From Pseudomonas sp. LS.1a (GTDB lineage: Bacteria; Pseudomonadota; Gammaproteobacteria; Pseudomonadales; Pseudomonadaceae), in assembly GCF_022533585.1 (NCBI RefSeq), contig NZ_CP092827.1:5116001-5180000 (forward strand): a stretch of 64,000 bases of DNA, given 5' to 3'. The stretch's first letter is position 1; each line of letters begins with the position of its first letter. The notes below the pieces were generated by a model. That model made no database searches, was not told the DNA's origin, and saw nothing but the letters and a program-made list of their open reading frames with translations. The position numbers and the translations under genes are program-made. Shown in pieces: positions 1 to 64,000 of this stretch.

Positions 1-125
1 TTGAGCTGGCCCCAGGCGTGGCGATGCAGGGCGCTGTGCGTGTCGGCACCGAACTCGTCGTGGCGGAAGTACACCGGGGCCGGGAGCTGGGTGAACCGAG
101 GAATGTCGAGGTATTTGCGCGGCAT
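1..125 (-). CDS. AraC-family transcriptional regulator, N-terminal fragment
   Basis: Only the first 41 codons are inside the window; the gene continues beyond position 1. The ATG is at 123-125. The visible part starts MPRKYLDIPRF and contains the His-rich stretch LHRHAWGQL. That stretch is typical of the start of the cupin-like ligand-binding arm of AraC-type regulators (family knowledge). The DNA-binding domain lies outside the window, so the family call is an inference from this short segment. The gene is divergent from the EamA exporter at 353, with a REP pair between them, so it could regulate that exporter. Confidence 0.55.
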   Translation of the reverse strand, partial: MPRKYLDIPRFTQLPAPVYFRHDEFGADTHSALHRHAWGQL

Positions 126-218
126 GCTGTCTGCTTGGCGGGGTGAGTTGTCTGGATAGGAGTATAGGCTTGTAAACAGACAATCGATAATACAGGCCTA
201 TCGAGGGCCTGCGCCGCA

Positions 219-308
219 GGCCTTCGCGGGCTCGCCCGCTCCCACAGGATCTGCACAAGTTTTCAAGCCTGTGCAATCCCTGTGGGAGCGGGCGAGCCCG
301 CGAAGGGC
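219..308. repeat. REP pair (inverted, P. putida type)
   Basis: Two inverted copies of the REP core TGTGGGAGCGGGCGAGCC face each other (219-250 and 279-308) and would form a hairpin. They lie between the divergent regulator fragment and the EamA exporter. Confidence 0.85.
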
Positions 309-352
309 TGCAAAGCAGCCCCCATTCCAGGCCCCAGCGAGTAACCTGCTAC

Positions 353-1225
353 ATGAACTACCTGTTCCCCCTCACTGCCATCCTCATCTGGGCCGGCAAC
401 ACCGTGGTCACCAAGATGTCCGCCGGTGCCATCCACCCCGCCGAGATCGGCTTCTACCGCTGGCTGCTGGCCGCGCTGCTGTTCACCCCGTTCCTGCTGC
501 CCGCCGTGTGGCGCAATCGCGCGGCCATCCGCCCGCAGCTGGGCAAGGTGTTCGTGCTGGGCGTGCTGGGCATGGCGCTGTACCAGAGCCTGGCCTACTT
601 CGCCGCCGGCATCACCAGCGCCACCAACATGGGCATCATCCTCTCGCTGATGCCGCTGATGTCACTGGCGCTGTCCATCGCCTGGCTGGGCCAGCGCCTG
701 AGCTACGGCGCCCTGCTGGGCGCACTGGTGTCATTTTTCGGCGTACTGGAAGTGGTCAGCGCCGGCCACCCCGCCGTCCTGTTGCAACAAGGCCTGAACA
801 GCGGCGACCTGCTGATGCTGGTGGCCACCCTGGCCTACGCGCTGTACAGCTTCCTGCTGAAGAAATGGCAGCTGCGCCTGCCACCGATGCAGTTGCTGTA
901 CCTGCAGGTGCTGATGGCCATCGTCGTGCTGCTGCCGCTGTTCCTGCTGTCGGACAAGACTGGCCTGAACAGCCGCAACATTGGCCTGGTGCTGTACGCC
1001 TGCGTGCTGGCCTCGATGATCGCCCCTCTGGTATGGATGAAGGCCGTGCACCGCCTGGGCCCAAGCCGTACCACGCTGTTCTTCAACCTGCTGCCACTGG
1101 TCACCGCGCTGATCGCCGCCGTGGTGCTCGACGAGCAGCTGGCCCGCTATCACCTGGTCGGCGGCCTGCTGACCCTGGCCGGCGTGATACTGGCCGAGCG
1201 CTGGACCACACCGATCCGCCGTTAG
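353..1225 (+). CDS. EamA/DMT-family inner-membrane exporter
   Basis: This 290-residue protein is almost entirely hydrophobic, with about ten predicted membrane segments arranged as two EamA repeats (roughly residues 3-135 and 150-283). That is the normal size and design of drug/metabolite transporters of the RhtA/YdcZ type, which export amino acids, metabolites or drugs from the cytoplasm. It begins MNYLFPLTAILIWAGNTVV, a classic EamA start with the conserved WAGN segment. The substrate cannot be read from the sequence. No strong ribosome binding site is visible. Its stop codon overlaps that of the convergent lipase gene (1222-1225), so the two share no terminator space. The adjacent AraC-type regulator is a plausible controller (inference). 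Confidence 0.88.
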   Translation: MNYLFPLTAILIWAGNTVVTKMSAGAIHPAEIGFYRWLLAALLFTPFLLPAVWRNRAAIRPQLGKVFVLGVLGMALYQSLAYFAAGITSATNMGIILSLMPLMSLALSIAWLGQRLSYGALLGALVSFFGVLEVVSAGHPAVLLQQGLNSGDLLMLVATLAYALYSFLLKKWQLRLPPMQLLYLQVLMAIVVLLPLFLLSDKTGLNSRNIGLVLYACVLASMIAPLVWMKAVHRLGPSRTTLFFNLLPLVTALIAAVVLDEQLARYHLVGGLLTLAGVILAERWTTPIRR

Positions 1226-2112
1226 AGCCCTGCCGCCTTGAGCCGGGCGGCATGTTCGATGAACAGCCGCACCGGTTCGGCGCCCTTGCCCACCGCGCCA
1301 AGCGACTGGTTGACGATATCCAGGTGGTCGAGCGGGTAGTCGTCGCCGATCACCTGCCCCAGGTGCGAACTGAAGCGCCCGACCATGCCGTCGCAATGGC
1401 CCTTTTCCTTGACGAAACTGCGTGCGAACAGGCGGCAGAAGTGGCTGCTGCCATCGATGCGGTTGCGCCTCTGGTCGGTCAGGCCGGGCTGCAAGGTGCC
1501 GGACCAGGAGTAATAGCGCACGCCATCGACCTCATACGCCCCTTCCCCGCCCCAGGTGCCTGGCAGCCCCTGTGGATAAGCCTGGTTGAACAGCGCCACC
1601 CCGGCGCTGGTCAACGACTGGTGCGAGGCGTGTACATCCACCGGCAGCGGGTCGCGGCGCCAGCCGGTTTCCAGCCACACCAGCAGCACGGCCAAGCCAT
1701 GCAGCACAGCCTTGAGGATGCGCCCCTGCGGGGAATCGCCCGGTGCCGTACGTGCCAGGTAATCGGCCAGTTCCGAGCCATGGTTGGGCCCTGCCACCGA
1801 CGTGACCGAAGCCACCCGCCCGGGCCGCCTGGCGGCAGCGTAGCGTGCGTTCAGGGCGCCCTGGCTGTGGCCGATGAGGTTGACCTTTTCCGCGCCGGTG
1901 CGCTGGCAGATGTCTTCGATGATCGCCAGCAACTGCTCGCCGCGCACCTCGCTGGAATGCAGCGGCGAAACCTGCACCGGGAACACCTGCGCCCCGCCCT
2001 TGCGCAGGGCCGGCACGATGCCGAACCAGTAGGGATAGAGCACTACCCGGACAAAACCGAGCATGCCCGGCACCAGCACCAACGGGTATCGCGTGGCCAA
2101 TTCCTGCTGCAT
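1222..2112 (-). CDS. Family-I-like alpha/beta-hydrolase lipase without signal peptide
   Basis: The protein is a 296-residue alpha/beta hydrolase resembling Pseudomonas family-I triacylglycerol lipases. The nucleophile elbow GHSQG places Ser83. The later DGMVGRFSSHLG and PLDHLD segments hold the expected catalytic Asp and His. The oxyanion region reads LVLVPGMLGF, with Pro where family-I lipases normally have His (VHG). I chose the ATG at 2112, which follows GGAAAGGGG; an upstream in-frame ATG at 2169 would add 19 residues that do not resemble a signal sequence. Neither start gives an export signal and no foldase gene is adjacent, so the enzyme is probably intracellular (inference). Substrate is unknown: a short-chain ester or a stored lipid is possible. 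Confidence 0.85.
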   Translation of the reverse strand: MQQELATRYPLVLVPGMLGFVRVVLYPYWFGIVPALRKGGAQVFPVQVSPLHSSEVRGEQLLAIIEDICQRTGAEKVNLIGHSQGALNARYAAARRPGRVASVTSVAGPNHGSELADYLARTAPGDSPQGRILKAVLHGLAVLLVWLETGWRRDPLPVDVHASHQSLTSAGVALFNQAYPQGLPGTWGGEGAYEVDGVRYYSWSGTLQPGLTDQRRNRIDGSSHFCRLFARSFVKEKGHCDGMVGRFSSHLGQVIGDDYPLDHLDIVNQSLGAVGKGAEPVRLFIEHAARLKAAGL

Positions 2113-2234
2113 TGCCCCAGCCCCTTTCCGTGGACGACCAGCCAACACTACAGCGGCCTTGATGACCATCGCAATCGAACTCCGAGAGCGCGCTGCGGTT
2201 CAAAACCACACAGACCTTTGCAAGGAGCGAAACC

Positions 2235-2576
2235 ATGTACAAGCAGACCCTGGCAATCCTTCTGGCAAGCGCCACCCTCGCCGCCTGCGGCAGCCGCCCG
2301 GAAAACCCGGTTGACTACGTCACCTACCGCGACGAACCGCTGGTCAGGCAAGTGGAAAAAGGCATGACCATGCAGAAGGTCATCGCCATCGGCGGCAGCC
2401 CGTCCAGCGTGAGCGACCTGCCCCACGGCGGCACCTGCAACGACTACATCCTCAACCGCGATGGCCACCAGCAGCCCTATTACGTGCGCTTCGACGCCAC
2501 CGGCCATGTCGATGCCAAGGGCTTCAAGACTTGCAAACAGCGCGAAGAAGACAGCGCCGCCGTCCACGGCGCGTAA
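2235..2576 (+). CDS. osmE: Osmotically inducible lipoprotein OsmE
   Basis: This is a 113-residue lipoprotein of the SmpA/OmlA (BamE-like) fold. The lipobox LAAC sits at about residues 15-18, so the mature protein starts at Cys18. The central block VEKGMTMQKVIAIGGSPSS, followed by GGTCNDYIL, matches the E. coli OsmE pattern, including its two conserved cysteines and overall length. The start follows a good AAGGAG site 9 nt upstream. The residue after the lipidated Cys is Gly, not Asp, so outer-membrane sorting is expected. In E. coli the gene is induced by osmotic stress. No operator could be recognised here. The gene is divergent from the lipase and convergent with asmA. Confidence 0.88.
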   Translation: MYKQTLAILLASATLAACGSRPENPVDYVTYRDEPLVRQVEKGMTMQKVIAIGGSPSSVSDLPHGGTCNDYILNRDGHQQPYYVRFDATGHVDAKGFKTCKQREEDSAAVHGA

Positions 2577-2648
2577 GCCTGACATCCTGGCGCAGGAAGA
2601 AGATCACGCGGACGATCTGTCGACCTGTTGCAAGGGCTGTAACCGCAA

Positions 2649-2667
2649 GGGGCCGCAAGGCGGCCCC
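2649..2667. terminator. Hairpin between osmE and the AsmA gene
   Basis: A perfect 8-bp stem, GGGGCCGC/GCGGCCCC with an AAG loop, lies between the convergent osmE and AsmA stops. Neither strand has a clear T-run after it, so it may act as a weak or Rho-assisted terminator or as a 3' stabiliser. Confidence 0.45.
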
Positions 2668-2669
2668 CG

Positions 2670-4736
2670 TCATTTCTTGCCTTTCACCACCGTCGGCGCC
2701 TTGCCCGCCTTCATCTGCTGCAACAGTGGCGTGCACTGGTTCGGATCATCCCCGCTGCTAGGCGCAATCAGCGCCAGCAACCCCGCCGCTGGCCCGGCCA
2801 CCACCCCCAGTGCCACCATCCCCGCCCCGCGCAACGCCAGCGGTACCGCTTGCACCCCGGCACTGGGCCTGGCGAACGGCCCGCGCACATACAGCGGCGA
2901 GCGCAGCGAGAACAGCCGCAGGCCTTTCGATTCCGGGTTTATTTTCAGGTCCAGCTGCTCAGTGGCGAAATTGGCCGTGCCGTTGATGTAGATGATCGCG
3001 TTCTCGGTATCGAAGATGAACAGGCGTGTGGTCGCCAGGCCATCCTTGATGCCCACATCGGCCGCCGCACAGTTGATCTTCACATCCTCATCGCCAAACA
3101 GCTTGCCGACCACGTAGTTGCCCACGTTCAACCCGGCAATCTCCATCAGGCTGCGGCTGATGGCGCCATCGTTGATCAGCATGCGCAGGTCACCATTGGC
3201 CGTGCCCAGCAAGGCGGCCACCGAGTTGCCCCGACCAGTGATATCGGCATCACCATTCAACTCACCGAAGCTGGTCTGCATCGGCGCAAAGGAGGGGAAC
3301 AACTGCTTGAGCTTGAAGCCCCGCGCCGTCAGGCGGGCGCGCCCCTGCAACGGTACGTTGCGGCCATCCAGGCGGATCCTGGAAGCCAGATTGCCGCCAG
3401 CCACGCCAAAACGCAGGGGCTCCAGACGCAGCAGGCCGTCCTCCAGGATCACGTGGGCCGACAGGTCGTTGAACGGCAATTGCGCGCTGTGCACGATGCG
3501 CTTGCCGGCGAAGGTGACGTCGGCGTCCATGGCACGCCAACGTTCGGTGCGGAACTCCTCCACCGGCAGCACCTTGCCTGCCGGCTGCTTGCTGGCACCG
3601 CCGCGGGCCTTCTGCTCGGCGTTGGAGTCGGCGCCGATCAGCGGCGCCAGGTCCTTGAACAGCAACTGGTCGGACACCAGGTTGCCGGACAGCTTGGGCC
3701 TTGGCTGGCTGGCAACGAAGGCCAGGTCGCCGTGGATATCGCTGTCACCGATCTTGCCGTTGAAGCCCTGGTAGTTGAAGGTCGCCCCTTGCGCCGCCTG
3801 CAGGTTGGCGCTGAGGTGACCGTCGGTGGAATAGGCCGGGGTGTCGGGCAAGGTCACGCCGGTCAAAGGGTAGAGGTTGCCCAGGCTGGCCCCGGACAAG
3901 CGCAGGCGCAGGTCGAGAGCACCGAGGTTGCGCGGGTCGGTCAGGGTACCGGCGAGCACCACATGGGTGTCGGCGATGCGCACGTCAGCCTGCAGCGGGA
4001 ACGGCTGGCTGGCGTCCTGCAGGGCCAGCAGGCCACCGATCTTGCCGGTGCCGGACACCGGCTGGCCTTTGTAGCGGCCCTGGGCCTTGAGCCCGAAGGC
4101 ATAGTCCTGCGCGGCACCGGCCTTCTCGGCGCGGGCCTTTCCGACGATGTCGCTGAACGGGACAGGCTTGCCCAGCGGGTCGATCTGCACCTTCATGCTG
4201 GTTTTCAGGGTTTGGTCATCGAAGCTGACACTGCCCTGGTCGAAGCCGATGGCGCCGATGTCCAGCTGCCATTTGGAAGGCTCTGCGTTTTCATCCTTGG
4301 GGCCGAAGTCGAAGGCCCAGTTGGCGCGGCCATCGGCCAGGCGGGTAAGGTTGGCTGTAGGCCTGGTCAGCTCGATACGCGGGATGCTGATCTGCTGGAA
4401 CAGCAGCGGCAACGGCGCCAGGCGGAACGCCACGCGCTCCAGGCCGACCATCTTCGGCTCCTTGAGCCACTCGGGGTTGCCCAGGGTCAGGTCCTCGGCA
4501 ATGAAGTGCGGCCAGGGCACCCAGGCACGCCAGCCCCCCTCTTCAGGTTCGGTGCGCCAGTCCACGGCAAGGTTGCCATTGATCGCGAAGGGCCGCTGCA
4601 GGGCCTCGGAGACTTTCTCGTTGAGCAGGGGCTTGACGCGGTTCCAGTCGAAGGTGGCTATCACCACCACCAGGATCGCCAGCAGGGTCAGCAGGCTGGT
4701 GAAGGTCCAGACGAGGATTCTGGCGGGACGCGTCAT
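2670..4736 (-). CDS. AsmA-family protein
   Basis: The protein has 688 residues: one N-terminal membrane anchor (about residues 7-29) followed by a large periplasmic region. Near the anchor is the FDWNRVKPLLNEKVSEAL signature of AsmA proteins, and the C-terminal half carries the AsmA-like repeat region. AsmA family members are bridge-like inner-membrane proteins tied to phospholipid and outer-membrane homeostasis (family knowledge). I chose the ATG at 4736 because AAGGAG lies 9 nt upstream and the anchor follows at once; the open frame runs 85 codons further up without a start signal. The C-terminus is Lys-rich (KAPTVVKGKK). It is a monocistronic minus-strand gene. Whether it affects LPS or phospholipid is not shown by sequence. 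Confidence 0.88.
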   Translation of the reverse strand: MTRPARILVWTFTSLLTLLAILVVVIATFDWNRVKPLLNEKVSEALQRPFAINGNLAVDWRTEPEEGGWRAWVPWPHFIAEDLTLGNPEWLKEPKMVGLERVAFRLAPLPLLFQQISIPRIELTRPTANLTRLADGRANWAFDFGPKDENAEPSKWQLDIGAIGFDQGSVSFDDQTLKTSMKVQIDPLGKPVPFSDIVGKARAEKAGAAQDYAFGLKAQGRYKGQPVSGTGKIGGLLALQDASQPFPLQADVRIADTHVVLAGTLTDPRNLGALDLRLRLSGASLGNLYPLTGVTLPDTPAYSTDGHLSANLQAAQGATFNYQGFNGKIGDSDIHGDLAFVASQPRPKLSGNLVSDQLLFKDLAPLIGADSNAEQKARGGASKQPAGKVLPVEEFRTERWRAMDADVTFAGKRIVHSAQLPFNDLSAHVILEDGLLRLEPLRFGVAGGNLASRIRLDGRNVPLQGRARLTARGFKLKQLFPSFAPMQTSFGELNGDADITGRGNSVAALLGTANGDLRMLINDGAISRSLMEIAGLNVGNYVVGKLFGDEDVKINCAAADVGIKDGLATTRLFIFDTENAIIYINGTANFATEQLDLKINPESKGLRLFSLRSPLYVRGPFARPSAGVQAVPLALRGAGMVALGVVAGPAAGLLALIAPSSGDDPNQCTPLLQQMKAGKAPTVVKGKK

Positions 4737-5077
4737 TGCGTGATTCTCCTTGCGGCATGGCACAGAACAGGCACAGCGGTGGCACTCAATATCTCGGACT
4801 GATGAAAGCCCGTGGGGTTTTATCGATGGCGCCATGATAACGAAGTTTTTCCTGGCCTTTCGCTCAGCAACTCGTTGCGCCAAGTTGCGCGCGTTACCTG
4901 TCAGGAGCACCATCAAAACGCCATCACACGGCCTGTAAAGCGCTGTGTAGAGCAGCTTCCAACCTCTATCAATACGGTCGATTGTTACCATTACCCGTAT
5001 GAACTTCTCTCTGGCGTTACCCGGCGTAGCATTGGCTCCGTACCCACTTTCCAGCCCCCGAGAGGAGCACCGAAATC
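4737..5077. other. 341-bp divergent intergenic region (AsmA gene / repeat-protein gene)
   Basis: No convincing gene lies here. Near 4830-4840 the minus strand reads TTATCAT before a GC-rich start region, a plausible -10 for the AsmA gene but without a good -35. A strong GAGAGGAGC site just before 5078 serves the repeat-protein gene. I found no clear palindromic operator. Confidence 0.5.
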
Positions 5078-5620
5078 ATGAAACGCCATCTGCTGACCCT
5101 GACCCTGTCCATCCTGGCTGCCAACGCTTTTGCCCTGCCAGCCGACGAGCAACACCTGACCGCCGAATCGCGTTCCAGCGCTGCGGAAATCGCCCAACCG
5201 CTGAAAACTGTTGCCGAAGGTGGTTCCGATCGTCTGATCGAACGTACTGGCCGCGTTGCCGAAGGTGGCTCTGATCGCCTGATCGAACGTACTGGCCGCG
5301 TTGCCGAAGGCGGCTCCGATCGCCTGATCGAACGTACTGGCCGCGTTGCCGAAGGTGGCTCTGATCGCCTGATCGAACGTACTGGCCGCGTTGCCGAAGG
5401 TGGCTCCGATCGCCTGATCGAACGTACTGGCCGCGTTGCCGAAGGTGGCTCTGATCGCCTGATCGAACGTACTGGCCGAGTTGCCGAAGGTGGCTCCGAT
5501 CGCTTGATCGAACGTACTGGTCGCGTTGCCGAAGGTGGCTCTGATCGCCTGATCGAACGTACTGGCCGAGTTGCCGAAGGTGGCTCCGATCGCCTGGTTG
5601 AAATCAGCCGTGTGAGCTGA
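5078..5620 (+). CDS. Secreted protein of nine tandem 15-residue repeats
   Basis: The 180-residue product has a clear Sec signal peptide (MKRHLLTLTLSILAANAFA, cleavage near residue 19-20) and a 25-residue linker. Eight identical copies of VAEGGSDRLIERTGR follow, then a ninth diverged copy ending DRLVEISRVS. It starts after a strong GAGAGGAGC site. Similar Pseudomonas repeat proteins exist and are sometimes labelled 'phage infection protein', but I know of no established function. The repeats are highly charged (two acidic and three Arg per unit) with a GGSD turn and contain no cysteine. A periplasmic or extracellular structural or binding role is possible. A strong intrinsic terminator follows at 5672, so this is a stand-alone transcript. 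Confidence 0.85.
   Translation: MKRHLLTLTLSILAANAFALPADEQHLTAESRSSAAEIAQPLKTVAEGGSDRLIERTGRVAEGGSDRLIERTGRVAEGGSDRLIERTGRVAEGGSDRLIERTGRVAEGGSDRLIERTGRVAEGGSDRLIERTGRVAEGGSDRLIERTGRVAEGGSDRLIERTGRVAEGGSDRLVEISRVS
5210..5617 (+). repeat. 45-bp tandem repeat, 9 units, with a 90-bp superperiod
   Basis: Eight full 45-bp units (5210-5569) and a ninth diverged unit encode the 15-residue repeats. The eight full units differ only at silent positions (GGT/GGC, TCT/TCC, CGC/CGA/CGT, CTG/TTG). The Ser codon alternates TCC, TCT, TCC, TCT and so on through all nine units, which points to expansion by pairs of units. Each full unit contains two GATC sites. Confidence 0.97.
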
Positions 5621-5671
5621 TCACCATGGCCGAAAAGAACAACCTCTGTCACAACGGCTGCTCCCCTCCAT

Positions 5672-5702
5672 GCCCGGTCCATTGACCGGGCTTTGTTTTT
5701 TT
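5672..5702 (+). terminator. Intrinsic terminator of the repeat-protein gene
   Basis: A perfect stem GCCCGGTC/GACCGGGC with a 4-nt loop (5672-5691) is followed by TTTGTTTTTTT, a textbook Rho-independent terminator 50 nt after the stop codon. Confidence 0.93.
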
Positions 5703-5742
5703 AACTAGAGTGCCCAGCCTTACCGTCACAGAAGCCCGCACC

Positions 5743-6375
5743 ATGCTGCCGCGCGCCGAACAGAAGCTACAGACCCGCCAGGCCCTGCTCGATGCCGCCT
5801 GCCAGCTCATGGAGAGTGGCCGTGGTTTCGGCAGTATCAGCCTGCGCGAAGTGGCAAAGACGGCCGGCATCGTACCCACCGGCTTTTACCGGCATTTTTC
5901 CGACATGGACGCCCTGGGCCTGGCCCTGGTGGCCGAAGTCGATACTACCTTCCGCCAGACTATCCGCCTGGTGCGCCACAACGAGTTCGAACTGGGCGGC
6001 ATCACCGACGCCTCGGTGCGCATCTTCCTCGATGTGGTCGCCGCCCACCGCGCGCAGTTCCTGTTCCTCGCCCGTGAGCAGTACGGCGGCTCGCAGGCCG
6101 TACGCCAGGCCATTGCCCGCCTGCGCCAGGACATCAGCGACGACCTGGCCACCGACCTGGCGCGGATGAAGCGCTGGCAGCACCTGGACAGCGCCGCGCT
6201 AGCGGTGATGGCCGACCTGGTGGTGAAAACCGTGTTCGCCACCCTGCCCGAGCTTATCGACAGCCCCGAGGCGGGTTATCCACAGGCGCTGACGCCGCAG
6301 GAAAAGATCACCCAGCAGCTGCGCTTCATCTTTGTCGGTGCGCGGCATTGGCAGGGGTTGGGCAACCCGGGTTAG
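5743..6375 (+). CDS. TetR-family repressor, FabR/DesT-like
   Basis: This is a 210-residue TetR regulator. The N-terminal helix-turn-helix reads SLREVAKTAGIVPTGFYRHF, followed by DMDALGLALV. This is very close to the E. coli FabR block (REVAREAGIAPTSFYRHF, DELGL). FabR and Pseudomonas DesT sense the unsaturated/saturated acyl-CoA or acyl-ACP balance and repress fatty-acid desaturation or synthesis genes (family knowledge). No desaturase gene is adjacent, so its targets would be elsewhere. I prefer the ATG at 5743; a GTG at 5710 in the same frame would add 11 residues and lies just after the preceding terminator. A perfect DnaA-box sequence (6276-6284) inside the gene is probably coincidental. 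Confidence 0.82.
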   Translation: MLPRAEQKLQTRQALLDAACQLMESGRGFGSISLREVAKTAGIVPTGFYRHFSDMDALGLALVAEVDTTFRQTIRLVRHNEFELGGITDASVRIFLDVVAAHRAQFLFLAREQYGGSQAVRQAIARLRQDISDDLATDLARMKRWQHLDSAALAVMADLVVKTVFATLPELIDSPEAGYPQALTPQEKITQQLRFIFVGARHWQGLGNPG

Positions 6376-6376
6376 T

Positions 6377-6480
6377 GGGTAGCCTGTACTGGCCTCTTCG
6401 CGGGTGAACCCGCTCCCACAGGGACGGCACCGGACCTGAGGGCAGCGCAATACCCGCGAAGAGGCCGGCACAGGCTACCC
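6377..6480. repeat. REP pair with long outer arms
   Basis: The inverted arms begin GGGTAGCCTGTACTGGCC and end with its near-perfect complement. They enclose two REP cores, forming an approximately 104-bp hairpin between the TetR gene and the epimerase gene. Confidence 0.85.
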
Positions 6481-6533
6481 ACAACCCCAGTTCTGCTACC
6501 ATGGCGCCCTGCCCGACAGCGACGAGCGCCGAA

Positions 6534-7631
6534 ATGTCCGACCCCCGCCCCACCCTGCCCGAACTGGCCCGCTTCAACCAGCACTTCGCCGAACGCATCG
6601 TGCCGTTGTGGCAAGGCCCGGGCTGGAACGCCGACATGGCCCTGCCCTACGAGGCCCTGGACGCCCAGCATCAACCGTTGCCGGTGCAGCGCTATCGGGC
6701 CATGGCCTGCGCACGCCAGCTCTACCTGTTCAGCAGCCGCATCGGCCAACCCGGCGCAGCCGAGCGCGCCGCCGCCTTGTTCCGCTCGCTGCAGAAGCAC
6801 TTCCATGACGCCGAGCACGGCGGCTGGTTCTACAGCATCGACGCCCAGGGCAAACCGCTGGACCGGCGCAAGGACCTGTACACGCATGCCTTCATCGTCT
6901 TCGCTTGCGCGCACTATTGGGGCAAGGTGCGTGAAAACCTGGTGGAAGCCACGCTGAACGCCGCGCTGGACATCATTGACCAGCAGTTCGCCCGCGACGA
7001 CGGCCTGTACGAAGCCAGCCTCGGTGAAGACTGGGCCGACCTTGGCAGCGGCCCGCTGCAAAACCCGCAGATGCACCTGGCCGAAGCCTTCCTGCAGGTA
7101 CTGGCGGTGCGTGACGACGAGCATGCCCGGCAGTCGCTGCTGCAACTGTGCGAGGCGCTGCAGGCGCACTTCATCGAACCGGCCCACGGCCTGATGCTGG
7201 AAAAGCCACGCGGCGCTGTGGATAACTGGTTCGAGCCGGGGCACCAGTTCGAGTGGTTCTACCTGCTGCATACCTCGCCACTGCTGCGCGACACGCCGCT
7301 GCATGCGTCCATCGACCGGGCTTTCGACTACGCCGAGCAGTACGGGGTGAAGGATGCCGCTGTGCTGGCGATGCTGGATGTGGATGGCAAGGTGCTCGAC
7401 GCCACCCAGCGGATCTGGGCGCAGGCGGAATACCTACGGGCGCTGGTATTGCGGGCGGGGGGCGAGGCAAAGCTGGCTGGGCAGTTGCAGGCGCTGGACG
7501 CGCGGTTCCTGCGTGAGGCGGGCTGGTATGAGTGCCGGGATGGGGAAGGCAGTGTCAGCCGGCATGATATGCCTTCGACTACGCCCTATCATTTGGCAAC
7601 TTGCCTGGAAGGGCTGCAGCGCCTGGGCTGA
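6534..7631 (+). CDS. AGE-family epimerase/isomerase (N-acylglucosamine 2-epimerase-like)
   Basis: The 365-residue protein fits the (alpha/alpha)6-barrel AGE family, which interconverts sugars such as mannose/fructose or N-acetylglucosamine/N-acetylmannosamine through an enediol. The expected active-site segments appear in order: RYRAMACARQLYLFS (Arg), DLYTHAFIVFACAHYW (His), NPQMHLAEAFL, GHQFEWFYLLH (catalytic His/Glu), RIWAQAEYLRA and STTPYHLATC (His). Bacterial family members of this size are often mannose or cellobiose epimerase-like isomerases; the precise sugar is not determinable here. I start at ATG 6534. An upstream ATG at 6501 falls in a possible extended -10 (TGCTACCAT) and would add 11 unrelated residues. 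REP hairpins flank both sides, suggesting a single-gene unit. Confidence 0.85.
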   Translation: MSDPRPTLPELARFNQHFAERIVPLWQGPGWNADMALPYEALDAQHQPLPVQRYRAMACARQLYLFSSRIGQPGAAERAAALFRSLQKHFHDAEHGGWFYSIDAQGKPLDRRKDLYTHAFIVFACAHYWGKVRENLVEATLNAALDIIDQQFARDDGLYEASLGEDWADLGSGPLQNPQMHLAEAFLQVLAVRDDEHARQSLLQLCEALQAHFIEPAHGLMLEKPRGAVDNWFEPGHQFEWFYLLHTSPLLRDTPLHASIDRAFDYAEQYGVKDAAVLAMLDVDGKVLDATQRIWAQAEYLRALVLRAGGEAKLAGQLQALDARFLREAGWYECRDGEGSVSRHDMPSTTPYHLATCLEGLQRLG

Positions 7632-7634
7632 CGC

Positions 7635-7721
7635 ATTCGCGGGTGAACCCGCTCCCACAGGGATAGCGCCTGCTCTGAAACCGGTGCAGTACCTGTGGGA
7701 GCGGGTTTACCCGCGAAGAGG
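7635..7721. repeat. REP pair
   Basis: Two inverted REP copies (7635-7664 and 7692-7721) lie between the convergent epimerase and dehydrogenase genes. Confidence 0.88.
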
Positions 7722-7729
7722 CCCTCGGA

Positions 7730-8497
7730 TCAGCCTTTGACCGACCGGTCGATCGAAAACCCTGCCCAGTCCTGGCTTACCGGCATCAGTTCCAGGCTGT
7801 TGATGTTGATATGCGCCGGCTGGTTGAGAATCCAGAAGATGGTCTCGGCAATGTCCTGCGGCTGGATCGGCTCTGCGCCAGCGTAGGTGGCGTCGTATTT
7901 GGCCTGGTCACCGCCGAAGCGCACCAGCGAGAACTCGCTTTCGCACAGGCCCGGCTCGATGTTGCTCACCCGCACGCCGGTTCCCCGCAGGTCGCAGCGC
8001 AGGCTCAGCGAGAACTGGCCGACGAAAGCCTTGGTGCCGCCGTACACGTTGCTGCCCGGGTATGGGTAGTTGCCCGCCACGGAACCTACGTTGAGGATCG
8101 ACGCCCCACGGCCATGGGCAATCAGCCGTGGCAGCAGCAGGCGGGTGGTGTACATCAGGCCCTTGATGTTGGTGTCGACCATGGTTTCCCAGTCGTCCAG
8201 GCTGCAGTTCTGCGCCGCGTCCACACCCAGCGCCAGGCCGGCGTTGTTGACCAGGCCGCGCAGCTTGTCGAAGCCGGCCGGCAGGTTGGCGATGGCCTGC
8301 TCCATGGCCTTGCGGTCACGCACGTCGAGCACCAGGCCGTGTACTTCGGTCTTGGCAGACAGCTCGGCACACAGGGCGTCCAGGCGCTCCTTGCGGCGGC
8401 CTGTGAGCACCAGCTTCCAGCCGGCTTCGGCGAAGCGGCGGGCAGTGGCCTCGCCGAAACCGGAAGTCGCGCCAGTGATGAATACGGTGGACGTCAT
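7730..8497 (-). CDS. ydfG: YdfG-like NADP-dependent short-chain dehydrogenase
   Basis: This 255-residue classical SDR carries the cofactor motif TGATSGFGEATARRF, with TGRRKERL favouring NADPH. Further landmarks are NNAGLALG, the catalytic Ser in GSVAGNYPYPG, and the YGGTKAF motif with Tyr and Lys. The C-terminal block HININSLELMPVSQ is the E. coli YdfG signature. YdfG oxidises L-allo-threonine and 3-hydroxy acids and reduces malonic semialdehyde (family knowledge). The ATG at 8497 is preceded by GAGGAACAG; an earlier ATG at 8524 lacks a site. The gene stands alone, convergent with the epimerase gene. Confidence 0.88.
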   Translation of the reverse strand: MTSTVFITGATSGFGEATARRFAEAGWKLVLTGRRKERLDALCAELSAKTEVHGLVLDVRDRKAMEQAIANLPAGFDKLRGLVNNAGLALGVDAAQNCSLDDWETMVDTNIKGLMYTTRLLLPRLIAHGRGASILNVGSVAGNYPYPGSNVYGGTKAFVGQFSLSLRCDLRGTGVRVSNIEPGLCESEFSLVRFGGDQAKYDATYAGAEPIQPQDIAETIFWILNQPAHININSLELMPVSQDWAGFSIDRSVKG

Positions 8498-8645
8498 GCT
8501 CTGTTCCTCACGGTGGATTATCATCGGCAGTTTTGCAGCATGCCCGCGCCGGGCGCTGGCAGCAACCCGTCCAGGGTGCTGTTCATTTTTTGTTCACCTT
8601 CGGCAAACCCTTGCAGCAGAGGGCTCGGCGCCAGCTATGCGCACG

Positions 8646-9054
8646 TTATCCACAAGGCTTTCCCCACGGATTGGGGGCAACTTGTCCACGGCGCGGAACC
8701 CTTTCAGCGCCTTGTGGTCGGTGGATATCTTTTCGGTGATGGCGCAAGGCTTTCAAGCATGCCGCCTGCAGCGGTCTGTGCAAAGTTTTTTCACAGGGTT
8801 ATCCACAGGTTTTGCGCAATGCCTGGAGTGGCTGCAGGGCTTTGAAAAACTTGGGAAAATCATCCACAAGGGGCCCATGATCAAAAAATGATCATGAAGC
8901 CGCAGGGCTTGGTATCAAAGGGCTTGAGCGAGATGCCACCATGTTTTCCACAGGCGGTTCCACATTATCCGTGGAAAAAATGGTCCTGTGTAAACAAGGG
9001 TTTGTGGTGGGGCTGTGGAGTAATTGGGGAGAGGTGTTCGAAAGGTTGTCCACA
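8646..9054 (+). promoter_or_regulatory. Cluster of DnaA-box-like 9-mers (candidate DnaA-binding locus)
   Basis: Two perfect TTATCCACA boxes lie at 8646-8654 and 8799-8807. Single-mismatch copies are TCATCCACA (8860-8868), TTTTCCACA (8944-8952) and TTGTCCACA (9046-9054), all on the plus strand. Weaker matches (two or three mismatches) are at 8682, 8965, 8987 (reverse) and 9014 (reverse). Clusters of such boxes outside oriC act as DnaA titration or reactivation loci in E. coli (datA, DARS). This role here is inference; the boxes are seen directly. Confidence 0.6.
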
Positions 9055-9059
9055 TTGGC

Positions 9060-9086
9060 TTCGGGGGCCGCTTTGCGGCCCCCGAA
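9060..9086 (-). terminator. Hairpin behind livF
   Basis: A perfect 12-bp stem, TTCGGGGGCCGC with its complement and a 3-nt loop, starts 6 nt after the livF stop. No T-run follows, so it may be a Rho-assisted terminator or an mRNA 3' stabiliser of the liv operon. Confidence 0.55.
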
Positions 9087-9092
9087 TGCAAC

Positions 9093-9809
9093 TCAATGCC
9101 CGCCCAGATATGCGTTACGCACCTCTTCGTTTACCAACAGCTCCTGCCCGGTTCCGGTCATGCGAATCTGCCCGTTGACCATCACATAAGCCCGGTCCGA
9201 CAGCTTCAGCGCATGGTTGGCGTTCTGCTCCACCAGGAAGATGGTCATCCCGCTCTTGGCCAGCTCACGCAGGGTCGAGAAGATCTGCTTGACCACGATC
9301 GGCGCCAGCCCCAGCGATGGCTCGTCCAGCAACAGCAACTTCGGCCGGCTCATCAGCGCCCGGGCAATGGCCAGCATCTGCTGCTCGCCACCGGACATGG
9401 TCATGGCCCGCTGGTTACGCCGCTCTTTCAAGCGCGGAAACAGCTCGTACATGCGCTGCATGTCTTCGTCGGCATGCTTGTCGCCGATGGGGATGGTGCC
9501 CATCATCAGGTTCTCCTCGACAGTCATGTCAGGGAACACCCGGCGCCCTTCCGGCGACTGGGCGATGCCGTTGGAGGCGATGTAGTGCGACGATTTGCGG
9601 GTGATGTCGGTACCGCGGTACACGATATGCCCCGACGCCGCCCGCGGCTGGCCGAAGATCGACATCAGCAGGGTCGACTTGCCGGCACCGTTGGCGCCGA
9701 TCAGGCTGACCGTCTCGCCCTCGTTGATGTGCATCGAGACCTTTTTCAGCGCCTGGATCGGGCCGTAGAACACGTCCAGGTCCTTCAGTTCGAGAATGGG
9801 TGCACTCAT
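9093..9809 (-). CDS. livF: Branched-chain amino-acid ABC transporter ATPase LivF
   Basis: This 238-residue ATPase subunit has Walker A GANGAGKST, the LivF-type switch segment QSPEGRRVFPDMTVEENL, signature MSGGEQQ and Walker B LLLLDEPS with the LGLAP continuation. It powers uptake of leucine, isoleucine and valine together with LivG, LivH, LivM and the binding protein LivK (BraG in P. aeruginosa). Its start overlaps the livG stop by 4 nt (ATGA), indicating translational coupling. It is the last gene of the operon, and a hairpin follows. Confidence 0.95.
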   Translation of the reverse strand: MSAPILELKDLDVFYGPIQALKKVSMHINEGETVSLIGANGAGKSTLLMSIFGQPRAASGHIVYRGTDITRKSSHYIASNGIAQSPEGRRVFPDMTVEENLMMGTIPIGDKHADEDMQRMYELFPRLKERRNQRAMTMSGGEQQMLAIARALMSRPKLLLLDEPSLGLAPIVVKQIFSTLRELAKSGMTIFLVEQNANHALKLSDRAYVMVNGQIRMTGTGQELLVNEEVRNAYLGGH

Positions 9810-10681
9810 ACCAGTTCCTCTTCATCGGCACCCAGGTAGGCGGCGATCACCGTCGGGTTGTGGCGGATATCCTGTGGCGCGCCTTCGGCAATCACGTTGC
9901 CGTGGTCGAGCACCACGATATGGTCGGAAATGCTCATGACCATGCCCATGTCGTGTTCGATCAGCACCACGGTGATGTCGTGTTCGTCGCGCAGCACGCG
10001 GATCATGCGGCTGAGGGCCTCGGTTTCCTGCGGGTTCAGGCCAGCCGCCGGTTCGTCCAGGCAGATGATCTTCGGCCGCGTGCACATGGCCCGGGCGATT
10101 TCCAGGCGGCGCTGCTGGCCGTACGACAACTCGCCAGCCAGGCGGTTGGCGCAGTCGACCAGGTCGACCACTTCCAGCCAGTAGAACGCATGGTCCAGCG
10201 CATCGCTCTCGGCCTTGCGGTAAGCCTTGGTGTTGAGCACCCCGGCCAGCAGGTTGCGGTTGACCCACATGTGCTGAGCCACCAGCAGGTTTTCCACCAC
10301 CGACATTTCCTTGAACAGGCGAATGTTCTGGAAGGTGCGTGCCAGGCCGGCGCGGTTGACCAGGTGGGTACCGCCGAACATCTTGTAGTACATGCGGTTG
10401 GCAAAGCGCGTCGGCGAGACGAAGTCCGCCGCCTGGAAGCGCTCGCCGAGCAGCTGGATGACATTGGTGTGGCTGCCGCGCACGTTCAGCTCGATACGCC
10501 CGCCACTGGCCTTGTAGAAGCCGGTCAGGCAGTTGAACACAGTGGTCTTGCCGGCGCCGTTGGGGCCGATCAGGGCGAAGATCTGGTTGCGCCGGACCTT
10601 CAGGCTGACATCGCTGAGCGCCTTGATGCCACCGAACTGCATCATCAGGTTGTCGACCGAGAGAATGATATCGTCGCTCAT
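9806..10681 (-). CDS. livG: Branched-chain amino-acid ABC transporter ATPase LivG
   Basis: This 291-residue ATPase has Walker A GPNGAGKTT, signature LSYGQQRRLEIARAM and Walker B IICLDEPAAGLNP, with the LivG-specific ARTFQNIRLF block. It is longer than typical LivG because of an insertion at about residues 64-100 (GSHTNVIQLLGERF to FGGTHLV) that also occurs in the Pseudomonas BraF type. It forms the nucleotide-binding heterodimer with LivF at the inner membrane. It overlaps both livM and livF by 4 nt (ATGA), so the three are translationally coupled. Confidence 0.95.
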   Translation of the reverse strand: MSDDIILSVDNLMMQFGGIKALSDVSLKVRRNQIFALIGPNGAGKTTVFNCLTGFYKASGGRIELNVRGSHTNVIQLLGERFQAADFVSPTRFANRMYYKMFGGTHLVNRAGLARTFQNIRLFKEMSVVENLLVAQHMWVNRNLLAGVLNTKAYRKAESDALDHAFYWLEVVDLVDCANRLAGELSYGQQRRLEIARAMCTRPKIICLDEPAAGLNPQETEALSRMIRVLRDEHDITVVLIEHDMGMVMSISDHIVVLDHGNVIAEGAPQDIRHNPTVIAAYLGADEEELV

Positions 10682-11979
10682 GGCGCCACTCCTTTACGCG
10701 GGGTCACACCGGTACGGCTGATGCGGATCAGCCCACGCGGTCGCCAGATCATCATCAGCACCATCAGCACACCGAACAGCAGCACGCGGTACTCGGAGAA
10801 GCTGCGCAGCAGCTCGGGCGCCACGGTCAGCACGAAGGCCGCGATCACCACACCCACGGTCGAGCCCATGCCGCCAAGCACGACAATGGCGAGAATCAGC
10901 GCCGACTCGAAGAAGGTGAACGACGACGGGTTGACGAAGCCCTGGTAGGTGGCAAAGAACACACCGGCCAGACCGGCCGTGGAGGCACCCAGGGTAAACG
11001 CCGAAAGCTTGACCAGCACATGGTTCAGGCCCATCGAACGGCAGGCGATCTCGTCCTCGCGCAGCGCTTCCCAGGCGCGGCCGACCGGCATGCGGGTCAA
11101 GCGGTGCTTGATGTACAACACAGCCAGCACGACGATGAACAGCACCGCGTAGATGAACACGAACTTGAGGTTGGCGTTGTACTCGAAGCCGAAGAACTCG
11201 TGGATCGGTACCCCGCCGTCCTTGGCCCGGCGGCCGAACTCCAGGCCGAAGAAGGTTGGCGACGGTGCCGGCATGCCGTTGGGGCCGCCAGTGAACGACA
11301 GCCAGTTGTTCAACACCAGGCGGATGATCTCGCCGAAGCCCAAGGTCACGATCGCCAGGTAGTCACCGTGCATCCGTAGCACCGGGAAGCCGAGGATGCA
11401 CCCTGCCAGCGCCGCAGCGATAGCCGCCAGTGGCAGTACGCTCCAGAAGCCCAGGCCCAGGTACTGGTAACCCAACGCCAGGCCGTAGGCGCCGATGGCA
11501 TAGAACGCCACGTAACCCAGGTCGAGCAGGCCGGCCAGGCCGACCACGATGTTCAGGCCCAGGCCCAGCAGCACGTAGATCAGACCGAGGATGACCACGG
11601 TCAGCAGGTACTTGTTGGCGAAGATCGGGAAGACGATGGCGATCACCACCAGCGCCGGGATGATGTAGCGCAGGCGCGATACGTAGTCCGGCGCGCGCAC
11701 ATGCACGCCCGAGCCACCGCTTTCGAAGCCCTGGAGCATGCGCGAGCCGGCGGCGGTCTGCAGGTACAGGCTGAGCAGGAAGCGCCCCAGCATCACCCCG
11801 CCGACCAGCCAGGCCACTCGCCGCGGCTCGGCGTTGAAGCTGTAGCCGTCGAGCACTACGCCGACCACCGGGCCAAACACGATGAGTGCCAGCAGGCCGG
11901 CGACGATGGTTTCCAGCAGGCTGCGTTTAAGGTCGAAACCCTTGGTTTCGGTAACAGAGGCAGTTTTGGCAATGGACAT
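10678..11979 (-). CDS. livM: Branched-chain amino-acid ABC transporter permease LivM
   Basis: The 433-residue permease has an extended N-terminal region with two extra membrane segments, then the core LivM domain. The ABC-contact segment appears as RAWEALREDEIACRSMGLN near residue 320, and the region ends FGVLMVLMMIWRPRGLI. With LivH it forms the membrane channel. I prefer the ATG at 11979, 2 nt after the livH stop and with AAGGTG upstream; an in-frame GTG at 11985 overlaps the livH stop and is the alternative. The 3' end overlaps livG by 4 nt. Confidence 0.93.
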   Translation of the reverse strand: MSIAKTASVTETKGFDLKRSLLETIVAGLLALIVFGPVVGVVLDGYSFNAEPRRVAWLVGGVMLGRFLLSLYLQTAAGSRMLQGFESGGSGVHVRAPDYVSRLRYIIPALVVIAIVFPIFANKYLLTVVILGLIYVLLGLGLNIVVGLAGLLDLGYVAFYAIGAYGLALGYQYLGLGFWSVLPLAAIAAALAGCILGFPVLRMHGDYLAIVTLGFGEIIRLVLNNWLSFTGGPNGMPAPSPTFFGLEFGRRAKDGGVPIHEFFGFEYNANLKFVFIYAVLFIVVLAVLYIKHRLTRMPVGRAWEALREDEIACRSMGLNHVLVKLSAFTLGASTAGLAGVFFATYQGFVNPSSFTFFESALILAIVVLGGMGSTVGVVIAAFVLTVAPELLRSFSEYRVLLFGVLMVLMMIWRPRGLIRISRTGVTPRKGVAP

Positions 11980-11981
11980 GT

Positions 11982-12896
11982 TCACACCTTAGCCACGAGC
12001 GGGCGACCCAGCAGGCCTTGTGGGCGGAAGATAAGGATCATCACCAACAGCGAGAAGCTGAACACGTCCTTGTAGTCGGAGTTGATCAGGCCAGAGAACA
12101 GCGACTCGGAAATGCCCAGGATGATCCCGCCGAGCATGGCGCCAGGCAGGGAGCCGATCCCGCCGAGCACCGCGGCGGTGAACGCCTTGATGCCGATGAT
12201 GAAGCCGGCGTAGAAGTCGAAGGTGCCGTAGTTCATGGTGATCAGCACACCGGCCAGGGCGGCCATCACCGCACCGATGACGAACACGTAGGAGATCACC
12301 CGATCGGTGTTGATGCCCAGGATCGAGGCCATCTTGCGGTCTTGCTGGGTGGCACGGCACATGCGGCCGAGCTTGGTGTACTTGATTACGTAGGTGAGCA
12401 GGCCCATGCCGACAAAGGCCGCCACCAGGATGAAGATCTTGGTGTAGGTCAGTTGCACGAAGCCGGTGCCGACTTCGATGCGCATGGCGCCTTCGAGCAG
12501 GGTCGGCACGCCTTGCTGGCGGGCGCCCTGGCTGATCTGCGCGTAGTTCTGCAGGATCAGCGAAATACCGATGGCACTGATCAGCGGTGCCAGGCGGGTG
12601 GAGTTACGCAGGGGTTTGTAGGCGATGCGTTCGATGGTGAAGCCGTACACGCCGGTGACGACAATGGTGAACAACAGGGTGCCCAGCATCAACAGTGGGA
12701 ACGACTCGATACCGAAATAAGCCAGCAATGCCAGGCTGATCGCCGCGAGGTACGCGGAGATCATGTACACCTCGCCGTGCGCGAAGTTGATCATGCCGAT
12801 GATGCCATAGACCATTGTGTAGCCGATGGCGATCAGGCCATAGACCGACCCGAGGGTCAGGCCGTTGACCAGTTGCTGCAGGAAAATACCATCCAT
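11982..12896 (-). CDS. livH: Branched-chain amino-acid ABC transporter permease LivH
   Basis: The 304-residue inner-membrane permease has about eight membrane segments. It begins MDGIFLQQLVNGLTLGSVYGLIAIGYTMV-like, with the GMINFAHGEVYM motif of the family. It contains the ABC-contact loop GRMCRATQQDRKMASILGIN and closes with RPQGLLGRP. It pairs with LivM. A 155-bp gap with a strong GC-rich hairpin separates it from livK, so the membrane genes may be expressed at a lower level than the binding protein (inference). Confidence 0.95.
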   Translation of the reverse strand: MDGIFLQQLVNGLTLGSVYGLIAIGYTMVYGIIGMINFAHGEVYMISAYLAAISLALLAYFGIESFPLLMLGTLLFTIVVTGVYGFTIERIAYKPLRNSTRLAPLISAIGISLILQNYAQISQGARQQGVPTLLEGAMRIEVGTGFVQLTYTKIFILVAAFVGMGLLTYVIKYTKLGRMCRATQQDRKMASILGINTDRVISYVFVIGAVMAALAGVLITMNYGTFDFYAGFIIGIKAFTAAVLGGIGSLPGAMLGGIILGISESLFSGLINSDYKDVFSFSLLVMILIFRPQGLLGRPLVAKV

Positions 12897-13015
12897 AACG
12901 CAATCTCACCTGATTGAGATTGCACGAGCGCCGACCACGGCGGGCCCGGGACAGGCGGCCCTCGCAGCGCAGTACTGTGCAGATCTACGGATAAAGACAG
13001 GTACCGCGGGGCTTG

Positions 13016-13040
13016 GGCCCGGGGCAGCTGCGCCCGGGCC
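13016..13040 (-). terminator. livK-livH intercistronic hairpin (attenuator-like)
   Basis: Arms GGCCCGGG (13016-13023) and CCCGGGCC (13033-13040) form a perfect 8-bp GC stem with a 9-nt loop, 12 nt after the livK stop. No T-run follows. It probably stabilises the livK mRNA 3' end or partly terminates transcription, as is common between a binding-protein gene and its permease genes. Confidence 0.6.
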
Positions 13041-13051
13041 GTGGGCCGTTA

Positions 13052-14188
13052 TTATTTTTGTTTTTCCAGCTGGTGATACTTGCCGTCCTTGTCCCACTGG
13101 TAGACCACGTAGTCGGACACGGTCAGGTCGCCCTTCTTGTCCCACTTTTTCTCGCCCATGACGGTCTGTACCGGGTTGGCCTTGAGCCACTCGGCAGCCG
13201 CTTCGCCCTTGTTCGACTTGGCGCCGTTGAACGCGGCGGCCAGCGCCTGCAGCGAGGCATAGGCGTACAGGGTATAGCCCTCAGGTTCGGTACCGGCCTT
13301 GCGGAACTCCTCCACCACCGCCTTGCTGTCTGGCAGCAGGCGCGGGTCGGCGCCGAAGGTCATGTACACGCCATCGACGTACTGCGCACCGCCGGCGGTG
13401 GCCACCAGTTCGTCGGTAACGATGCCGTCATCGGACATGAACTTGACGTCCTTCAGGCCCTGCTCGCGCAGCTGGCGTACCAGAGGGCCGGCTTCCGGGT
13501 GCAGGCCGCCGAAGTAGACGACGTCGGCACCGGTAGAGCGGATCTTGGTGACCACGGCGCTGAAGTCCTTCTCGCCACGGGTCAGGCCTTCGTACAGCAC
13601 CGGCTTGACGCCGCGTTTCTCCAGCTGTGCCTTGGTCGCGTCGGCCAGGCCCTGCCCGTAGGTGTCCTTGTCATGCAATACCGCGACTTTCTTGCCCTTG
13701 AGCACATCGACGATGTAGTCGCCGGCGACGATGCCCTGCTGGTCGTCACGGCCGCACATGCGGAACATGGCACCCAGGCCGCGCTCGGTGACCTGTGGGT
13801 TGGTGGAGCCCGGGGTAATGGCGATGACGCCAGCCTCGTCATACACCTCGGAGGCCGGGATGGTGTTGGAAGAACAGAAGTGGCCGACCACGCCGATCAC
13901 CTTGTCCTGGTCGACCAGGCGGTTGGCCACGGCCACGGCCTGCTTCGGCTCGCAGGCGTCATCGCCCTTGACCAGGACGATTTTCTCGCCGTTCACGCCA
14001 CCGGCGGCGTTGATCTTGTCGGCCGCTGCCTGCGCACCTTTCATGTACTGCTCGCCAAACGCTGCGTTAGCCCCGGTCATCGGGCCCGCTACACCGATCT
14101 TGACGTCGGCCTGAACATACGAAGAAACACCCAGTGCCGTAGCTACGGCCAGAGCCAGGAAACCTTTCTTGTAAAACGTCTGCGACAT
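13052..14188 (-). CDS. livK: Periplasmic branched-chain amino-acid binding protein LivK/BraC
   Basis: This 378-residue periplasmic type-I solute-binding protein has a Sec signal peptide ending SSYVQA near residue 27. The mature part starts DVKIGVAGPMTGANAAFGEQ, the standard Leu/Ile/Val-binding start. Two cysteines (DDACEPKQA and GHFCSSNTIP) plus FRMCGRDDQQG follow the LivJ/LivK/BraC pattern. It captures leucine, isoleucine, valine and possibly alanine for LivHMGF. The start has TAGGAG 9 nt upstream. It is the first gene of the minus-strand operon. Confidence 0.95.
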   Translation of the reverse strand: MSQTFYKKGFLALAVATALGVSSYVQADVKIGVAGPMTGANAAFGEQYMKGAQAAADKINAAGGVNGEKIVLVKGDDACEPKQAVAVANRLVDQDKVIGVVGHFCSSNTIPASEVYDEAGVIAITPGSTNPQVTERGLGAMFRMCGRDDQQGIVAGDYIVDVLKGKKVAVLHDKDTYGQGLADATKAQLEKRGVKPVLYEGLTRGEKDFSAVVTKIRSTGADVVYFGGLHPEAGPLVRQLREQGLKDVKFMSDDGIVTDELVATAGGAQYVDGVYMTFGADPRLLPDSKAVVEEFRKAGTEPEGYTLYAYASLQALAAAFNGAKSNKGEAAAEWLKANPVQTVMGEKKWDKKGDLTVSDYVVYQWDKDGKYHQLEKQK

Positions 14189-14655
14189 GAGGTGGTGCTC
14201 CTAGAGTTTTTTTGGTTGGCACTACAACTTCTCAGCCCTGTGCTCTGAGCAAGGGCCGTGCCATACGGTTTGTCTTCCGGGAAAACACACTGAGACAGGC
14301 GCCAACAGGCGACCGACGGCCTTTTCTTTATTGAGCGTGCAACCGTCTGCCACGCGGCAGGCGCCACCACACGTACAGACAAGGAGCAACCGCCGAGTGC
14401 CATCATTGCAACCCTGGCAAGTGTTTACGTGCAACCGCCCTGTAACAGCGGACGTCACCGAACTGCACACCGCTGGTGCGCGACTGCTACAGGCGGCACC
14501 GTTTCAAGGCTAGCTGGTGCACAAAAAAACACCCGGTTTTGGCCGATACGCGGCCCTGTGGGAGCGGGTTCACCCGCGAAGAGGCCAGCCCAGACACAAC
14601 AAGGCCGAAAAGGCTGGCACAATGTCCGCCATTCGCCGCTTCCGGAGCCCCCTTG
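14189..14655. other. 467-bp divergent region between livK and pncB
   Basis: No credible gene is present. A hairpin of GCCCT...AGGGC with inner TGCTC/GAGCA pairing lies at 14236-14258, in what would be the livK leader. An A/T-rich stretch just upstream of livK's ribosome site contains a 7-nt T-run on the plus strand. A minus-strand TTGCAC followed after about 18 nt by TGCAAT (near 14410-14433) is a weak candidate livK promoter. A single REP lies nearer pncB. Confidence 0.45.
14555..14586. repeat. Single REP element
   Basis: One copy of the REP core (CCTGTGGGAGCGGGTTCACC...) lies upstream of pncB with no inverted partner nearby, unlike most REPs in this window. Confidence 0.85.
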
Positions 14656-15861
14656 ATGAGCGAAAGCGCATTCGCCGAGCGCATCGTGCACAACCTGCTC
14701 GACACCGACTTCTACAAACTCACCATGATGCAGGGCGTGCTGCACAACTACCCGGACGCCGACGTCGAATGGGAATTCCGCTGCCGCAACGGCGAGGACC
14801 TGCGCCCCTATCTTGGCGAAATCCGCAACCAGCTCGAGCGGCTCAGCGACCTCACCCTGGATGACGGCCAACTGGCCTTCCTCGAACGCATCACCTTCCT
14901 CAAGCCCGACTTCCTGCGCTTTCTGCGCCTGTTCCGCTTCAACCTGCGCTACGTGCGCCTGGGGATAGAAAACGACCAGCTATGCCTGCGCCTGAAAGGC
15001 CCATGGCTGCATGTGATCCTGTTCGAAGTGCCGCTACTGGCGATCATCAGTGAAGTGCGCAACCGCCAGCTGCACCCGCGCATGCGCCTGGCCGAGGCCC
15101 GCGACCAGCTGTACCGCAAGTTCGACTGGCTGCGCGCACATGCCAGCGACGACGAACTGGCCGAACTGCAGGTGGCCGACTTCGGCACCCGCCGGCGCTT
15201 TTCCAGCCGCGTGCAGGAAGAAGTGGTGCGCGTGCTGCGCGACGATTTCCCGGGCCGCTTCGTCGGCACCAGCAACGTCGACCTGGCATGGAAACTGGAT
15301 ATCAAGCCGCTAGGCACCATGGCCCATGAATGGATCATGGCCCACCAGCAACTCGGCCCGCGACTGATCGACAGCCAGATCGCCGCGCTGGACTGCTGGG
15401 TGCGCGAGTACCGCGGCCTGCTCGGCATCGCCCTGACCGACTGCATCACCATGGATGCCTTCCTCGGCGATTTCGACCTGTACTTCGCCAAGCTGTTCGA
15501 CGGCCTGCGCCACGACTCGGGCGAACCGGTGGCCTGGGCGGAAAAGGCCATTGCCCATTACCAGAAACTGGGTATCGACCCGATGACCAAGACCTTGGTG
15601 TTTTCCGACGGCCTCAACCTGACCCGCTCGCTGGAAATCTTCCGTGCCCTGCGCGGTCGCATCAACGTCAGCTTTGGCATCGGCACCAACCTGACCTGTG
15701 ACATCCCGGGCGTGGCCCCGATGAGCATCGTGCTTAAAATGACCGACTGCAACGGCGCGCCGGTGGCGAAGATCTCGGACGAAGCCGCCAAGACCCAGTG
15801 CCGCGACGAGAACTTCGTCGCCTACATGCGCCATGTATTCAAAGTCCCCAGCAAGGAGTAA
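14656..15861 (+). CDS. pncB: Nicotinate phosphoribosyltransferase PncB
   Basis: The 401-residue enzyme joins nicotinate and PRPP to nicotinate mononucleotide in NAD salvage, coupled to ATP hydrolysis. It contains [15 protein letters not shown] near the start and the [13 protein letters not shown] segment with the autophosphorylated His of the family. [14 protein letters not shown] and the phosphate-binding [10 protein letters not shown] follow. I start at ATG 14656 with GGAG upstream; the frame is open 60 codons further up through REP sequence, which is not coding. nadE follows after 3 nt, so both NAD salvage steps are co-transcribed. Confidence 0.95.
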
Positions 15862-15864
15862 CCC

Positions 15865-16692
15865 ATGCAAGCGGTTCAGCAAGAGATTGCCCAGGCGCTG
15901 AAGGTACAGCCGCCGTTCGCCGACGCCGCCGCGCTCGAGGCCGAAGTCGCCCGGCGCGTGGCGTTCATCAAGGATTGCCTGGCCAACGCCCGGCTCAAGA
16001 CCCTGGTGCTGGGCATCAGCGGCGGCGTCGACTCGCTGACCGCCGCCCTGCTCGCCCAACGCGCCATCAACGAGTTGCGCGCAGAAACCGGTGACAAGGC
16101 CTATACCTTCATCGCGGTGCGCCTGCCCTATCACGTGCAGCACGATGAGCATGACGCCCAGGCCTGCCTGGACGTGATCAAGGCCGATGAAGTGCACACC
16201 GTCGATATCGCCCCGGCGGTGAAGGCGCTGGCAGCTGAGGTCGTGGAACTGAAGAATGGCTCGCCGACGCTGGTGGACTTTGTCGTGGGCAACGTCAAGG
16301 CACGCACGCGCATGGTCGCCCAGTACACCATCGCCGGTGCCCGCGCGGGCCTGGTGATCGGTACCGACCACGCCGCCGAGGCGGTGATGGGCTTCTTTAC
16401 CAAGTTTGGTGATGGCGCCTGCGACCTAGCGCCGCTGAGCGGGCTGGTGAAGAACCAGGTGCGGGCGATTGCGCGCAGCTTTGGTGCGCCGGAGTCACTG
16501 GTGGAGAAGGTGCCGACTGCGGACCTGGAAGACCTGGCGCCGGGCAAGCCGGACGAAGCGTCCCATGGCGTGACCTACCAGCAGATCGATGCCTTCCTGC
16601 ATGGGCAGCCGGTTGACCAGGCAGCGTTCGACATCATCGTCGCCACCTACCGCAAGACCCAGCACAAGCGCGAACTGCCGTTCGCCCCTTGA
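15865..16692 (+). CDS. nadE: Ammonia-dependent NAD synthetase NadE
   Basis: The 275-residue enzyme amidates nicotinate adenine dinucleotide to NAD. The ATP-pyrophosphatase P-loop is [16 protein letters not shown]. Downstream, [28 protein letters not shown] and [18 protein letters not shown] match short, ammonia-dependent NadE enzymes. There is no N-terminal glutaminase domain. The ribosome site AAGGAG overlaps the pncB end and the gap is 3 nt. A REP pair follows before the convergent azurin gene. Confidence 0.95.
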
Positions 16693-16708
16693 TAAGGCTA
16701 TAGAAGGA

Positions 16709-16786
16709 CCTGTGGGAGCGGGTTCACCCGCGAATACGATGGTGAAGCCACCAACGCATTCGCGGGTGAACCCGCTCCCACAGGGT
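16709..16786. repeat. REP pair
   Basis: Two inverted REP copies with TTCACCCGCGAAT arms lie between the convergent nadE and azu. Confidence 0.88.
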
Positions 16787-16803
16787 TCACCGTCAGCCTT
16801 TGA

Positions 16804-17256
16804 TTACTTGACGACGACCTTGCCCTTCATCATCGAGATGTGGCCCGGGAAGGTGCAGAAGAAGCTGTAGTCGCCACCGGCTTCCAGCTTGGTAGTGTCG
16901 AACTTCACTTCAGTTTCCTTCTCAGGCGCGCCGATCATCTTGGTGTGGGCGATGATCGCGGCGTTGTCAGCCTTGATGTAGTCCTTTTCCAGACCCTGGC
17001 TCATGCCTTCGGTGGCAATGCCCTGCATGTCGGCAGTCTTGCTGATCACCAGGTTGTGGCCCATGACGTTCTTCGGCAGGTTGCCGGAGTGGGTCAGTTT
17101 GACGGTGAATTCCTTGCAGCTCTTGTCGACGGTGATTTCCTTGGTGTTGTAGGACATCTGGTCGGTGGAGTCGACAGTCACCGAGCACTCGGCTGCGAAG
17201 ACAGAGGCGCTGGCGAGGGTCAGCAGGGATACCGCTACAGCTTTCGCAAACATCAT
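16804..17256 (-). CDS. azu: Azurin, periplasmic blue copper protein
   Basis: The 150-residue precursor has a signal peptide ending SASVFA, giving a mature protein starting AECSVTVD. The copper ligands are all present: GHNL (His46), [12 protein letters not shown] (Cys112, His117, Met121) and the conserved Cys3/Cys26 pair. P. aeruginosa azurin has Trp at the position after GHN; here it is Leu. Azurin shuttles electrons in the periplasm, linked to denitrification or redox stress. The AAGGAG site precedes two adjacent ATGs (17256 and 17253). A candidate Anr/FNR site lies about 60 nt upstream, fitting the Anr control known in P. aeruginosa. Confidence 0.95.
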
Positions 17257-17315
17257 GAATCTCCTTGGCAGGGTTTTATCAATTGCGAGACTGCCTGAAA
17301 CCGTTCAGCCCCCTG

Positions 17316-17329
17316 CTGATATGGGTCAA
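17316..17329 (-). promoter_or_regulatory. Candidate Anr/FNR box for azurin
   Basis: On the minus strand the 14-mer TTGACCCATATCAG matches TTGAT-N4-ATCAA with one mismatch in each half. It is centred about 66 nt upstream of the azurin ATG, so activation from -41.5 would place the start site near 17281. Azurin is Anr-controlled in P. aeruginosa (known); use here is inferred. Confidence 0.5.
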
Positions 17330-17369
17330 GGGGGTGTCAAGTGGCCAGCCAGTAGAATTGTTCAATCGA

Positions 17370-17379
17370 TTGTATACAA
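17370..17379. promoter_or_regulatory. TTGTATACAA palindrome (GntR-type operator candidate)
   Basis: This is a perfect 10-bp palindrome of the kind bound by FCD-class GntR regulators. It lies 70 bp upstream of the 29-codon frame and about 110 bp upstream of azu on the other side. No GntR gene is in the window. Confidence 0.35.
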
Positions 17380-17448
17380 CCAATTCAAGAGCACATCATG
17401 CCCTTTTATTGGAGGATGGGACAACCTCTCATTTAGGAGCAATACGAA

Positions 17449-17538
17449 ATGACCCTTGGTAGCCTGATGAACAGCCTGCTGGCGGCCTACGCCCATGGAG
17501 CGACTGGCGCCATCTGCGAATTCTCCCGACCGGAGTGA
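17449..17538 (+). CDS. Short open frame (29 residues), unrecognised; possible gene remnant
   Basis: ATG at 17449 follows TAGGAGC with good spacing. The frame encodes 29 residues beginning MTLGSLMNSLLAAYAHGATG and closes with TGA at 17536. I do not recognise it. It has coding-like third positions (GC-rich) and its own apparent operator (the palindrome at 17370). It could be a real small protein, a leader peptide, or the preserved 5' end of a deleted gene. It precedes the LOG gene by 64 nt on the same strand. Confidence 0.35.
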   Translation: MTLGSLMNSLLAAYAHGATGAICEFSRPE

Positions 17539-17572
17539 AACCGGCCTTGGAACTGTAGGGCATGGACCTTAC

Positions 17573-17593
17573 CCTGTCAGCCTGAGTGACAGG
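17573..17593 (+). promoter_or_regulatory. Hairpin next to the LOG-gene ribosome site
   Basis: CCTGTCA (17573-17579) pairs with TGACAGG (17587-17593). The 3' arm overlaps the first bases of the AGGAG ribosome site, so the fold could limit initiation. Confidence 0.4.
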
Positions 17594-17602
17594 AGATGAG
17601 CA

Positions 17603-18190
17603 ATGCCCGTACGTTCCGTTTGTGTGTTCTGCGGCGCCAGTATCGGCGCCAACCCTGCCTACCGTGAAGCGGCCATCGCGCTGGGCCAGGCGATTGCCCG
17701 TCGCGGCCTGACCCTGGTCTATGGTGGTGGCGCGGTCGGCCTGATGGGCACCGTCGCCGACGCGGCCATGGCGGCCGGCGGCGAAGTGATCGGGATCATC
17801 CCGGAAAGCCTGATGAATGCCGAAATCGGCCACAAAGGCCTCAGCCGCCTGGAAGTGGTCGACGGCATGCATGCGCGCAAGGCACGCATGGCCGAGCTGA
17901 GCGATGCCTTCATCGCCCTGCCCGGTGGGCTGGGTACGCTGGAGGAGTTGTTCGAGGTATGGACCTGGGGGCAATTGGGCTATCACGCCAAGCCGCTGGG
18001 ACTGCTGGATGTGAACGGCTTCTACGAGAAGCTGGGCGGGTTCCTCGACCATATCGTCGAAGAAGGCTTCGTGCGGCAGCAGCATCGGGCGATGTTGCTG
18101 CTGGGGCAGCAGCCGGATGAGCTGCTGGACGGGATGGAAAGCTTTGTAGCGCCAGTGGCGCCGAAGTGGGTCGACAAGAAGCCCGATTGA
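17603..18190 (+). CDS. LOG-family cytokinin riboside 5'-monophosphate phosphoribohydrolase
   Basis: The 195-residue Rossmann-like protein carries the LOG signatures [17 protein letters not shown] and the catalytic/PRPP-like motif [16 protein letters not shown], plus MHARKARM. It belongs to the type-I LOG (TIGR00730) proteins that cleave N6-modified AMP to release the free base and ribose phosphate; in bacteria many act on AMP or are of unsettled role. Its size matches the family. It starts with AGGAG 8 nt upstream. The hairpin overlapping this site may tune expression. It is convergent with ygiQ. Confidence 0.9.
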
Positions 18191-18201
18191 TTTGCAGATT
18201 T

Positions 18202-18314
18202 TGGGACCGCTTTGCGGCCCTTTCGCGACACAAGGCCGCTCCCACAAAAGCACTGCGTACGCCGATCAATGTGGGAGCGGCCTTGTGTCGCGAAAGGACC
18301 GCAAAGCGGTCCCA
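18202..18314. repeat. Extended REP palindrome (113 bp)
   Basis: Arms begin TGGGACCGCTTTGCGG and continue through CCTTTCGCGACACAAGG to the REP core, with a nearly perfect complementary second arm. The pair fills the junction between the convergent LOG and ygiQ genes and could terminate both. Confidence 0.9.
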
Positions 18315-18325
18315 ATATGGATCAG

Positions 18326-20626
<2,301 letters not shown>

Positions 20627-20730
20627 GTCAGTGACCGGTTCTGGTGTGCAGGGAAATCGCGGGCGCGGAATATAGCACAAATTTTGACCAAATCCGACGG
20701 TGGTTGTCGGATTCATGGGTTGCCTGTACC

Positions 20731-20822
20731 GGCCTCATCGCCGGCAAGCCAGCTCCCACAGGAGCTCCACAGGCCTCGAGGCCGTGGTGTCCTGTGGGAG
20801 CTGGCTTGCCGGCGATGAGGCC
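20731..20822. repeat. REP pair, CGCCGGCAAGCCAGC variant
   Basis: Perfect 33-bp inverted arms (20731-20763, 20790-20822) of the variant with GCTGGCTTGCCGGCGATGAGG, a second REP subfamily in this window. It sits between ygiQ and dnaB. Confidence 0.9.
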
Positions 20823-20828
20823 AGTGGC

Positions 20829-22226
20829 TTATTCGTCATCGTCGAAGTTGTACATACCCGGCGCAAGGTTCTCGAAGCGGGTGTACTTGCCGATGAACGC
20901 CAGGCGCACGAAGCCGATGGGGCCGTTACGCTGCTTACCGATGATGATTTCCGCCACGCCCTTGTGCTCGGTCTCAGGGTGGTACACCTCGTCGCGGTAC
21001 ACGAACATGATCACGTCGGCGTCCTGCTCGATCGCACCGGATTCACGCAAGTCGGAGTTCACCGGGCGCTTGTTCGGCCGCTGTTCCAGCGAGCGGTTCA
21101 GCTGCGACAGGGCGATGACCGGGCAGTTGAACTCCTTGGCCAGGGCCTTGAGCGAGCGGGAGATCTCGGAAATTTCGTTGGTCCGGTTGTCACCGGCCGA
21201 ACCCGGGATCTGCATCAGCTGCAGGTAGTCGACCATGATCATGGCGATCTCGCCGTGCTCACGGGCCAGGCGGCGGGTACGCGCGCGCATTTCCGAGGGG
21301 CTGATGCCGGCGGTATCGTCGATGAACAGCTTGCGGTCGTTTAGCAGGTTCACCGCCGAGGTCAGACGCGGCCAGTCGTCGTCGTCCAGCTGGCCGGAAC
21401 GCACCTTGGTCTGGTCGATACGGCCCAGGGACGAGAGCATACGCATGATCAGCGATTCACCTGGCATCTCGAGAGAGAACACCAGTACCGCCTTGTCGGT
21501 ACGCAGTACGGCGTTTTCCACCAGGTTCATGGCGAAAGTGGTCTTACCCATCGACGGTCGGCCGGCGACAATGATCAGGTCGGCTGGCTGCAGGCCGCTA
21601 GTCTTCTCGTCGAGGTCGGTAAAGCCTGTGGATACGCCGGTGATGTCGCTGTCGGAGTTGAACAGCGTGTCGATGCGGTCGATGGCCATGGTCAACAGTT
21701 CGTTGACCCCCACCGGGCCGCCGGTCTTCGGCCGCGCCTCGGCGATCTGGAAGATCTGCCGCTCGGCATCGTCAAGAATCTCTTCGGCGTTACGCCCTTG
21801 CGGGTTGAAGGCGTTGTCGGCGATGTCGGTACTGATGCTGATCAGCTGGCGCAGGGTGGCGCGCTCGCGAATGATCGCGGCGTAGGCCTTGATGTTGGCC
21901 ACCGACGGGGTGTTCTTGGCCAGCTCGGCCAGGTACGCCAACCCACCGACTTGCGAAGAAAGGCCTTCCTTGTCCAGTTGCTCGTGCAGGGTCACCACAT
22001 CGAATGGCTGGTTGGCGTCGGCCAACTTGTGCACGGCACGGAAGATCAGGCGGTGGTCATGCCGGTAGAAGTCGCCATCCGACACCTGGTCCAGCACCCG
22101 CTCCCAGGCGTTGTTGTCCAGCATCAGGCCACCGAGCACGGCCTGTTCGGCCTCGATGGAATGCGGCGGCACCTTCAGGGCTGCGGTTTGCAGGTCAAGC
22201 TGTTCGGAGGTGGTGATCTCGTTCAT
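20829..22226 (-). CDS. dnaB: Replicative DNA helicase DnaB
   Basis: The 465-residue hexameric 5'-3' helicase unwinds the replication fork. The N-terminal primase-interacting domain starts KVPPHSIEAEQAVLGGLMLDN. The RecA-like motor has Walker A GRPSMGKTTFA, motif MVDYLQLM (Walker B) and SQLNRSLEQRPNKRP. The ATG at 22226 gives the usual Pseudomonas start MNEITT; a longer frame to 22268 lacks support. It follows rplI, separated by a terminator-like hairpin, so DnaB may be transcribed by read-through or from its own weak promoter. Confidence 0.96.
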   Translation of the reverse strand: MNEITTSEQLDLQTAALKVPPHSIEAEQAVLGGLMLDNNAWERVLDQVSDGDFYRHDHRLIFRAVHKLADANQPFDVVTLHEQLDKEGLSSQVGGLAYLAELAKNTPSVANIKAYAAIIRERATLRQLISISTDIADNAFNPQGRNAEEILDDAERQIFQIAEARPKTGGPVGVNELLTMAIDRIDTLFNSDSDITGVSTGFTDLDEKTSGLQPADLIIVAGRPSMGKTTFAMNLVENAVLRTDKAVLVFSLEMPGESLIMRMLSSLGRIDQTKVRSGQLDDDDWPRLTSAVNLLNDRKLFIDDTAGISPSEMRARTRRLAREHGEIAMIMVDYLQLMQIPGSAGDNRTNEISEISRSLKALAKEFNCPVIALSQLNRSLEQRPNKRPVNSDLRESGAIEQDADVIMFVYRDEVYHPETEHKGVAEIIIGKQRNGPIGFVRLAFIGKYTRFENLAPGMYNFDDDE

Positions 22227-22248
22227 GGCCACGAAAGAATTCAGGAGG

Positions 22249-22293
22249 ACGAAAAAGACAAAGGGCACGGCCTGTATGAACAGGACCGTGCCC
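22249..22293 (-). terminator. Terminator/attenuator between rplI and dnaB
   Basis: On the minus strand a stem GGGCACGG...CCGTGCCC (13 bp with one bulge) is followed by TTTGTCTTTTT. It would end or attenuate the ribosomal-protein transcript before dnaB. Confidence 0.75.
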
Positions 22294-22338
22294 GATGTTA
22301 ACCGGCTGACACCTGACGGGCCAGCCAGTCAGCGCAGC

Positions 22339-22785
22339 TTAGGCAGCTACGACGACCACGCGTACGGTGGCTTCAACGTCGCTGTGCAGGTGCACGGCTA
22401 CGTCGTATTCGCCAACCTGACGGATGGTGCCGTTCGGCAGACGAACTTCAGCCTTGGCCACTTCAACGCCGGAGGCGGTCAGGGCGTCAGCGATGTCGTG
22501 GGTGCCGATCGAACCGAACAGCTTGCCTTCGTCGCCAGCGGTGGCAGTGATGGTCACTTCCAGCTCGGCCAGTTGGGCAGCGCGGCTTTCAGCCGAAGCT
22601 TTCTTGTCAGCAGCTGCTTTTTCCAGCTCGGCGCGACGCTCTTCGAACGCAGCCAGGTTGGCGGCGTTGGCAACGGTGGCCTTGCCGAATGGCAGCAGGA
22701 AGTTACGGCCGTAACCAGCCTTAACCTTTACTTTGTCGCCCAGGTTGCCCAGGTTAGCGACTTTTTCCAGCAGGATCAGTTCCAT
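22339..22785 (-). CDS. rplI: 50S ribosomal protein L9
   Basis: The 148-residue protein has the N-terminal 23S rRNA-binding domain ([32 protein letters not shown]), a long connecting helix rich in Ala/Glu/Lys (about residues 42-75) and the C-terminal domain. This is the normal bL9 layout and length. It is the fourth gene of the rpsF operon, with GAGG upstream of the ATG. Confidence 0.97.
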
Positions 22786-22805
22786 TTGGTAAAACCTCTT
22801 AACTT

Positions 22806-23669
22806 TTAACCTTCACCGTTCGCGGAGTCATTCCCCTTGGGGGACTTGCGACCGCGAAAATCAATCAGGCTGTCGACAATGGCCAGAACCACCAGCAACG
22901 GATAAATCAGCTGCATGATCAGCGGCAACGTCACGTACATGCCCACCAGCCAGAAACCGGCCAGTCGCCCCTGCGCCACCAGCCCGTGCATCAAGGCGAT
23001 GCCGGCCAGCACCAGTACCAGGCTCGAGGCCGATGCCAGAATGATGAACTGCGGGCCGATAAACGGCGCCACCACCATCACTGCCACCAAGACCGCCATG
23101 GTCTGTTTCGGCAACTTCAGTTCGCGAAACTCGCGCCCGAAGCCTCCAGGGTTGTACAACGCTGCCTGCCAATAGCGCGCCAGCATCAACGCCAGCACAC
23201 TGAACAATTGCACCGTCACTGCTGTGGAAGCGACCAGCACGGGGCGGATCAGCTCACCAGAGAGCACCGGTTGCCCCTCGATTTTCGGCATGGCTTCGGC
23301 AAACGCCTTGGCCAGCACATCGAAGGTTTGCGCCAGCGCCAGATCAAGCACGAGGCTGAAAGCCACGGCGAACACGGCACTGGCGAGCAACACCCGGCTC
23401 CAGGGATGCTCGGCACGCAACATGGCGGCCAGGGCCAGGGCACCCGCAATCACCAGAAAGGTGATGGGATCGCCCATGACCCACACGGCCAGCCCGGCCA
23501 GCAGGCCGCCGGCGATGACCGTTGTAGCATCCTTGAACCCACGCCGCAGCAGCACAAGGCTGCCGGCAGCGGCACTCAACCAGAACAGCAGCGGCAGTAC
23601 CGCGCTGATGACCACCACCAGGGTGGCCTGCACACGACCGCGCATGATGAAACTTGCTAACGCTCGCAT
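22806..23669 (-). CDS. YybS/DUF2232-like membrane protein in the ribosomal operon
   Basis: The 287-residue protein has about eight membrane segments and a charged C-terminal tail ([18 protein letters not shown]). It sits between rpsR and rplI, a position where Pseudomonas species carry a conserved membrane protein of the YybS/DUF2232 type. Its function is unknown. Membership of a ribosomal-protein operon suggests a growth-linked housekeeping role (inference). It starts 33 nt after rpsR. Confidence 0.8.
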
Positions 23670-23702
23670 GCTAATCCCTTACTGCTTGTCGACGACCCGG
23701 TC

Positions 23703-23933
23703 TCAGCGGCCGTGGCTGTCGGTGTAGGGCAGCAGGGCCAGGAAGCGGGCGCGCTTGATAGCGGTAGCCAGCTGACGCTGATAACGAGCTTTGGTACCGG
23801 TGATACGGCTTGGAACGATCTTGCCGGTTTCGGATACGTAAGCTTTCAGGGTGTTGAGATCTTTGAAGTCGATCTCTTTCACGTCTTCAGCAGTGAAGCG
23901 GCAGAATTTACGACGACGGAAGAAACGTGCCAT
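23703..23933 (-). CDS. rpsR: 30S ribosomal protein S18
   Basis: The 76-residue protein [13 protein letters not shown]..., with [23 protein letters not shown], is a complete bS18. It binds S6 on the 30S platform; the S6:S18 complex is also the known autoregulator of this operon. The gene lies 28 nt after rpsF with AGAGGAGCC in the gap. Confidence 0.98.
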
Positions 23934-23961
23934 TTAATAGGCTCCTCTAAAGGTCCGTGGA

Positions 23962-24387
23962 TTACTCGTCAGCGTTATCGCTGGAGTCGCTGTCATTGCT
24001 GTCGTCGCCGTCGGCGGATTCAGCATGCTCAGGACGCTCACGACGCTCACGGCGCTCGCTGCGGTTTTCTTCAGCCTTCAGCATCTCGGACTGGCCGGTA
24101 ACGGCTTCGTCGCGACGGATGACCAGGTTACGGATAACGGCATCGTTGTAGCGGAAGTTGTCTTCCAGCTCGGCCAGGGCCTTGCCGGTGCACTCAACGT
24201 TCAGCATCACGTAGTGAGCCTTGTGAACATTGTTGATTGCGTAGGCCAGTTGACGACGGCCCCAGTCTTCCAGGCGGTGGATCTTGCCACCATCTTCTTC
24301 GATCAGCTTGGTGTAACGCTCAACCATGCCGCCGACTTGTTCGCTCTGGTCCGGGTGAACCAGGAAGATGATTTCGTAATGACGCAT
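23962..24387 (-). CDS. rpsF: 30S ribosomal protein S6
   Basis: The 141-residue protein has the standard S6 fold ([52 protein letters not shown]). An acidic/Arg tail of about 40 residues follows and ends SDSSDNADE, resembling the modified C-terminus of E. coli S6, which is polyglutamylated by RimK. It heads the operon rpsF-rpsR-yybS-like-rplI. A strong sigma-70 promoter lies at 24508-24536, with a structured leader in between. Confidence 0.97.
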
Positions 24388-24409
24388 GAATGCTCCTTAC
24401 GGGTTAGTA

Positions 24410-24433
24410 GTCTGCCAGTAAATCTGGTCAGAC
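24410..24433 (-). promoter_or_regulatory. rpsF leader hairpin (candidate S6:S18 operator)
   Basis: GTCTG (A) CCAG loop CTGG CAGAC forms a bulged stem 22 nt upstream of rpsF, followed by CCCG before the AAGGAGC ribosome site. Gammaproteobacterial rpsF leaders often carry a structure bound by S6:S18; the match here is by position and shape only. Confidence 0.45.
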
Positions 24434-24507
24434 AAGGAGTGAATGACACTGTATGTCTTGCACGGAGGGGAGGCACATGAGCGCCTGCCAGCTCGGCAAG
24501 GGGCGCA

Positions 24508-24536
24508 ATTGTAGAGAAGGCGGGGCGCACAAGCAA
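24508..24536 (-). promoter_or_regulatory. Sigma-70 promoter of the rpsF operon
   Basis: Minus strand: TTGCTT (24531-24536), a 17-nt spacer, then TACAAT (24508-24513). The start site would be near 24501, giving a leader of about 114 nt. Confidence 0.8.
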
Positions 24537-24581
24537 GGTGATTGGTGAATATTTGAACAGCCTGATACACATTACAGACTG

Positions 24582-24668
24582 CCGGCCCTTTCGCGGGTAA
24601 ACCCGCTCCCACAGGGCTCAGGCCTTGTGCGATCCCTGTGGGAGCGGGTTTACCCGCGAAAGGGCCGG
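24582..24668. repeat. REP pair, perfect 35-bp arms
   Basis: Arms CCGGCCCTTTCGCGGG... at 24582-24616 and their perfect complement at 24634-24668, located between the rpsF promoter and the 3' end of rlmB. Confidence 0.92.
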
Positions 24669-24681
24669 TACAGGCTGAAGA

Positions 24682-25428
24682 TCAGCGCTTGGCCTGACGC
24701 TGACGCACAGCCTCGAACAGGCACACGCCAGTCGCCACCGACACGTTCAGGCTGCTGACGCTACCGCCCATCGGCAACTTCACCAAAAAATCGCAATGCT
24801 CGCGGGTCAGCCGGCGCATGCCCTTGCCTTCCGCGCCCATGATCATCACCAGTGGCCCGGTCAGGTCCTGCTGGTAGATCTCCTGCTCGGCCTCGCCGGC
24901 GGTACCCACCACCCACAGGCCACGCTGCTGCAGCTTTTCCAGGGTGCGCGCCAGGTTGGTCACGGCCACCAGCGGGATTACCTCCGCCGCGCCGCAGGCC
25001 ACCTTGCGCACAACCGGCGTCAGGGTCGCGGACTTGTCCTTGGGCACCACCACTGCCGTGGCACCGGCGGCATCGGCGGTACGCAGGCAGGCGCCAAGGT
25101 TGTGCGGGTCGGTCACACCATCCAGCACCAGAATCAGCGGTGGTGTTTCGGTGCGTTCGAGCAACTCCTCGAGCATCAATTCGCCCCACACCTGGCTCGG
25201 GCTCACCTCGGCGACCACGCCCTGGTGCACACCTTCTACCCAGGCATCCAGCTCACGACGCTCGGCCTGGCCAACCGGCACGCGGTTCTCCGCAGCCAGC
25301 GCCAGCAACGTTTCGAGGCGTGGCTCGCTGCGCCCTTCCGACAGCCAGATCTGCTTGACCCGCTTCGGATGGTGCTGCAGCAATGCCTGCACGGCGTGCA
25401 CACCGTAGATCTTTTCCAGCTGACTCAT
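24682..25428 (-). CDS. rlmB: 23S rRNA (guanosine-2'-O)-methyltransferase RlmB
   Basis: The 248-residue SpoU-class methyltransferase modifies G2251 in the 23S peptidyl-transferase loop. It has an N-terminal L30e-like RNA-binding domain (YGVHAVQALLQHHPKRV). The knotted SAM-binding core follows, with motif 1 LDGVTDPHNLGACLRTADAAG-like, motif 2 IMGAEGKGMRRL and motif 3 LPMGGSVSSLNVSVATG. Its start overlaps the rnr stop by 4 nt, so the pair is translationally coupled. Confidence 0.95.
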   Translation of the reverse strand: MSQLEKIYGVHAVQALLQHHPKRVKQIWLSEGRSEPRLETLLALAAENRVPVGQAERRELDAWVEGVHQGVVAEVSPSQVWGELMLEELLERTETPPLILVLDGVTDPHNLGACLRTADAAGATAVVVPKDKSATLTPVVRKVACGAAEVIPLVAVTNLARTLEKLQQRGLWVVGTAGEAEQEIYQQDLTGPLVMIMGAEGKGMRRLTREHCDFLVKLPMGGSVSSLNVSVATGVCLFEAVRQRQAKR

Positions 25429-28001
25429 GACTTGCTCTTGCTCTTGCGTGGCGCACCGGACTTCGGCGGGCCTTTACGGTGCTTGGTCGGCTTGCCGGAC
25501 GACTTGCCGCCCTTGTCCGACTTGCTGCTGGCATGGCCGCCACTGCGTGCCTCGCTCATCAGCGCCTTCTTCATTTCGCGGCTCTTGCGCACCTCGGCGT
25601 TACGCTGCACGGCATCTTTCGGGAAGTATGCCTCGGCGGTTTCGCTCTTGCGGCTGCGTGGTTTCGGCGTAGCCTTGGCCTCGACCGGTGCCTGCGCAGG
25701 CTGCTCGGCGGCTGGCGCAGCGCCACGCTGTTTGCGGCCAATCGGCGCAGCGAGGGTTTTCTCCGACACTTCGAAGTCGATCTTGCGCTCGTCGAGGTCA
25801 ACACGCATGACCTTGACTTCGATGGTGTCGCCCAGGCGGAAGCTGCGCCCGGTACGCTCGCCGGACAGGCGGTGATGCACCGGGTCGAAGTGGTAGTAGT
25901 CACCCGGCAGCGCACTGACGTGCACCAGGCCTTCTACGTAGATGTCGGTCAGCTCGACGAACAGGCCGAAACCGGTCACCGCAGTGATCACACCCGGGAA
26001 GGTCTCGCCCACGCGGTCCTTCATGAACTCGCACTTGAGCCAGTTGACCACGTCACGGGTGGCTTCATCGGCCCGGCGCTCGGTCATCGAGCATTGCTCG
26101 CCGAGTTGCTCCAGGGTGTTCTCGTCGTACGGGTAGATGCGCGCCTTGGGGATGCTCATGGCGCCGGCACGCTTGACGTGCGGGGTATCCACCTTGGAAC
26201 GGATGATGCTGCGGATGGCGCGGTGCACCAGCAGGTCCGGGTAACGGCGGATCGGCGAGGTGAAGTGGGTGTACGCCTCGTAGTTCAGCCCGAAGTGGCC
26301 GTTGTTGTCGGTGCTGTACACCGCCTGGCTCAGCGAACGCAGCATCACGGTCTGGATCAGGTGGAAGTCCGGGCGCCCGGAAATGCTCGCCAGCAGTGCC
26401 TGGTAATCCTTCGGCGACGGGTCCTTGCCCTTGTGCAGGGTCAGGCCCAGTTCGCCAAGGAAGGCGCGCAGCTTTTCCAGGCGCTCCGGCGGCGGACCGT
26501 CGTGCACGCGGTACAGGGCCGGCACGCCGTGCTTCTGCAGGAACTCGGCGGTGGCCACGTTGGCCGCCAGCATGCACTCCTCGATCAGCTTGTGGGCATC
26601 GTTGCGCACGGTCGGGCGGATTTCCGCGATCTTGCGCTCGTCACCGAAGATGATGCGGGTTTCCTGGGTTTCGAAGTCGATGGCACCCCGGGCGTGACGG
26701 GCATCCAGCAGCACCTTGTACAGGTTGTACAGGTTCTTCAGGTCCGGCACGACTGCCTTGTACTCCTCGCGCAGCGCCTTGCCCTCACGGGTGCGGGAGT
26801 GCTCGAGCATGCTGCTGACCTTGTTGTAGGTCAGGCGGGCGTGGGAGTGGATGACACCTTCGTAGAACTGGTAGTCGACCATCTGGCCGGCTTTGTTCAT
26901 GGTCATTTCGCAGACCATGGCCAGGCGATCGACATGCGGGTTCAGCGAGCACAGGCCGTTGGACAGCTCTTCGGGGAGCATCGGCACCACGCGCTCGGGG
27001 AAGTACACCGAGTTGCCGCGCTGCTGGGCCTCGACGTCCAGGGCCGAGCCCAGGCGCACGTAGCTGGACACGTCGGCGATGGCCACATAAAGGCGCCAGC
27101 CACCGGAGAACAGACGCAGCTTGCCCAGCGGCTCGCAATAGACGGCGTCGTCGAAGTCGCGGGCGTCCTCGCCGTCGATGGTGACGAACGGCAGGTGGCG
27201 CAGGTCGACGCGCTTCTCCTTGTCCTTCTCTTCGACTTCGGAGCGGAACTTGCGCGCTTCCTTGATCACGTCCTTGGGCCAGACGTGCGGGATATCGTAG
27301 CTGCGCAGGGCAACGTCGATTTCCATGCCCGGCGCCATGTAGTTGCCGATAACCTCGACCACATCGCCCTGCGGCTGGAAGCGCGGGGTCGGCCAGTGGG
27401 TGATCTTGATCTCGACGAACTGGCCAATCTTGGCGCCGCCGTTGCGCCCGGCGGTGACCAGCACTTCCTGCTGGATCTTCGGGTTGTCCGGGGTCACGTA
27501 GCCGATACCGCCTTCTTCGAAGTAACGGCCGACCACGCTTTCGTGGGCACGGGAGATGATTTCGACCAGCACGCCTTCACGGCGGCCACGGCGGTCGACA
27601 CCAGAGACGCGGGCCAGGCCGCGGTCGCCGTCGAACACCAGGCGCATCTGCGACGGGCTGAGGAACAGGTCTTCGCTGCCGTCGTCCGGAATAAGGAAGC
27701 CGAAACCGTCGCGGTGACCGGCGACGCGGCCGCAGATCAGGTCCAGCTTGTCTACCGGGGCATATGTGCCGCGCCGGGTATAGATAAGCTGGCCATCACG
27801 CTCCATGGCACGCAGGCGGCGGCGCAGGGCTTCGATCTGGTCTTCGTCGTACAGACCGAACTCGGCCGCCAGCTCCTCGCGTGCGGCCGGTTCGCCACGG
27901 TCGGCAAGGCGCTGCAGGATCAGCTCACGGCTGGGAATGGGGTTGTCGTATTTTTCCGCTTCGCGAGCGGCCTCGGGATCGAGGGATTGCCAATCGGCCA
28001 T
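25425..28001 (-). CDS. rnr: Ribonuclease R
   Basis: The 858-residue 3'-5' exoribonuclease has an N-terminal helix-turn-helix region, two cold-shock domains (one starting DLICGRVAGHRDGFGFLIPDD) and the RNB core. The core's metal-binding segment includes VTIDGEDARDFDDAVYCE. An S1 domain follows (GETFPGVITAVTGFGLFVELTDIYVEGLVHVS), then a Lys/Ser-rich tail of about 110 residues. It degrades structured RNA and takes part in ribosome quality control and cold adaptation. The ATG at 28001 gives MADWQSLDPEAARE, the usual start. rlmB overlaps its end. Confidence 0.96.
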   Translation of the reverse strand: MADWQSLDPEAAREAEKYDNPIPSRELILQRLADRGEPAAREELAAEFGLYDEDQIEALRRRLRAMERDGQLIYTRRGTYAPVDKLDLICGRVAGHRDGFGFLIPDDGSEDLFLSPSQMRLVFDGDRGLARVSGVDRRGRREGVLVEIISRAHESVVGRYFEEGGIGYVTPDNPKIQQEVLVTAGRNGGAKIGQFVEIKITHWPTPRFQPQGDVVEVIGNYMAPGMEIDVALRSYDIPHVWPKDVIKEARKFRSEVEEKDKEKRVDLRHLPFVTIDGEDARDFDDAVYCEPLGKLRLFSGGWRLYVAIADVSSYVRLGSALDVEAQQRGNSVYFPERVVPMLPEELSNGLCSLNPHVDRLAMVCEMTMNKAGQMVDYQFYEGVIHSHARLTYNKVSSMLEHSRTREGKALREEYKAVVPDLKNLYNLYKVLLDARHARGAIDFETQETRIIFGDERKIAEIRPTVRNDAHKLIEECMLAANVATAEFLQKHGVPALYRVHDGPPPERLEKLRAFLGELGLTLHKGKDPSPKDYQALLASISGRPDFHLIQTVMLRSLSQAVYSTDNNGHFGLNYEAYTHFTSPIRRYPDLLVHRAIRSIIRSKVDTPHVKRAGAMSIPKARIYPYDENTLEQLGEQCSMTERRADEATRDVVNWLKCEFMKDRVGETFPGVITAVTGFGLFVELTDIYVEGLVHVSALPGDYYHFDPVHHRLSGERTGRSFRLGDTIEVKVMRVDLDERKIDFEVSEKTLAAPIGRKQRGAAPAAEQPAQAPVEAKATPKPRSRKSETAEAYFPKDAVQRNAEVRKSREMKKALMSEARSGGHASSKSDKGGKSSGKPTKHRKGPPKSGAPRKSKSKS

Positions 28002-28163
28002 CAGAAGGGGTTCACCTTGGGGTATATAGATAGGAATTCTGGCATAGGCGTATTGAAACCGGAAATGTCAGCCTTGGACAGCCCCACCGGCGTCTCCGGC
28101 GAGCCGGAATAGGCCTGCGGAATCAACAAGTTGAATTTTTTGAAATTTTTTTCGCTTGGGGGG

Positions 28164-28192
28164 TTTACAGCCCCCCGGACCGTCCGTATAGT
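28164..28192 (+). promoter_or_regulatory. Strong sigma-70 promoter of the tRNA-Leu pair
   Basis: TTTACA (28164-28169), a 17-nt spacer and TATAGT (28187-28192) are followed by a GC-rich discriminator GCGCACC, as in stringently controlled stable-RNA promoters. The first tRNA starts about 74 nt beyond the predicted start site. Confidence 0.85.
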
Positions 28193-28272
28193 GCGCACCA
28201 CAACGACGGACAACCCCGAAGTTGTAGTAGAGATGAGCGGCGCTGTAAAGCATCAAGTAATCTCGAATGTGT

Positions 28273-28359
28273 GCCCAGGTGGCGGAATTGGTAGACGCGC
28301 TGGTTTCAGGTATCAGTGGCTTAACGGCCGTGGAAGTTCGAGTCTTCTCCTGGGCACCA
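28273..28359 (+). tRNA. tRNA-Leu (anticodon CAG), copy 1
   Basis: An 87-nt class-II tRNA: acceptor GCCCAGG pairing with CCTGGGC, D-arm with GGTAGACGC, anticodon loop TTCAGGT (CAG, reads CUG), long variable arm, TTCGAGT T-loop and encoded CCA. The variable-arm stem uses a G-C pair (GGCTTAACGGCC). Confidence 0.97.
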
Positions 28360-28370
28360 AATATTTTCAA

Positions 28371-28396
28371 GTAACAGATGACCAAGGATCTGTTAC
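28371..28396 (+). other. Hairpin in the inter-tRNA spacer
   Basis: GTAACAGAT (28371-28379) and ATCTGTTAC (28388-28396) form a perfect 9-bp stem with an 8-nt loop between the two tRNAs, a likely processing element of the primary transcript. Confidence 0.7.
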
Positions 28397-28447
28397 TACT
28401 GTGTGAAAGCGAACGATAGTCGCCTTCTCCAGATGATGTAAAGCTTT

Positions 28448-28534
28448 GCCCAGGTGGCGGAATTGGTAGACGCGCTGGTTTCAGGTATCAGTGACTTAAC
28501 GGTCGTGGAAGTTCGAGTCTTCTCCTGGGCACCA
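28448..28534 (+). tRNA. tRNA-Leu (anticodon CAG), copy 2
   Basis: An 87-nt near-identical copy of the first tRNA, with the same CAG anticodon and encoded CCA. It differs at two bases in the variable arm (GACTTAACGGTC), which pair with each other, so the change is compensatory. The intrinsic terminator follows 8 nt downstream. Confidence 0.97.
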
Positions 28535-28541
28535 TACAAAA

Positions 28542-28568
28542 ACCCACTAGCTTGCTAGTGGGTTTTTT
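28542..28568 (+). terminator. Terminator of the tRNA-Leu operon
   Basis: Stem ACCCACTAGC/GCTAGTGGGT with a tight loop is followed by TTTTTT, 8 nt after the second tRNA. Confidence 0.95.
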
Positions 28569-28624
28569 CTTGCCTGCGATTTTTGTCTCTCCCTCCTCGC
28601 CTGCCCGGACTGCTCTGGCGTCTA

Positions 28625-28843
28625 TGAGATCGAGCGCCGCCCGCGCGGCGCATCGCGAATAAATTCGCTCCTACATTTGTTGCAACGTGGCCATGCCTGT
28701 GAAGCCATGGTTGTCAGCCTTGTTTGCATGGTTCAAGTCATGAGCCAGGGCTGGCAACCATGGCGTAACAGGTTCGGCCACGTTGCAACAAATGTAGGAG
28801 CGGCTTTAGCCGCGATGCGCCGCGCGGGCGGCGCTCGATCTCA
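28625..28843. repeat. 219-bp palindromic repeat, distinct from the REP family
   Basis: The two arms are nearly complementary over about 105 bp each: TGAGATCGAGCGCCGCCC... through TACATTTGTTGCAACGTGGCC, then an imperfect inner part with CCATGGTTG. The arms carry a different core (TGTAGGAGCGGC) from the common REP. No protein-coding frame is present. It looks like a non-autonomous miniature repeat. Confidence 0.85.
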
Positions 28844-28903
28844 CAGGCGCAAAAAGGCCCAAGGCAATCCGACCATGAATTTCTCGTCACCCGGCCACTT
28901 GAG

Positions 28904-28917
28904 AAACGATTTCGTTT
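28904..28917. promoter_or_regulatory. Inverted repeat upstream of hitA
   Basis: AAACGA (28904-28909) and TCGTTT (28912-28917) form a short palindrome 45 nt upstream of the start. It could be an operator for an iron-responsive regulator, but it does not match the Fur consensus well. Confidence 0.35.
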
Positions 28918-28961
28918 ACCATTGTTTCCAAATATGTAGCCGTAAGCGAGGAAGTACCCGC

Positions 28962-29975
28962 ATGACGATCCGCCCGCAACCGCTGATGCGTACCTTGGCC
29001 GCCGCCGTGCTGAGCCTGGCCATCGGCGCTCCGGCCGCCATGGCAGACGCACCGGTCACCCTGACCATGTACAACGGTCAGCACAAGGAAATCGGCGAAG
29101 CCATCGCCCAGGCCTACGAGGCCAAGACCGGCATTCATATCGATATCCGCAAGGGCAGCAGCAACCAGCTGGCCAGCCAGATCATCGAGGAAGGCGAACG
29201 CTCGCCGGCCGACATCATCTATACCGAAGAGTCCCCTCCCCTGAACAACCTGGGTGAGCTGGGCCTGCTGGCGAAAATCGACGACGCCACCGCGAACATG
29301 ATGCCCAAGGAGTACGTTGGCGCCAACGGCACCTGGATGGGCATCACCGCCCGTACGCGCATCGTCGTGTTCAACCCGAAGAAGGTCGACGAGAAAGACT
29401 TGCCGACCACAGTGATGGACTTCGCCAACCCCGAGTGGGAAGGGCGCGTCGGCTATGTGCCCACCAGCGGCGCCTTCCAGGAGCAGGCCGTGGCCATCCT
29501 GAAGATGCACGGGCGAGAAGCCACCGAAGAATGGCTGACCGGCCTGAAGGCATTCGGCAAGCCCTACACCAACAACATGGTCGCCCTGAAAGCCGTGGAA
29601 AAAGGCGAAGTGGCTGCGGTACTGGTGAACAACTACTACTGGTATGCGCTTGAGCGCGAGCGCGGCAAGCTGGACACCAAGCTCTACTACCTGGCCGATG
29701 GCGATGCCGGCAACCTGGTCACCATTTCCGGCGCAGCCGTGGTCAAGGCCAGCAAGCACCCGAAAGAAGCCCAGGCCCTGCTCAACTGGATGGCCAGCGA
29801 AGAAGGCCAGCGCGTGATCACCCAGACCACCGCCGAGTACCCGCTGCATAAAGGCATGGTCTCCGACCGTGGCCTGAAGCCGTTCGAAGACCTGCGCCCG
29901 CCGAAGATCTCGCCAGCCGACCTGGGCAATGCCGAGGAAGCGATCGAGCTTGAGCGCGAGGTCGGCCTGCTCTGA
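28962..29975 (+). CDS. hitA: Ferric-iron ABC transporter substrate-binding protein (HitA/FbpA-like)
   Basis: The 337-residue periplasmic protein has a signal peptide ending APAAMA (about residue 28) and a mature start DAPVTLTMYNGQHKEIGEA. This is the transferrin-like FbpA/HitA fold, including the paired tyrosines in NNYYWYALE that coordinate ferric iron. It delivers Fe3+ to the permease HitB encoded next. The ATG at 28962 follows GAGGAA; the frame runs upstream into the palindromic repeat and is not coding there. The hitB start overlaps the stop by 1 nt (TGATG). Confidence 0.9.
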   Translation: MTIRPQPLMRTLAAAVLSLAIGAPAAMADAPVTLTMYNGQHKEIGEAIAQAYEAKTGIHIDIRKGSSNQLASQIIEEGERSPADIIYTEESPPLNNLGELGLLAKIDDATANMMPKEYVGANGTWMGITARTRIVVFNPKKVDEKDLPTTVMDFANPEWEGRVGYVPTSGAFQEQAVAILKMHGREATEEWLTGLKAFGKPYTNNMVALKAVEKGEVAAVLVNNYYWYALERERGKLDTKLYYLADGDAGNLVTISGAAVVKASKHPKEAQALLNWMASEEGQRVITQTTAEYPLHKGMVSDRGLKPFEDLRPPKISPADLGNAEEAIELEREVGLL

Positions 29976-31540
29976 TGACTGCCGCCCTGTCCGAGCCGGT
30001 GCCGGTACGCTTCGTACCGCGCCGCAAGCGCCCCTCGATCTGGGTGGTGCTGCCTGTGCTGTTCCTGGTGGCCATGAGCTTGCTGCCATTGCTGTACGTT
30101 GCCATGAAAGCCTGGGAAGCCGGCTGGCGCGAAGCCTTGCACCTGCTGTGGCGGCCGTTTGTCTGGGGGCTGATGCGCAACACCCTGATGTTGATGGCCG
30201 GGGTGACGCTGACCTGCATGGTGGTCGGCATGGCCCTGGCCTGGCTGCTGGAGCGCAGCAACCTGGCCGGTCGTCGGCTGTGGGGCGTGGTGCTGTGCCT
30301 GCCGTTCGCCGTGCCGTCGTTCGTCAGCAGCTTCACCTGGGTGTCGCTGAGCTCGGACTTCGAAGGGCTGGGCGGGGCAATCATGGTCATGGCCCTGTCC
30401 AAGTACCCGCTGGTGTTCCTGCCAGTGGCGGCAACCCTGCGCAACCTCGATACCTCGCTGGAGGAATCGGCACGTACGCTGGGCTGCAGCCGCTGGGGCG
30501 TATTCATCAAGGTCACCCTGCCGCTGCTGTGGCCATCGATGCTGGGCGGCGCGCTGCTGATCGCCCTGCACATGCTGGTGGAGTTCGGCGCCTTGTCGAT
30601 CCTCGGCTTGCAAACCTTCACCACGGCGATTTACCAGCAGTTCGAACTGGAGTTCAGCAATGCCAACGCGGCCATGCTGTCCGCCGTACTGTTGGCGATG
30701 TGCCTGGTGATGCTGTGGCTTGAACTGCGGGTACGTGGCAAGGCCCGACATGTGCGCATCGGCCAGGGTGTGGCGCGGCGAGCACAACCGGTGCGGCTGC
30801 GTGGCTGGGCAGTGCTGGCGCAACTGTTCTGCGTGGGCCTGGCGGTGTTGGGCAGCGGTATTCCGCTGGCCATGCTCGGCTACTGGTTGAGCGTGGGTTC
30901 ATCGGCGGCATTCCCTGTGGCAGCCATTTCCAAGGCGCTGCTCACCTCGCTGTCGGTGTCGCTGGGGGGTGCCGGTTTCTGCGTGCTGCTAGCCCTGCCA
31001 ATCAGCTTCCTGGTGGTGCGCTACAAGGGCCGCCTGGCAATTTGGGCCGAGCGCCTGCCATACCTGTTGCACGCCCTGCCAGGCCTGGTGATTGCCCTGA
31101 CCCTGGTGTTCTTCGCCCTGCATTACGTGCCGGCGCTGTACCAGACCACGGCACTGTTGCTGCTGGCCTATGCGCTGCTGTTCCTGCCGCTGGCGCAGTC
31201 GCCGGTGCGCACCGCACTGAACAAGGCTTCACCTACCCTGGAGGAAGCGGCAAGGACCTTGGGCGCGAGCAGCTTTGCCGCGTTCTGCCGGGTGACCCTG
31301 CCGATCATCTTCCCGGCCATGGCGGCAGCCTTTGCCCTGGTGTTCCTGGACGCCATGAAGGAGTTGACTGCCACCTTGCTGCTCAGCCCGACCGGCATGA
31401 CCACCCTGGCCACAGAGGTGTGGGCGCATACGGCCAACGTCGAGTTCGCGGCGGCGGCGCCTTATGCGGCGTTGCTGATTGTGGTTTCGGGGTTGCCGGT
31501 ATATCTGCTGACTACGCGGATGTATCTGAACAAGGCTTGA
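29975..31540 (+). CDS. hitB: Ferric-iron ABC transporter permease (HitB/FbpB-like, fused double domain)
   Basis: The 521-residue permease has about twelve membrane segments in two fused permease domains, each with its ATPase-contact loop (EESARTLGCSRWGVF and EEAARTLGASSFAAF). This duplicated design is typical of FbpB/HitB. It is translationally coupled to hitA through a TGATG overlap. No ATPase gene follows; a REP pair and an unrelated gene come next. The energising subunit must be encoded elsewhere, as with hitAB in P. aeruginosa. Confidence 0.9.
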   Translation: MTAALSEPVPVRFVPRRKRPSIWVVLPVLFLVAMSLLPLLYVAMKAWEAGWREALHLLWRPFVWGLMRNTLMLMAGVTLTCMVVGMALAWLLERSNLAGRRLWGVVLCLPFAVPSFVSSFTWVSLSSDFEGLGGAIMVMALSKYPLVFLPVAATLRNLDTSLEESARTLGCSRWGVFIKVTLPLLWPSMLGGALLIALHMLVEFGALSILGLQTFTTAIYQQFELEFSNANAAMLSAVLLAMCLVMLWLELRVRGKARHVRIGQGVARRAQPVRLRGWAVLAQLFCVGLAVLGSGIPLAMLGYWLSVGSSAAFPVAAISKALLTSLSVSLGGAGFCVLLALPISFLVVRYKGRLAIWAERLPYLLHALPGLVIALTLVFFALHYVPALYQTTALLLLAYALLFLPLAQSPVRTALNKASPTLEEAARTLGASSFAAFCRVTLPIIFPAMAAAFALVFLDAMKELTATLLLSPTGMTTLATEVWAHTANVEFAAAAPYAALLIVVSGLPVYLLTTRMYLNKA

Positions 31541-31548
31541 TCCGCCTC

Positions 31549-31641
31549 GCCTTCATCGCCGGCGAGCCAGCCTCCACAGATACCGCGCCGCCCTAAGGCT
31601 TGTGCAGTACCTGTGGGAGCTGGCTTACCGGCGATGAGGCC
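31549..31641. repeat. REP pair, CGCCGG variant
   Basis: Inverted copies with TCATCGCCGGCGAGCCAGC and GCTGGCTTACCGGCGATGA lie between hitB and the convergent DUF2867 gene. The left copy has lost part of its core (CCTCCACAG). Confidence 0.82.
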
Positions 31642-31642
31642 A

Positions 31643-32110
31643 TCAGATGTTACGCAGCATGCGGCGCACAATCGGCCCATGGGCTTTGCCGACCGGCAGC
31701 ATGTAGAGGCGGCCGAAGCGGTTGAAGCACTGCACCGAGGTGGTCACACTCAAACGCTGCCGGCCATTCCTCTGCTCATCCAGATCCATGCTCACCATCA
31801 CCGCCAGGTGCGTGTCACGCGAGGTCAGGACCAATTGCTGGTCGCTGATTGCCTCGACAAGGAAAAAGTCCAGATGCTCTCCTACTGCCGGCGAGCGTTC
31901 AGGGCTGCGCGCTGAGAAACCATGAATAGGAGTGACATTGAAGCGGCGCGAGATGAAATCGCGCAGGCGGAAGGCCTGGGCCAGCCAGCCGGGAATATCC
32001 GAGGTCATGGCGCAGTAGGCCTGGAGGGCGGTCATTGGCGCACTGACATGCACGCTGTCGCAATGAAGGAAATCCAGGGCGGCCGGGGCGGCGACCAGTT
32101 GGGCTGACAT
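31643..32110 (-). CDS. DUF2867 domain protein
   Basis: The 155-residue soluble protein has the DUF2867 pattern: an N-terminal part with FLHCDSVHVSAPMTALQAY, a middle part with HLDFFLVEAISDQQLVLTSRDTHLAVMVSM, and a C-terminal block VQCFNRFGRLYMLPVGKAHGPIVRRML. No function is known. I use ATG 32110 with GGAG upstream; a TTG at 32116 is a poorer alternative. It stands alone between REP elements. Confidence 0.75.
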   Translation of the reverse strand: MSAQLVAAPAALDFLHCDSVHVSAPMTALQAYCAMTSDIPGWLAQAFRLRDFISRRFNVTPIHGFSARSPERSPAVGEHLDFFLVEAISDQQLVLTSRDTHLAVMVSMDLDEQRNGRQRLSVTTSVQCFNRFGRLYMLPVGKAHGPIVRRMLRNI

Positions 32111-32187
32111 GAACAACTCCGTTTGCCATGTTTCGTTGCCATCATAGCAATACTGCCCACTGAGGTAAGGACCTGTATCGCGATCGA

Positions 32188-32215
32188 TGTGGGAGCGGGC
32201 ATGCCCGCTCCCACA
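32188..32215. repeat. Compact REP palindrome
   Basis: A perfect 28-bp palindrome, TGTGGGAGCGGGCA/TGCCCGCTCCCACA. The two REP cores are fused with no loop, unlike the spaced pairs elsewhere. Confidence 0.85.
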
Positions 32216-32224
32216 ATGATCGGG

Positions 32225-34159
32225 TCAGGCTCTGAACTGGCCCAGGCTGGCACGCAGCTGTGCAGCCAGGTCATCCAGCACCTTGCTGCTGGCGGTGGTC
32301 TGCATCACCACCTCGGCCGAGCGTTCGGCCTGGGCGTGTATGGTTTCCACCCGTCCACGCACGGCCTGCGCCCCGCTCGCCTGCTGCTCGGCCGCCCGGG
32401 TGGCCAGGCCGATGGCTGCGTGTACTTGCTCCACTGCCGCCTGCACCGACTGCTGGCGGCGCTCGTTGTCACGCAACACCAGAAGCCCCTCGCTGGCCTT
32501 CAGCCCTGCCTGACTGATGGTGGCCACGGCCTCCTTGGCGCCCTTCTGCAACGCGGCAATATGCGCCTGGATATCACCCGTGGAGCTTTGCGTCTTGCTC
32601 GCCAGCGCCCGCACCTCATCGGCCACCACGGCAAACCCGCGCCCGGTTTCGCCAGCACGGGCGGCTTCGATGGCCGCGTTCAAGGCCAGCAGGTTGGTCT
32701 GTTCGGCGATGCCGTGGATAACCGTCAGCACCACTTCGATCTGCTCGCTCTGCTTGGCCAGGCGCTCGATCACCTGGGAGCCGGCCTCCACCTGCCCGGC
32801 CAGGTTCTCGATCAGACCGGCTAGCTGGGTCGAGGTGCGGCTGTTCTCGTCAGTTGCCTGGCGGATATCCACCACCTGCTGCAGGGCTGCCTGCATCGCG
32901 TGGCTTTCAGCCTGGGCCTCGTCGGCCATGCTCGACAGGTCGCGCAGGCTGGCCGCCACTTCATCGCGTTGCAGCGCAGCGGCAGCATCGGCGCCGGCAT
33001 TGCGCTGGGCCATCGCGCCAATCTCCACGCCGGTGCGCTGCGCCACCTCGCCCGCCTCGCGCACGATCGGCTGCAACTTGTCGACAAAACGGTTCACCGC
33101 CGAAGCCATGTCACCAATTTCGTCGCGGCTGTCGAGAGGCACACGCTTGGTCAGGTCGCCTTCGCCAGCCGCCAGGTCATCGAGGGCGGCAATCAGCAGG
33201 CGCAGCTTGCTCAGCACCCGGCGGCCAAGCACCACAGCCACCACCACCAGCACACCCAGGCCGACCAGCATCAGGCCCAGGCCGATGCGCCAGCGCAGTT
33301 CGGCGGCAGCATCACGCACGGTCTGTGCGGTATTGGCCTGCATCGCGGCAGCACTGCCCTGCGCCTTCTCCAGGCGCTCGCGCAGGGTCTTGCCACTGTC
33401 GGCAGCAGCACCGACCAGGCTGTCGCCGACCAATTGCTCGCCGCTGGCGATCAGGGCAGCAAAGCGCTGGTCGAGGGCCTTGAGCTCCTGATCGATGCCG
33501 GCAGTGGAAACGCCCATCACCACCTTACCGATTTCTGCACCATTGGGGTTGATCGAGGCCTCGACGAAGTACACCGCCGGGTCGCGCCGGGCCGCGTCGA
33601 TCACCTTGTCCAGCGCACGCTCGCCCTGGCCCTTGTCCATCAATGCCTGGTTGATCGGGTTTTGCCGGTTCAGGTAGCGGGTCAGGTGCTGGCCCTGGGC
33701 ATCGTCGTAAATCACGAACAGCACGTTGGGGTTGCGCTGGGCACGCCGGGCGAAGTCGGAGAGCACCGGCACGTCGTTGTCCCAGATCGCCCGTGGGGCG
33801 ACCGAGGCCAGCAGCTCGGCCATGTCGTTGGCGGAGTCCTTGAGGTTCTTTTCCAGCGTGCTGCGCAGTTGCTGCTGCTCACTTTGCAGGCGCGCCGACA
33901 AGCCTGCGCTCAGGCGCTGGCGGGTACTGCTGGAGAGGCCGTCGAGACCAGAGCGCACATCTTGCCCGGCTTGCTCCAGTTCACTGGCGAGTTGGCGGCT
34001 GTCATTGCCCAGGCGTTCACCCAGGTCGGCCTCCAGGGCGGTGACCGTGCTTCGGGTAAGCGCAACGGCAACCAGCACCTGCACCAAAAGAGCGATACCA
34101 AGGGCAACAAACACAGGCCGCAAAAGGCGGCTTCGTAACAGTGAGAGAATGGCAGACAC
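32225..34159 (-). CDS. Methyl-accepting chemotaxis protein
   Basis: The 644-residue transmembrane chemoreceptor has membrane segment 1 at about residues 12-33 and a periplasmic sensor of about 250 residues. Membrane segment 2 is near 290-312, followed by a HAMP domain ([22 protein letters not shown]) and a cytoplasmic signalling coiled coil. The conserved hairpin tip is [19 protein letters not shown]. The C-terminus lacks the NWETF-type CheR-docking pentapeptide. The sensor contains [14 protein letters not shown], a possible single-Cache-like fold, but the ligand is unknown. It directs flagellar or type-IV-pilus behaviour through CheA/CheW. It stands alone. Confidence 0.92.
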
Positions 34160-34317
34160 GGTGTAACCCTCGTGTTTTCTGGCGCCACTATTTTGATGGC
34201 ATCTTCAGAAACTTCTTACAGCAAGGGTTGTGCCGGGGGCAGCAGGGATAAGTGCCAAGGTTTAGCAATGGGTTTTCCGGTACTGGCCCTATCGCCGGGA
34301 CAGGCATACCCCACAAA

Positions 34318-34352
34318 TGAAAACGCCGCAGCCCCTTTCAGGGCCACGGCGT
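34318..34352 (-). terminator. Terminator behind purA
   Basis: Minus-strand stem GACGCCG...CGGCGT with an inner GCCCT/AGGGGC stem is followed by TTTTCATTT, 21 nt after the purA stop. Confidence 0.8.
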
Positions 34353-34373
34353 CAGATCAGCCTGGAAGGCAGA

Positions 34374-35681
<1,308 letters not shown>

Positions 35682-35722
35682 TCACGCAAACTTGGTTGCC
35701 GGCCTGTTGCCGGCGCAGAAAC

Positions 35723-36910
35723 TCACTGGGCCAGCGGCAGAACCTGCCAGCGCCCGTCTTGCTGAATCAATTGCCGATCACAATCCGCCTCGAGAGCAGC
35801 ACTCAACGGCTGGCCAGGCAGGGCCTGGACCACACGCTGGCCCTCGCTGCGCAACTGGCAGACTTGCTGCCAGAGGGCCGCGTCGCCACTGTCCGGCATC
35901 CAGATGCCGCCAGTTGGCAATACGACCTCCGCTCGCCCCAGTGTGACCAGGGTCTTCAAATCCGTGGAGAAACCGGTGGCCGGGCGGGCCCGGCCGAAAT
36001 CGGCGCCGATGTCGTCATAGCGCCCGCCCTGGGCGATCGATTGACCCTCGCCCGGCACGAACACGGCGAACACCACGCCCGTGTGGTAGTGGTAACCGCG
36101 CAGCTCGCCGAGGTCGAAGTACAGCGGCAGGTCCGGGAAGCGCGCCGCCAGACGATCGGCGATCGCCAGCAGGTCGTCCAGCGCCGCCAGCACGCTGGCC
36201 GGGGCACGCCCCAGGCGCACGCGGGCTTCGGCCAGCACTTCGCGGCCACCGCACAGTTCGACCAGCGCGCGCAGCATGTTGCCCAGGTCCTTCGGCAGGT
36301 CGGCGGTCAGCACCTGCACTTCATCCACGGCCTTGCGCTGCAGGGCGTCGAATAGCTGCTGCTCGACCGCACCGGACAGGCCGGCAGCACGGGCCAGGCC
36401 GCGGTAGATGCCGACATGGCCGAGGTCCATGTGCACATCCGGCACATCGGTCAGTTGCAGCGTGGCGAGCATCAGGCTGATGACTTCGACATCGCTGGTG
36501 GGGCTGGCGTCGCCGTACAGCTCGGCGCCCAGCTGGATCGGGCTGCGCGAGGTGGACAGGGCTCGCGGCTGGGCGTGCAGCACGCTGCCGGCATAGCACA
36601 GGCGGCTAGGGCCTTCACGGCGCAGGGTGTGGGCGTCGATGCGCGCCACCTGCGGGGTGAAGTCGGCGCGGAAGCCCATCAGGCGGCCGGACTGCGGGTC
36701 CACTACCTTGAAGGTGCGCTGGTCCAGGTCCTGGCCGGCGCCGGTAAGCAGCGACTCCAGGTACTCGATATGCGGGGTGACGACCAGTTCGTAGCCCCAA
36801 CTCTGGAACAGGTCCAACACCTGGCGGCGCGCGATCTCGATGCGCGCAGCCTCAGGTGGCAGTACTTCCTCGATGCCATCTGGCAGCAGCCAGCGGTCTA
36901 CCGTTGCCAT
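35723..36910 (-). CDS. hisZ: ATP phosphoribosyltransferase regulatory subunit HisZ
   Basis: The 395-residue histidyl-tRNA-synthetase-like paralogue forms a hetero-octamer with short-form HisG and makes it catalytic and histidine-sensitive. Class-II-like motifs are recognisable ([41 protein letters not shown]), but the anticodon-binding C-terminal domain of HisRS is absent, as expected for HisZ. The ATG at 36910 follows GAGGGG. hisG is not nearby. The gene starts after the hflC terminator, so it needs its own promoter. Confidence 0.94.
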
Positions 36911-37212
36911 TACGCCATTTCCCCTCTGGTCCGGGCGGCTTGCCAAGCAGGCGAGCCGTCAGTAAAGCCGGTATCGCGCACAGCAGCGGGCAGCACTGAT
37001 CCCAGCGCAGCCACCGTACCCGACACCCTCGAATTGCCTTGCGACCTGACCAAACCGTCAACTGGCGGTTTGCCAATCAACCTTGCAGACGCAAAAAAGC
37101 CGGGAAATTTCCCGGCTGCCTCATCATACACCCCTTTTCATTCAGGATGCACCCCGCCTGGTGTTTTAGCTGCCAGGCGGGGCGCCGCTGCATGAGAATC
37201 AGGGCCTGAGCA
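36911..37212. other. 302-bp gap between hflC and hisZ
   Basis: It contains the hflC intrinsic terminator (37093-37116), a second 10-bp hairpin CCCCGCCTGG/CCAGGCGGGG (37152-37182), and a weak minus-strand promoter candidate for hisZ (TTGACG at 37056-37061, 17-nt spacer, GGCAAT). No small DUF2065 (YjeT-like) gene, which many relatives carry downstream of hflC, is present. Confidence 0.55.
37093..37116 (-). terminator. Terminator of the hflX-hflK-hflC transcript
   Basis: A minus-strand palindrome GCCGGGAAATTTCCCGGC is followed directly by TTTTTT, about 97 nt after the hflC stop. It ends the long superoperon. Confidence 0.92.
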
Positions 37213-38082
37213 TCACGGCCTGCTCTTGTCCAGGAAGCGGAAGAACTCGTTCTTCGGGTCCAGGACCAGCACGTCGCTCTTGCTCGAGAAGCTCTCGCGG
37301 TACGCCTGCAGGCTACGGTAGAACGCGTAGAAATCAGGGTCCTGAGTGTAGGCCTTGGCGTAGATGGCGGCCGCCTGGGCGTCGCCGTCACCGCGGGTTT
37401 CCTCTGCTTCGCGATAGGCCTCAGCCAGCAATACGCGGCGCTGACGGTCGGCATCGGCACGGATACCTTCAGCCAGCTCGTTACCCTTGGCGCGGTGCTC
37501 GCGGGCTTCACGCTCACGCTCGGTGCTCATGCGGTCGAACACGCTGCGGTTGACTTCCTTCGGCAGGTCGATGGCCTTGACGCGCACATCGACCACCTCG
37601 ATACCCAGCTCCTTGGCAGCCATGCGGTTCAGCGAAGCAGTGATGTCAGCCATCAGCGCGTCACGTTCACCGGAAACCACTTCGTGCAGGGTACGTTTAC
37701 CGAACTGGTCACGCAGGCCGCTTTCCAGACGACGCGACAGACGCTCGTCGGCAATCTGCTTCATGCCGGACGTGGCGGTGTAGAAGCGTTCGGCGTCCTT
37801 GACGCGCCACTTGGCGTAAGCGTCGACCATCACCGCTTTCTTCTCCAGGGTCAGGAACCGCTGGGTCGGGGCGTCGAGGGTCATCAGGCGGGCGTCGAAC
37901 TTGCGCACCTGGTTCACGTACGGAATCTTCACGTGCATGCCCGGCTGTACATCCGCCTGGACTACCTTACCGAAGCGCAGCAATACCGCACGCTCGGTCT
38001 GGGACACGATGTAGAAGCTGTTCCAGGCCACGATGGCCAGGACCACGGCGGCGATCAGGGCGATCAGCGATCTGTTGCTCAT
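37213..38082 (-). CDS. hflC: HflC, FtsH-modulating SPFH/band-7 protein
   Basis: The 289-residue protein has a single N-terminal membrane anchor (residues 5-25) and an SPFH domain (QTERAVLLRFGKVVQADVQPGMHVKIPY). Its periplasmic coiled coil is rich in Arg/Glu (STEREREAREHRAKGNELAE). With HflK it forms the large cage that encloses and tunes the FtsH membrane protease. It overlaps hflK by 1 nt (TGATG). It is the last gene of the superoperon. Confidence 0.96.
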   Translation of the reverse strand: MSNRSLIALIAAVVLAIVAWNSFYIVSQTERAVLLRFGKVVQADVQPGMHVKIPYVNQVRKFDARLMTLDAPTQRFLTLEKKAVMVDAYAKWRVKDAERFYTATSGMKQIADERLSRRLESGLRDQFGKRTLHEVVSGERDALMADITASLNRMAAKELGIEVVDVRVKAIDLPKEVNRSVFDRMSTEREREAREHRAKGNELAEGIRADADRQRRVLLAEAYREAEETRGDGDAQAAAIYAKAYTQDPDFYAFYRSLQAYRESFSSKSDVLVLDPKNEFFRFLDKSRP

Positions 38083-39263
38083 CAGCGGCTCTCCCTAGTG
38101 CGCAGCGGCTGCTGTTGCTGTTGCAGGTCCTGCGCCGCACGGGCGGCCGCATCGTTGACCGATGGCGACACGCCAGTGGTCGGCGCGGACGGGTTGCGGC
38201 TGCCTTCGACCATCTTGTCCAGCGGCAGGTAGAGCAGGTTGTTCTGCCCGTCCTTGGTTGCCACCATGACCTTGCTCGAATTGCTGTAGACCTCTTGCAT
38301 GGTTTCCAGGTACAGGCGCTGACGGGTCACGTCAGGTGCCTTGCGGTACTCGGCGACCAGCTTGGTGAAGCGGTCGGCTTCACCCTTGGCACGGGCGATG
38401 ACTTCGTCGCGGTAACCGTTGGCGTCCTCGATGATGCGCTGGGCCTGACCACGGGCTTCCGGCACCACGCCATTGGCGTAGGACTCGGCCTGGTTGCGGG
38501 CACGCTGCTCATCTTCGCGGGCACGGATCACGTCGTCGAAGGCTTCCTGCACTTCACGCGGGGCTGCCGCGCTCTGGACGTTGACCTGGGTAACAGTGAT
38601 ACCGGTACGGTAGGTGTCGAGGAAGCGCTGCAGGCGTTCGCGGATATCCACGGCCATCTGCTCGCGGCCTTCGGTCAGCACCTGGTCCATCGAGGTGGAA
38701 CCCACCACGTGGCGCAGGGCACTCTCGGTCGCGTGCTGCAGGCTGACCTCAGGCTGGTCGACGTTGAGCACGAAGTCCTGCAGGTTGCTGATCTTGTACT
38801 GGACGGTCAGCGGCACCTCGACGATGTTCTCGTCTTCGGTCAGCATCTGGCCCTGCTTGGTGTAGGCACGCTCGCGCGTGACGTTCTCCATGTACTTGCG
38901 ATCGATCGGCGGGAAGTAGATGTTCAGGCCGGGGCCGACCGTTTCATAGTACTTGCCGAAGCGCAGCACCACGGCCTGCTCCTGCTCGTCGACCACGTAC
39001 ACGGCGCTGTACAGCCAGATCGCAGCCAGTACCGCCAGGCCGATGCCCAGCAGGCCCAGGCCACCGCCCTTGCCGACATTGCGGTCACCGCCGCCACGTT
39101 TCTTGCCACTGCCGAACATGCCGTTCAGGCTGTCCTGCAATTTGCGGAAGGCCTCGTCCAGGTCCGGTGGACCTTTCTTGTCACCACCGCCGCCACCGCC
39201 ATTCCGGCGGCCGCCCCAGGGATCCTGATTGTTCGAGTTGCCACCCGGCTCGTTCCAAGCCAT
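38082..39263 (-). CDS. hflK: HflK, FtsH-modulating SPFH/band-7 protein
   Basis: The 393-residue partner of HflC has a Gly/Asn-rich cytoplasmic N-terminus (about residues 1-75), an anchor near 76-98, and an SPFH domain starting YVVDEQEQAVVLRFGKYYETVGPGL. A coiled coil and a Gln-rich tail (LQQQQQPLRTRESR) complete it. I start at the ATG at 39263 (MAWNEPGGNSNNQDPWGG), the family start; the frame extends 12 codons upstream. hflX lies 96 nt upstream. Confidence 0.96.
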   Translation of the reverse strand: MAWNEPGGNSNNQDPWGGRRNGGGGGGDKKGPPDLDEAFRKLQDSLNGMFGSGKKRGGGDRNVGKGGGLGLLGIGLAVLAAIWLYSAVYVVDEQEQAVVLRFGKYYETVGPGLNIYFPPIDRKYMENVTRERAYTKQGQMLTEDENIVEVPLTVQYKISNLQDFVLNVDQPEVSLQHATESALRHVVGSTSMDQVLTEGREQMAVDIRERLQRFLDTYRTGITVTQVNVQSAAAPREVQEAFDDVIRAREDEQRARNQAESYANGVVPEARGQAQRIIEDANGYRDEVIARAKGEADRFTKLVAEYRKAPDVTRQRLYLETMQEVYSNSSKVMVATKDGQNNLLYLPLDKMVEGSRNPSAPTTGVSPSVNDAAARAAQDLQQQQQPLRTRESR

Positions 39264-39359
39264 AGCGCTCTCCATCTGATAAAGCAAAGACGCGCCCACG
39301 GCGCGCCGTCCAATGCTACAGAATGCCTGTCATTGCTGCCCGGCGACCTCGACGAGCAT

Positions 39360-40661
39360 TTATTGCAAAGTGTGTTGCTCGACAAACACTTGCGGCTCCA
39401 TGCCTTCGCGGCTGACCAAGCGATTCAGTTCGACCATGGGCAGTCGCACGCTCAGCAGGCTGCGCCCTTCTTCATCATGCTCTTCACTCTGCACGGCACC
39501 CAGGGCAAAGAATTGCGCGCGCAAGCGGGCAAAACGCTGCTCCAGACACAAGGTACCGACAAACAGATCATCCCCCAGCAACTCGGCAATCGCCTGGCCG
39601 ACCAGCTCCAGGCCACGCCCATCGCGTGCCGATACCCAGACCCGTTCCGGTTTGCCATCGGCATTGCGCTGGATCTGCGGCTCGACATCTTCGAGCAGGT
39701 CGAGTTTGTTATACACCTCGAGGATCGGCAACCCTTCGGCACCAATCTCGCCCAACACCGCCAGCACCTGCTCGATCTGCTCCATGCGCTCCGGCTCATG
39801 GGCGTCGATCACATGCAGCAGCAAGTCGGAGTTGCTCGACTCTTCGAGCGTAGCCCGAAATGCCTCGACCAGCTTGTGCGGCAGGTGGCGAATGAAGCCC
39901 ACGGTGTCGGCCAGCACGATCGGCCCCAGGTCGTTCAGCTCGAGCCGGCGCAGGGTCGGGTCGAGGGTGGCGAACAGCTGGTCCGCGGCATACACCTCGG
40001 ATTCGGTCAGGGCGTTGAACAGCGTGGACTTGCCGGCGTTGGTATAACCCACCAGCGACACCGACGGGATATCCGCGCGCTTGCGCCCGCGGCGCGCCTG
40101 CTCGCGCTGGCTGCGCACCTTCTCCAGGCGTGACTTGATCTGGCGAATGCGCACCCGCAACAGGCGGCGGTCGGTTTCCAGCTGGGTTTCACCCGGGCCG
40201 CGCAGGCCGATACCACCCTTCTGACGCTCAAGGTGGGTCCAGCCGCGCACCAGCCGCGTGCTCATGTGCTCGAGCTGGGCCAGTTCGACCTGCAGCTTGC
40301 CTTCATGGGTACGCGCCCTTTGGGCGAAGATATCGAGGATCAGCCCGGTACGGTCGAGCACACGACACTCGAACACACGTTCAAGGTTGCGCTCCTGACT
40401 GGGCGTGAGGGTGTGATTGAAAATCACCAGGTCTACCTGTTCGGCATGGACCAGGTCGTGCAACTCTTCGACCTTGCCACTGCCAATCAGGTATTTGGCG
40501 GAAGGCTGATGCCTTGCCACCGTGACCAGCGAGACGATGTCGGCACCGGCCGACAATGCAAGCTCCTGGAACTCCTGCGGGTCTTCGCGCGCCTCAGGGT
40601 TCTGACCTTCCAAGTGAACGAGCAACGCCCGCTCACCACCACCGTGGCGCTCAAAGAACAA
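39360..40661 (-). CDS. hflX: GTPase HflX
   Basis: The 433-residue ribosome-associated GTPase has an N-terminal HflX domain with the glycine-rich KGGIGLRGPGETQLETDRR segment. The G domain contains GYTNAGKST (P-loop), DTVGFI and NKLD. HflX binds stalled or heat-damaged 70S ribosomes and splits them (family knowledge). Translation starts at a TTG (40659-40661, TTG TTC TTT GAG) preceded by AGGAG with 6-nt spacing; no ATG fits better. The stop of hfq lies 12 nt upstream. Confidence 0.95.
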   Translation of the reverse strand: MFFERHGGGERALLVHLEGQNPEAREDPQEFQELALSAGADIVSLVTVARHQPSAKYLIGSGKVEELHDLVHAEQVDLVIFNHTLTPSQERNLERVFECRVLDRTGLILDIFAQRARTHEGKLQVELAQLEHMSTRLVRGWTHLERQKGGIGLRGPGETQLETDRRLLRVRIRQIKSRLEKVRSQREQARRGRKRADIPSVSLVGYTNAGKSTLFNALTESEVYAADQLFATLDPTLRRLELNDLGPIVLADTVGFIRHLPHKLVEAFRATLEESSNSDLLLHVIDAHEPERMEQIEQVLAVLGEIGAEGLPILEVYNKLDLLEDVEPQIQRNADGKPERVWVSARDGRGLELVGQAIAELLGDDLFVGTLCLEQRFARLRAQFFALGAVQSEEHDEEGRSLLSVRLPMVELNRLVSREGMEPQVFVEQHTLQ

Positions 40662-40673
40662 TGCAGGCTCCTA

Positions 40674-40934
40674 TCAGGCGTTGCCTGGCTCGCTGTCGCC
40701 GTGTTCGGAATCGGACGGGCTTGGCAGACGAACCGGACGGGCAGGAACCACAGTCGAGATGGCGTGCTTGTAGACCATCTGGCTGACGGTGTTCTTCAGC
40801 AGTACCACGAACTGGTCGAAGGACTCGATCGAACCCTGCAGTTTGATGCCGTTGACCAGGTAGATGGATACCGGGACCTTTTCTTTTCTCAAGGTGTTCA
40901 AGTAAGGGTCTTGTAGCGAATGCCCTTTTGACAT
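40674..40934 (-). CDS. hfq: RNA chaperone Hfq
   Basis: The 86-residue Sm-like protein assembles as a hexamer and helps small RNAs act on mRNAs; in Pseudomonas it also works with Crc in carbon catabolite control. The Sm1 motif region ([17 protein letters not shown]) and Sm2 motif YKHAIS are intact, and Gln8 and Lys56-His57 of the RNA-binding faces are present. The C-terminal tail is short and acidic ([13 protein letters not shown]). ATG 40934 follows CAGGAG; the AT-rich 94-bp gap from miaA may hold an internal promoter. Confidence 0.97.
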
Positions 40935-41028
40935 ATGCCGCACTCCTGTAAGGATAAATAATAGAAAATCAAGAAAATCGATAAATTAGGCCGCCCCTTC
41001 GCAAGAATAGACGGCAATCAGCAGGGAC

Positions 41029-42000
41029 TCAGCCCAATATGGAGATGGCCCCAAGGTATTTCAAGGTGCGGGACAGATTGTCGCAGGCCAGGCTGTCAAG
41101 CCAGTGTACTTCAGGCCAGCCACGCAACCATGTGAACTGCCGCTTGGCCAACTGCCTGGTAGCAATGATACCGCGCTCACGCATCTCATTCTCGGTCAGC
41201 TTGCCGTCGAGGTAGTCCCAGACCTGCCGATACCCCACTGCCCGTATAGACGGCAGCCCGGCGTGCAAGTCACTTCTGGCTCGCAGCGATCGGACCTCGT
41301 CGACGAAGCCCTGTTCCAGCATCTGTGAAAATCGTAACGCAATTCGATGATGCAAAATGTGACGATCTGTAGGAGCAATCGCCAAACTCGCGACAGTATA
41401 GGGCAAATGCCCGCCTGCGCCTGCGTCTGCGCCGCGACTTTCCGCGAATTGACGTTGGCGATGTGCTGTCATGCTCTCGCCACTCACCCGGTACACCTCC
41501 AGAGCCCGGATCAACCGCTGCGGGTCGTTGGGGTGGATACGCGCCGCCGACTCGGGGTCGACCTCGGCCAACTGGCGGTGCAACTCGGCCAGGCCCAGGG
41601 CTTCGGCCTGTGCCTCCAGCTCGGCACGCACCGCGGCATCGGCCGCCGGCATGTCGGCAAGGCCATCGATCAACGCCTTGTAATAGAGCATGGTGCCGCC
41701 CACCAGCAGCGGGATCTTGCCGCGCGCGGTGATTTCGGCCATGGCCTCCAGGGCATCGGTACGGAACTGCGCAGCCGAATAGCTTTCGGCGGGGTCGCGA
41801 ATATCGATCAACCGGTGCGGGTGAGCGGCGAGGATTTCTTTCGACGGCTTGGCCGAGCCGATATCCATGCCGCGGTAAACCAGCGCCGAATCGACGCTGA
41901 TCAGCTCGCACGGCAGTACTTTGGTCAGCTCGATGGCCAGGTCGGTCTTGCCGGCCGCTGTCGGGCCCATCAGGAATATTGCAGGGGGCTTGCCACTCAT
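41029..42000 (-). CDS. miaA: tRNA dimethylallyltransferase MiaA
   Basis: The 323-residue enzyme adds the dimethylallyl group to N6 of A37 in tRNAs reading UNN codons. It has P-loop [11 protein letters not shown], the conserved Asp in [34 protein letters not shown] and [18 protein letters not shown] 42000 is 1 nt after the mutL stop. The upstream 40 codons of the frame lie inside mutL and are not used. Confidence 0.96.
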
Positions 42001-42001
42001 T

Positions 42002-43900
42002 TCATCGACCGCGCAGGAAGAGTTTGTCCAGGTCGTCCAGGCCCATCTGGGTCCAGGTGGGGCGACCATGGTTGCACTGGCCGCTGCGCTCGGTGTTTTC
42101 CATGTCACGCAGCAGGGCATTCATCTCGGGGATCGCCAGGCGCCGGTTGGCGCGCACGGCACCGTGACAGGCCATGGTACCGAGCAGCTCGTTGAGGTGC
42201 GCCTGGATACGGTCGCTGGTGCCGTATTCCATCAGGTCTGCGAGTACATCCTGCACCAGCCGGTTGGCCTCGGCCTGCTTGAGCAAAGCCGGGATCTGGC
42301 GGATGGCCAGGGTCTCGGGGCCCAGGCGCTGCAGTTCGAAGCCCAGCCGCTGGAACCACTGCGCGTGCTCTTCGGCGCAGTCTGCTTCACGCTGGCTCAA
42401 GGCCAGGGTCTCCGGCACCAGCAGCGGCTGCCCGCTCAGGCCTTCGCTGGCCATGGCCACCTTCAGGCGCTCGTACATGATGCGCTCGTGAGCGGCGTGC
42501 ATATCTACCAGCACCAGGCCGATGGCGTTCTCGGCCAGGATGTAGATGCCCTTGAGCTGCGCCAGCGCGTAGCCCAGCGGGGGAATGTCACCCTGGCTTT
42601 CGGGCAACGCCGTCGTCGGCGCCGCGCCTTCATCCAGCGGCTTGTAAAACTCGCGATACACCGCCTGTGCCTCGGCGGCCGGCAGCGGCTGCGAGGGGCG
42701 TGGGGTGTACTGGTATTGGTAACCCGCGCCACTGCCGCCATTGGAAAACGACTGCTGCGGGGCACGCGGCTGTTCAAGCACCGGCGAGGCCAGGCGCATT
42801 TCGCCCTGGGGGCCGAACTCGCCGGCCTGCTGGCCCGTGGGGCGGACCATCTCGGGCACGGCGACAGGCGCAGCCAACTGGTCTTCCGGGCGCACATCGG
42901 CCAAGGCGCGATGCAGGGTGCCATACAGGAAGTCGTGCACCGAGCGCCCCTCGCGGAAACGCACTTCGTGCTTGGTCGGGTGCACGTTGACGTCGACGCC
43001 GTTGGGCTCCAGCTCCAGGAACAGCACGAAGGTCGGGTGGCGGCCATTGAACAGCACATCGCGGTAGGCCTGGCGCACGGCATGGGCGACCAGCTTGTCG
43101 CGCACCGCACGGCCGTTGACGAAGAAGTACTGCAGGTCTGCCTGGCTGCGCGAGAAGGTTGGCAGGCCGACCCAGCCCCACAGGCGCAGACCGTTGCGTT
43201 CCACGTCGATCGGCAGCGCCTGCTCCATGAAGCCCGGGCCACAGATGGCGCCCACTCGCCGCGCACGGGCAGTTTCATCGTGGGCCTCGTGCAGGCTGAG
43301 GATGCTCTTGCCGTTGTGACGCAGGTGGAAGCCGACATCGAAGCGCGCCAGCGCCAGGCGCCGGATAACTTCCTGCAGGTGATCGAATTCGGTCTTCTCG
43401 GCCTTGAGGAACTTGCGCCGGGCCGGGGTGTTGAAGAACAGGTCGCGCACTTCCACCGAAGTCCCCACCGGGTGTGCCGCCGGCTGCACCCGCGGGGTCA
43501 TGTCGCGGCCTTCGGTTTCCACCTGCCAGGCCTCGGTAGCGCTGGCGGTACGCGAAGTCAGGGTCAGGCGCGCCACCGAGCTGATCGAGGCCAGGGCCTC
43601 ACCCCGGAAGCCCAGGCTCAATACCCCTTCGAGGTCTTCCAGCTCGCGGATCTTGCTGGTGGCGTGACGGGCCAGGGCCAGCGGCAGGTCGTCGGCGGAA
43701 ATGCCGCTGCCATCGTCCCGCACCCGCAACAGCTTGACGCCGCCCTGCTCCACCTCCACGTCGATACGCCGGGCGCCGGAGTCCAGGCTGTTCTCCAGCA
43801 ACTCCTTGGCGACAGAGGCCGGCCGCTCGACAACCTCGCCGGCGGCAATCTGGTTGGCCAGCCGCGGGCTGAGCAGCTGGATGCGCGAACCACCACTCAT
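42002..43900 (-). CDS. mutL: DNA mismatch repair protein MutL
   Basis: The 632-residue GHKL ATPase couples MutS mismatch recognition to strand removal. N-terminal motifs are intact ([40 protein letters not shown]). The C-terminal domain has the endonuclease-type motif as [12 protein letters not shown]; the canonical form is DQHA, so Gln is Met here. Partner motifs [11 protein letters not shown] and CNHGRPTW are also present. Endonuclease activity is therefore expected, fitting a MutH-less Pseudomonas. It overlaps amiB by 4 nt. Confidence 0.96.
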
Positions 43901-45333
43901 TGCGAGGCCAATGTGGTGGCAGGGATATCGAGGCGCTGGCCAACCTTGAGCTCATCGGTCTTGAGGCCGTTGGTGCTACGCAGGCTGGCCGCGCTGACCT
44001 GATAGCGCACGGCGAGCATCGCCAGGGTTTCGCCAGGGCGCACCGTGTGCTCACGCGGCCCGGCGGCGATCTTGCCGGTGTCGCGCAACCAGGCGATATA
44101 GGTGCCAGGCGGCGGGTTCTGCTGGAAGTACTGGCGCACACCGGTGTGGATCGAGCGAGCCAGGGCCTGCTGATGGCTGGCGGTGGCCAGCTTGGCGGCT
44201 TCGTTGTTGTTCGAGATGAACCCTGTTTCAACGAGGATCGACGGGATATCCGGCGACTTCAGCACCATGAAGCCGGCCTGTTCCACCCGCTGCTTGTGCA
44301 GCGAGGTAATGCGGCCCATGTTGCCCAGCACCTTCTGCCCGACATTGAGGCTGGAGCTGAGCGTGGCGGTCATCGACAGGTCGAGCAGCACGCCGGCCAG
44401 CATGCGGTCCTTGTCGTCGAGGCTGACGTTACCGGCACCACCGATCAGGTCGGAACGGTTTTCCGTGTCGGCCAGCCAGCGCGCGGTCTCGGAGGTGGCG
44501 CCGCGGTCGGACAGGGCGAACACCGAGGCACCAAAGGCAGCGCGGGATGGCGCGGCGTCGGCATGGATCGAGATGAACAGGTCGGCCCCCTTCTTGCGGG
44601 CGATTTCCGTGCGCTTGCGCAGCGGGATGAAGTAGTCGCCGGTACGGGTCAGCTCGGCCCGGAAGCCTTTTTCGCTGTTGATCTGGCGCTGCAGTTCCTT
44701 GGCGATCTGCAGCACGATGTCTTTTTCATGCTGGCCACGCGAGCCGGACGCACCCGGGTCTTCGCCGCCGTGGCCGGCGTCGATGGCAACCACGATGTCA
44801 CGCTTGCCGCTGGGTACCGGCGGCAGCTTGATGGCGGGCTGGGCCGGGGTCACCGGCACTGCCGGGGTGGTAGCAGGCGTGGTTGCAGGCGTTGGTACCG
44901 GTGCCGGAGGCGGCGCGCTGGCCGCGACGGCGTCGGCTTCCTGGTCGTACAGGTCGACCACCAGGCGGTTGCCGTACTGGGCATTGGGCGCCAGGGTGAA
45001 GCTTTTGGGGGTGACCGACTTTTTCAGGTCGACCACCACGCGCAGGTCGGTCGGGGTGCGCTGGGCCGAACGCACGCTGCTGATCGGCGTATTGGAGGTA
45101 GCCACGTTCAGCGGCGCGGCCAAGGTCGCGCCATTGATGTCGATAACCAGGCGATCAGGTGCGCTCAGAGTGAAGACGCTGTGCTGCACAGGGCCAGACA
45201 GGTCGAAGACCAGCCGCGTGTTGTCGGGCGCGCGCCACAGGCGCATGCTCTTGACTTGAGTGACGGCCAGAGCGTCAACGGTCACCGTTGTCAGCAGCAG
45301 CCCAACGATGGCGACCAGTGCGCGTATGCGCAT
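43897..45333 (-). CDS. amiB: N-acetylmuramoyl-L-alanine amidase AmiB
   Basis: The 478-residue secreted cell-wall amidase has a signal peptide (residues 1-23) and an AMIN targeting domain ([21 protein letters not shown]). A Pro/Thr-rich linker of about 40 residues follows. The Amidase_3 zinc domain has [13 protein letters not shown], the catalytic Glu in LVETGFISN and ISIHADA. A C-terminal LysM domain ([20 protein letters not shown]) completes it. It cleaves septal peptidoglycan under EnvC-type activators. Its stop overlaps the mutL start; tsaE lies 11 nt upstream. Confidence 0.95.
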
Positions 45334-45344
45334 ACCTACCCCAC

Positions 45345-45818
45345 TTACTGTTTATAGTGTTCGGCCAGTGCAACGCACCAGGCCTCGCCGCGAGCCCCCT
45401 GCGGCGAAAGGATCAGCGAGCGTCCGCCCGCTTGGGGGCTTATGGTAATGGTCAGGTCGGGCTTTGGCAAAACGCCCGCACCCTTTTGTGGCCACTCGAA
45501 CAGGCACAGCGGGTCGCCCTCGAAATAGTCACGAATGCCCATGAACTCCAGCTCTTCCGGATCGACCAGGCGATACAGGTCGAAATGGAACGCCCGCACC
45601 TCACCGATTTCGTAAGGCTCGACCACCGTGAAGGTCGGGCTTTTCACTGCACCAGTATGGCCCAGGCCACGAATCAGGCCACGCGACAGCGTGGTTTTGC
45701 CCGCACCCAGGTCACCCTCCAGAAAAATCACGCCGTGACCGCCGGTCACCTCGGCCAGGTGTGCGCCGAATTTGACCGTGGCCGCTTCATCGGCCAGAAA
45801 CAGGTTTAAGCCAGACAC
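45345..45818 (-). CDS. tsaE: tRNA threonylcarbamoyladenosine biosynthesis ATPase TsaE
   Basis: The 157-residue P-loop protein (GDLGAGKTTLSRGLIRGLG, with the family HFDLYRL segment) works with TsaB-TsaD to make t6A at tRNA position 37. Its size and motifs are standard. Its first codons overlap the end of nnrD by 13 nt, tight coupling typical of this superoperon. Confidence 0.95.
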   Translation of the reverse strand: MSGLNLFLADEAATVKFGAHLAEVTGGHGVIFLEGDLGAGKTTLSRGLIRGLGHTGAVKSPTFTVVEPYEIGEVRAFHFDLYRLVDPEELEFMGIRDYFEGDPLCLFEWPQKGAGVLPKPDLTITISPQAGGRSLILSPQGARGEAWCVALAEHYKQ

Positions 45819-46666
45819 GCAGAATGCTCCTCCAACAACTCACGAATGACCGGCGCCAGATCGCTGGCAGCCAGGCCTCTACCTTTAACGCCCAGACGCT
45901 CGCCGGCACAGGCGTGCAGCCATACCCCCAGCCCCGCGGCATGCCAGGCATCCAGGCCCTGGGCCAGCAGCGCAGCCAGCACACCGGTCAGCACATCGCC
46001 CAGGCCGGCACCAGCCATGGCCGGGTGGCCGCGTTCGCACAGCAGCAGTTGCCCGGCCGGGTCGGCGACCAGAGTGCCGGCCCCCTTGAGCACGCAGACG
46101 CTGTTGTAACGGCGCGCCAGTTTGCGAGCAGCCCCCGGGCGGTCCGCCTGCACAGCCTCGGTGGAAATGCCCAGCAGCCGCGCCGCCTCCCCCGGGTGCG
46201 GGGTAAGGATGCTGCCACTGGGCAGGGCCAGCGGGGTACGCGCCAGCAAGTTCAGGGCATCGGCGTCCCACACCTGCGGGCGCTCGGCATTGGCCACCGC
46301 CGAAAGCAGGCTGCGACCCCAGGCTGCCTGGCCCAGACCGGGACCGACCACCAGCACCGAAGCGCGCTCCAGCACGCCCATCAGCTGGTTGGCCGAACTG
46401 GCGCCCAGGCACATGACCTCGGGCAGGCGCGCCAGGCTGGCGGCCACGTGCTCGGGCCGGGTCGCCACGCTGACCAGTCCGGCACCACAGCGCAAGGCGG
46501 CTTCGGCACTGAGCAGCACGGCGCCACCGGTACCGAGGTCGCCACCGACCACCAGCACATGGCCGAAGTCGCCTTTATGGGCATGCGCATGCCGTGCGGG
46601 CAGGTGCGCGACAGTCACGCTGCTGAGCAATTGTGGGGTATGGCTGGGGTGTTTGGTCTGCGGCAT
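45806..46666 (-). CDS. nnrD: ADP/ATP-dependent NAD(P)HX dehydratase NnrD (single-domain)
   Basis: The 286-residue ribokinase-like protein repairs hydrated NADH and NADPH. The NnrD block is clear: GHVLVVGGDLGTGGAVLLSAEAALRCGAG, GPGLGQ, ILTPHPGEAARLLG, KGAGTLV and AGAGLGDVLTGVLAALLAQG. In E. coli this domain is the C-terminal half of a fusion with the NnrE epimerase; here the epimerase half is absent from this gene. I start at ATG 46666, divergent from queG; further upstream frame enters the queG promoter region. Confidence 0.9.
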   Translation of the reverse strand: MPQTKHPSHTPQLLSSVTVAHLPARHAHAHKGDFGHVLVVGGDLGTGGAVLLSAEAALRCGAGLVSVATRPEHVAASLARLPEVMCLGASSANQLMGVLERASVLVVGPGLGQAAWGRSLLSAVANAERPQVWDADALNLLARTPLALPSGSILTPHPGEAARLLGISTEAVQADRPGAARKLARRYNSVCVLKGAGTLVADPAGQLLLCERGHPAMAGAGLGDVLTGVLAALLAQGLDAWHAAGLGVWLHACAGERLGVKGRGLAASDLAPVIRELLEEHSACLA

Positions 46667-46731
46667 GGGGTCAAAGGCTCCAATGTCTGGCAGAATTATA
46701 CGCACCTGAGCCCGTATTGCCTTGCCCATCC

Positions 46732-47796
46732 ATGTCCGCCTGTACGCCTGACCTCGCCCAACTGGCCCAATCGATCAAGATCTGGGGCCAAGAACTCGGT
46801 TTTGCCCACGTCGGCATCGCCGGGGTCGACCTTGGCGAACACGAACACCACCTGCAGCGCTGGCTCGACGCCGGCTACCAGGGCGAGATGGAATACCTGG
46901 GCGCCCACGGCAGCAAGCGCGCACACCCAGAGCAACTGATCCCCGGCACGGTGCGCGTGGTATCGCTGCGCATGGACTACCTGCCCGGCGACACACAGAT
47001 GGCGCAGCGCCTGGCACAGCCGGAAAAAGCCTACGTGTCGCGCTACGCCCTGGGCCGGGATTACCACAAGCTGGTGCGCAAGCGCGTGCAGTTCCTGGCC
47101 GATCGCATTCAGGAGGCTATCGGCCCGTTCGGTTACCGCGCCTTCGTCGACAGCGCTCCGGTGCTGGAAAAGGCCTTGGCCGAGCAGGCCGGGCTGGGCT
47201 GGATCGGCAAGAACACCCTGCTGCTCAACCGCAAGGCGGGCAGCTACTTCTTCCTCGCCGAGCTGTTCGTCGACCTGCCACTGCCGGTGGACGAAGCCAC
47301 CACCAGCGAACATTGCGGGCGTTGCCAGGCCTGTCTGGACATCTGCCCGACCCAGGCCTTCGTCGGGCCCTATGTGCTGGATGCACGGCGCTGCATCTCG
47401 TACCTGACCATCGAACTGCGGGGGCCGATCCCCGTCGAGTTGCGTTCAAAGATGGGCAACCGGGTGTTCGGTTGCGATGACTGCCAGATCGTCTGCCCGT
47501 GGAACCGCTTTGCCAGGCACAGCCAGGAACAGGACTTCCAGCCACGGCACGGGCTGGAGAATGCCGAGTTGGCAGAGATGTTCCTGTGGGATGAACGGAC
47601 CTTCCTGCGCAAGACCGAAGGCGGGCCGTTGCGCCGGGCCGGCTATGAGCGCTGGTTGCGCAACCTGGCGGTAGGGTTGGGCAATGCGCCTTCGACGATC
47701 CCGGTGATCGAAGCGCTGAAGGCGCGACGCGAGGATGCATCGGAGCTGGTGCGCGAGCATGTGGAGTGGGCGCTGGCGCAGCACGGCATTTCGTAG
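46732..47796 (+). CDS. queG: Epoxyqueuosine reductase QueG
   Basis: The 354-residue cobalamin- and iron-sulfur-dependent enzyme performs the last step of queuosine formation in tRNA. Two [4Fe-4S] sites are visible: CGRCQACLDICPTQAF and CDDCQIVCPWN. The N-terminal cobalamin-binding part has ALGRDYHKLVRKR and the catalytic-Asp segment FVDSAPVLEKALAEQAGLG. It is divergent from nnrD, in the normal synteny of the superoperon. Two REPINs follow. Confidence 0.96.
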   Translation: MSACTPDLAQLAQSIKIWGQELGFAHVGIAGVDLGEHEHHLQRWLDAGYQGEMEYLGAHGSKRAHPEQLIPGTVRVVSLRMDYLPGDTQMAQRLAQPEKAYVSRYALGRDYHKLVRKRVQFLADRIQEAIGPFGYRAFVDSAPVLEKALAEQAGLGWIGKNTLLLNRKAGSYFFLAELFVDLPLPVDEATTSEHCGRCQACLDICPTQAFVGPYVLDARRCISYLTIELRGPIPVELRSKMGNRVFGCDDCQIVCPWNRFARHSQEQDFQPRHGLENAELAEMFLWDERTFLRKTEGGPLRRAGYERWLRNLAVGLGNAPSTIPVIEALKARREDASELVREHVEWALAQHGIS

Positions 47797-47871
47797 CCCC
47801 CCTGTGGGAGATTGCCCAGCGCTTTAGGCTGCGCTGTTGCACAGACAACTGAATTCGCAAGCGATCCTCGT

Positions 47872-47964
47872 ACCCTGTGGGAGCGGCTTTAGCCGCGAAG
47901 AATCCAACGCGGTGCATGGCACCGGCTACGCCGGTGTTCGCGGCTAAAGCCGCTCCCACAGGGT
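47872..47964. repeat. REPIN 1 (inverted REP doublet)
   Basis: Arms ACCCTGTGGGAGCGGC... and their complement enclose a variable centre with GGCACCGGCTACGCCGGTG. The arms use a GGCTTTAGCC inner loop, differing from the neighbouring REPIN. Confidence 0.9.
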
Positions 47965-47995
47965 CCCTGCTAATTCAACGAGTAATGTGCAGCAT

Positions 47996-48080
47996 GAGAG
48001 CGGTTTACCCGCGAAGAAGCCACCACGGTGGATGGCACGGGCTGCGCCCGTGTTCGCGGGTGAACCCGCTCCCACAGGGA
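47996..48080. repeat. REPIN 2 (left arm decayed)
   Basis: The right arm is a full REP (GGGTGAACCCGCTCCCACAGGG), but the left arm has lost the outer TGTGGG. The centre repeats the GGCACGGGCTGCGCCCGTG pattern of REPIN 1. Confidence 0.85.
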
Positions 48081-48093
48081 ACGCATGTCAAGA

Positions 48094-48705
48094 CTACTGC
48101 TGGTCGTTGTAGTGGAACTTGGGCATTTCCCAATGGAACCGAATCGCCAGCAACCGCAGCAGGAACCCGCCAAACAAGGTCAGCAGCATCGCCTGCTCTG
48201 CCGGCACCTTGAAGTACACGCAGCCCAGGTAGAACCACGCCGCAGCGAACGAGACACTGGCGTACAGCTCGCGGCGGAACACCAGGGGAATGTCGTTACA
48301 GAAGATATCCCGCAGGATCCCGCCAAATACCCCGGTGATCACCCCGCTGATCGACGCCACCAGCATGCCCTGCCCCATCTCCAGTGCAGTCATGCAGCCA
48401 ATCAGGGTAAAGGCCACCAGCCCCAGGGCATCGAGCACCAGGAACAGCGAGCGCAGTCGGCGCATCATCGGTGCGATGAAAATGGTCAGCAGCGCCGCAC
48501 AGCTGGTCAGCACCAGGTATTCCGGATGCTTCACCCAGGTCAGCGGGTAATGCCCGAGCAGCACGTCACGCACCGAGCCGCCACCCAGGGCGGTGACGCA
48601 GGCAATCAGCACCACGCCGAACCAGTCCATGCCGCGGCGGCCAGCAGACAACGCGCCGGTCATGGCTTCGGCGGTGATGGCGATAAGGTAGAGCATCAAC
48701 AACAT
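48094..48705 (-). CDS. TRIC/UPF0126-family membrane protein (YadS/YicG-like)
   Basis: The 203-residue protein has seven predicted membrane helices in two repeats. Each repeat contains the family glycine-rich motif (ALGGGSVRDVLLG and VFGGILRDIFC). TRIC-type bacterial proteins form trimeric cation channels, and some members have been linked to glycine uptake. The substrate is not readable here. I start at ATG 48705, since the longer frame upstream overlaps orn and its terminator. Confidence 0.85.
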   Translation of the reverse strand: MLLMLYLIAITAEAMTGALSAGRRGMDWFGVVLIACVTALGGGSVRDVLLGHYPLTWVKHPEYLVLTSCAALLTIFIAPMMRRLRSLFLVLDALGLVAFTLIGCMTALEMGQGMLVASISGVITGVFGGILRDIFCNDIPLVFRRELYASVSFAAAWFYLGCVYFKVPAEQAMLLTLFGGFLLRLLAIRFHWEMPKFHYNDQQ

Positions 48706-48767
48706 GGTGCGGGGTCCGTGCGGGCGAGCGAGAAAGGCGCGCAGTCTAACCAGTTGCCCATGGCACC

Positions 48768-48798
48768 AAAAGGGGGCGCAGATACAATATCTGCGCCC
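48768..48798 (-). terminator. Terminator behind orn
   Basis: Minus-strand stem GGGCGCAGATA/TATCTGCGCCC with a 3-nt loop is followed by CCTTTT, 8 nt after the orn stop. Confidence 0.85.
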
Positions 48799-48805
48799 TT
48801 TCGGC

Positions 48806-49348
48806 TCACACCTTGATGAAGTGCTCGCGATAGTGGCGCAGTTCGGCAATCGATTCGCGGATGTCATCCAGTGCCAGGTGGGTGTTGCCCTTCTTGAAGC
48901 TGTCACGCACGTCAGGCGCCCAGCGTGCGGCCAGCTCCTTCAAGGTCGAGACATCCAGGTTGCGGTAGTGGAAGTAGTTTTCCAGGTTGCGCATGTGGCG
49001 GTAGAGGAAGCGGCGGTCCTGGCAGATGCTGTTGCCGCAGATCGGCGACTTGCCTTTCGGCACCCACTGCTCGAGAAACGCAATGGTCTGCGCCTCGGCT
49101 TCGGCCATGCCGACCTTGCTCTCGCGTACGCGCTGGGTCAGCCCCGAAGCGCCATGGGTGCGGGTGTTCCACTCGTCCATGCGCGCCAGCACTTCATCAC
49201 TGTGGTGGATGGCGATCACCGGGCCTTCGGCCAAGGTATTCAGCTCGCTGTCGGTGACGATGGTGGCCATCTCGATGATGACGTCGCTGTCCGGATCCAG
49301 GCCGGTCATTTCCAGGTCGATCCAGATCAGATTCTGTGGGTTTTGCAT
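48806..49348 (-). CDS. orn: Oligoribonuclease
   Basis: The 180-residue DEDDh exonuclease degrades di- and oligoribonucleotides, including pGpG from cyclic-di-GMP turnover. Asp11 and Glu13 ([10 protein letters not shown]), the [12 protein letters not shown] block and the C-terminal [11 protein letters not shown] complete the active site. The ATG at 49348 follows AGGAG. It is divergent from rsgA and ends at a strong terminator. Confidence 0.97.
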
Positions 49349-49493
49349 GCGGGGGCTCCTCGTATAGGCCGTCATATTAGCGTAGTGGCCAAGGCACGCC
49401 CATTCACGGCACGAAGGTAAGCGAAATGGTCCGGCGCCTGGCGTGCTAAACTGCTTGCCGTTTTCAACCTGCCCCTCCACGCACGGAACCTTC

Positions 49494-50525
49494 ATGGCCA
49501 AACGCCAGCTCAATCGTCGCCAGAACTGGCGCATCGAAAAAATCCAGAACGAGCGCGCCGCGCGTGCGGCCAAACGCGAACAGCACGTACTGCAGGAACT
49601 GGAGGGTGGCGACCTGGGGCCGGAGCAGTTGGGCCTGGTGATTGCGCACTTCGGCGTGCAGGTAGAAGTGGAAGCCCAGGACGGCGAAGTCGCCGGCCAG
49701 GTGTTCCGCTGCCACTTGCGCGCCAACCTGCCGGCGCTGGTTACCGGCGACCGCGTGGTATGGCGTGCGGGCAATCAGGGCATTGGCGTGATCGTCGCGC
49801 AGATGCCGCGCAGCACCGAGCTGTGCCGGCCGAACAACCACGGCCAGCTGAAGCCGGTGGCGGCCAACGTCGACCTGATCGTGATCGTCTTCGCCCCCGC
49901 GCCCGAACCGCACCCCAACCTGATCGACCGTTACCTGGTGGCGGCGGAACATGCCGGCATTCGCCCGCTGCTGCTGCTGAACAAGGCCGACCTGATCAAC
50001 GACGAGAACGGCCCGGGCCTGCATGCGCTGCTAGAGGTGTACCGCGAGCTGGGCTACCCGCTGCTGGAGGTTTCAGCGCACCACGGTGACGGCATGCAAC
50101 GCCTGCAGCAGATGCTTGACGGCCACATCAGCGTGTTCGTCGGCCAGTCGGGGGTGGGCAAGTCGTCGCTGGTCAACAGCCTGCTGCCGGACGCCGGCAC
50201 CCGTGTCGGCGACCTGTCGGAATGGTCTGGCCAGGGTACCCATACCACCACCACCGCGCGGCTGTACCACTTCCCCAACGGTGGCGACCTGATCGACTCA
50301 CCGGGCATCCGCGAGTTCGGCCTGGGTCACGTCAGCCGCAGTGATGTGGAGGATGGCTTCATCGAGTTCCGCGACCTGTTCGGCACGTGCCGCTTCCGCG
50401 ACTGCAAGCATGATCGCGAACCGGGCTGTGCACTGCTCAAGGCGCTGGACGAGGGGCGTATCAAGCAGCAACGGATGAACAGCTACCGCTCGATCATTGC
50501 CAGTTTGCCCGAAGACGCCTACTGA
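49494..50525 (+). CDS. rsgA: Small-ribosomal-subunit biogenesis GTPase RsgA
   Basis: The 343-residue circularly permuted GTPase matures the 30S subunit. It has an Arg/Lys-rich N-terminal extension, an OB domain, then the permuted G motifs: NKAD (G4), [16 protein letters not shown] (G1), and [10 protein letters not shown] (G3). A zinc site follows ([16 protein letters not shown]). ATG 49494 has ACGGAAC upstream. It ends shortly before a REPIN and is convergent with motB. Confidence 0.96.
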
Positions 50526-50571
50526 CCGCCTGCTCCACAGGCTCTGCACAAGGCTCGAGGGCTACGCCAAT

Positions 50572-50659
50572 CCTGTGGGAGCGGGCGTGCCCGCGAAGCA
50601 GGCACCTCGGTGGTTGGCACGGGCTTCGCCCGTGTTCGCGGGCAAGCCCGCTCCCACAA
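50572..50659. repeat. REPIN between rsgA and motB
   Basis: Inverted REP arms with CCTGTGGGAGCGGGCGTGC and its near-complement enclose GGCACGGGCTTCGCCCGTG. The same centre type occurs at 48.0 kb. Confidence 0.9.
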
Positions 50660-50684
50660 GGGACCGCGCAGGACGAAAGAGGGT

Positions 50685-51698
50685 TTACTGGTCCTTGGCC
50701 TCATCCATCTTCAGCGTCCCCTCTTCGAAGATGTTCAGCTTCTGGCGCAGCTCGCGCGGCTGCATGGGTGCCTGCTCGGTCTCCCCTGGCGCAGCCGGTG
50801 CAGCAGCGCCCGGCGCTGCGGGCGTAGCAGCCGGTGCTTCCGGCGTCCCCTGCTCACCCTCGATGTTGCGCTGGGCCTTCTTGGTCAGCACGATGATGTC
50901 GATGCGGCGGTTGACCGGGTTGAACGGGTTCTTGCGGTCGAACAGCGAAGACGACGCGTAACCCACCACCCGTGCCACCTGGCCATCCGGGTAGCCACCG
51001 GCCACCAGCGCACGGCGCGCGGCGTTGGCACGGTTGGCCGACAGTTCCCAGTTGCCGAACTCGCCACTGCCGGCATACGGCTTGGCGTCGGTGTGGCCAC
51101 TGATGCTGATCTTGTTCGGCACCGCCTTGATGGTGTCGGCCATGGCCAGCAGGATGTCCTCGAAGTACGGCTGCAGGCGCGCGCTGCCAATGTCGAACAT
51201 CGGCCGGTTCTCGGCGTCCATGATCTGGATGCGCAGGCCGTCCTGGGTGATCTCGAACAGGATCTGGTCCTTGAACTTCTGCAGTTGCGGGTTCTCTTCC
51301 ACCTTGTTCTGCAGTTCCTGCAGCAGCAACTCCAGGCGCTCACGCTCGACCTGCTCGGCCATGGTCTCCACCTGGTCCTTGTCCAGCTGGATGCTGGTAT
51401 CGGGCGTCGGCTCGGACTTGGCTTCGGGGTTGATGGTCTTTTCCGGCGCCAGCTGAGGCGAGCCGCCCAGGTCGATGACGTAGGGCGTGCCGCTTTCCGA
51501 GAAGCCGATCGGGTCCTTGAAATAGCCGGCAATGGCGATCTTCTGTTCCGGCGTGGCCGTGGACAACAGCCACAGCACCAGGAAGAACGCCATCATCGCC
51601 GTGGCGAAGTCGGCGAAGGCGATTTTCCAGGCGCCGCCGTGGTGGCCGCCGCCAAAGCGCTTGACGCGCTTGACGATGATGGGCTGATTGTTCTCCAT
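50685..51698 (-). CDS. motB: Flagellar stator protein MotB
   Basis: The 337-residue stator subunit has one membrane segment (about residues 24-46) with the proton-carrying Asp30 in AFADFATAMMAFF. A plug/linker region follows, then an OmpA-like peptidoglycan-binding domain (ISGHTDAKPY, NRRIDI) and a Pro/Ala-rich tail. A long Glu/Gln-rich linker is present at about 100-145. It anchors the MotA-MotB channel to the wall. motA is 3 nt upstream. Confidence 0.96.
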   Translation of the reverse strand: MENNQPIIVKRVKRFGGGHHGGAWKIAFADFATAMMAFFLVLWLLSTATPEQKIAIAGYFKDPIGFSESGTPYVIDLGGSPQLAPEKTINPEAKSEPTPDTSIQLDKDQVETMAEQVERERLELLLQELQNKVEENPQLQKFKDQILFEITQDGLRIQIMDAENRPMFDIGSARLQPYFEDILLAMADTIKAVPNKISISGHTDAKPYAGSGEFGNWELSANRANAARRALVAGGYPDGQVARVVGYASSSLFDRKNPFNPVNRRIDIIVLTKKAQRNIEGEQGTPEAPAATPAAPGAAAPAAPGETEQAPMQPRELRQKLNIFEEGTLKMDEAKDQ

Positions 51699-51701
51699 GA
51701 C

Positions 51702-52553
51702 TCAGCGACCGCGAACCGCTTGTTCCAGTTCGGCGAAGCTTGGGCGGTGCTTGGGGTACAGCACCTTGCGCCCGAACTCGACCGCCAGCGAAGGCGGCAT
51801 GCCCGAGGCCGAGGCCACCAGCGAAGCCTTGATCGATTCGTAGAGGTTCAGTTCTTCCTTGGCATCGTGCTCCAGGCACTTGGCCAACGGGCCGAAGAAG
51901 CCGTAAGCCGCCAGAATACCGAAGAAGGTACCCACCAGCGCCGCACCCACATGGAGGCCGATGGAGGCCTGGTCACCATCACCGAGCGAGGCCATGGTCA
52001 CCACGATACCCAGTACCGCCGCAACGATACCGAAGCCGGGCATGCCGTCGGCGATACCGGTCACCGCATGGGATGGGTGCTCCAGCTCTTCCTTCATGCT
52101 CAGCAGTTCCATGTCGAACAGGCCCTCGAGCTCGTGCGGGGCCATGTTGCCGGTGGACATGATGCGCAGGTAGTCGCAGACGAACGCAGTCATGCGTTCA
52201 TCGGCGAGCACCGTCGGGTACTTGGCGAAGATCGGGCTGGCGGCGGCGTCTTCGATGTCGGCCTCGATGGCCATCATGCCTTCACGACGGCTCTTGTTGA
52301 GGATCTCGTACACCAGGCCCAGCACTTCCAGGTAGAAGGCGTGAGTAAAGCGCGAGCCGAACATCTTCATCGACTTCTTGATGACGTGCATGGTCATGTG
52401 GCCAGGGTTGGCCTGCAGGAATGCACCAAAGGCCGCACCGCCGATGATCAGTACTTCGAACGGCTGGATCAGCGCTGCGATCTTGCCGTGGGAGAGCACG
52501 TATCCGCCGAGCACGCTCGCGAATACGACGATGATGCCGATAATTTTAGCCAT
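51702..52553 (-). CDS. motA: Flagellar stator protein MotA
   Basis: The 283-residue protein has four membrane segments and a cytoplasmic loop that contacts FliG (IMSTGNMAPHELEGLFDMEL, KSRREGMMAIEADIE). The conserved proline-containing region GMPGFGIVAAVLGIVVTM and ALVGTFFGILAAYGFFGP are intact. With MotB it forms the proton-driven stator that powers flagellar rotation. A FliA-type promoter lies 65 nt upstream. The pair is divergent from the HDOD gene. Confidence 0.97.
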   Translation of the reverse strand: MAKIIGIIVVFASVLGGYVLSHGKIAALIQPFEVLIIGGAAFGAFLQANPGHMTMHVIKKSMKMFGSRFTHAFYLEVLGLVYEILNKSRREGMMAIEADIEDAAASPIFAKYPTVLADERMTAFVCDYLRIMSTGNMAPHELEGLFDMELLSMKEELEHPSHAVTGIADGMPGFGIVAAVLGIVVTMASLGDGDQASIGLHVGAALVGTFFGILAAYGFFGPLAKCLEHDAKEELNLYESIKASLVASASGMPPSLAVEFGRKVLYPKHRPSFAELEQAVRGR

Positions 52554-52617
52554 AGGTTCAAAGCACTTGCTGTCGTGGTCAGGGGAAGAGGCGGGAGCTT
52601 TAAAACTCTTCTTCTAC

Positions 52618-52644
52618 TTATCGGCAGAACTGCGCCAGACTATA
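52618..52644 (-). promoter_or_regulatory. Sigma-28 (FliA) promoter of motAB
   Basis: Minus strand: TATA (52641-52644, in CTATAGT, near the CTAAAG consensus), a 15-nt spacer, then an exact GCCGATAA (52618-52625). This is the flagellar sigma-28 arrangement, 65 nt before motA. The sequence is seen; use by FliA is inferred. Confidence 0.75.
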
Positions 52645-52683
52645 GCCACTCAATGCGAAAAGCCAGTTCGGACTGATGTCAAA

Positions 52684-54219
52684 ATGCCAATTGAAACCAA
52701 GGTGCCCGCTCAGGCTCCACGTACGCTAGAGGCCTGGGTAAAGCTGCTCGAGAGTGTTCGCATCCCCGTGCCGAAGCACAGCTACGACCGGGTCATGGCC
52801 GCCATCCACGATAGCCGCCGCTCGCTGCGCGATATCGCCGAACTGATGCAGGACAGCCCGGCACTGGTGCTGTCGGTGATGCGCGAAGCCAATCACCCCA
52901 CCAATGCCAGCCTGGCCGAGCCAGCCGAAAGCCTGGAAGTCGCCCTCAACCGCCTGGGTCTGGAGCGCAGCGAACAGTTGCTCAAGCGCCTGCCTGCGGT
53001 ACCCGTCGAAGAGATCCCGCCGGTACTGTGCCAGTTCCAGCTGATCAGCCAGCACGCTTCGCAGCAGGCCAGCGGCCTGTTCGCCAGCCGCCTGGCACGG
53101 CTGTGGCAGGAGATCCACTGGGGTAGCCTGCTGTTCCTGTCGCCACTCTGGCCGCTGGCGCTGGCCTACCCCAAGCTGCTCGACACCTGGGAGCTGCGGG
53201 TTATCCACAAGGGCGAGGACGCCACCCATGTCGAGGAAGAGCTGTTTGGCGTGCGCATCATCGCGCTGTGCCAGACCATGGCGGAGTACTGGCGCCTGCC
53301 ACAATGGGTGACCCAGGGATACCGCCTGCTGCTGGAAGAACGCGAACAGCTGGCCCAGGTGCTCAATATCGCCCGTGACCAGGACCTGCTCAGCCAGCAA
53401 CACCGCCTGGATGCCGAGCCCGGCCTGCGCCGCTGGTTCAACCAGCCGGCCAACACCGTGCTGCTGGCCAATAACCTGGCCCTTGCGGCCCAGGTGGGCT
53501 GGGACAACCCGCACCTGCTGCGCTGGCAACTGCTGACCGCGCTGTACCTGCAGACCTCGCTGGATGACGTGCAGCAGCAAGTGCACCAGCAGGCTGCGGC
53601 CAGCGCCCGCCGCCATGCCCAGCATGCCTTGTTCCACCCGGCCGAAGCGCTGATCTGGCCCTGGCACCAGCGTCGCCCGCACCCGGACATGCTGGCACCG
53701 CCACCGCCCAGCAGCGACGACCTGGCGCGCTGGCGCAAGCTGTGCCAGCACCTGCTGGCCCAGCCCAGCCCGTTCACCAACACCGTGCACCTGGCCACCC
53801 AGGCCATCGAAGCCCTGCTGGCCTGCGGCATGCAGCGCATCCTGCTGCTGAGCCTGGACAAGGCCAGCGACTACCTGCGAGTACAGCAACTCGCCGGCCT
53901 GCCCAAGGAGGCCGGGGCCCTGGCCCTGCAGGTATCGCAGAACAAACTGCTGCAAAAGCTGCTGGCCCAGGCTGGACAACTGCGCATCACCCCGGAAAAC
54001 CACAGCCAGTTCTCGGCCCTGCTGCCGGCCCCGCTGCGCGCCTTGTTCCGCAGCGAGCACGTGCTGCTGCGCTCGCTGGCGGTGAACGACCAGGTGCTGA
54101 TGCTGATGGTGGCTGACCAGGGCTGCCGGCCACTGGCCGATATCAGCGTGCAAGCCTTCGGCAAGACCGCACAATGCACCGAGCGGGCGCTGTCGGTGTT
54201 TGCCAACCGCAAGGCCTGA
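52684..54219 (+). CDS. HDOD-domain protein
   Basis: The 511-residue soluble protein has an N-terminal HDOD region (about residues 20-200: DSPALVLSVMREANHP, VALNRLGLERSEQLLKRLP) and a Gln/Leu/His-rich middle. Its C-terminal part resembles the extra domain found after HDOD in Pseudomonas homologues. HDOD proteins (HD-related output domain) lack full HD catalytic residues and act in signalling or regulation; the partner is unknown. It shares its upstream region with the motAB promoter, suggesting co-evolved control (inference). ATG 52684 has only a weak site upstream. Confidence 0.82.
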   Translation: MPIETKVPAQAPRTLEAWVKLLESVRIPVPKHSYDRVMAAIHDSRRSLRDIAELMQDSPALVLSVMREANHPTNASLAEPAESLEVALNRLGLERSEQLLKRLPAVPVEEIPPVLCQFQLISQHASQQASGLFASRLARLWQEIHWGSLLFLSPLWPLALAYPKLLDTWELRVIHKGEDATHVEEELFGVRIIALCQTMAEYWRLPQWVTQGYRLLLEEREQLAQVLNIARDQDLLSQQHRLDAEPGLRRWFNQPANTVLLANNLALAAQVGWDNPHLLRWQLLTALYLQTSLDDVQQQVHQQAAASARRHAQHALFHPAEALIWPWHQRRPHPDMLAPPPPSSDDLARWRKLCQHLLAQPSPFTNTVHLATQAIEALLACGMQRILLLSLDKASDYLRVQQLAGLPKEAGALALQVSQNKLLQKLLAQAGQLRITPENHSQFSALLPAPLRALFRSEHVLLRSLAVNDQVLMLMVADQGCRPLADISVQAFGKTAQCTERALSVFANRKA

Positions 54220-54263
54220 GCCTTGCGCTACAATCGGCCCTCTTTCCACACTGGAGACCGTGG

Positions 54264-55073
54264 ATGACTGACTTTTCCGGCCTGCCCCTGGTAATCGAAG
54301 CCGCGGACCTGCTGCAACGCCTGGATTCGCCACAGCTGATCCTGGTCGACCTGAGCAGCACCAACCGCTATGTCAGCGGGCATATTCCCGGCGCACGCTT
54401 CGTCGAAGGCAAGCGTACCCAGCTCGGCCAGCCCCCCGCGCCCGGCCTGCTGCCGGCCCTGGGCGAGCTGGAAAAACTGTTCAGCGAACTCGGCCACCGC
54501 GACGATGCCGTGTATGTGGTGTATGACGATGAAGGCGGCGGCTGGGCCGGGCGCTTCATCTGGCTGCTCGACGTGATCGGCCACAAGCGTTACCACTACC
54601 TCAATGGCGGCATCCAGGCCTGGCCGGCCGACAAGCTCTCCACCGAAGTACCCGCCAGCGGCAACACGCCTGTACACCTGCGCATCGACAGTGAGCCCAC
54701 CGCTACTCGCGAGTACCTGCAAAGCCGCCTGGGCGCCGACGACCTGGTCATCTGGGACGCCCGTGGCCCGCAGGAATTCAGCGGCGAGAAAGTGCTGGCA
54801 GCCAAAGGCGGCCACATCCCCGGCGCGATCAACTTCGAGTGGACCGCCGGCATGGACCTCAACGACCACCTGCGCATCCGCCAGGACATCGCCGAAGTCC
54901 TGCAGAACCTGGGCATCACCCCCGACAAGGAAGTGATCACCCACTGCCAGACCCACCGCCGCTCCGGTTTCACTTACCTGGTGGCCAAGGCCCTCGGCTA
55001 CCCACGCGTCAAGGCTTACGCCGGCTCGTGGAGCGAATGGGGCAACCACCCGGACACGCCTGTAGAAGTCTAA
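54264..55073 (+). CDS. Two-domain rhodanese (thiosulfate/3-mercaptopyruvate sulfurtransferase)
   Basis: The 269-residue tandem rhodanese transfers sulfur from thiosulfate or mercaptopyruvate to cyanide or thiol acceptors. Domain 1 (residues ~8-125) lacks the active cysteine (VVYDDEGGGWAGR). Domain 2 has the active-site loop CQTHRRSG. The loop differs from the CGSGVT of SseA, so thiosulfate rather than mercaptopyruvate is likely. CTGGAG precedes the ATG. psd starts 9 nt later. Confidence 0.88.
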   Translation: MTDFSGLPLVIEAADLLQRLDSPQLILVDLSSTNRYVSGHIPGARFVEGKRTQLGQPPAPGLLPALGELEKLFSELGHRDDAVYVVYDDEGGGWAGRFIWLLDVIGHKRYHYLNGGIQAWPADKLSTEVPASGNTPVHLRIDSEPTATREYLQSRLGADDLVIWDARGPQEFSGEKVLAAKGGHIPGAINFEWTAGMDLNDHLRIRQDIAEVLQNLGITPDKEVITHCQTHRRSGFTYLVAKALGYPRVKAYAGSWSEWGNHPDTPVEV

Positions 55074-55082
55074 GGAACCTGC

Positions 55083-55946
55083 ATGAAATCCCGTTTGTTC
55101 ATCATCAGCCAGTACCTGCTGCCGCACCACCTGCTGTCACGGCTGGCCGGCTGCATTGCCGAGTGCCGCGTGCGCTGGTTCAAGAACGCCTTCACCGCCT
55201 GGTTCGCCAAGCGCTACCAGGTGAACATGGCCGAAGCCATGGTCGAAGACCTGAGCGCCTACGAGCACTTCAATGCATTCTTCACCCGTGCCCTGAAGCC
55301 AGGTGCCCGCCCGCTGGACGAGACCCCGGGCGCGATCCTGTGCCCGGCCGACGGTGCCGTCAGCCAGCTTGGCCCGATCGAGCACGGCCGCATCTTCCAG
55401 GCCAAGGGCCACGGCTTCAGCGCGCAGGAACTGCTGGGCGGTGACCCGGCCATGGCCGCGCCGTTCATGGGCGGCGAGTTCGCCACCATCTACCTGTCGC
55501 CCAAGGACTACCACCGCGTGCACATGCCGCTGGCCGGTACCCTGCGTGAAATGGTCTACGTGCCGGGCCGCCTGTTCTCGGTCAACCAGACCACCGCGGA
55601 GAACGTCCCCGAGCTGTTCGCCCGCAACGAGCGCGTGGTCTGCCTGTTCGATACCGAACGCGGACCGATGGCCGTGGTGCTGGTTGGCGCGATGATCGTC
55701 GCTTCGATCGAAACCGTGTGGGCAGGGCTGGTGACGCCGCCCAAGCGTGAGCTGAAGACCTTCCGTTACGACGAGGCCAGCCGCGCGCCGATCCATCTGG
55801 AGAAAGGTGCCGAACTGGGCCGTTTCAAGCTGGGTTCGACCGCTATCGTGCTGTTCGGGCCGGAGCAGGTGAAGTGGGCTGAGAACCTGGGTGCTGGTTC
55901 TGCGGTGCGCATGGGGCAGCAGTTGGCGGCGCCTGCGCAGGCTTGA
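55083..55946 (+). CDS. psd: Phosphatidylserine decarboxylase proenzyme
   Basis: The 287-residue inner-membrane-associated enzyme makes phosphatidylethanolamine. The self-cleavage motif is LGSTAIVLF, where the Ser becomes the pyruvoyl cofactor; YLSPKDYHRVHMP and GALILVPADG-type segments (ILCPADGAVS) are also present. It follows the rhodanese gene by 9 nt and ends at an intrinsic terminator. Pyruvoyl chemistry and membrane location are family knowledge. Confidence 0.96.
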   Translation: MKSRLFIISQYLLPHHLLSRLAGCIAECRVRWFKNAFTAWFAKRYQVNMAEAMVEDLSAYEHFNAFFTRALKPGARPLDETPGAILCPADGAVSQLGPIEHGRIFQAKGHGFSAQELLGGDPAMAAPFMGGEFATIYLSPKDYHRVHMPLAGTLREMVYVPGRLFSVNQTTAENVPELFARNERVVCLFDTERGPMAVVLVGAMIVASIETVWAGLVTPPKRELKTFRYDEASRAPIHLEKGAELGRFKLGSTAIVLFGPEQVKWAENLGAGSAVRMGQQLAAPAQA

Positions 55947-55963
55947 TTCGAGCAGTATGAAAG

Positions 55964-55989
55964 AGGCCCTGCATTGCAGGGCCTTTTTA
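55964..55989 (+). terminator. Terminator of the rhodanese-psd unit
   Basis: Stem AGGCCCTGC/GCAGGGCCT with a 3-nt loop followed by TTTTTATT, 17 nt after psd. Confidence 0.92.
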
Positions 55990-55991
55990 TT

Positions 55992-56094
55992 GGGTCCGCT
56001 GTGCGGCCCTTCGCGGGCACGCCCGCTCCCACAGGGTAAGCGCGGCTCTCTCTGTGGGAGCGGGCGTGCCCGCGAAGGGCTGCACAGCAGCCCC
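55992..56094. repeat. REP pair with extended outer arms
   Basis: Inverted REP copies (CCCTTCGCGGGCACGCCC...) bordered by imperfect CCGCTGTGCGG/CTGCACAGCAG outer arms, between psd and serB. Confidence 0.87.
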
Positions 56095-56104
56095 AAAGTC
56101 CCGA

Positions 56105-57319
56105 TCAGCCGCGCGCGTCGCGGTCGCGCAAGCCCAGCAGGTACAGCACGCCATCAAGCCCCAGGGTGGAAATAGCCTGCTTGGCCGACTGGCGCACCAG
56201 CGGCTTGGCACGGAACGCCACGCCCAGGCCGGCCAGCGACAGCATCGGCAGGTCGTTGGCACCGTCACCCACGGCAATGGTCTGCTCCAGCTGCAAGCCT
56301 TCTTCGCTGGCCAGCTTCTGCAACAGCTCGGCCTTGCGCTGGGCATCGACGATCGGCTCCACGGCCACGCCGGTCACCTTGCCATCAACCACTTCCAGCT
56401 CGTTGGCGAACACATAGTCGATACCCAGCCGCGCCTGCACCTGGCGAGCAAAGTAGGTAAAACCACCAGACAGGATCGCAGTCTTGTAACCCAGGCGCTT
56501 GAGCTCGGCAAACAGGTTCTCGGCCCCCTCGGTCAGGCGCAGCGATGCACCGATCTCGTCCAGCACGCCCACATCCAGGCCCTTGAGCAGCGCCATGCGC
56601 TCCTTGAAGCTGGCGCGGAAGTCCAGTTCGCCGCGCATGGCGCGCTCGGTGATCGCAGCCACCTGCTCGCCCACGCCAGCGGCCTTGGCCAGCTCGTCGA
56701 TGACTTCGGCTTCGATCAGCGTCGAGTCCATGTCGAACACCGCCAAGCGGCGGTTTCGGCGGAACAGGTCATCTTTCTGAAAGGCAATGTCGACGCTCAG
56801 CTCTTCAGCCAAGGCGAAGAAATCGGCACGCAGAGCCTGGGAGTCACTTGGCACGCCACGCACGGAGATCTCGATGGCCGCCTTGCCCTTGTCGGTCTCG
56901 GCATCCAGCGCCACACGGGCCGACAGGCGCTCGATACGCTCGATGGTCAGGCCATAATGGCTGATCACTGCACTCACCCGCTGCAGCTGCTCGGGGGTAA
57001 TCTTGCGGCTGAGCAGGGTGACGATGTGGCGCGCCTCGCCCTGGCCATCGGCCCAGTGCTGGTAGTCCGCCTCGGAAATCGGCGTGTAGCGGGCCTGCAG
57101 GTTCAGTTCGTGGGCCTTGGCCTGCACGCTTTGCAGCAGGGCGGTAGCCACTTCGTTGTCCGGGATATCGACCAGAATGCCGAACGACAAGGTACCGTGC
57201 ATGACTGCCAGGCCAATGTCGAGGATGCTCACACCGCCCTGCAGCAGGACGCCGGTGATAGCCGCAGTGAGACCGGGACGGTCCTCACCGGTGATGTTGA
57301 TCAGGACGATTTCGCGCAC
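56105..57319 (-). CDS. serB: Phosphoserine phosphatase SerB (two ACT domains)
   Basis: The 404-residue enzyme ends serine biosynthesis from 3-phosphoserine. Two N-terminal ACT-like regulatory regions (REIVLINITGEDRPGLTAAITG and REVHIVTLLS-like) precede a HAD phosphatase core. The core has DMDSTLIEAEVIDELA, the Ser/Gly loop AILSGGFTYFA, and VGDGANDLPML. The start is GTG at 57319 with CGGAG 8 nt upstream; no ATG fits the family start. It is divergent from the smp-like gene, the same synteny as in E. coli. Confidence 0.94.
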   Translation of the reverse strand: MREIVLINITGEDRPGLTAAITGVLLQGGVSILDIGLAVMHGTLSFGILVDIPDNEVATALLQSVQAKAHELNLQARYTPISEADYQHWADGQGEARHIVTLLSRKITPEQLQRVSAVISHYGLTIERIERLSARVALDAETDKGKAAIEISVRGVPSDSQALRADFFALAEELSVDIAFQKDDLFRRNRRLAVFDMDSTLIEAEVIDELAKAAGVGEQVAAITERAMRGELDFRASFKERMALLKGLDVGVLDEIGASLRLTEGAENLFAELKRLGYKTAILSGGFTYFARQVQARLGIDYVFANELEVVDGKVTGVAVEPIVDAQRKAELLQKLASEEGLQLEQTIAVGDGANDLPMLSLAGLGVAFRAKPLVRQSAKQAISTLGLDGVLYLLGLRDRDARG

Positions 57320-57350
57320 AACCTGGCTCCGACTTCGATGAAAAATGCGC

Positions 57351-57356
57351 ATTCTA
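57351..57356 (-). promoter_or_regulatory. Candidate -10 for serB
   Basis: Minus-strand TAGAAT 32 nt upstream of the serB start, without a good -35. A weak, single-element call. Confidence 0.35.
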
Positions 57357-57391
57357 CCGATTTTCCGTGACCATCGGGCGCCAACGATACT

Positions 57392-57419
57392 TTGCCGACA
57401 AAACCCGGCTCGCTATACT
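57392..57419 (+). promoter_or_regulatory. Sigma-70 promoter of the smp-like gene
   Basis: TTGCCG (57392-57397), 16-nt spacer, TATACT (57414-57419), 36 nt before the GTG start of the smp-like gene. Confidence 0.7.
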
Positions 57420-57454
57420 GCCCCACACTTTCATGCCATTAAGAGCCGAGCTCA

Positions 57455-58912
57455 GTGAACCGGCCCACGCCCGTCAAAGCAGACAACTTCTTCCTGATGA
57501 TCTATCGCGCCCTGAGTCAACGTCGCGTGCCACTGGCACTGCGCATCGCCTGCACCAACATATTCCTGGTGGCGCTGGCGTTGGTGATCTACGCCTGTGT
57601 AATGGGCCTGCAGTTCAAGCAGGCCATGCACGAGCAGGCCGATGCCCTGGGCCAGAGCCTGACCACCCAGACCGCCACCTCGGCGACCGAGCTGCTGGTG
57701 GCCAACGACATCCTCAGCCTCAACGTGCTGCTCGGCAATCTGGTGAAGAACCCGCTGGTGGCCCATGCGGCGATCTACAGCGTGGACAACCGCATCCTCG
57801 CCGAGGCCGGCCAGCGCCCGCGCAACAGCCTGCTGGGCGAGGCCGAAGGCCTGTACCAGACCAAGATCACCTTCCAGGACGTGACTGCCGGGCAACTGCG
57901 CATCAGCCTGGACATGAGCCAGTTCCAGCAGCCGATGCTGATCAGCCTGCAGAGCATGGGCATCCTTGCCGCCATCCTGCTGGTACTGGCGCTGACCCTG
58001 AGCCTGCGCCAAGGCCGCTTCATCACCCTGCCGCTGCTGCAGCTGCGGGTGTGGCTGCGCGATCCGCAACCCTATACCCCGGCCACCGACCGCCAGGACG
58101 AGATCGGCGACATCGCTCGCCAGCTGCATGCGCGCCTGGCCCCTCCGCCGCCACCTGAGCCAGAGCCTGAGGAAGAGGACGACGAGCAGTACGACGACCT
58201 GCACGACGCCGCTCCGGCAGCCAAGACCGCACCGCGCGCCAAGTTTGCCGCCCAGGCAGACGACGATGACGAACAAGCCTTCGCCGGCCTGCTGGACGAC
58301 GACAGCGCGCCCAAGGCCACCGTGGTCGAATCCGACGAACCGCAGTACAGCGCCGTGCTCGCCGTGCAACTGGGGTCGCAGGAGCAGCTGCGCCGCCTGC
58401 CACGCACGCGCCTGACCGAACTGACCGAGCGCTACCGCGATTGCCTGGAGCACGCGGCCTCGCTCTACGACGGTGAAACCCACACGCTCAACGACGGCAG
58501 CACCCTGGTGCTGTTCCACAGCCGCGACTGTGGCGAGGACTACCTGACCAACGCCATCTGCTGCGGCGAACTGTTGCGCGCCCTGGGCCATGCCCTGCAG
58601 ATCGAGGTGGCGGACAGCGGCATTACCCTGCAGTTGCAACTGGGCCTGGCCCTGGGCAACGACCTGCAAGGGCTGGAGCTGGTGGACCTGCTGATGGCCG
58701 AGAAGGCCCAGGACGCCCTGGCGCTGTCGCAGCACAGCCGCAACCTGTTGCTGGTGGAGCGGCAGATCAGCGATGACACGCTGATTCGCCAGCGCGCCCG
58801 CATTCGCCCGATTGCCAGCCCGGAAGGCGCCTGCTGCGTGGAGCGCCTGATGGAGCCCTACCCGTCGATGCTGGAGCGGCAGTTGGCGCGGATGCACGAA
58901 CGCCGGGCCTGA
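57455..58912 (+). CDS. SMP/AhpA-like membrane-anchored protein
   Basis: The 485-residue protein has two membrane segments (about residues 25-50 and 165-188) framing a periplasmic domain of about 110 residues. A HAMP-like region with a highly acidic Pro/Glu/Asp-rich linker (about 228-285) follows, then a C-terminal cytoplasmic domain of ~180 residues. This matches the SMP_2 family, whose E. coli member smp (ytjB) is also divergent from serB; Pseudomonas homologues are called AhpA. The GTG at 57455 has only a weak site, with an ATG at 57497 as the alternative. Function is unsettled. Confidence 0.8.
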   Translation: MNRPTPVKADNFFLMIYRALSQRRVPLALRIACTNIFLVALALVIYACVMGLQFKQAMHEQADALGQSLTTQTATSATELLVANDILSLNVLLGNLVKNPLVAHAAIYSVDNRILAEAGQRPRNSLLGEAEGLYQTKITFQDVTAGQLRISLDMSQFQQPMLISLQSMGILAAILLVLALTLSLRQGRFITLPLLQLRVWLRDPQPYTPATDRQDEIGDIARQLHARLAPPPPPEPEPEEEDDEQYDDLHDAAPAAKTAPRAKFAAQADDDDEQAFAGLLDDDSAPKATVVESDEPQYSAVLAVQLGSQEQLRRLPRTRLTELTERYRDCLEHAASLYDGETHTLNDGSTLVLFHSRDCGEDYLTNAICCGELLRALGHALQIEVADSGITLQLQLGLALGNDLQGLELVDLLMAEKAQDALALSQHSRNLLLVERQISDDTLIRQRARIRPIASPEGACCVERLMEPYPSMLERQLARMHERRA

Positions 58913-58921
58913 TACCGGGCT

Positions 58922-58997
58922 GGCCTCTTCGCGGGTAAACCCGCTCCCACAGGACCTGCGCCGAACCTGTGGGAGCGGGTTTACCCGCGAAGAGGCC
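58922..58997. repeat. REP pair, perfect 32-bp arms
   Basis: Inverted arms GGCCTCTTCGCGGGTAAACC... and their exact complement, with a short 12-nt loop, between the smp-like gene and the PqiC-like gene. Confidence 0.92.
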
Positions 58998-59020
58998 GCT
59001 ACAGGCAGTACAAAAACAGC

Positions 59021-59062
59021 AGATACGAAAAAGCCCGCAGCAATGCGGGCTTTTTCGTATCT
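59021..59062. terminator. Bidirectional terminator
   Basis: Long stem AGATACGAAAAAGCCCGCA with its complement; A- and T-tracts flank the GC core (GCCCGCA/TGCGGGC), so it can stop transcripts from both the smp-like and the PqiC-like genes. Confidence 0.93.
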
Positions 59063-59072
59063 GGCAGTCCAA

Positions 59073-59786
59073 TCAGAACCGATAGACTTCCATATCGGTA
59101 CGAATTGGTGCAGCCATCGGGATCTTGGATTTCTCTGGCGTCTTCTTCACCTGTACCGGCGCAGCTGGCTTCTTAGGCGACTCTTCGGCAATCGCTGGCT
59201 GGTTGGCCAGCGGCTTGACCGCCGTGCTCAGCTGTTCGGCCAGCTTCTGCAGCAATTGGCCCTGGGCCTGCACCTGCGACGCCTCGCTGCCCGCGTGCGG
59301 CTGCTCAAGGTGAACGATGCGGTTGTCACGCACATGGCCACGGCGGTCCAGAAGGCGCCACTGGGCATCCAGAATGGCCGGCTGGTCCTTGCCCGAGTCC
59401 AGGCGAGTGATCGACAGCAGCACTTGTACATCCGGGTTGAAACCGGCAGCCGCCGGGGCCAGCACCACGCGCTGGCTGTCCAGGCGCCAGGCGAGCTGGC
59501 GCACCAGCAGCTGGTCGATATCCGACGAAAGGCTGCCAGCCCAACGACCGTCGGTCGCCGAAGTCAGGCTGCCGTCGGCCTGACGCTGCAGGAACGTCTC
59601 GCGTTGCAGGTAATCGGCCACCGATACCGGGCCGAGTACCACGGCCATGCCTGCACTCTGCGAAGGCTGGCCAGGATCACCACTGTCGAGCTGGTACAGG
59701 GCAACCGGCTGGTGCATGGTGCACCCGCCAAGGCCCAGCAGGCCAGTCATCAACAGCGCAAATGGAAGGCGCAGAAATTTCATCAT
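59073..59786 (-). CDS. PqiC/YmbA-like ABC-transport auxiliary lipoprotein
   Basis: The 237-residue lipoprotein has lipobox LGLGGC (Cys22) and the ABC_trans_aux fold (ALYQLDSGDPG, GPVSVADYLQRETFLQR, DGRWAGSLSSDIDQLLVRQLAWRL). A C-terminal Pro/Lys-rich stretch follows. PqiC anchors PqiB tunnels to the outer membrane in lipid transport. No pqiAB genes are adjacent, so its partner lies elsewhere (inference). I start at ATG 59786; the adjacent ATG at 59783 is possible. Confidence 0.82.
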   Translation of the reverse strand: MMKFLRLPFALLMTGLLGLGGCTMHQPVALYQLDSGDPGQPSQSAGMAVVLGPVSVADYLQRETFLQRQADGSLTSATDGRWAGSLSSDIDQLLVRQLAWRLDSQRVVLAPAAAGFNPDVQVLLSITRLDSGKDQPAILDAQWRLLDRRGHVRDNRIVHLEQPHAGSEASQVQAQGQLLQKLAEQLSTAVKPLANQPAIAEESPKKPAAPVQVKKTPEKSKIPMAAPIRTDMEVYRF

Positions 59787-59955
59787 CCCATCCAGGCGGT
59801 CGCCATCAGGCCAACCGCAGTGATACATGTAGATTCAAACGGGCACACGGCCACGCCGGCACCGCAAGGGCCATATCATCCGCGAAATAACCGTCCGACT
59901 CCAGCATTTCTGCCCGGAACGACGCTGAAATTGCCGTTCCAGACATTTCTACCGG

Positions 59956-62739
<2,784 letters not shown>

Positions 62740-62743
<4 letters not shown>

Positions 62744-63726
62744 GGCTTGGCGCTCCATCCGCCTTCCGGCGCGTCGAAGCGCCAGACGATCGGGCGTGTC
62801 TCGCCATCGGCGCGGGCGCCGTTGTTGTTGTCCACACCGATCCAGGCGCCCTTGGCGTCGATCACCAGGGCCTCGGCCAGGCCAAACGGCTGTTGATAGC
62901 GGCGCGACTCGACCAGGGCATCGGCAGCGAACGACCAGCAGCGCTCGACCTTGCCGCTGTCGGTATCCCGCCGGCAGACCCGGTAGGCGTTGCGTTCCAG
63001 GGTGAACAACTTGCCCTCGAACCAGGCCAGGTCGGCGAAGTCGCGCGACAGTGCCTGGGCATTGGGCATTTGCGCCGGCTGCATTTCGACGCCAGCCTCG
63101 CTCAGCAGCACACAGCTGCGTCCGCAGGTCCACACCGATTGCTGGCGTTCGATGGCCACCAGGCCACGGCGTTCGCGCTCGGCGGCCAGCCACAGGCGGT
63201 CGCCCGCCGGGTTGATCGCCAGGCCTTCGAACAAGGCGTTGAAGTTCAGCAGCATGCCGCTGGCCCGGGCCTGACGAACCATGGCAGGGTCAATCTTCAA
63301 CCAGTCCGCCTCGCCTTCCAGCGGCAGTTGCAGCACCGCGGCATGAGCCTCGCTGACCAGGTACAGGTTACCCGCCTGGTCACAGCTGATGCCTTCGAAA
63401 TCCAGCTCGCCACCACGGATATACGACGCCGCCCAGTTGCGCGACTTCAGGCCCCACGGCAGGCCACTTTCCGGTACCGCTGGCGGGGTGAAGGTGAGCG
63501 GTTGCGCGCGCCAGGTCGGGTTTTGCCGGTCGAAACGGTAAATACGGTCGTCGTCGCGGTCGGACACGCCCCACAGCCCGCCCCGGCATTCCACCAGGCC
63601 AGACAGGTTGCCTCCGCGCATGCCGTCGATCGGGTGCTCGGCGCTCAGCTTCAGCTCTGGCCAGTTGCCCGCCAGGCTCGGCAGGGCAACCAGCGCCAGG
63701 CAGGCAGCCAGAAGCTGCCGAATCAA
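62740..63726 (-). CDS. Esterase-like-activity-of-phytase family protein, exported
   Basis: The 328-residue protein has a signal peptide ([20 protein letters not shown]) and a beta-propeller-like domain of the phytase-esterase-like family ([53 protein letters not shown]). Function is not established; the family is predicted to bind or hydrolyse phosphate esters. Translation seems to begin at a TTG (63724-63726) that overlaps the parE stop (TTGA) with GAGG upstream, a rare but plausible coupled start. Confidence 0.82.
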
Positions 63727-64000
63727 ACCATGACCTCGGCCAGGTTGCCCTTGGTTTCCAGCCAGCTCTTGCGGTCGCCCGCGCGTTTCTTGGCCAGCAG
63801 CTTGTCCATCAGCTCGCAGGTGGCCTGCACGTCGTCCAGGGTCAGCTGCACCAGGCGCCGGGTGTTCGGGTCCATGGTGGTTTCGCGCAGCTGTGGCGGG
63901 TTCATCTCGCCCAGGCCCTTGAAGCGGGTGACCTGTGGCTTGCCGCGCTTCTTCTCGGCCACCAGGCGGTCGAGGATACCGTCGCGTTCAGCCTCGTCGA
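63723..64000 (-). CDS. parE: DNA topoisomerase IV subunit B ParE, C-terminal fragment
   Basis: Only the last ~92 codons are in the window; the gene extends beyond 64000. The segment [25 protein letters not shown] and [11 protein letters not shown] are the conserved TOPRIM-end/C-terminal region of ParE/GyrB. Cluster order with parC supports ParE over GyrB. The stop overlaps the start of the phytase-like gene. Confidence 0.93.

Follow-up and report, generated by a model that had tools for sequence, protein, structure and literature searches.

In E. coli, DnaA is handled outside oriC by two DARS elements and by datA, the properties of which are taken here from excerpts of the papers cited. On the DARS core, ADP-DnaA molecules bind to the opposed boxes I and II and contact each other head to head; ADP leaves, and the apo-DnaA that is freed takes up ATP (PMC8682772, PMC4245941). 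DARS1, located between bioD and uvrB, acts without protein cofactors (PMC4585315), and DARS2, located between rppH and mutH, requires the IHF sites IBS1-2 plus FBS2-3 (PMC4245941, PMC8682772). The level of Fis in E. coli tracks growth phase (PMC8682772). datA is a non-coding DnaA-box cluster outside oriC and promotes ATP hydrolysis, together with IHF (PMC8682772). In B. subtilis several DnaA-box clusters outside oriC affect initiation, and according to the same review excerpt this species is without datA and DARS loci (PMC13220808); these clusters share their extra-origin position with the Pseudomonas element described here, a likeness known from description, not from layout. The conservation of DARS2 has been described for E. 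coli and seven of its relatives, among them V. cholerae and Shewanella (PMC8682772), and the excerpt of PMC4245941 describes the DARS2 core as conserved specifically in E. coli relatives. A literature search of the main texts of freely accessible journal articles revealed no paper on a Pseudomonas DARS, in agreement with the original prediction, which knew of no described counterpart in this genus. There was none either in the excerpts of PMC4585315, PMC8682772, PMC4245941, PMC13220808, PMC12371093, PMC3937223, PMC4285127 and PMC10218098, and a term search of the accessible text of the 2026 review among these (PMC13220808) gave no mention of Pseudomonas.

The window, i.e. the whole stretch of 64,000 nucleotides that was analysed, runs from bp 5116001-5180000 in the 5,748,595-bp single-contig genome of Pseudomonas sp. 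LS.1a, which is numbered from the start of dnaA. The box-bearing region is intergenic and lies outside oriC, 0.62 Mb away from dnaA. It is situated upstream of a ydfG-like short-chain dehydrogenase gene (7730-8494, minus strand) and downstream of a livF-like ABC transporter ATPase gene (9093-9809, minus strand), named after their best NCBIfam matches (YdfG and LivF, both under the curated cut-off). Neither of these is a replication gene. An Rfam search of 8400-9200 matched no family up to E = 1.

Two perfect and three single-mismatch DnaA boxes had been predicted in this region, and all five were found: perfect copies of TTATCCACA, the high-affinity DnaA box of P. putida (excerpt of PMC4285127), at 8646 and 8799, and one-mismatch copies at 8860, 8944 and 9046. 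These five are indeed all on the plus strand, as had been claimed, but two degenerate inverted boxes on the minus strand (8672-8680 and 8970-8978) had been overlooked. In addition, TTTTTCACA at 8787 is a perfect match to TTWTNCACA. Throughout the window, 16 TTATCCACA-type matches with at most 1 mismatch were counted versus 4.49 expected from shuffles, and 0 of 100 shuffles reached 16. The chance of about 0.002 given originally for one perfect box in the gap could be reproduced (0.0016), but composition is the wrong baseline for such an estimate, because the whole genome contains 124 copies of TTATCCACA versus 17 of the reversed pattern. At the genome-wide rate 0.013 perfect boxes are expected per 595 bp and the probability of two or more is approximately 8e-5; at the rate of the window the latter becomes approximately 0.003. 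Against the genome's own rate the excess of boxes is smaller, yet clear. Genome-wide, the copies of TTATCCACA crowd near dnaA: 19 of the 124 are in the first 79.2 kb and 24 beyond 5,668,444, and just 3 fall between 1.59 and 4.42 Mb.

Boxes of this cluster form two groups with one and the same layout, designated core A (8646-8680) and core D (8944-8978). Read on the minus strand, box I is forward and is followed, after 5 bp, by box II in reversed orientation and, after another 3 bp, by box III, also reversed. Core A reads TTGCCCCCA-atccg-TGGGGAAAG-cct-TGTGGATAA and is composed of box III (8646-8654, plus strand, TTATCCACA), a degenerate box II (8658-8666, plus strand, CTTTCCCCA) and the likewise degenerate, inverted box I (8672-8680, minus strand, TTGCCCCCA). 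Core D, TTTTCCACG-gataa-TGTGGAACC-gcc-TGTGGAAAA, is composed of box III (8944-8952, plus strand, TTTTCCACA), box II (8956-8964, plus strand, GGTTCCACA) and the inverted box I (8970-8978, minus strand, TTTTCCACG). For comparison, the E. coli sequences were taken from NC_000913.3. The DARS1 core is TTATCCACT-attcc-TGTGGATAA-cca-TGTGTATTA and the DARS2 core, which as located here is flanked by the deletion primers quoted in the excerpt of PMC4585315, is TTATTCACC-ttttc-TGTGGATAG-agt-TGTGAAGAA. Orientation and 5/3 spacing of cores A and D are those of both DARS1 and DARS2. The numbering of the boxes is our own assignment, based on the statement in the excerpt of PMC8682772 that I and II are the opposed ones. 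Matched to TTWTNCACA, boxes I, II and III score 7, 6 and 8 of 8 in core D, 5, 6 and 8 in core A, 7, 8 and 7 in DARS1 and 7, 7 and 7 in DARS2.

Because the two-orientation three-box core has the spacing of DARS1 and DARS2, the evidence favours a DARS in particular, and we estimate at about 70% the probability that the region is a tandem DARS-type element with a new layout, at which ADP-DnaA would exchange its nucleotide, aided by Fis. The original prediction that this is a DnaA site outside the origin, similar in kind to datA or DARS, is supported by this layout as far as the type of site is concerned, the function being the predicted part. The weakness of some boxes weighs against the DARS reading: in core A box I reaches 5/8 and box II 6/8, and in three modules at other loci of the same genome box II scores just 4/8.

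Outside the cores, the region contains a tandem pair of boxes (block B), a single box and box E. Block B consists of a first box (B1, 8787-8795, plus strand, TTTTTCACA) and, 3 bp off, a second one (B2, 8799-8807, plus strand, TTATCCACA); the single-mismatch box is TCATCCACA (8860-8868, plus strand) and box E is TTGTCCACA (9046-9054, plus strand). Block B was considered as a third core and rejected; the tandem pair is kept, but the inverted box I is not conserved and a Fis-type site near 50 bp is absent, none of at least 10/11 being found within 149 bp of the block.

Each of the two cores is accompanied by a sequence that matches the Fis consensus GNNYAWWWWWTRNNC (after the excerpts of PMC4585315 and PMC8682772, with the centre tightened here to A/T) in 11 of 11 positions. 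In module A this putative Fis site is GTTCATTTTTTGTTC (8581-8595), in module D it is GATCAAAAAATGATC (8879-8893), and in both it is located 50 bp beyond box III of the core. An AT-rich inverted repeat had been noticed in the region before; it is real and corresponds to the site of module D, but the match to Fis, the second such site and the fixed distance of 50 bp had not been recognised. In orthologues, the location and type of the two sites are kept and their letters drift, with 4 of 15 columns invariant among 17 genomes for each. The genome of LS.1a encodes DnaA and Fis. The latter passes NCBIfam NF001659 and shares 65% identity with its E. coli counterpart across 71 residues; the stretch NRGTLRKKLK is the same in both.

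DARS2 resembles the Pseudomonas modules in its three-box orientation, its 5/3 spacing, its Fis sites, the extra DnaA boxes close by and its intergenic position. However, the sole Fis-consensus match within 420 bp on the box III side of K-12 DARS2 is 110 bp off the core and not AT-rich, whereas the Pseudomonas element has an AT-rich Fis-type site at 50 bp, a doubled core and ydfG-like and livF-like neighbours. DARS1, which shares the core layout, has no Fis match at 50 bp, and its sole match within 420 bp is at 228 bp. The IHF consensus WATCAANNNNTTR was searched with 0 or 1 mismatch between the core and the Fis-type site and was absent in both modules, which weighs against the DARS reading in so far as DARS2 requires IHF. 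Exact matches are lacking throughout 8495-9092, and one mismatch yields a single site, at 8992, which falls between box I of core D and box E; this test is weak, because the exact consensus misses E. coli DARS2 too. An imperfect IHF-like site had been noted originally; as the match at 8992 sits on the far side of core D, outside the core-Fis intervals, an IHF site was rejected as a part of the module. Since the neighbours differ, the Fis-type site is nearer and the core-Fis interval is without an IHF match, the element is not DARS2 proper.

The same region could instead be a datA-like or purely titrating site, which would bind DnaA and, by lowering the amount of free DnaA or by speeding ATP hydrolysis, restrain initiation. 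Block B and box E do supply boxes that are not part of a core, and perfect boxes are strongly enriched toward dnaA, as has been reported for E. coli as well (excerpt of PMC12371093). However, datA acts with IHF, and an IHF site inside the box cluster, as expected from datA, was found in 8495-9092 only as the single-mismatch match at 8992 (none exact, by the same weak consensus search). The best fit to the three-box layout in E. coli datA has a poor box I (4/8). Pure titration, moreover, requires no box I in inverted orientation at a constant 5 bp and no Fis-type site 50 bp away, and both are found genus-wide (see below). We therefore consider a datA-like or titrating site rather unlikely compared with a DARS-type element, even though part of the data would suit it.

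A search of the complete LS.1a genome with CMC-N6-YGKGGA-N6-TGTGGANAA, allowing at most 1 mismatch, gave 9 matches, and the reversed pattern gave 0. The cluster, which the original prediction had treated as a lone one, is real but is one of several in the genome: at least four additional loci bear the module. A Fis-type match of 10 or 11 out of 11 is present at 49-51 bp beyond box III in eight modules, i.e. cores A and D and those at genome positions 5022473, 649718, 649532, 385693, 385805 and 1360178, and only one other match of at least 10/11 lies within 149 bp of these eight, 19 bp off the module at 385693. That the number of module loci per genome exceeds the two of E. coli weighs against the DARS reading. 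The core at 1.360 Mb, DARS-spaced and with a 10/11 Fis-type match at 51 bp, has a near-identical core string in two sampled Pseudomonas genomes.

The module loci are INDEPENDENCE from neighbour genes, with unrelated flanks from locus to locus: a histone-deacetylase-like and an HI0933-like gene at 5.022 Mb, a UPF0029-YigZ-type and a short-chain dehydrogenase gene at 0.650 Mb, and an ACT-domain gene and rarD at 0.386 Mb. These unrelated neighbours make it very unlikely that DnaA and Fis serve to regulate transcription locally, be it that of the ydfG-like gene or that of the operon for branched-chain amino-acid transport, an explanation suggested by the position of the region upstream of the former gene and downstream of the livF-like gene and by the fact that DnaA doubles as a transcription factor (excerpt of PMC8203912). 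Four of the five loci, including the one studied here, are 0.39-0.73 Mb from dnaA (13-25% of the half-genome), where early duplication would fit a titrating role; the fifth lies further out, at 1.36 Mb or 47% of the half-genome. A set of copies that are mostly origin-proximal and have Fis-type sites could also be imagined to organise the nucleoid, to act in segregation or to provide a secondary replication start, with DnaA and Fis as architectural proteins. The core spacing is nevertheless that of DARS1 and DARS2, and at the studied locus neither flanking gene is a replication gene, so that such a role likewise appears very unlikely.

In the genus, a strict pattern was fitted by 60 distinct Pseudomonas cores. 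Within 149 bp on the box III side of these cores, 24 perfect matches to GNNYAWWWWWTRNNC were found, every one of them at 50 bp, versus 4 scattered matches on the side away from box III. When at least 10/11 was accepted, 55 of the 60 cores had a Fis-type match at 50-51 bp; the 139 remaining offsets upstream gave 1 match in total, and 150 offsets downstream gave 8. The 60 cores do not represent 60 independent events, because they come from related species; the eight modules of the LS.1a genome, in turn, are distinct places. In the family sample (31 sites) all 8 perfect Fis matches were at 50-51 bp. In the class sample (29 sites) the perfect consensus was rarer at this distance, with 3 of 7 matches, which weighs against the DARS reading. 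A composite of 69 class sites showed tGGTnAAatttTgacCAatTTaAc approximately 50 bp ahead of TCATCCACAaAGTTATCCACAG, and a weak fourth box (tTt.c..cA) 2 bp ahead of box III. The 50 bp in between (8894-8943 in the window, and the equivalent stretch elsewhere) contain a recurring motif of their own, which is GGCCTGCAG-like in many Pseudomonas cores and cgcGg.tT.ggg in the class composite. In the class sample, 79 genomes had a Fis match and 49 of these had a DARS-spaced core, as did 1 of the 15 genomes that lacked a Fis match (Fisher P = 9e-5), a co-occurrence of which genome reduction or incompleteness could be part of the cause.

Conservation of the boxes among close relatives had been proposed beforehand as a check, and it was observed. 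With 8495-9092 as query, matches were obtained in 50 of 149 Pseudomonas genomes, 17 of which (including LS.1a itself) cover approximately 70% or more of it and were aligned. Taken together and leaving out box 8860, the boxes and putative Fis sites had 81 invariant columns out of 111; the rest of 8500-9056, in which box 8860 was included, had 98 out of 446. All 9 columns were invariant in boxes I, II and III of core A, in B2, in box III of core D and in box E, versus 7 of 9 in box II and 5 of 9 in box I of core D. Box 8860, with 0 of 9, is the exception and is probably not part of the conserved element. In relatives with the tandem pattern, B1 is TTTTTCACA, TTTTGCACA or TTTTACACA, i.e. TTTT[T/G/A]CACA, and varies at the free N of TTWTNCACA.

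When contigs were scanned with the core A pattern, 51 loci were found, 49 of them in records labelled Pseudomonas, many of which are presumably species of the P. putida group. Among 49 loci with enough flanking sequence, the Fis-type site 50 bp off core A scored 11/11 in 38 loci, 10/11 in another 10 and 9/11 in the last one. The pattern of core D was recognised in 46 of 49 loci with core A, and its Fis-type site scored 11/11 in 24 of them and 10/11 in the other 22. The 2 remaining loci of the scan are on contigs of Pantoea sp. Cy-639 and Ap-967; the core A pattern is otherwise confined to Pseudomonas-labelled records, and the labels of these two may be wrong.

To evaluate the spacing as such, 13 x 13 = 169 spacings between the boxes were allowed in two sets of genomes, 13 from Pseudomonas and 94 from the class (GTDB). 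We used this spectrum as the main control, because the reversed pattern does not control for the enrichment of boxes. Overlapping registers of one site were removed (14 of 68 Pseudomonas rows and 3 of 96 class rows), and sites fitting several spacings were credited to 6/5 whenever this was among them. The DARS spacing accounted for 27 of the 54 Pseudomonas sites and for 77 of the 93 class sites, compared with approximately 0.3 and 0.6, respectively, expected if all spacings were equal. The DARS spacing is not due to chance; the other half of the 54 Pseudomonas sites is without it, which weighs against the DARS reading.

The fixed-spacing core was present in 142 of 149 Pseudomonas genomes, versus 1 match of the reversed pattern (read off the table), where the genomes counted, here and below, are related species and hence not independent. 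In the family sample, 13 genomes of which are of the same genus, 68 of the 119 genomes had it, and 12 of the 19 genera were represented among these. A generic pattern, which also fits DARS1 and DARS2, matched in 168 of the 274 genomes sampled from the class and in 139 of their 222 genera; the reversed pattern gave 2 matches (read off the table). In the phylum sample the generic pattern matched in 110 of 249 genomes, which by manual count are 33 of the 67 class members and 77 of the 182 genomes from other classes. Many of these 77 are from few families, and the layout is absent in other families with large genomes. In one family of the phylum sample, four genomes of 4.7-5.0 Mb had two generic matches each, one resembling K-12 DARS1 and one DARS2, so that they provide an internal positive control for the generic pattern; a 3.7-Mb member of this family had one match and two members of approximately 1 Mb had none.

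Taken jointly, these distributions could mean that DARS-type modules are an old and general means of replication control, shared by a large part of the class (GTDB) and by certain other classes of the phylum and frequently accompanied by a Fis-type site approximately 50 bp from the core, that the two E. coli elements, which involve IHF and a Fis site further away, are derived, and that Pseudomonas has expanded to some five loci with tandem modules; we see even chances for and against this scenario as a whole.

For the element as a tandem DARS, we infer from the layout that DnaA and Fis bind to it, that ADP is released and that the timing of replication is affected. ADP-DnaA would bind the boxes of cores A and D, and opposed molecules on boxes I and II would meet head to head via their AAA+ domains, upon which ADP would be released. 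The apo-DnaA would then pick up ATP, and the initiation potential at oriC would rise. Fis, bound approximately five helical turns off, would bend the DNA and thereby set the flanking DNA against the DnaA complex, and the bend may also bring the second module or block B to this complex. The weak fourth box 2 bp ahead of box III could help to load a row of DnaA. The element would accordingly combine two tandem cores, each with its own putative Fis site, with a high-affinity tandem pair (block B) and box E, and via Fis the recharging of DnaA may track growth phase. To our knowledge, the recharging of DnaA has been worked out mainly in E. coli. With a strict layout that can be searched for, it becomes amenable to tests in Pseudomonas and in many further genera, and the loci that should matter are predicted; the fixed 50-bp geometry would tie Fis to replication timing. 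The reach of the layout, found in most Pseudomonas sampled and in many other bacteria, is wider than was foreseen originally.

A further check that had been proposed was the density of boxes in other intergenic regions. From the list of perfect boxes and 21 stretches examined, other dense regions do exist; several of them share the module, by which the reading as a site of the DARS kind is strengthened, and that at 326 kb does not. The latter, from 326.2-327.2 kb, was left out of the module count because it gave no layout match of 18 or more. It comprises five perfect boxes and three Fis-type repeats, without a DARS-spaced core, and is possibly a different kind of DnaA-Fis site.
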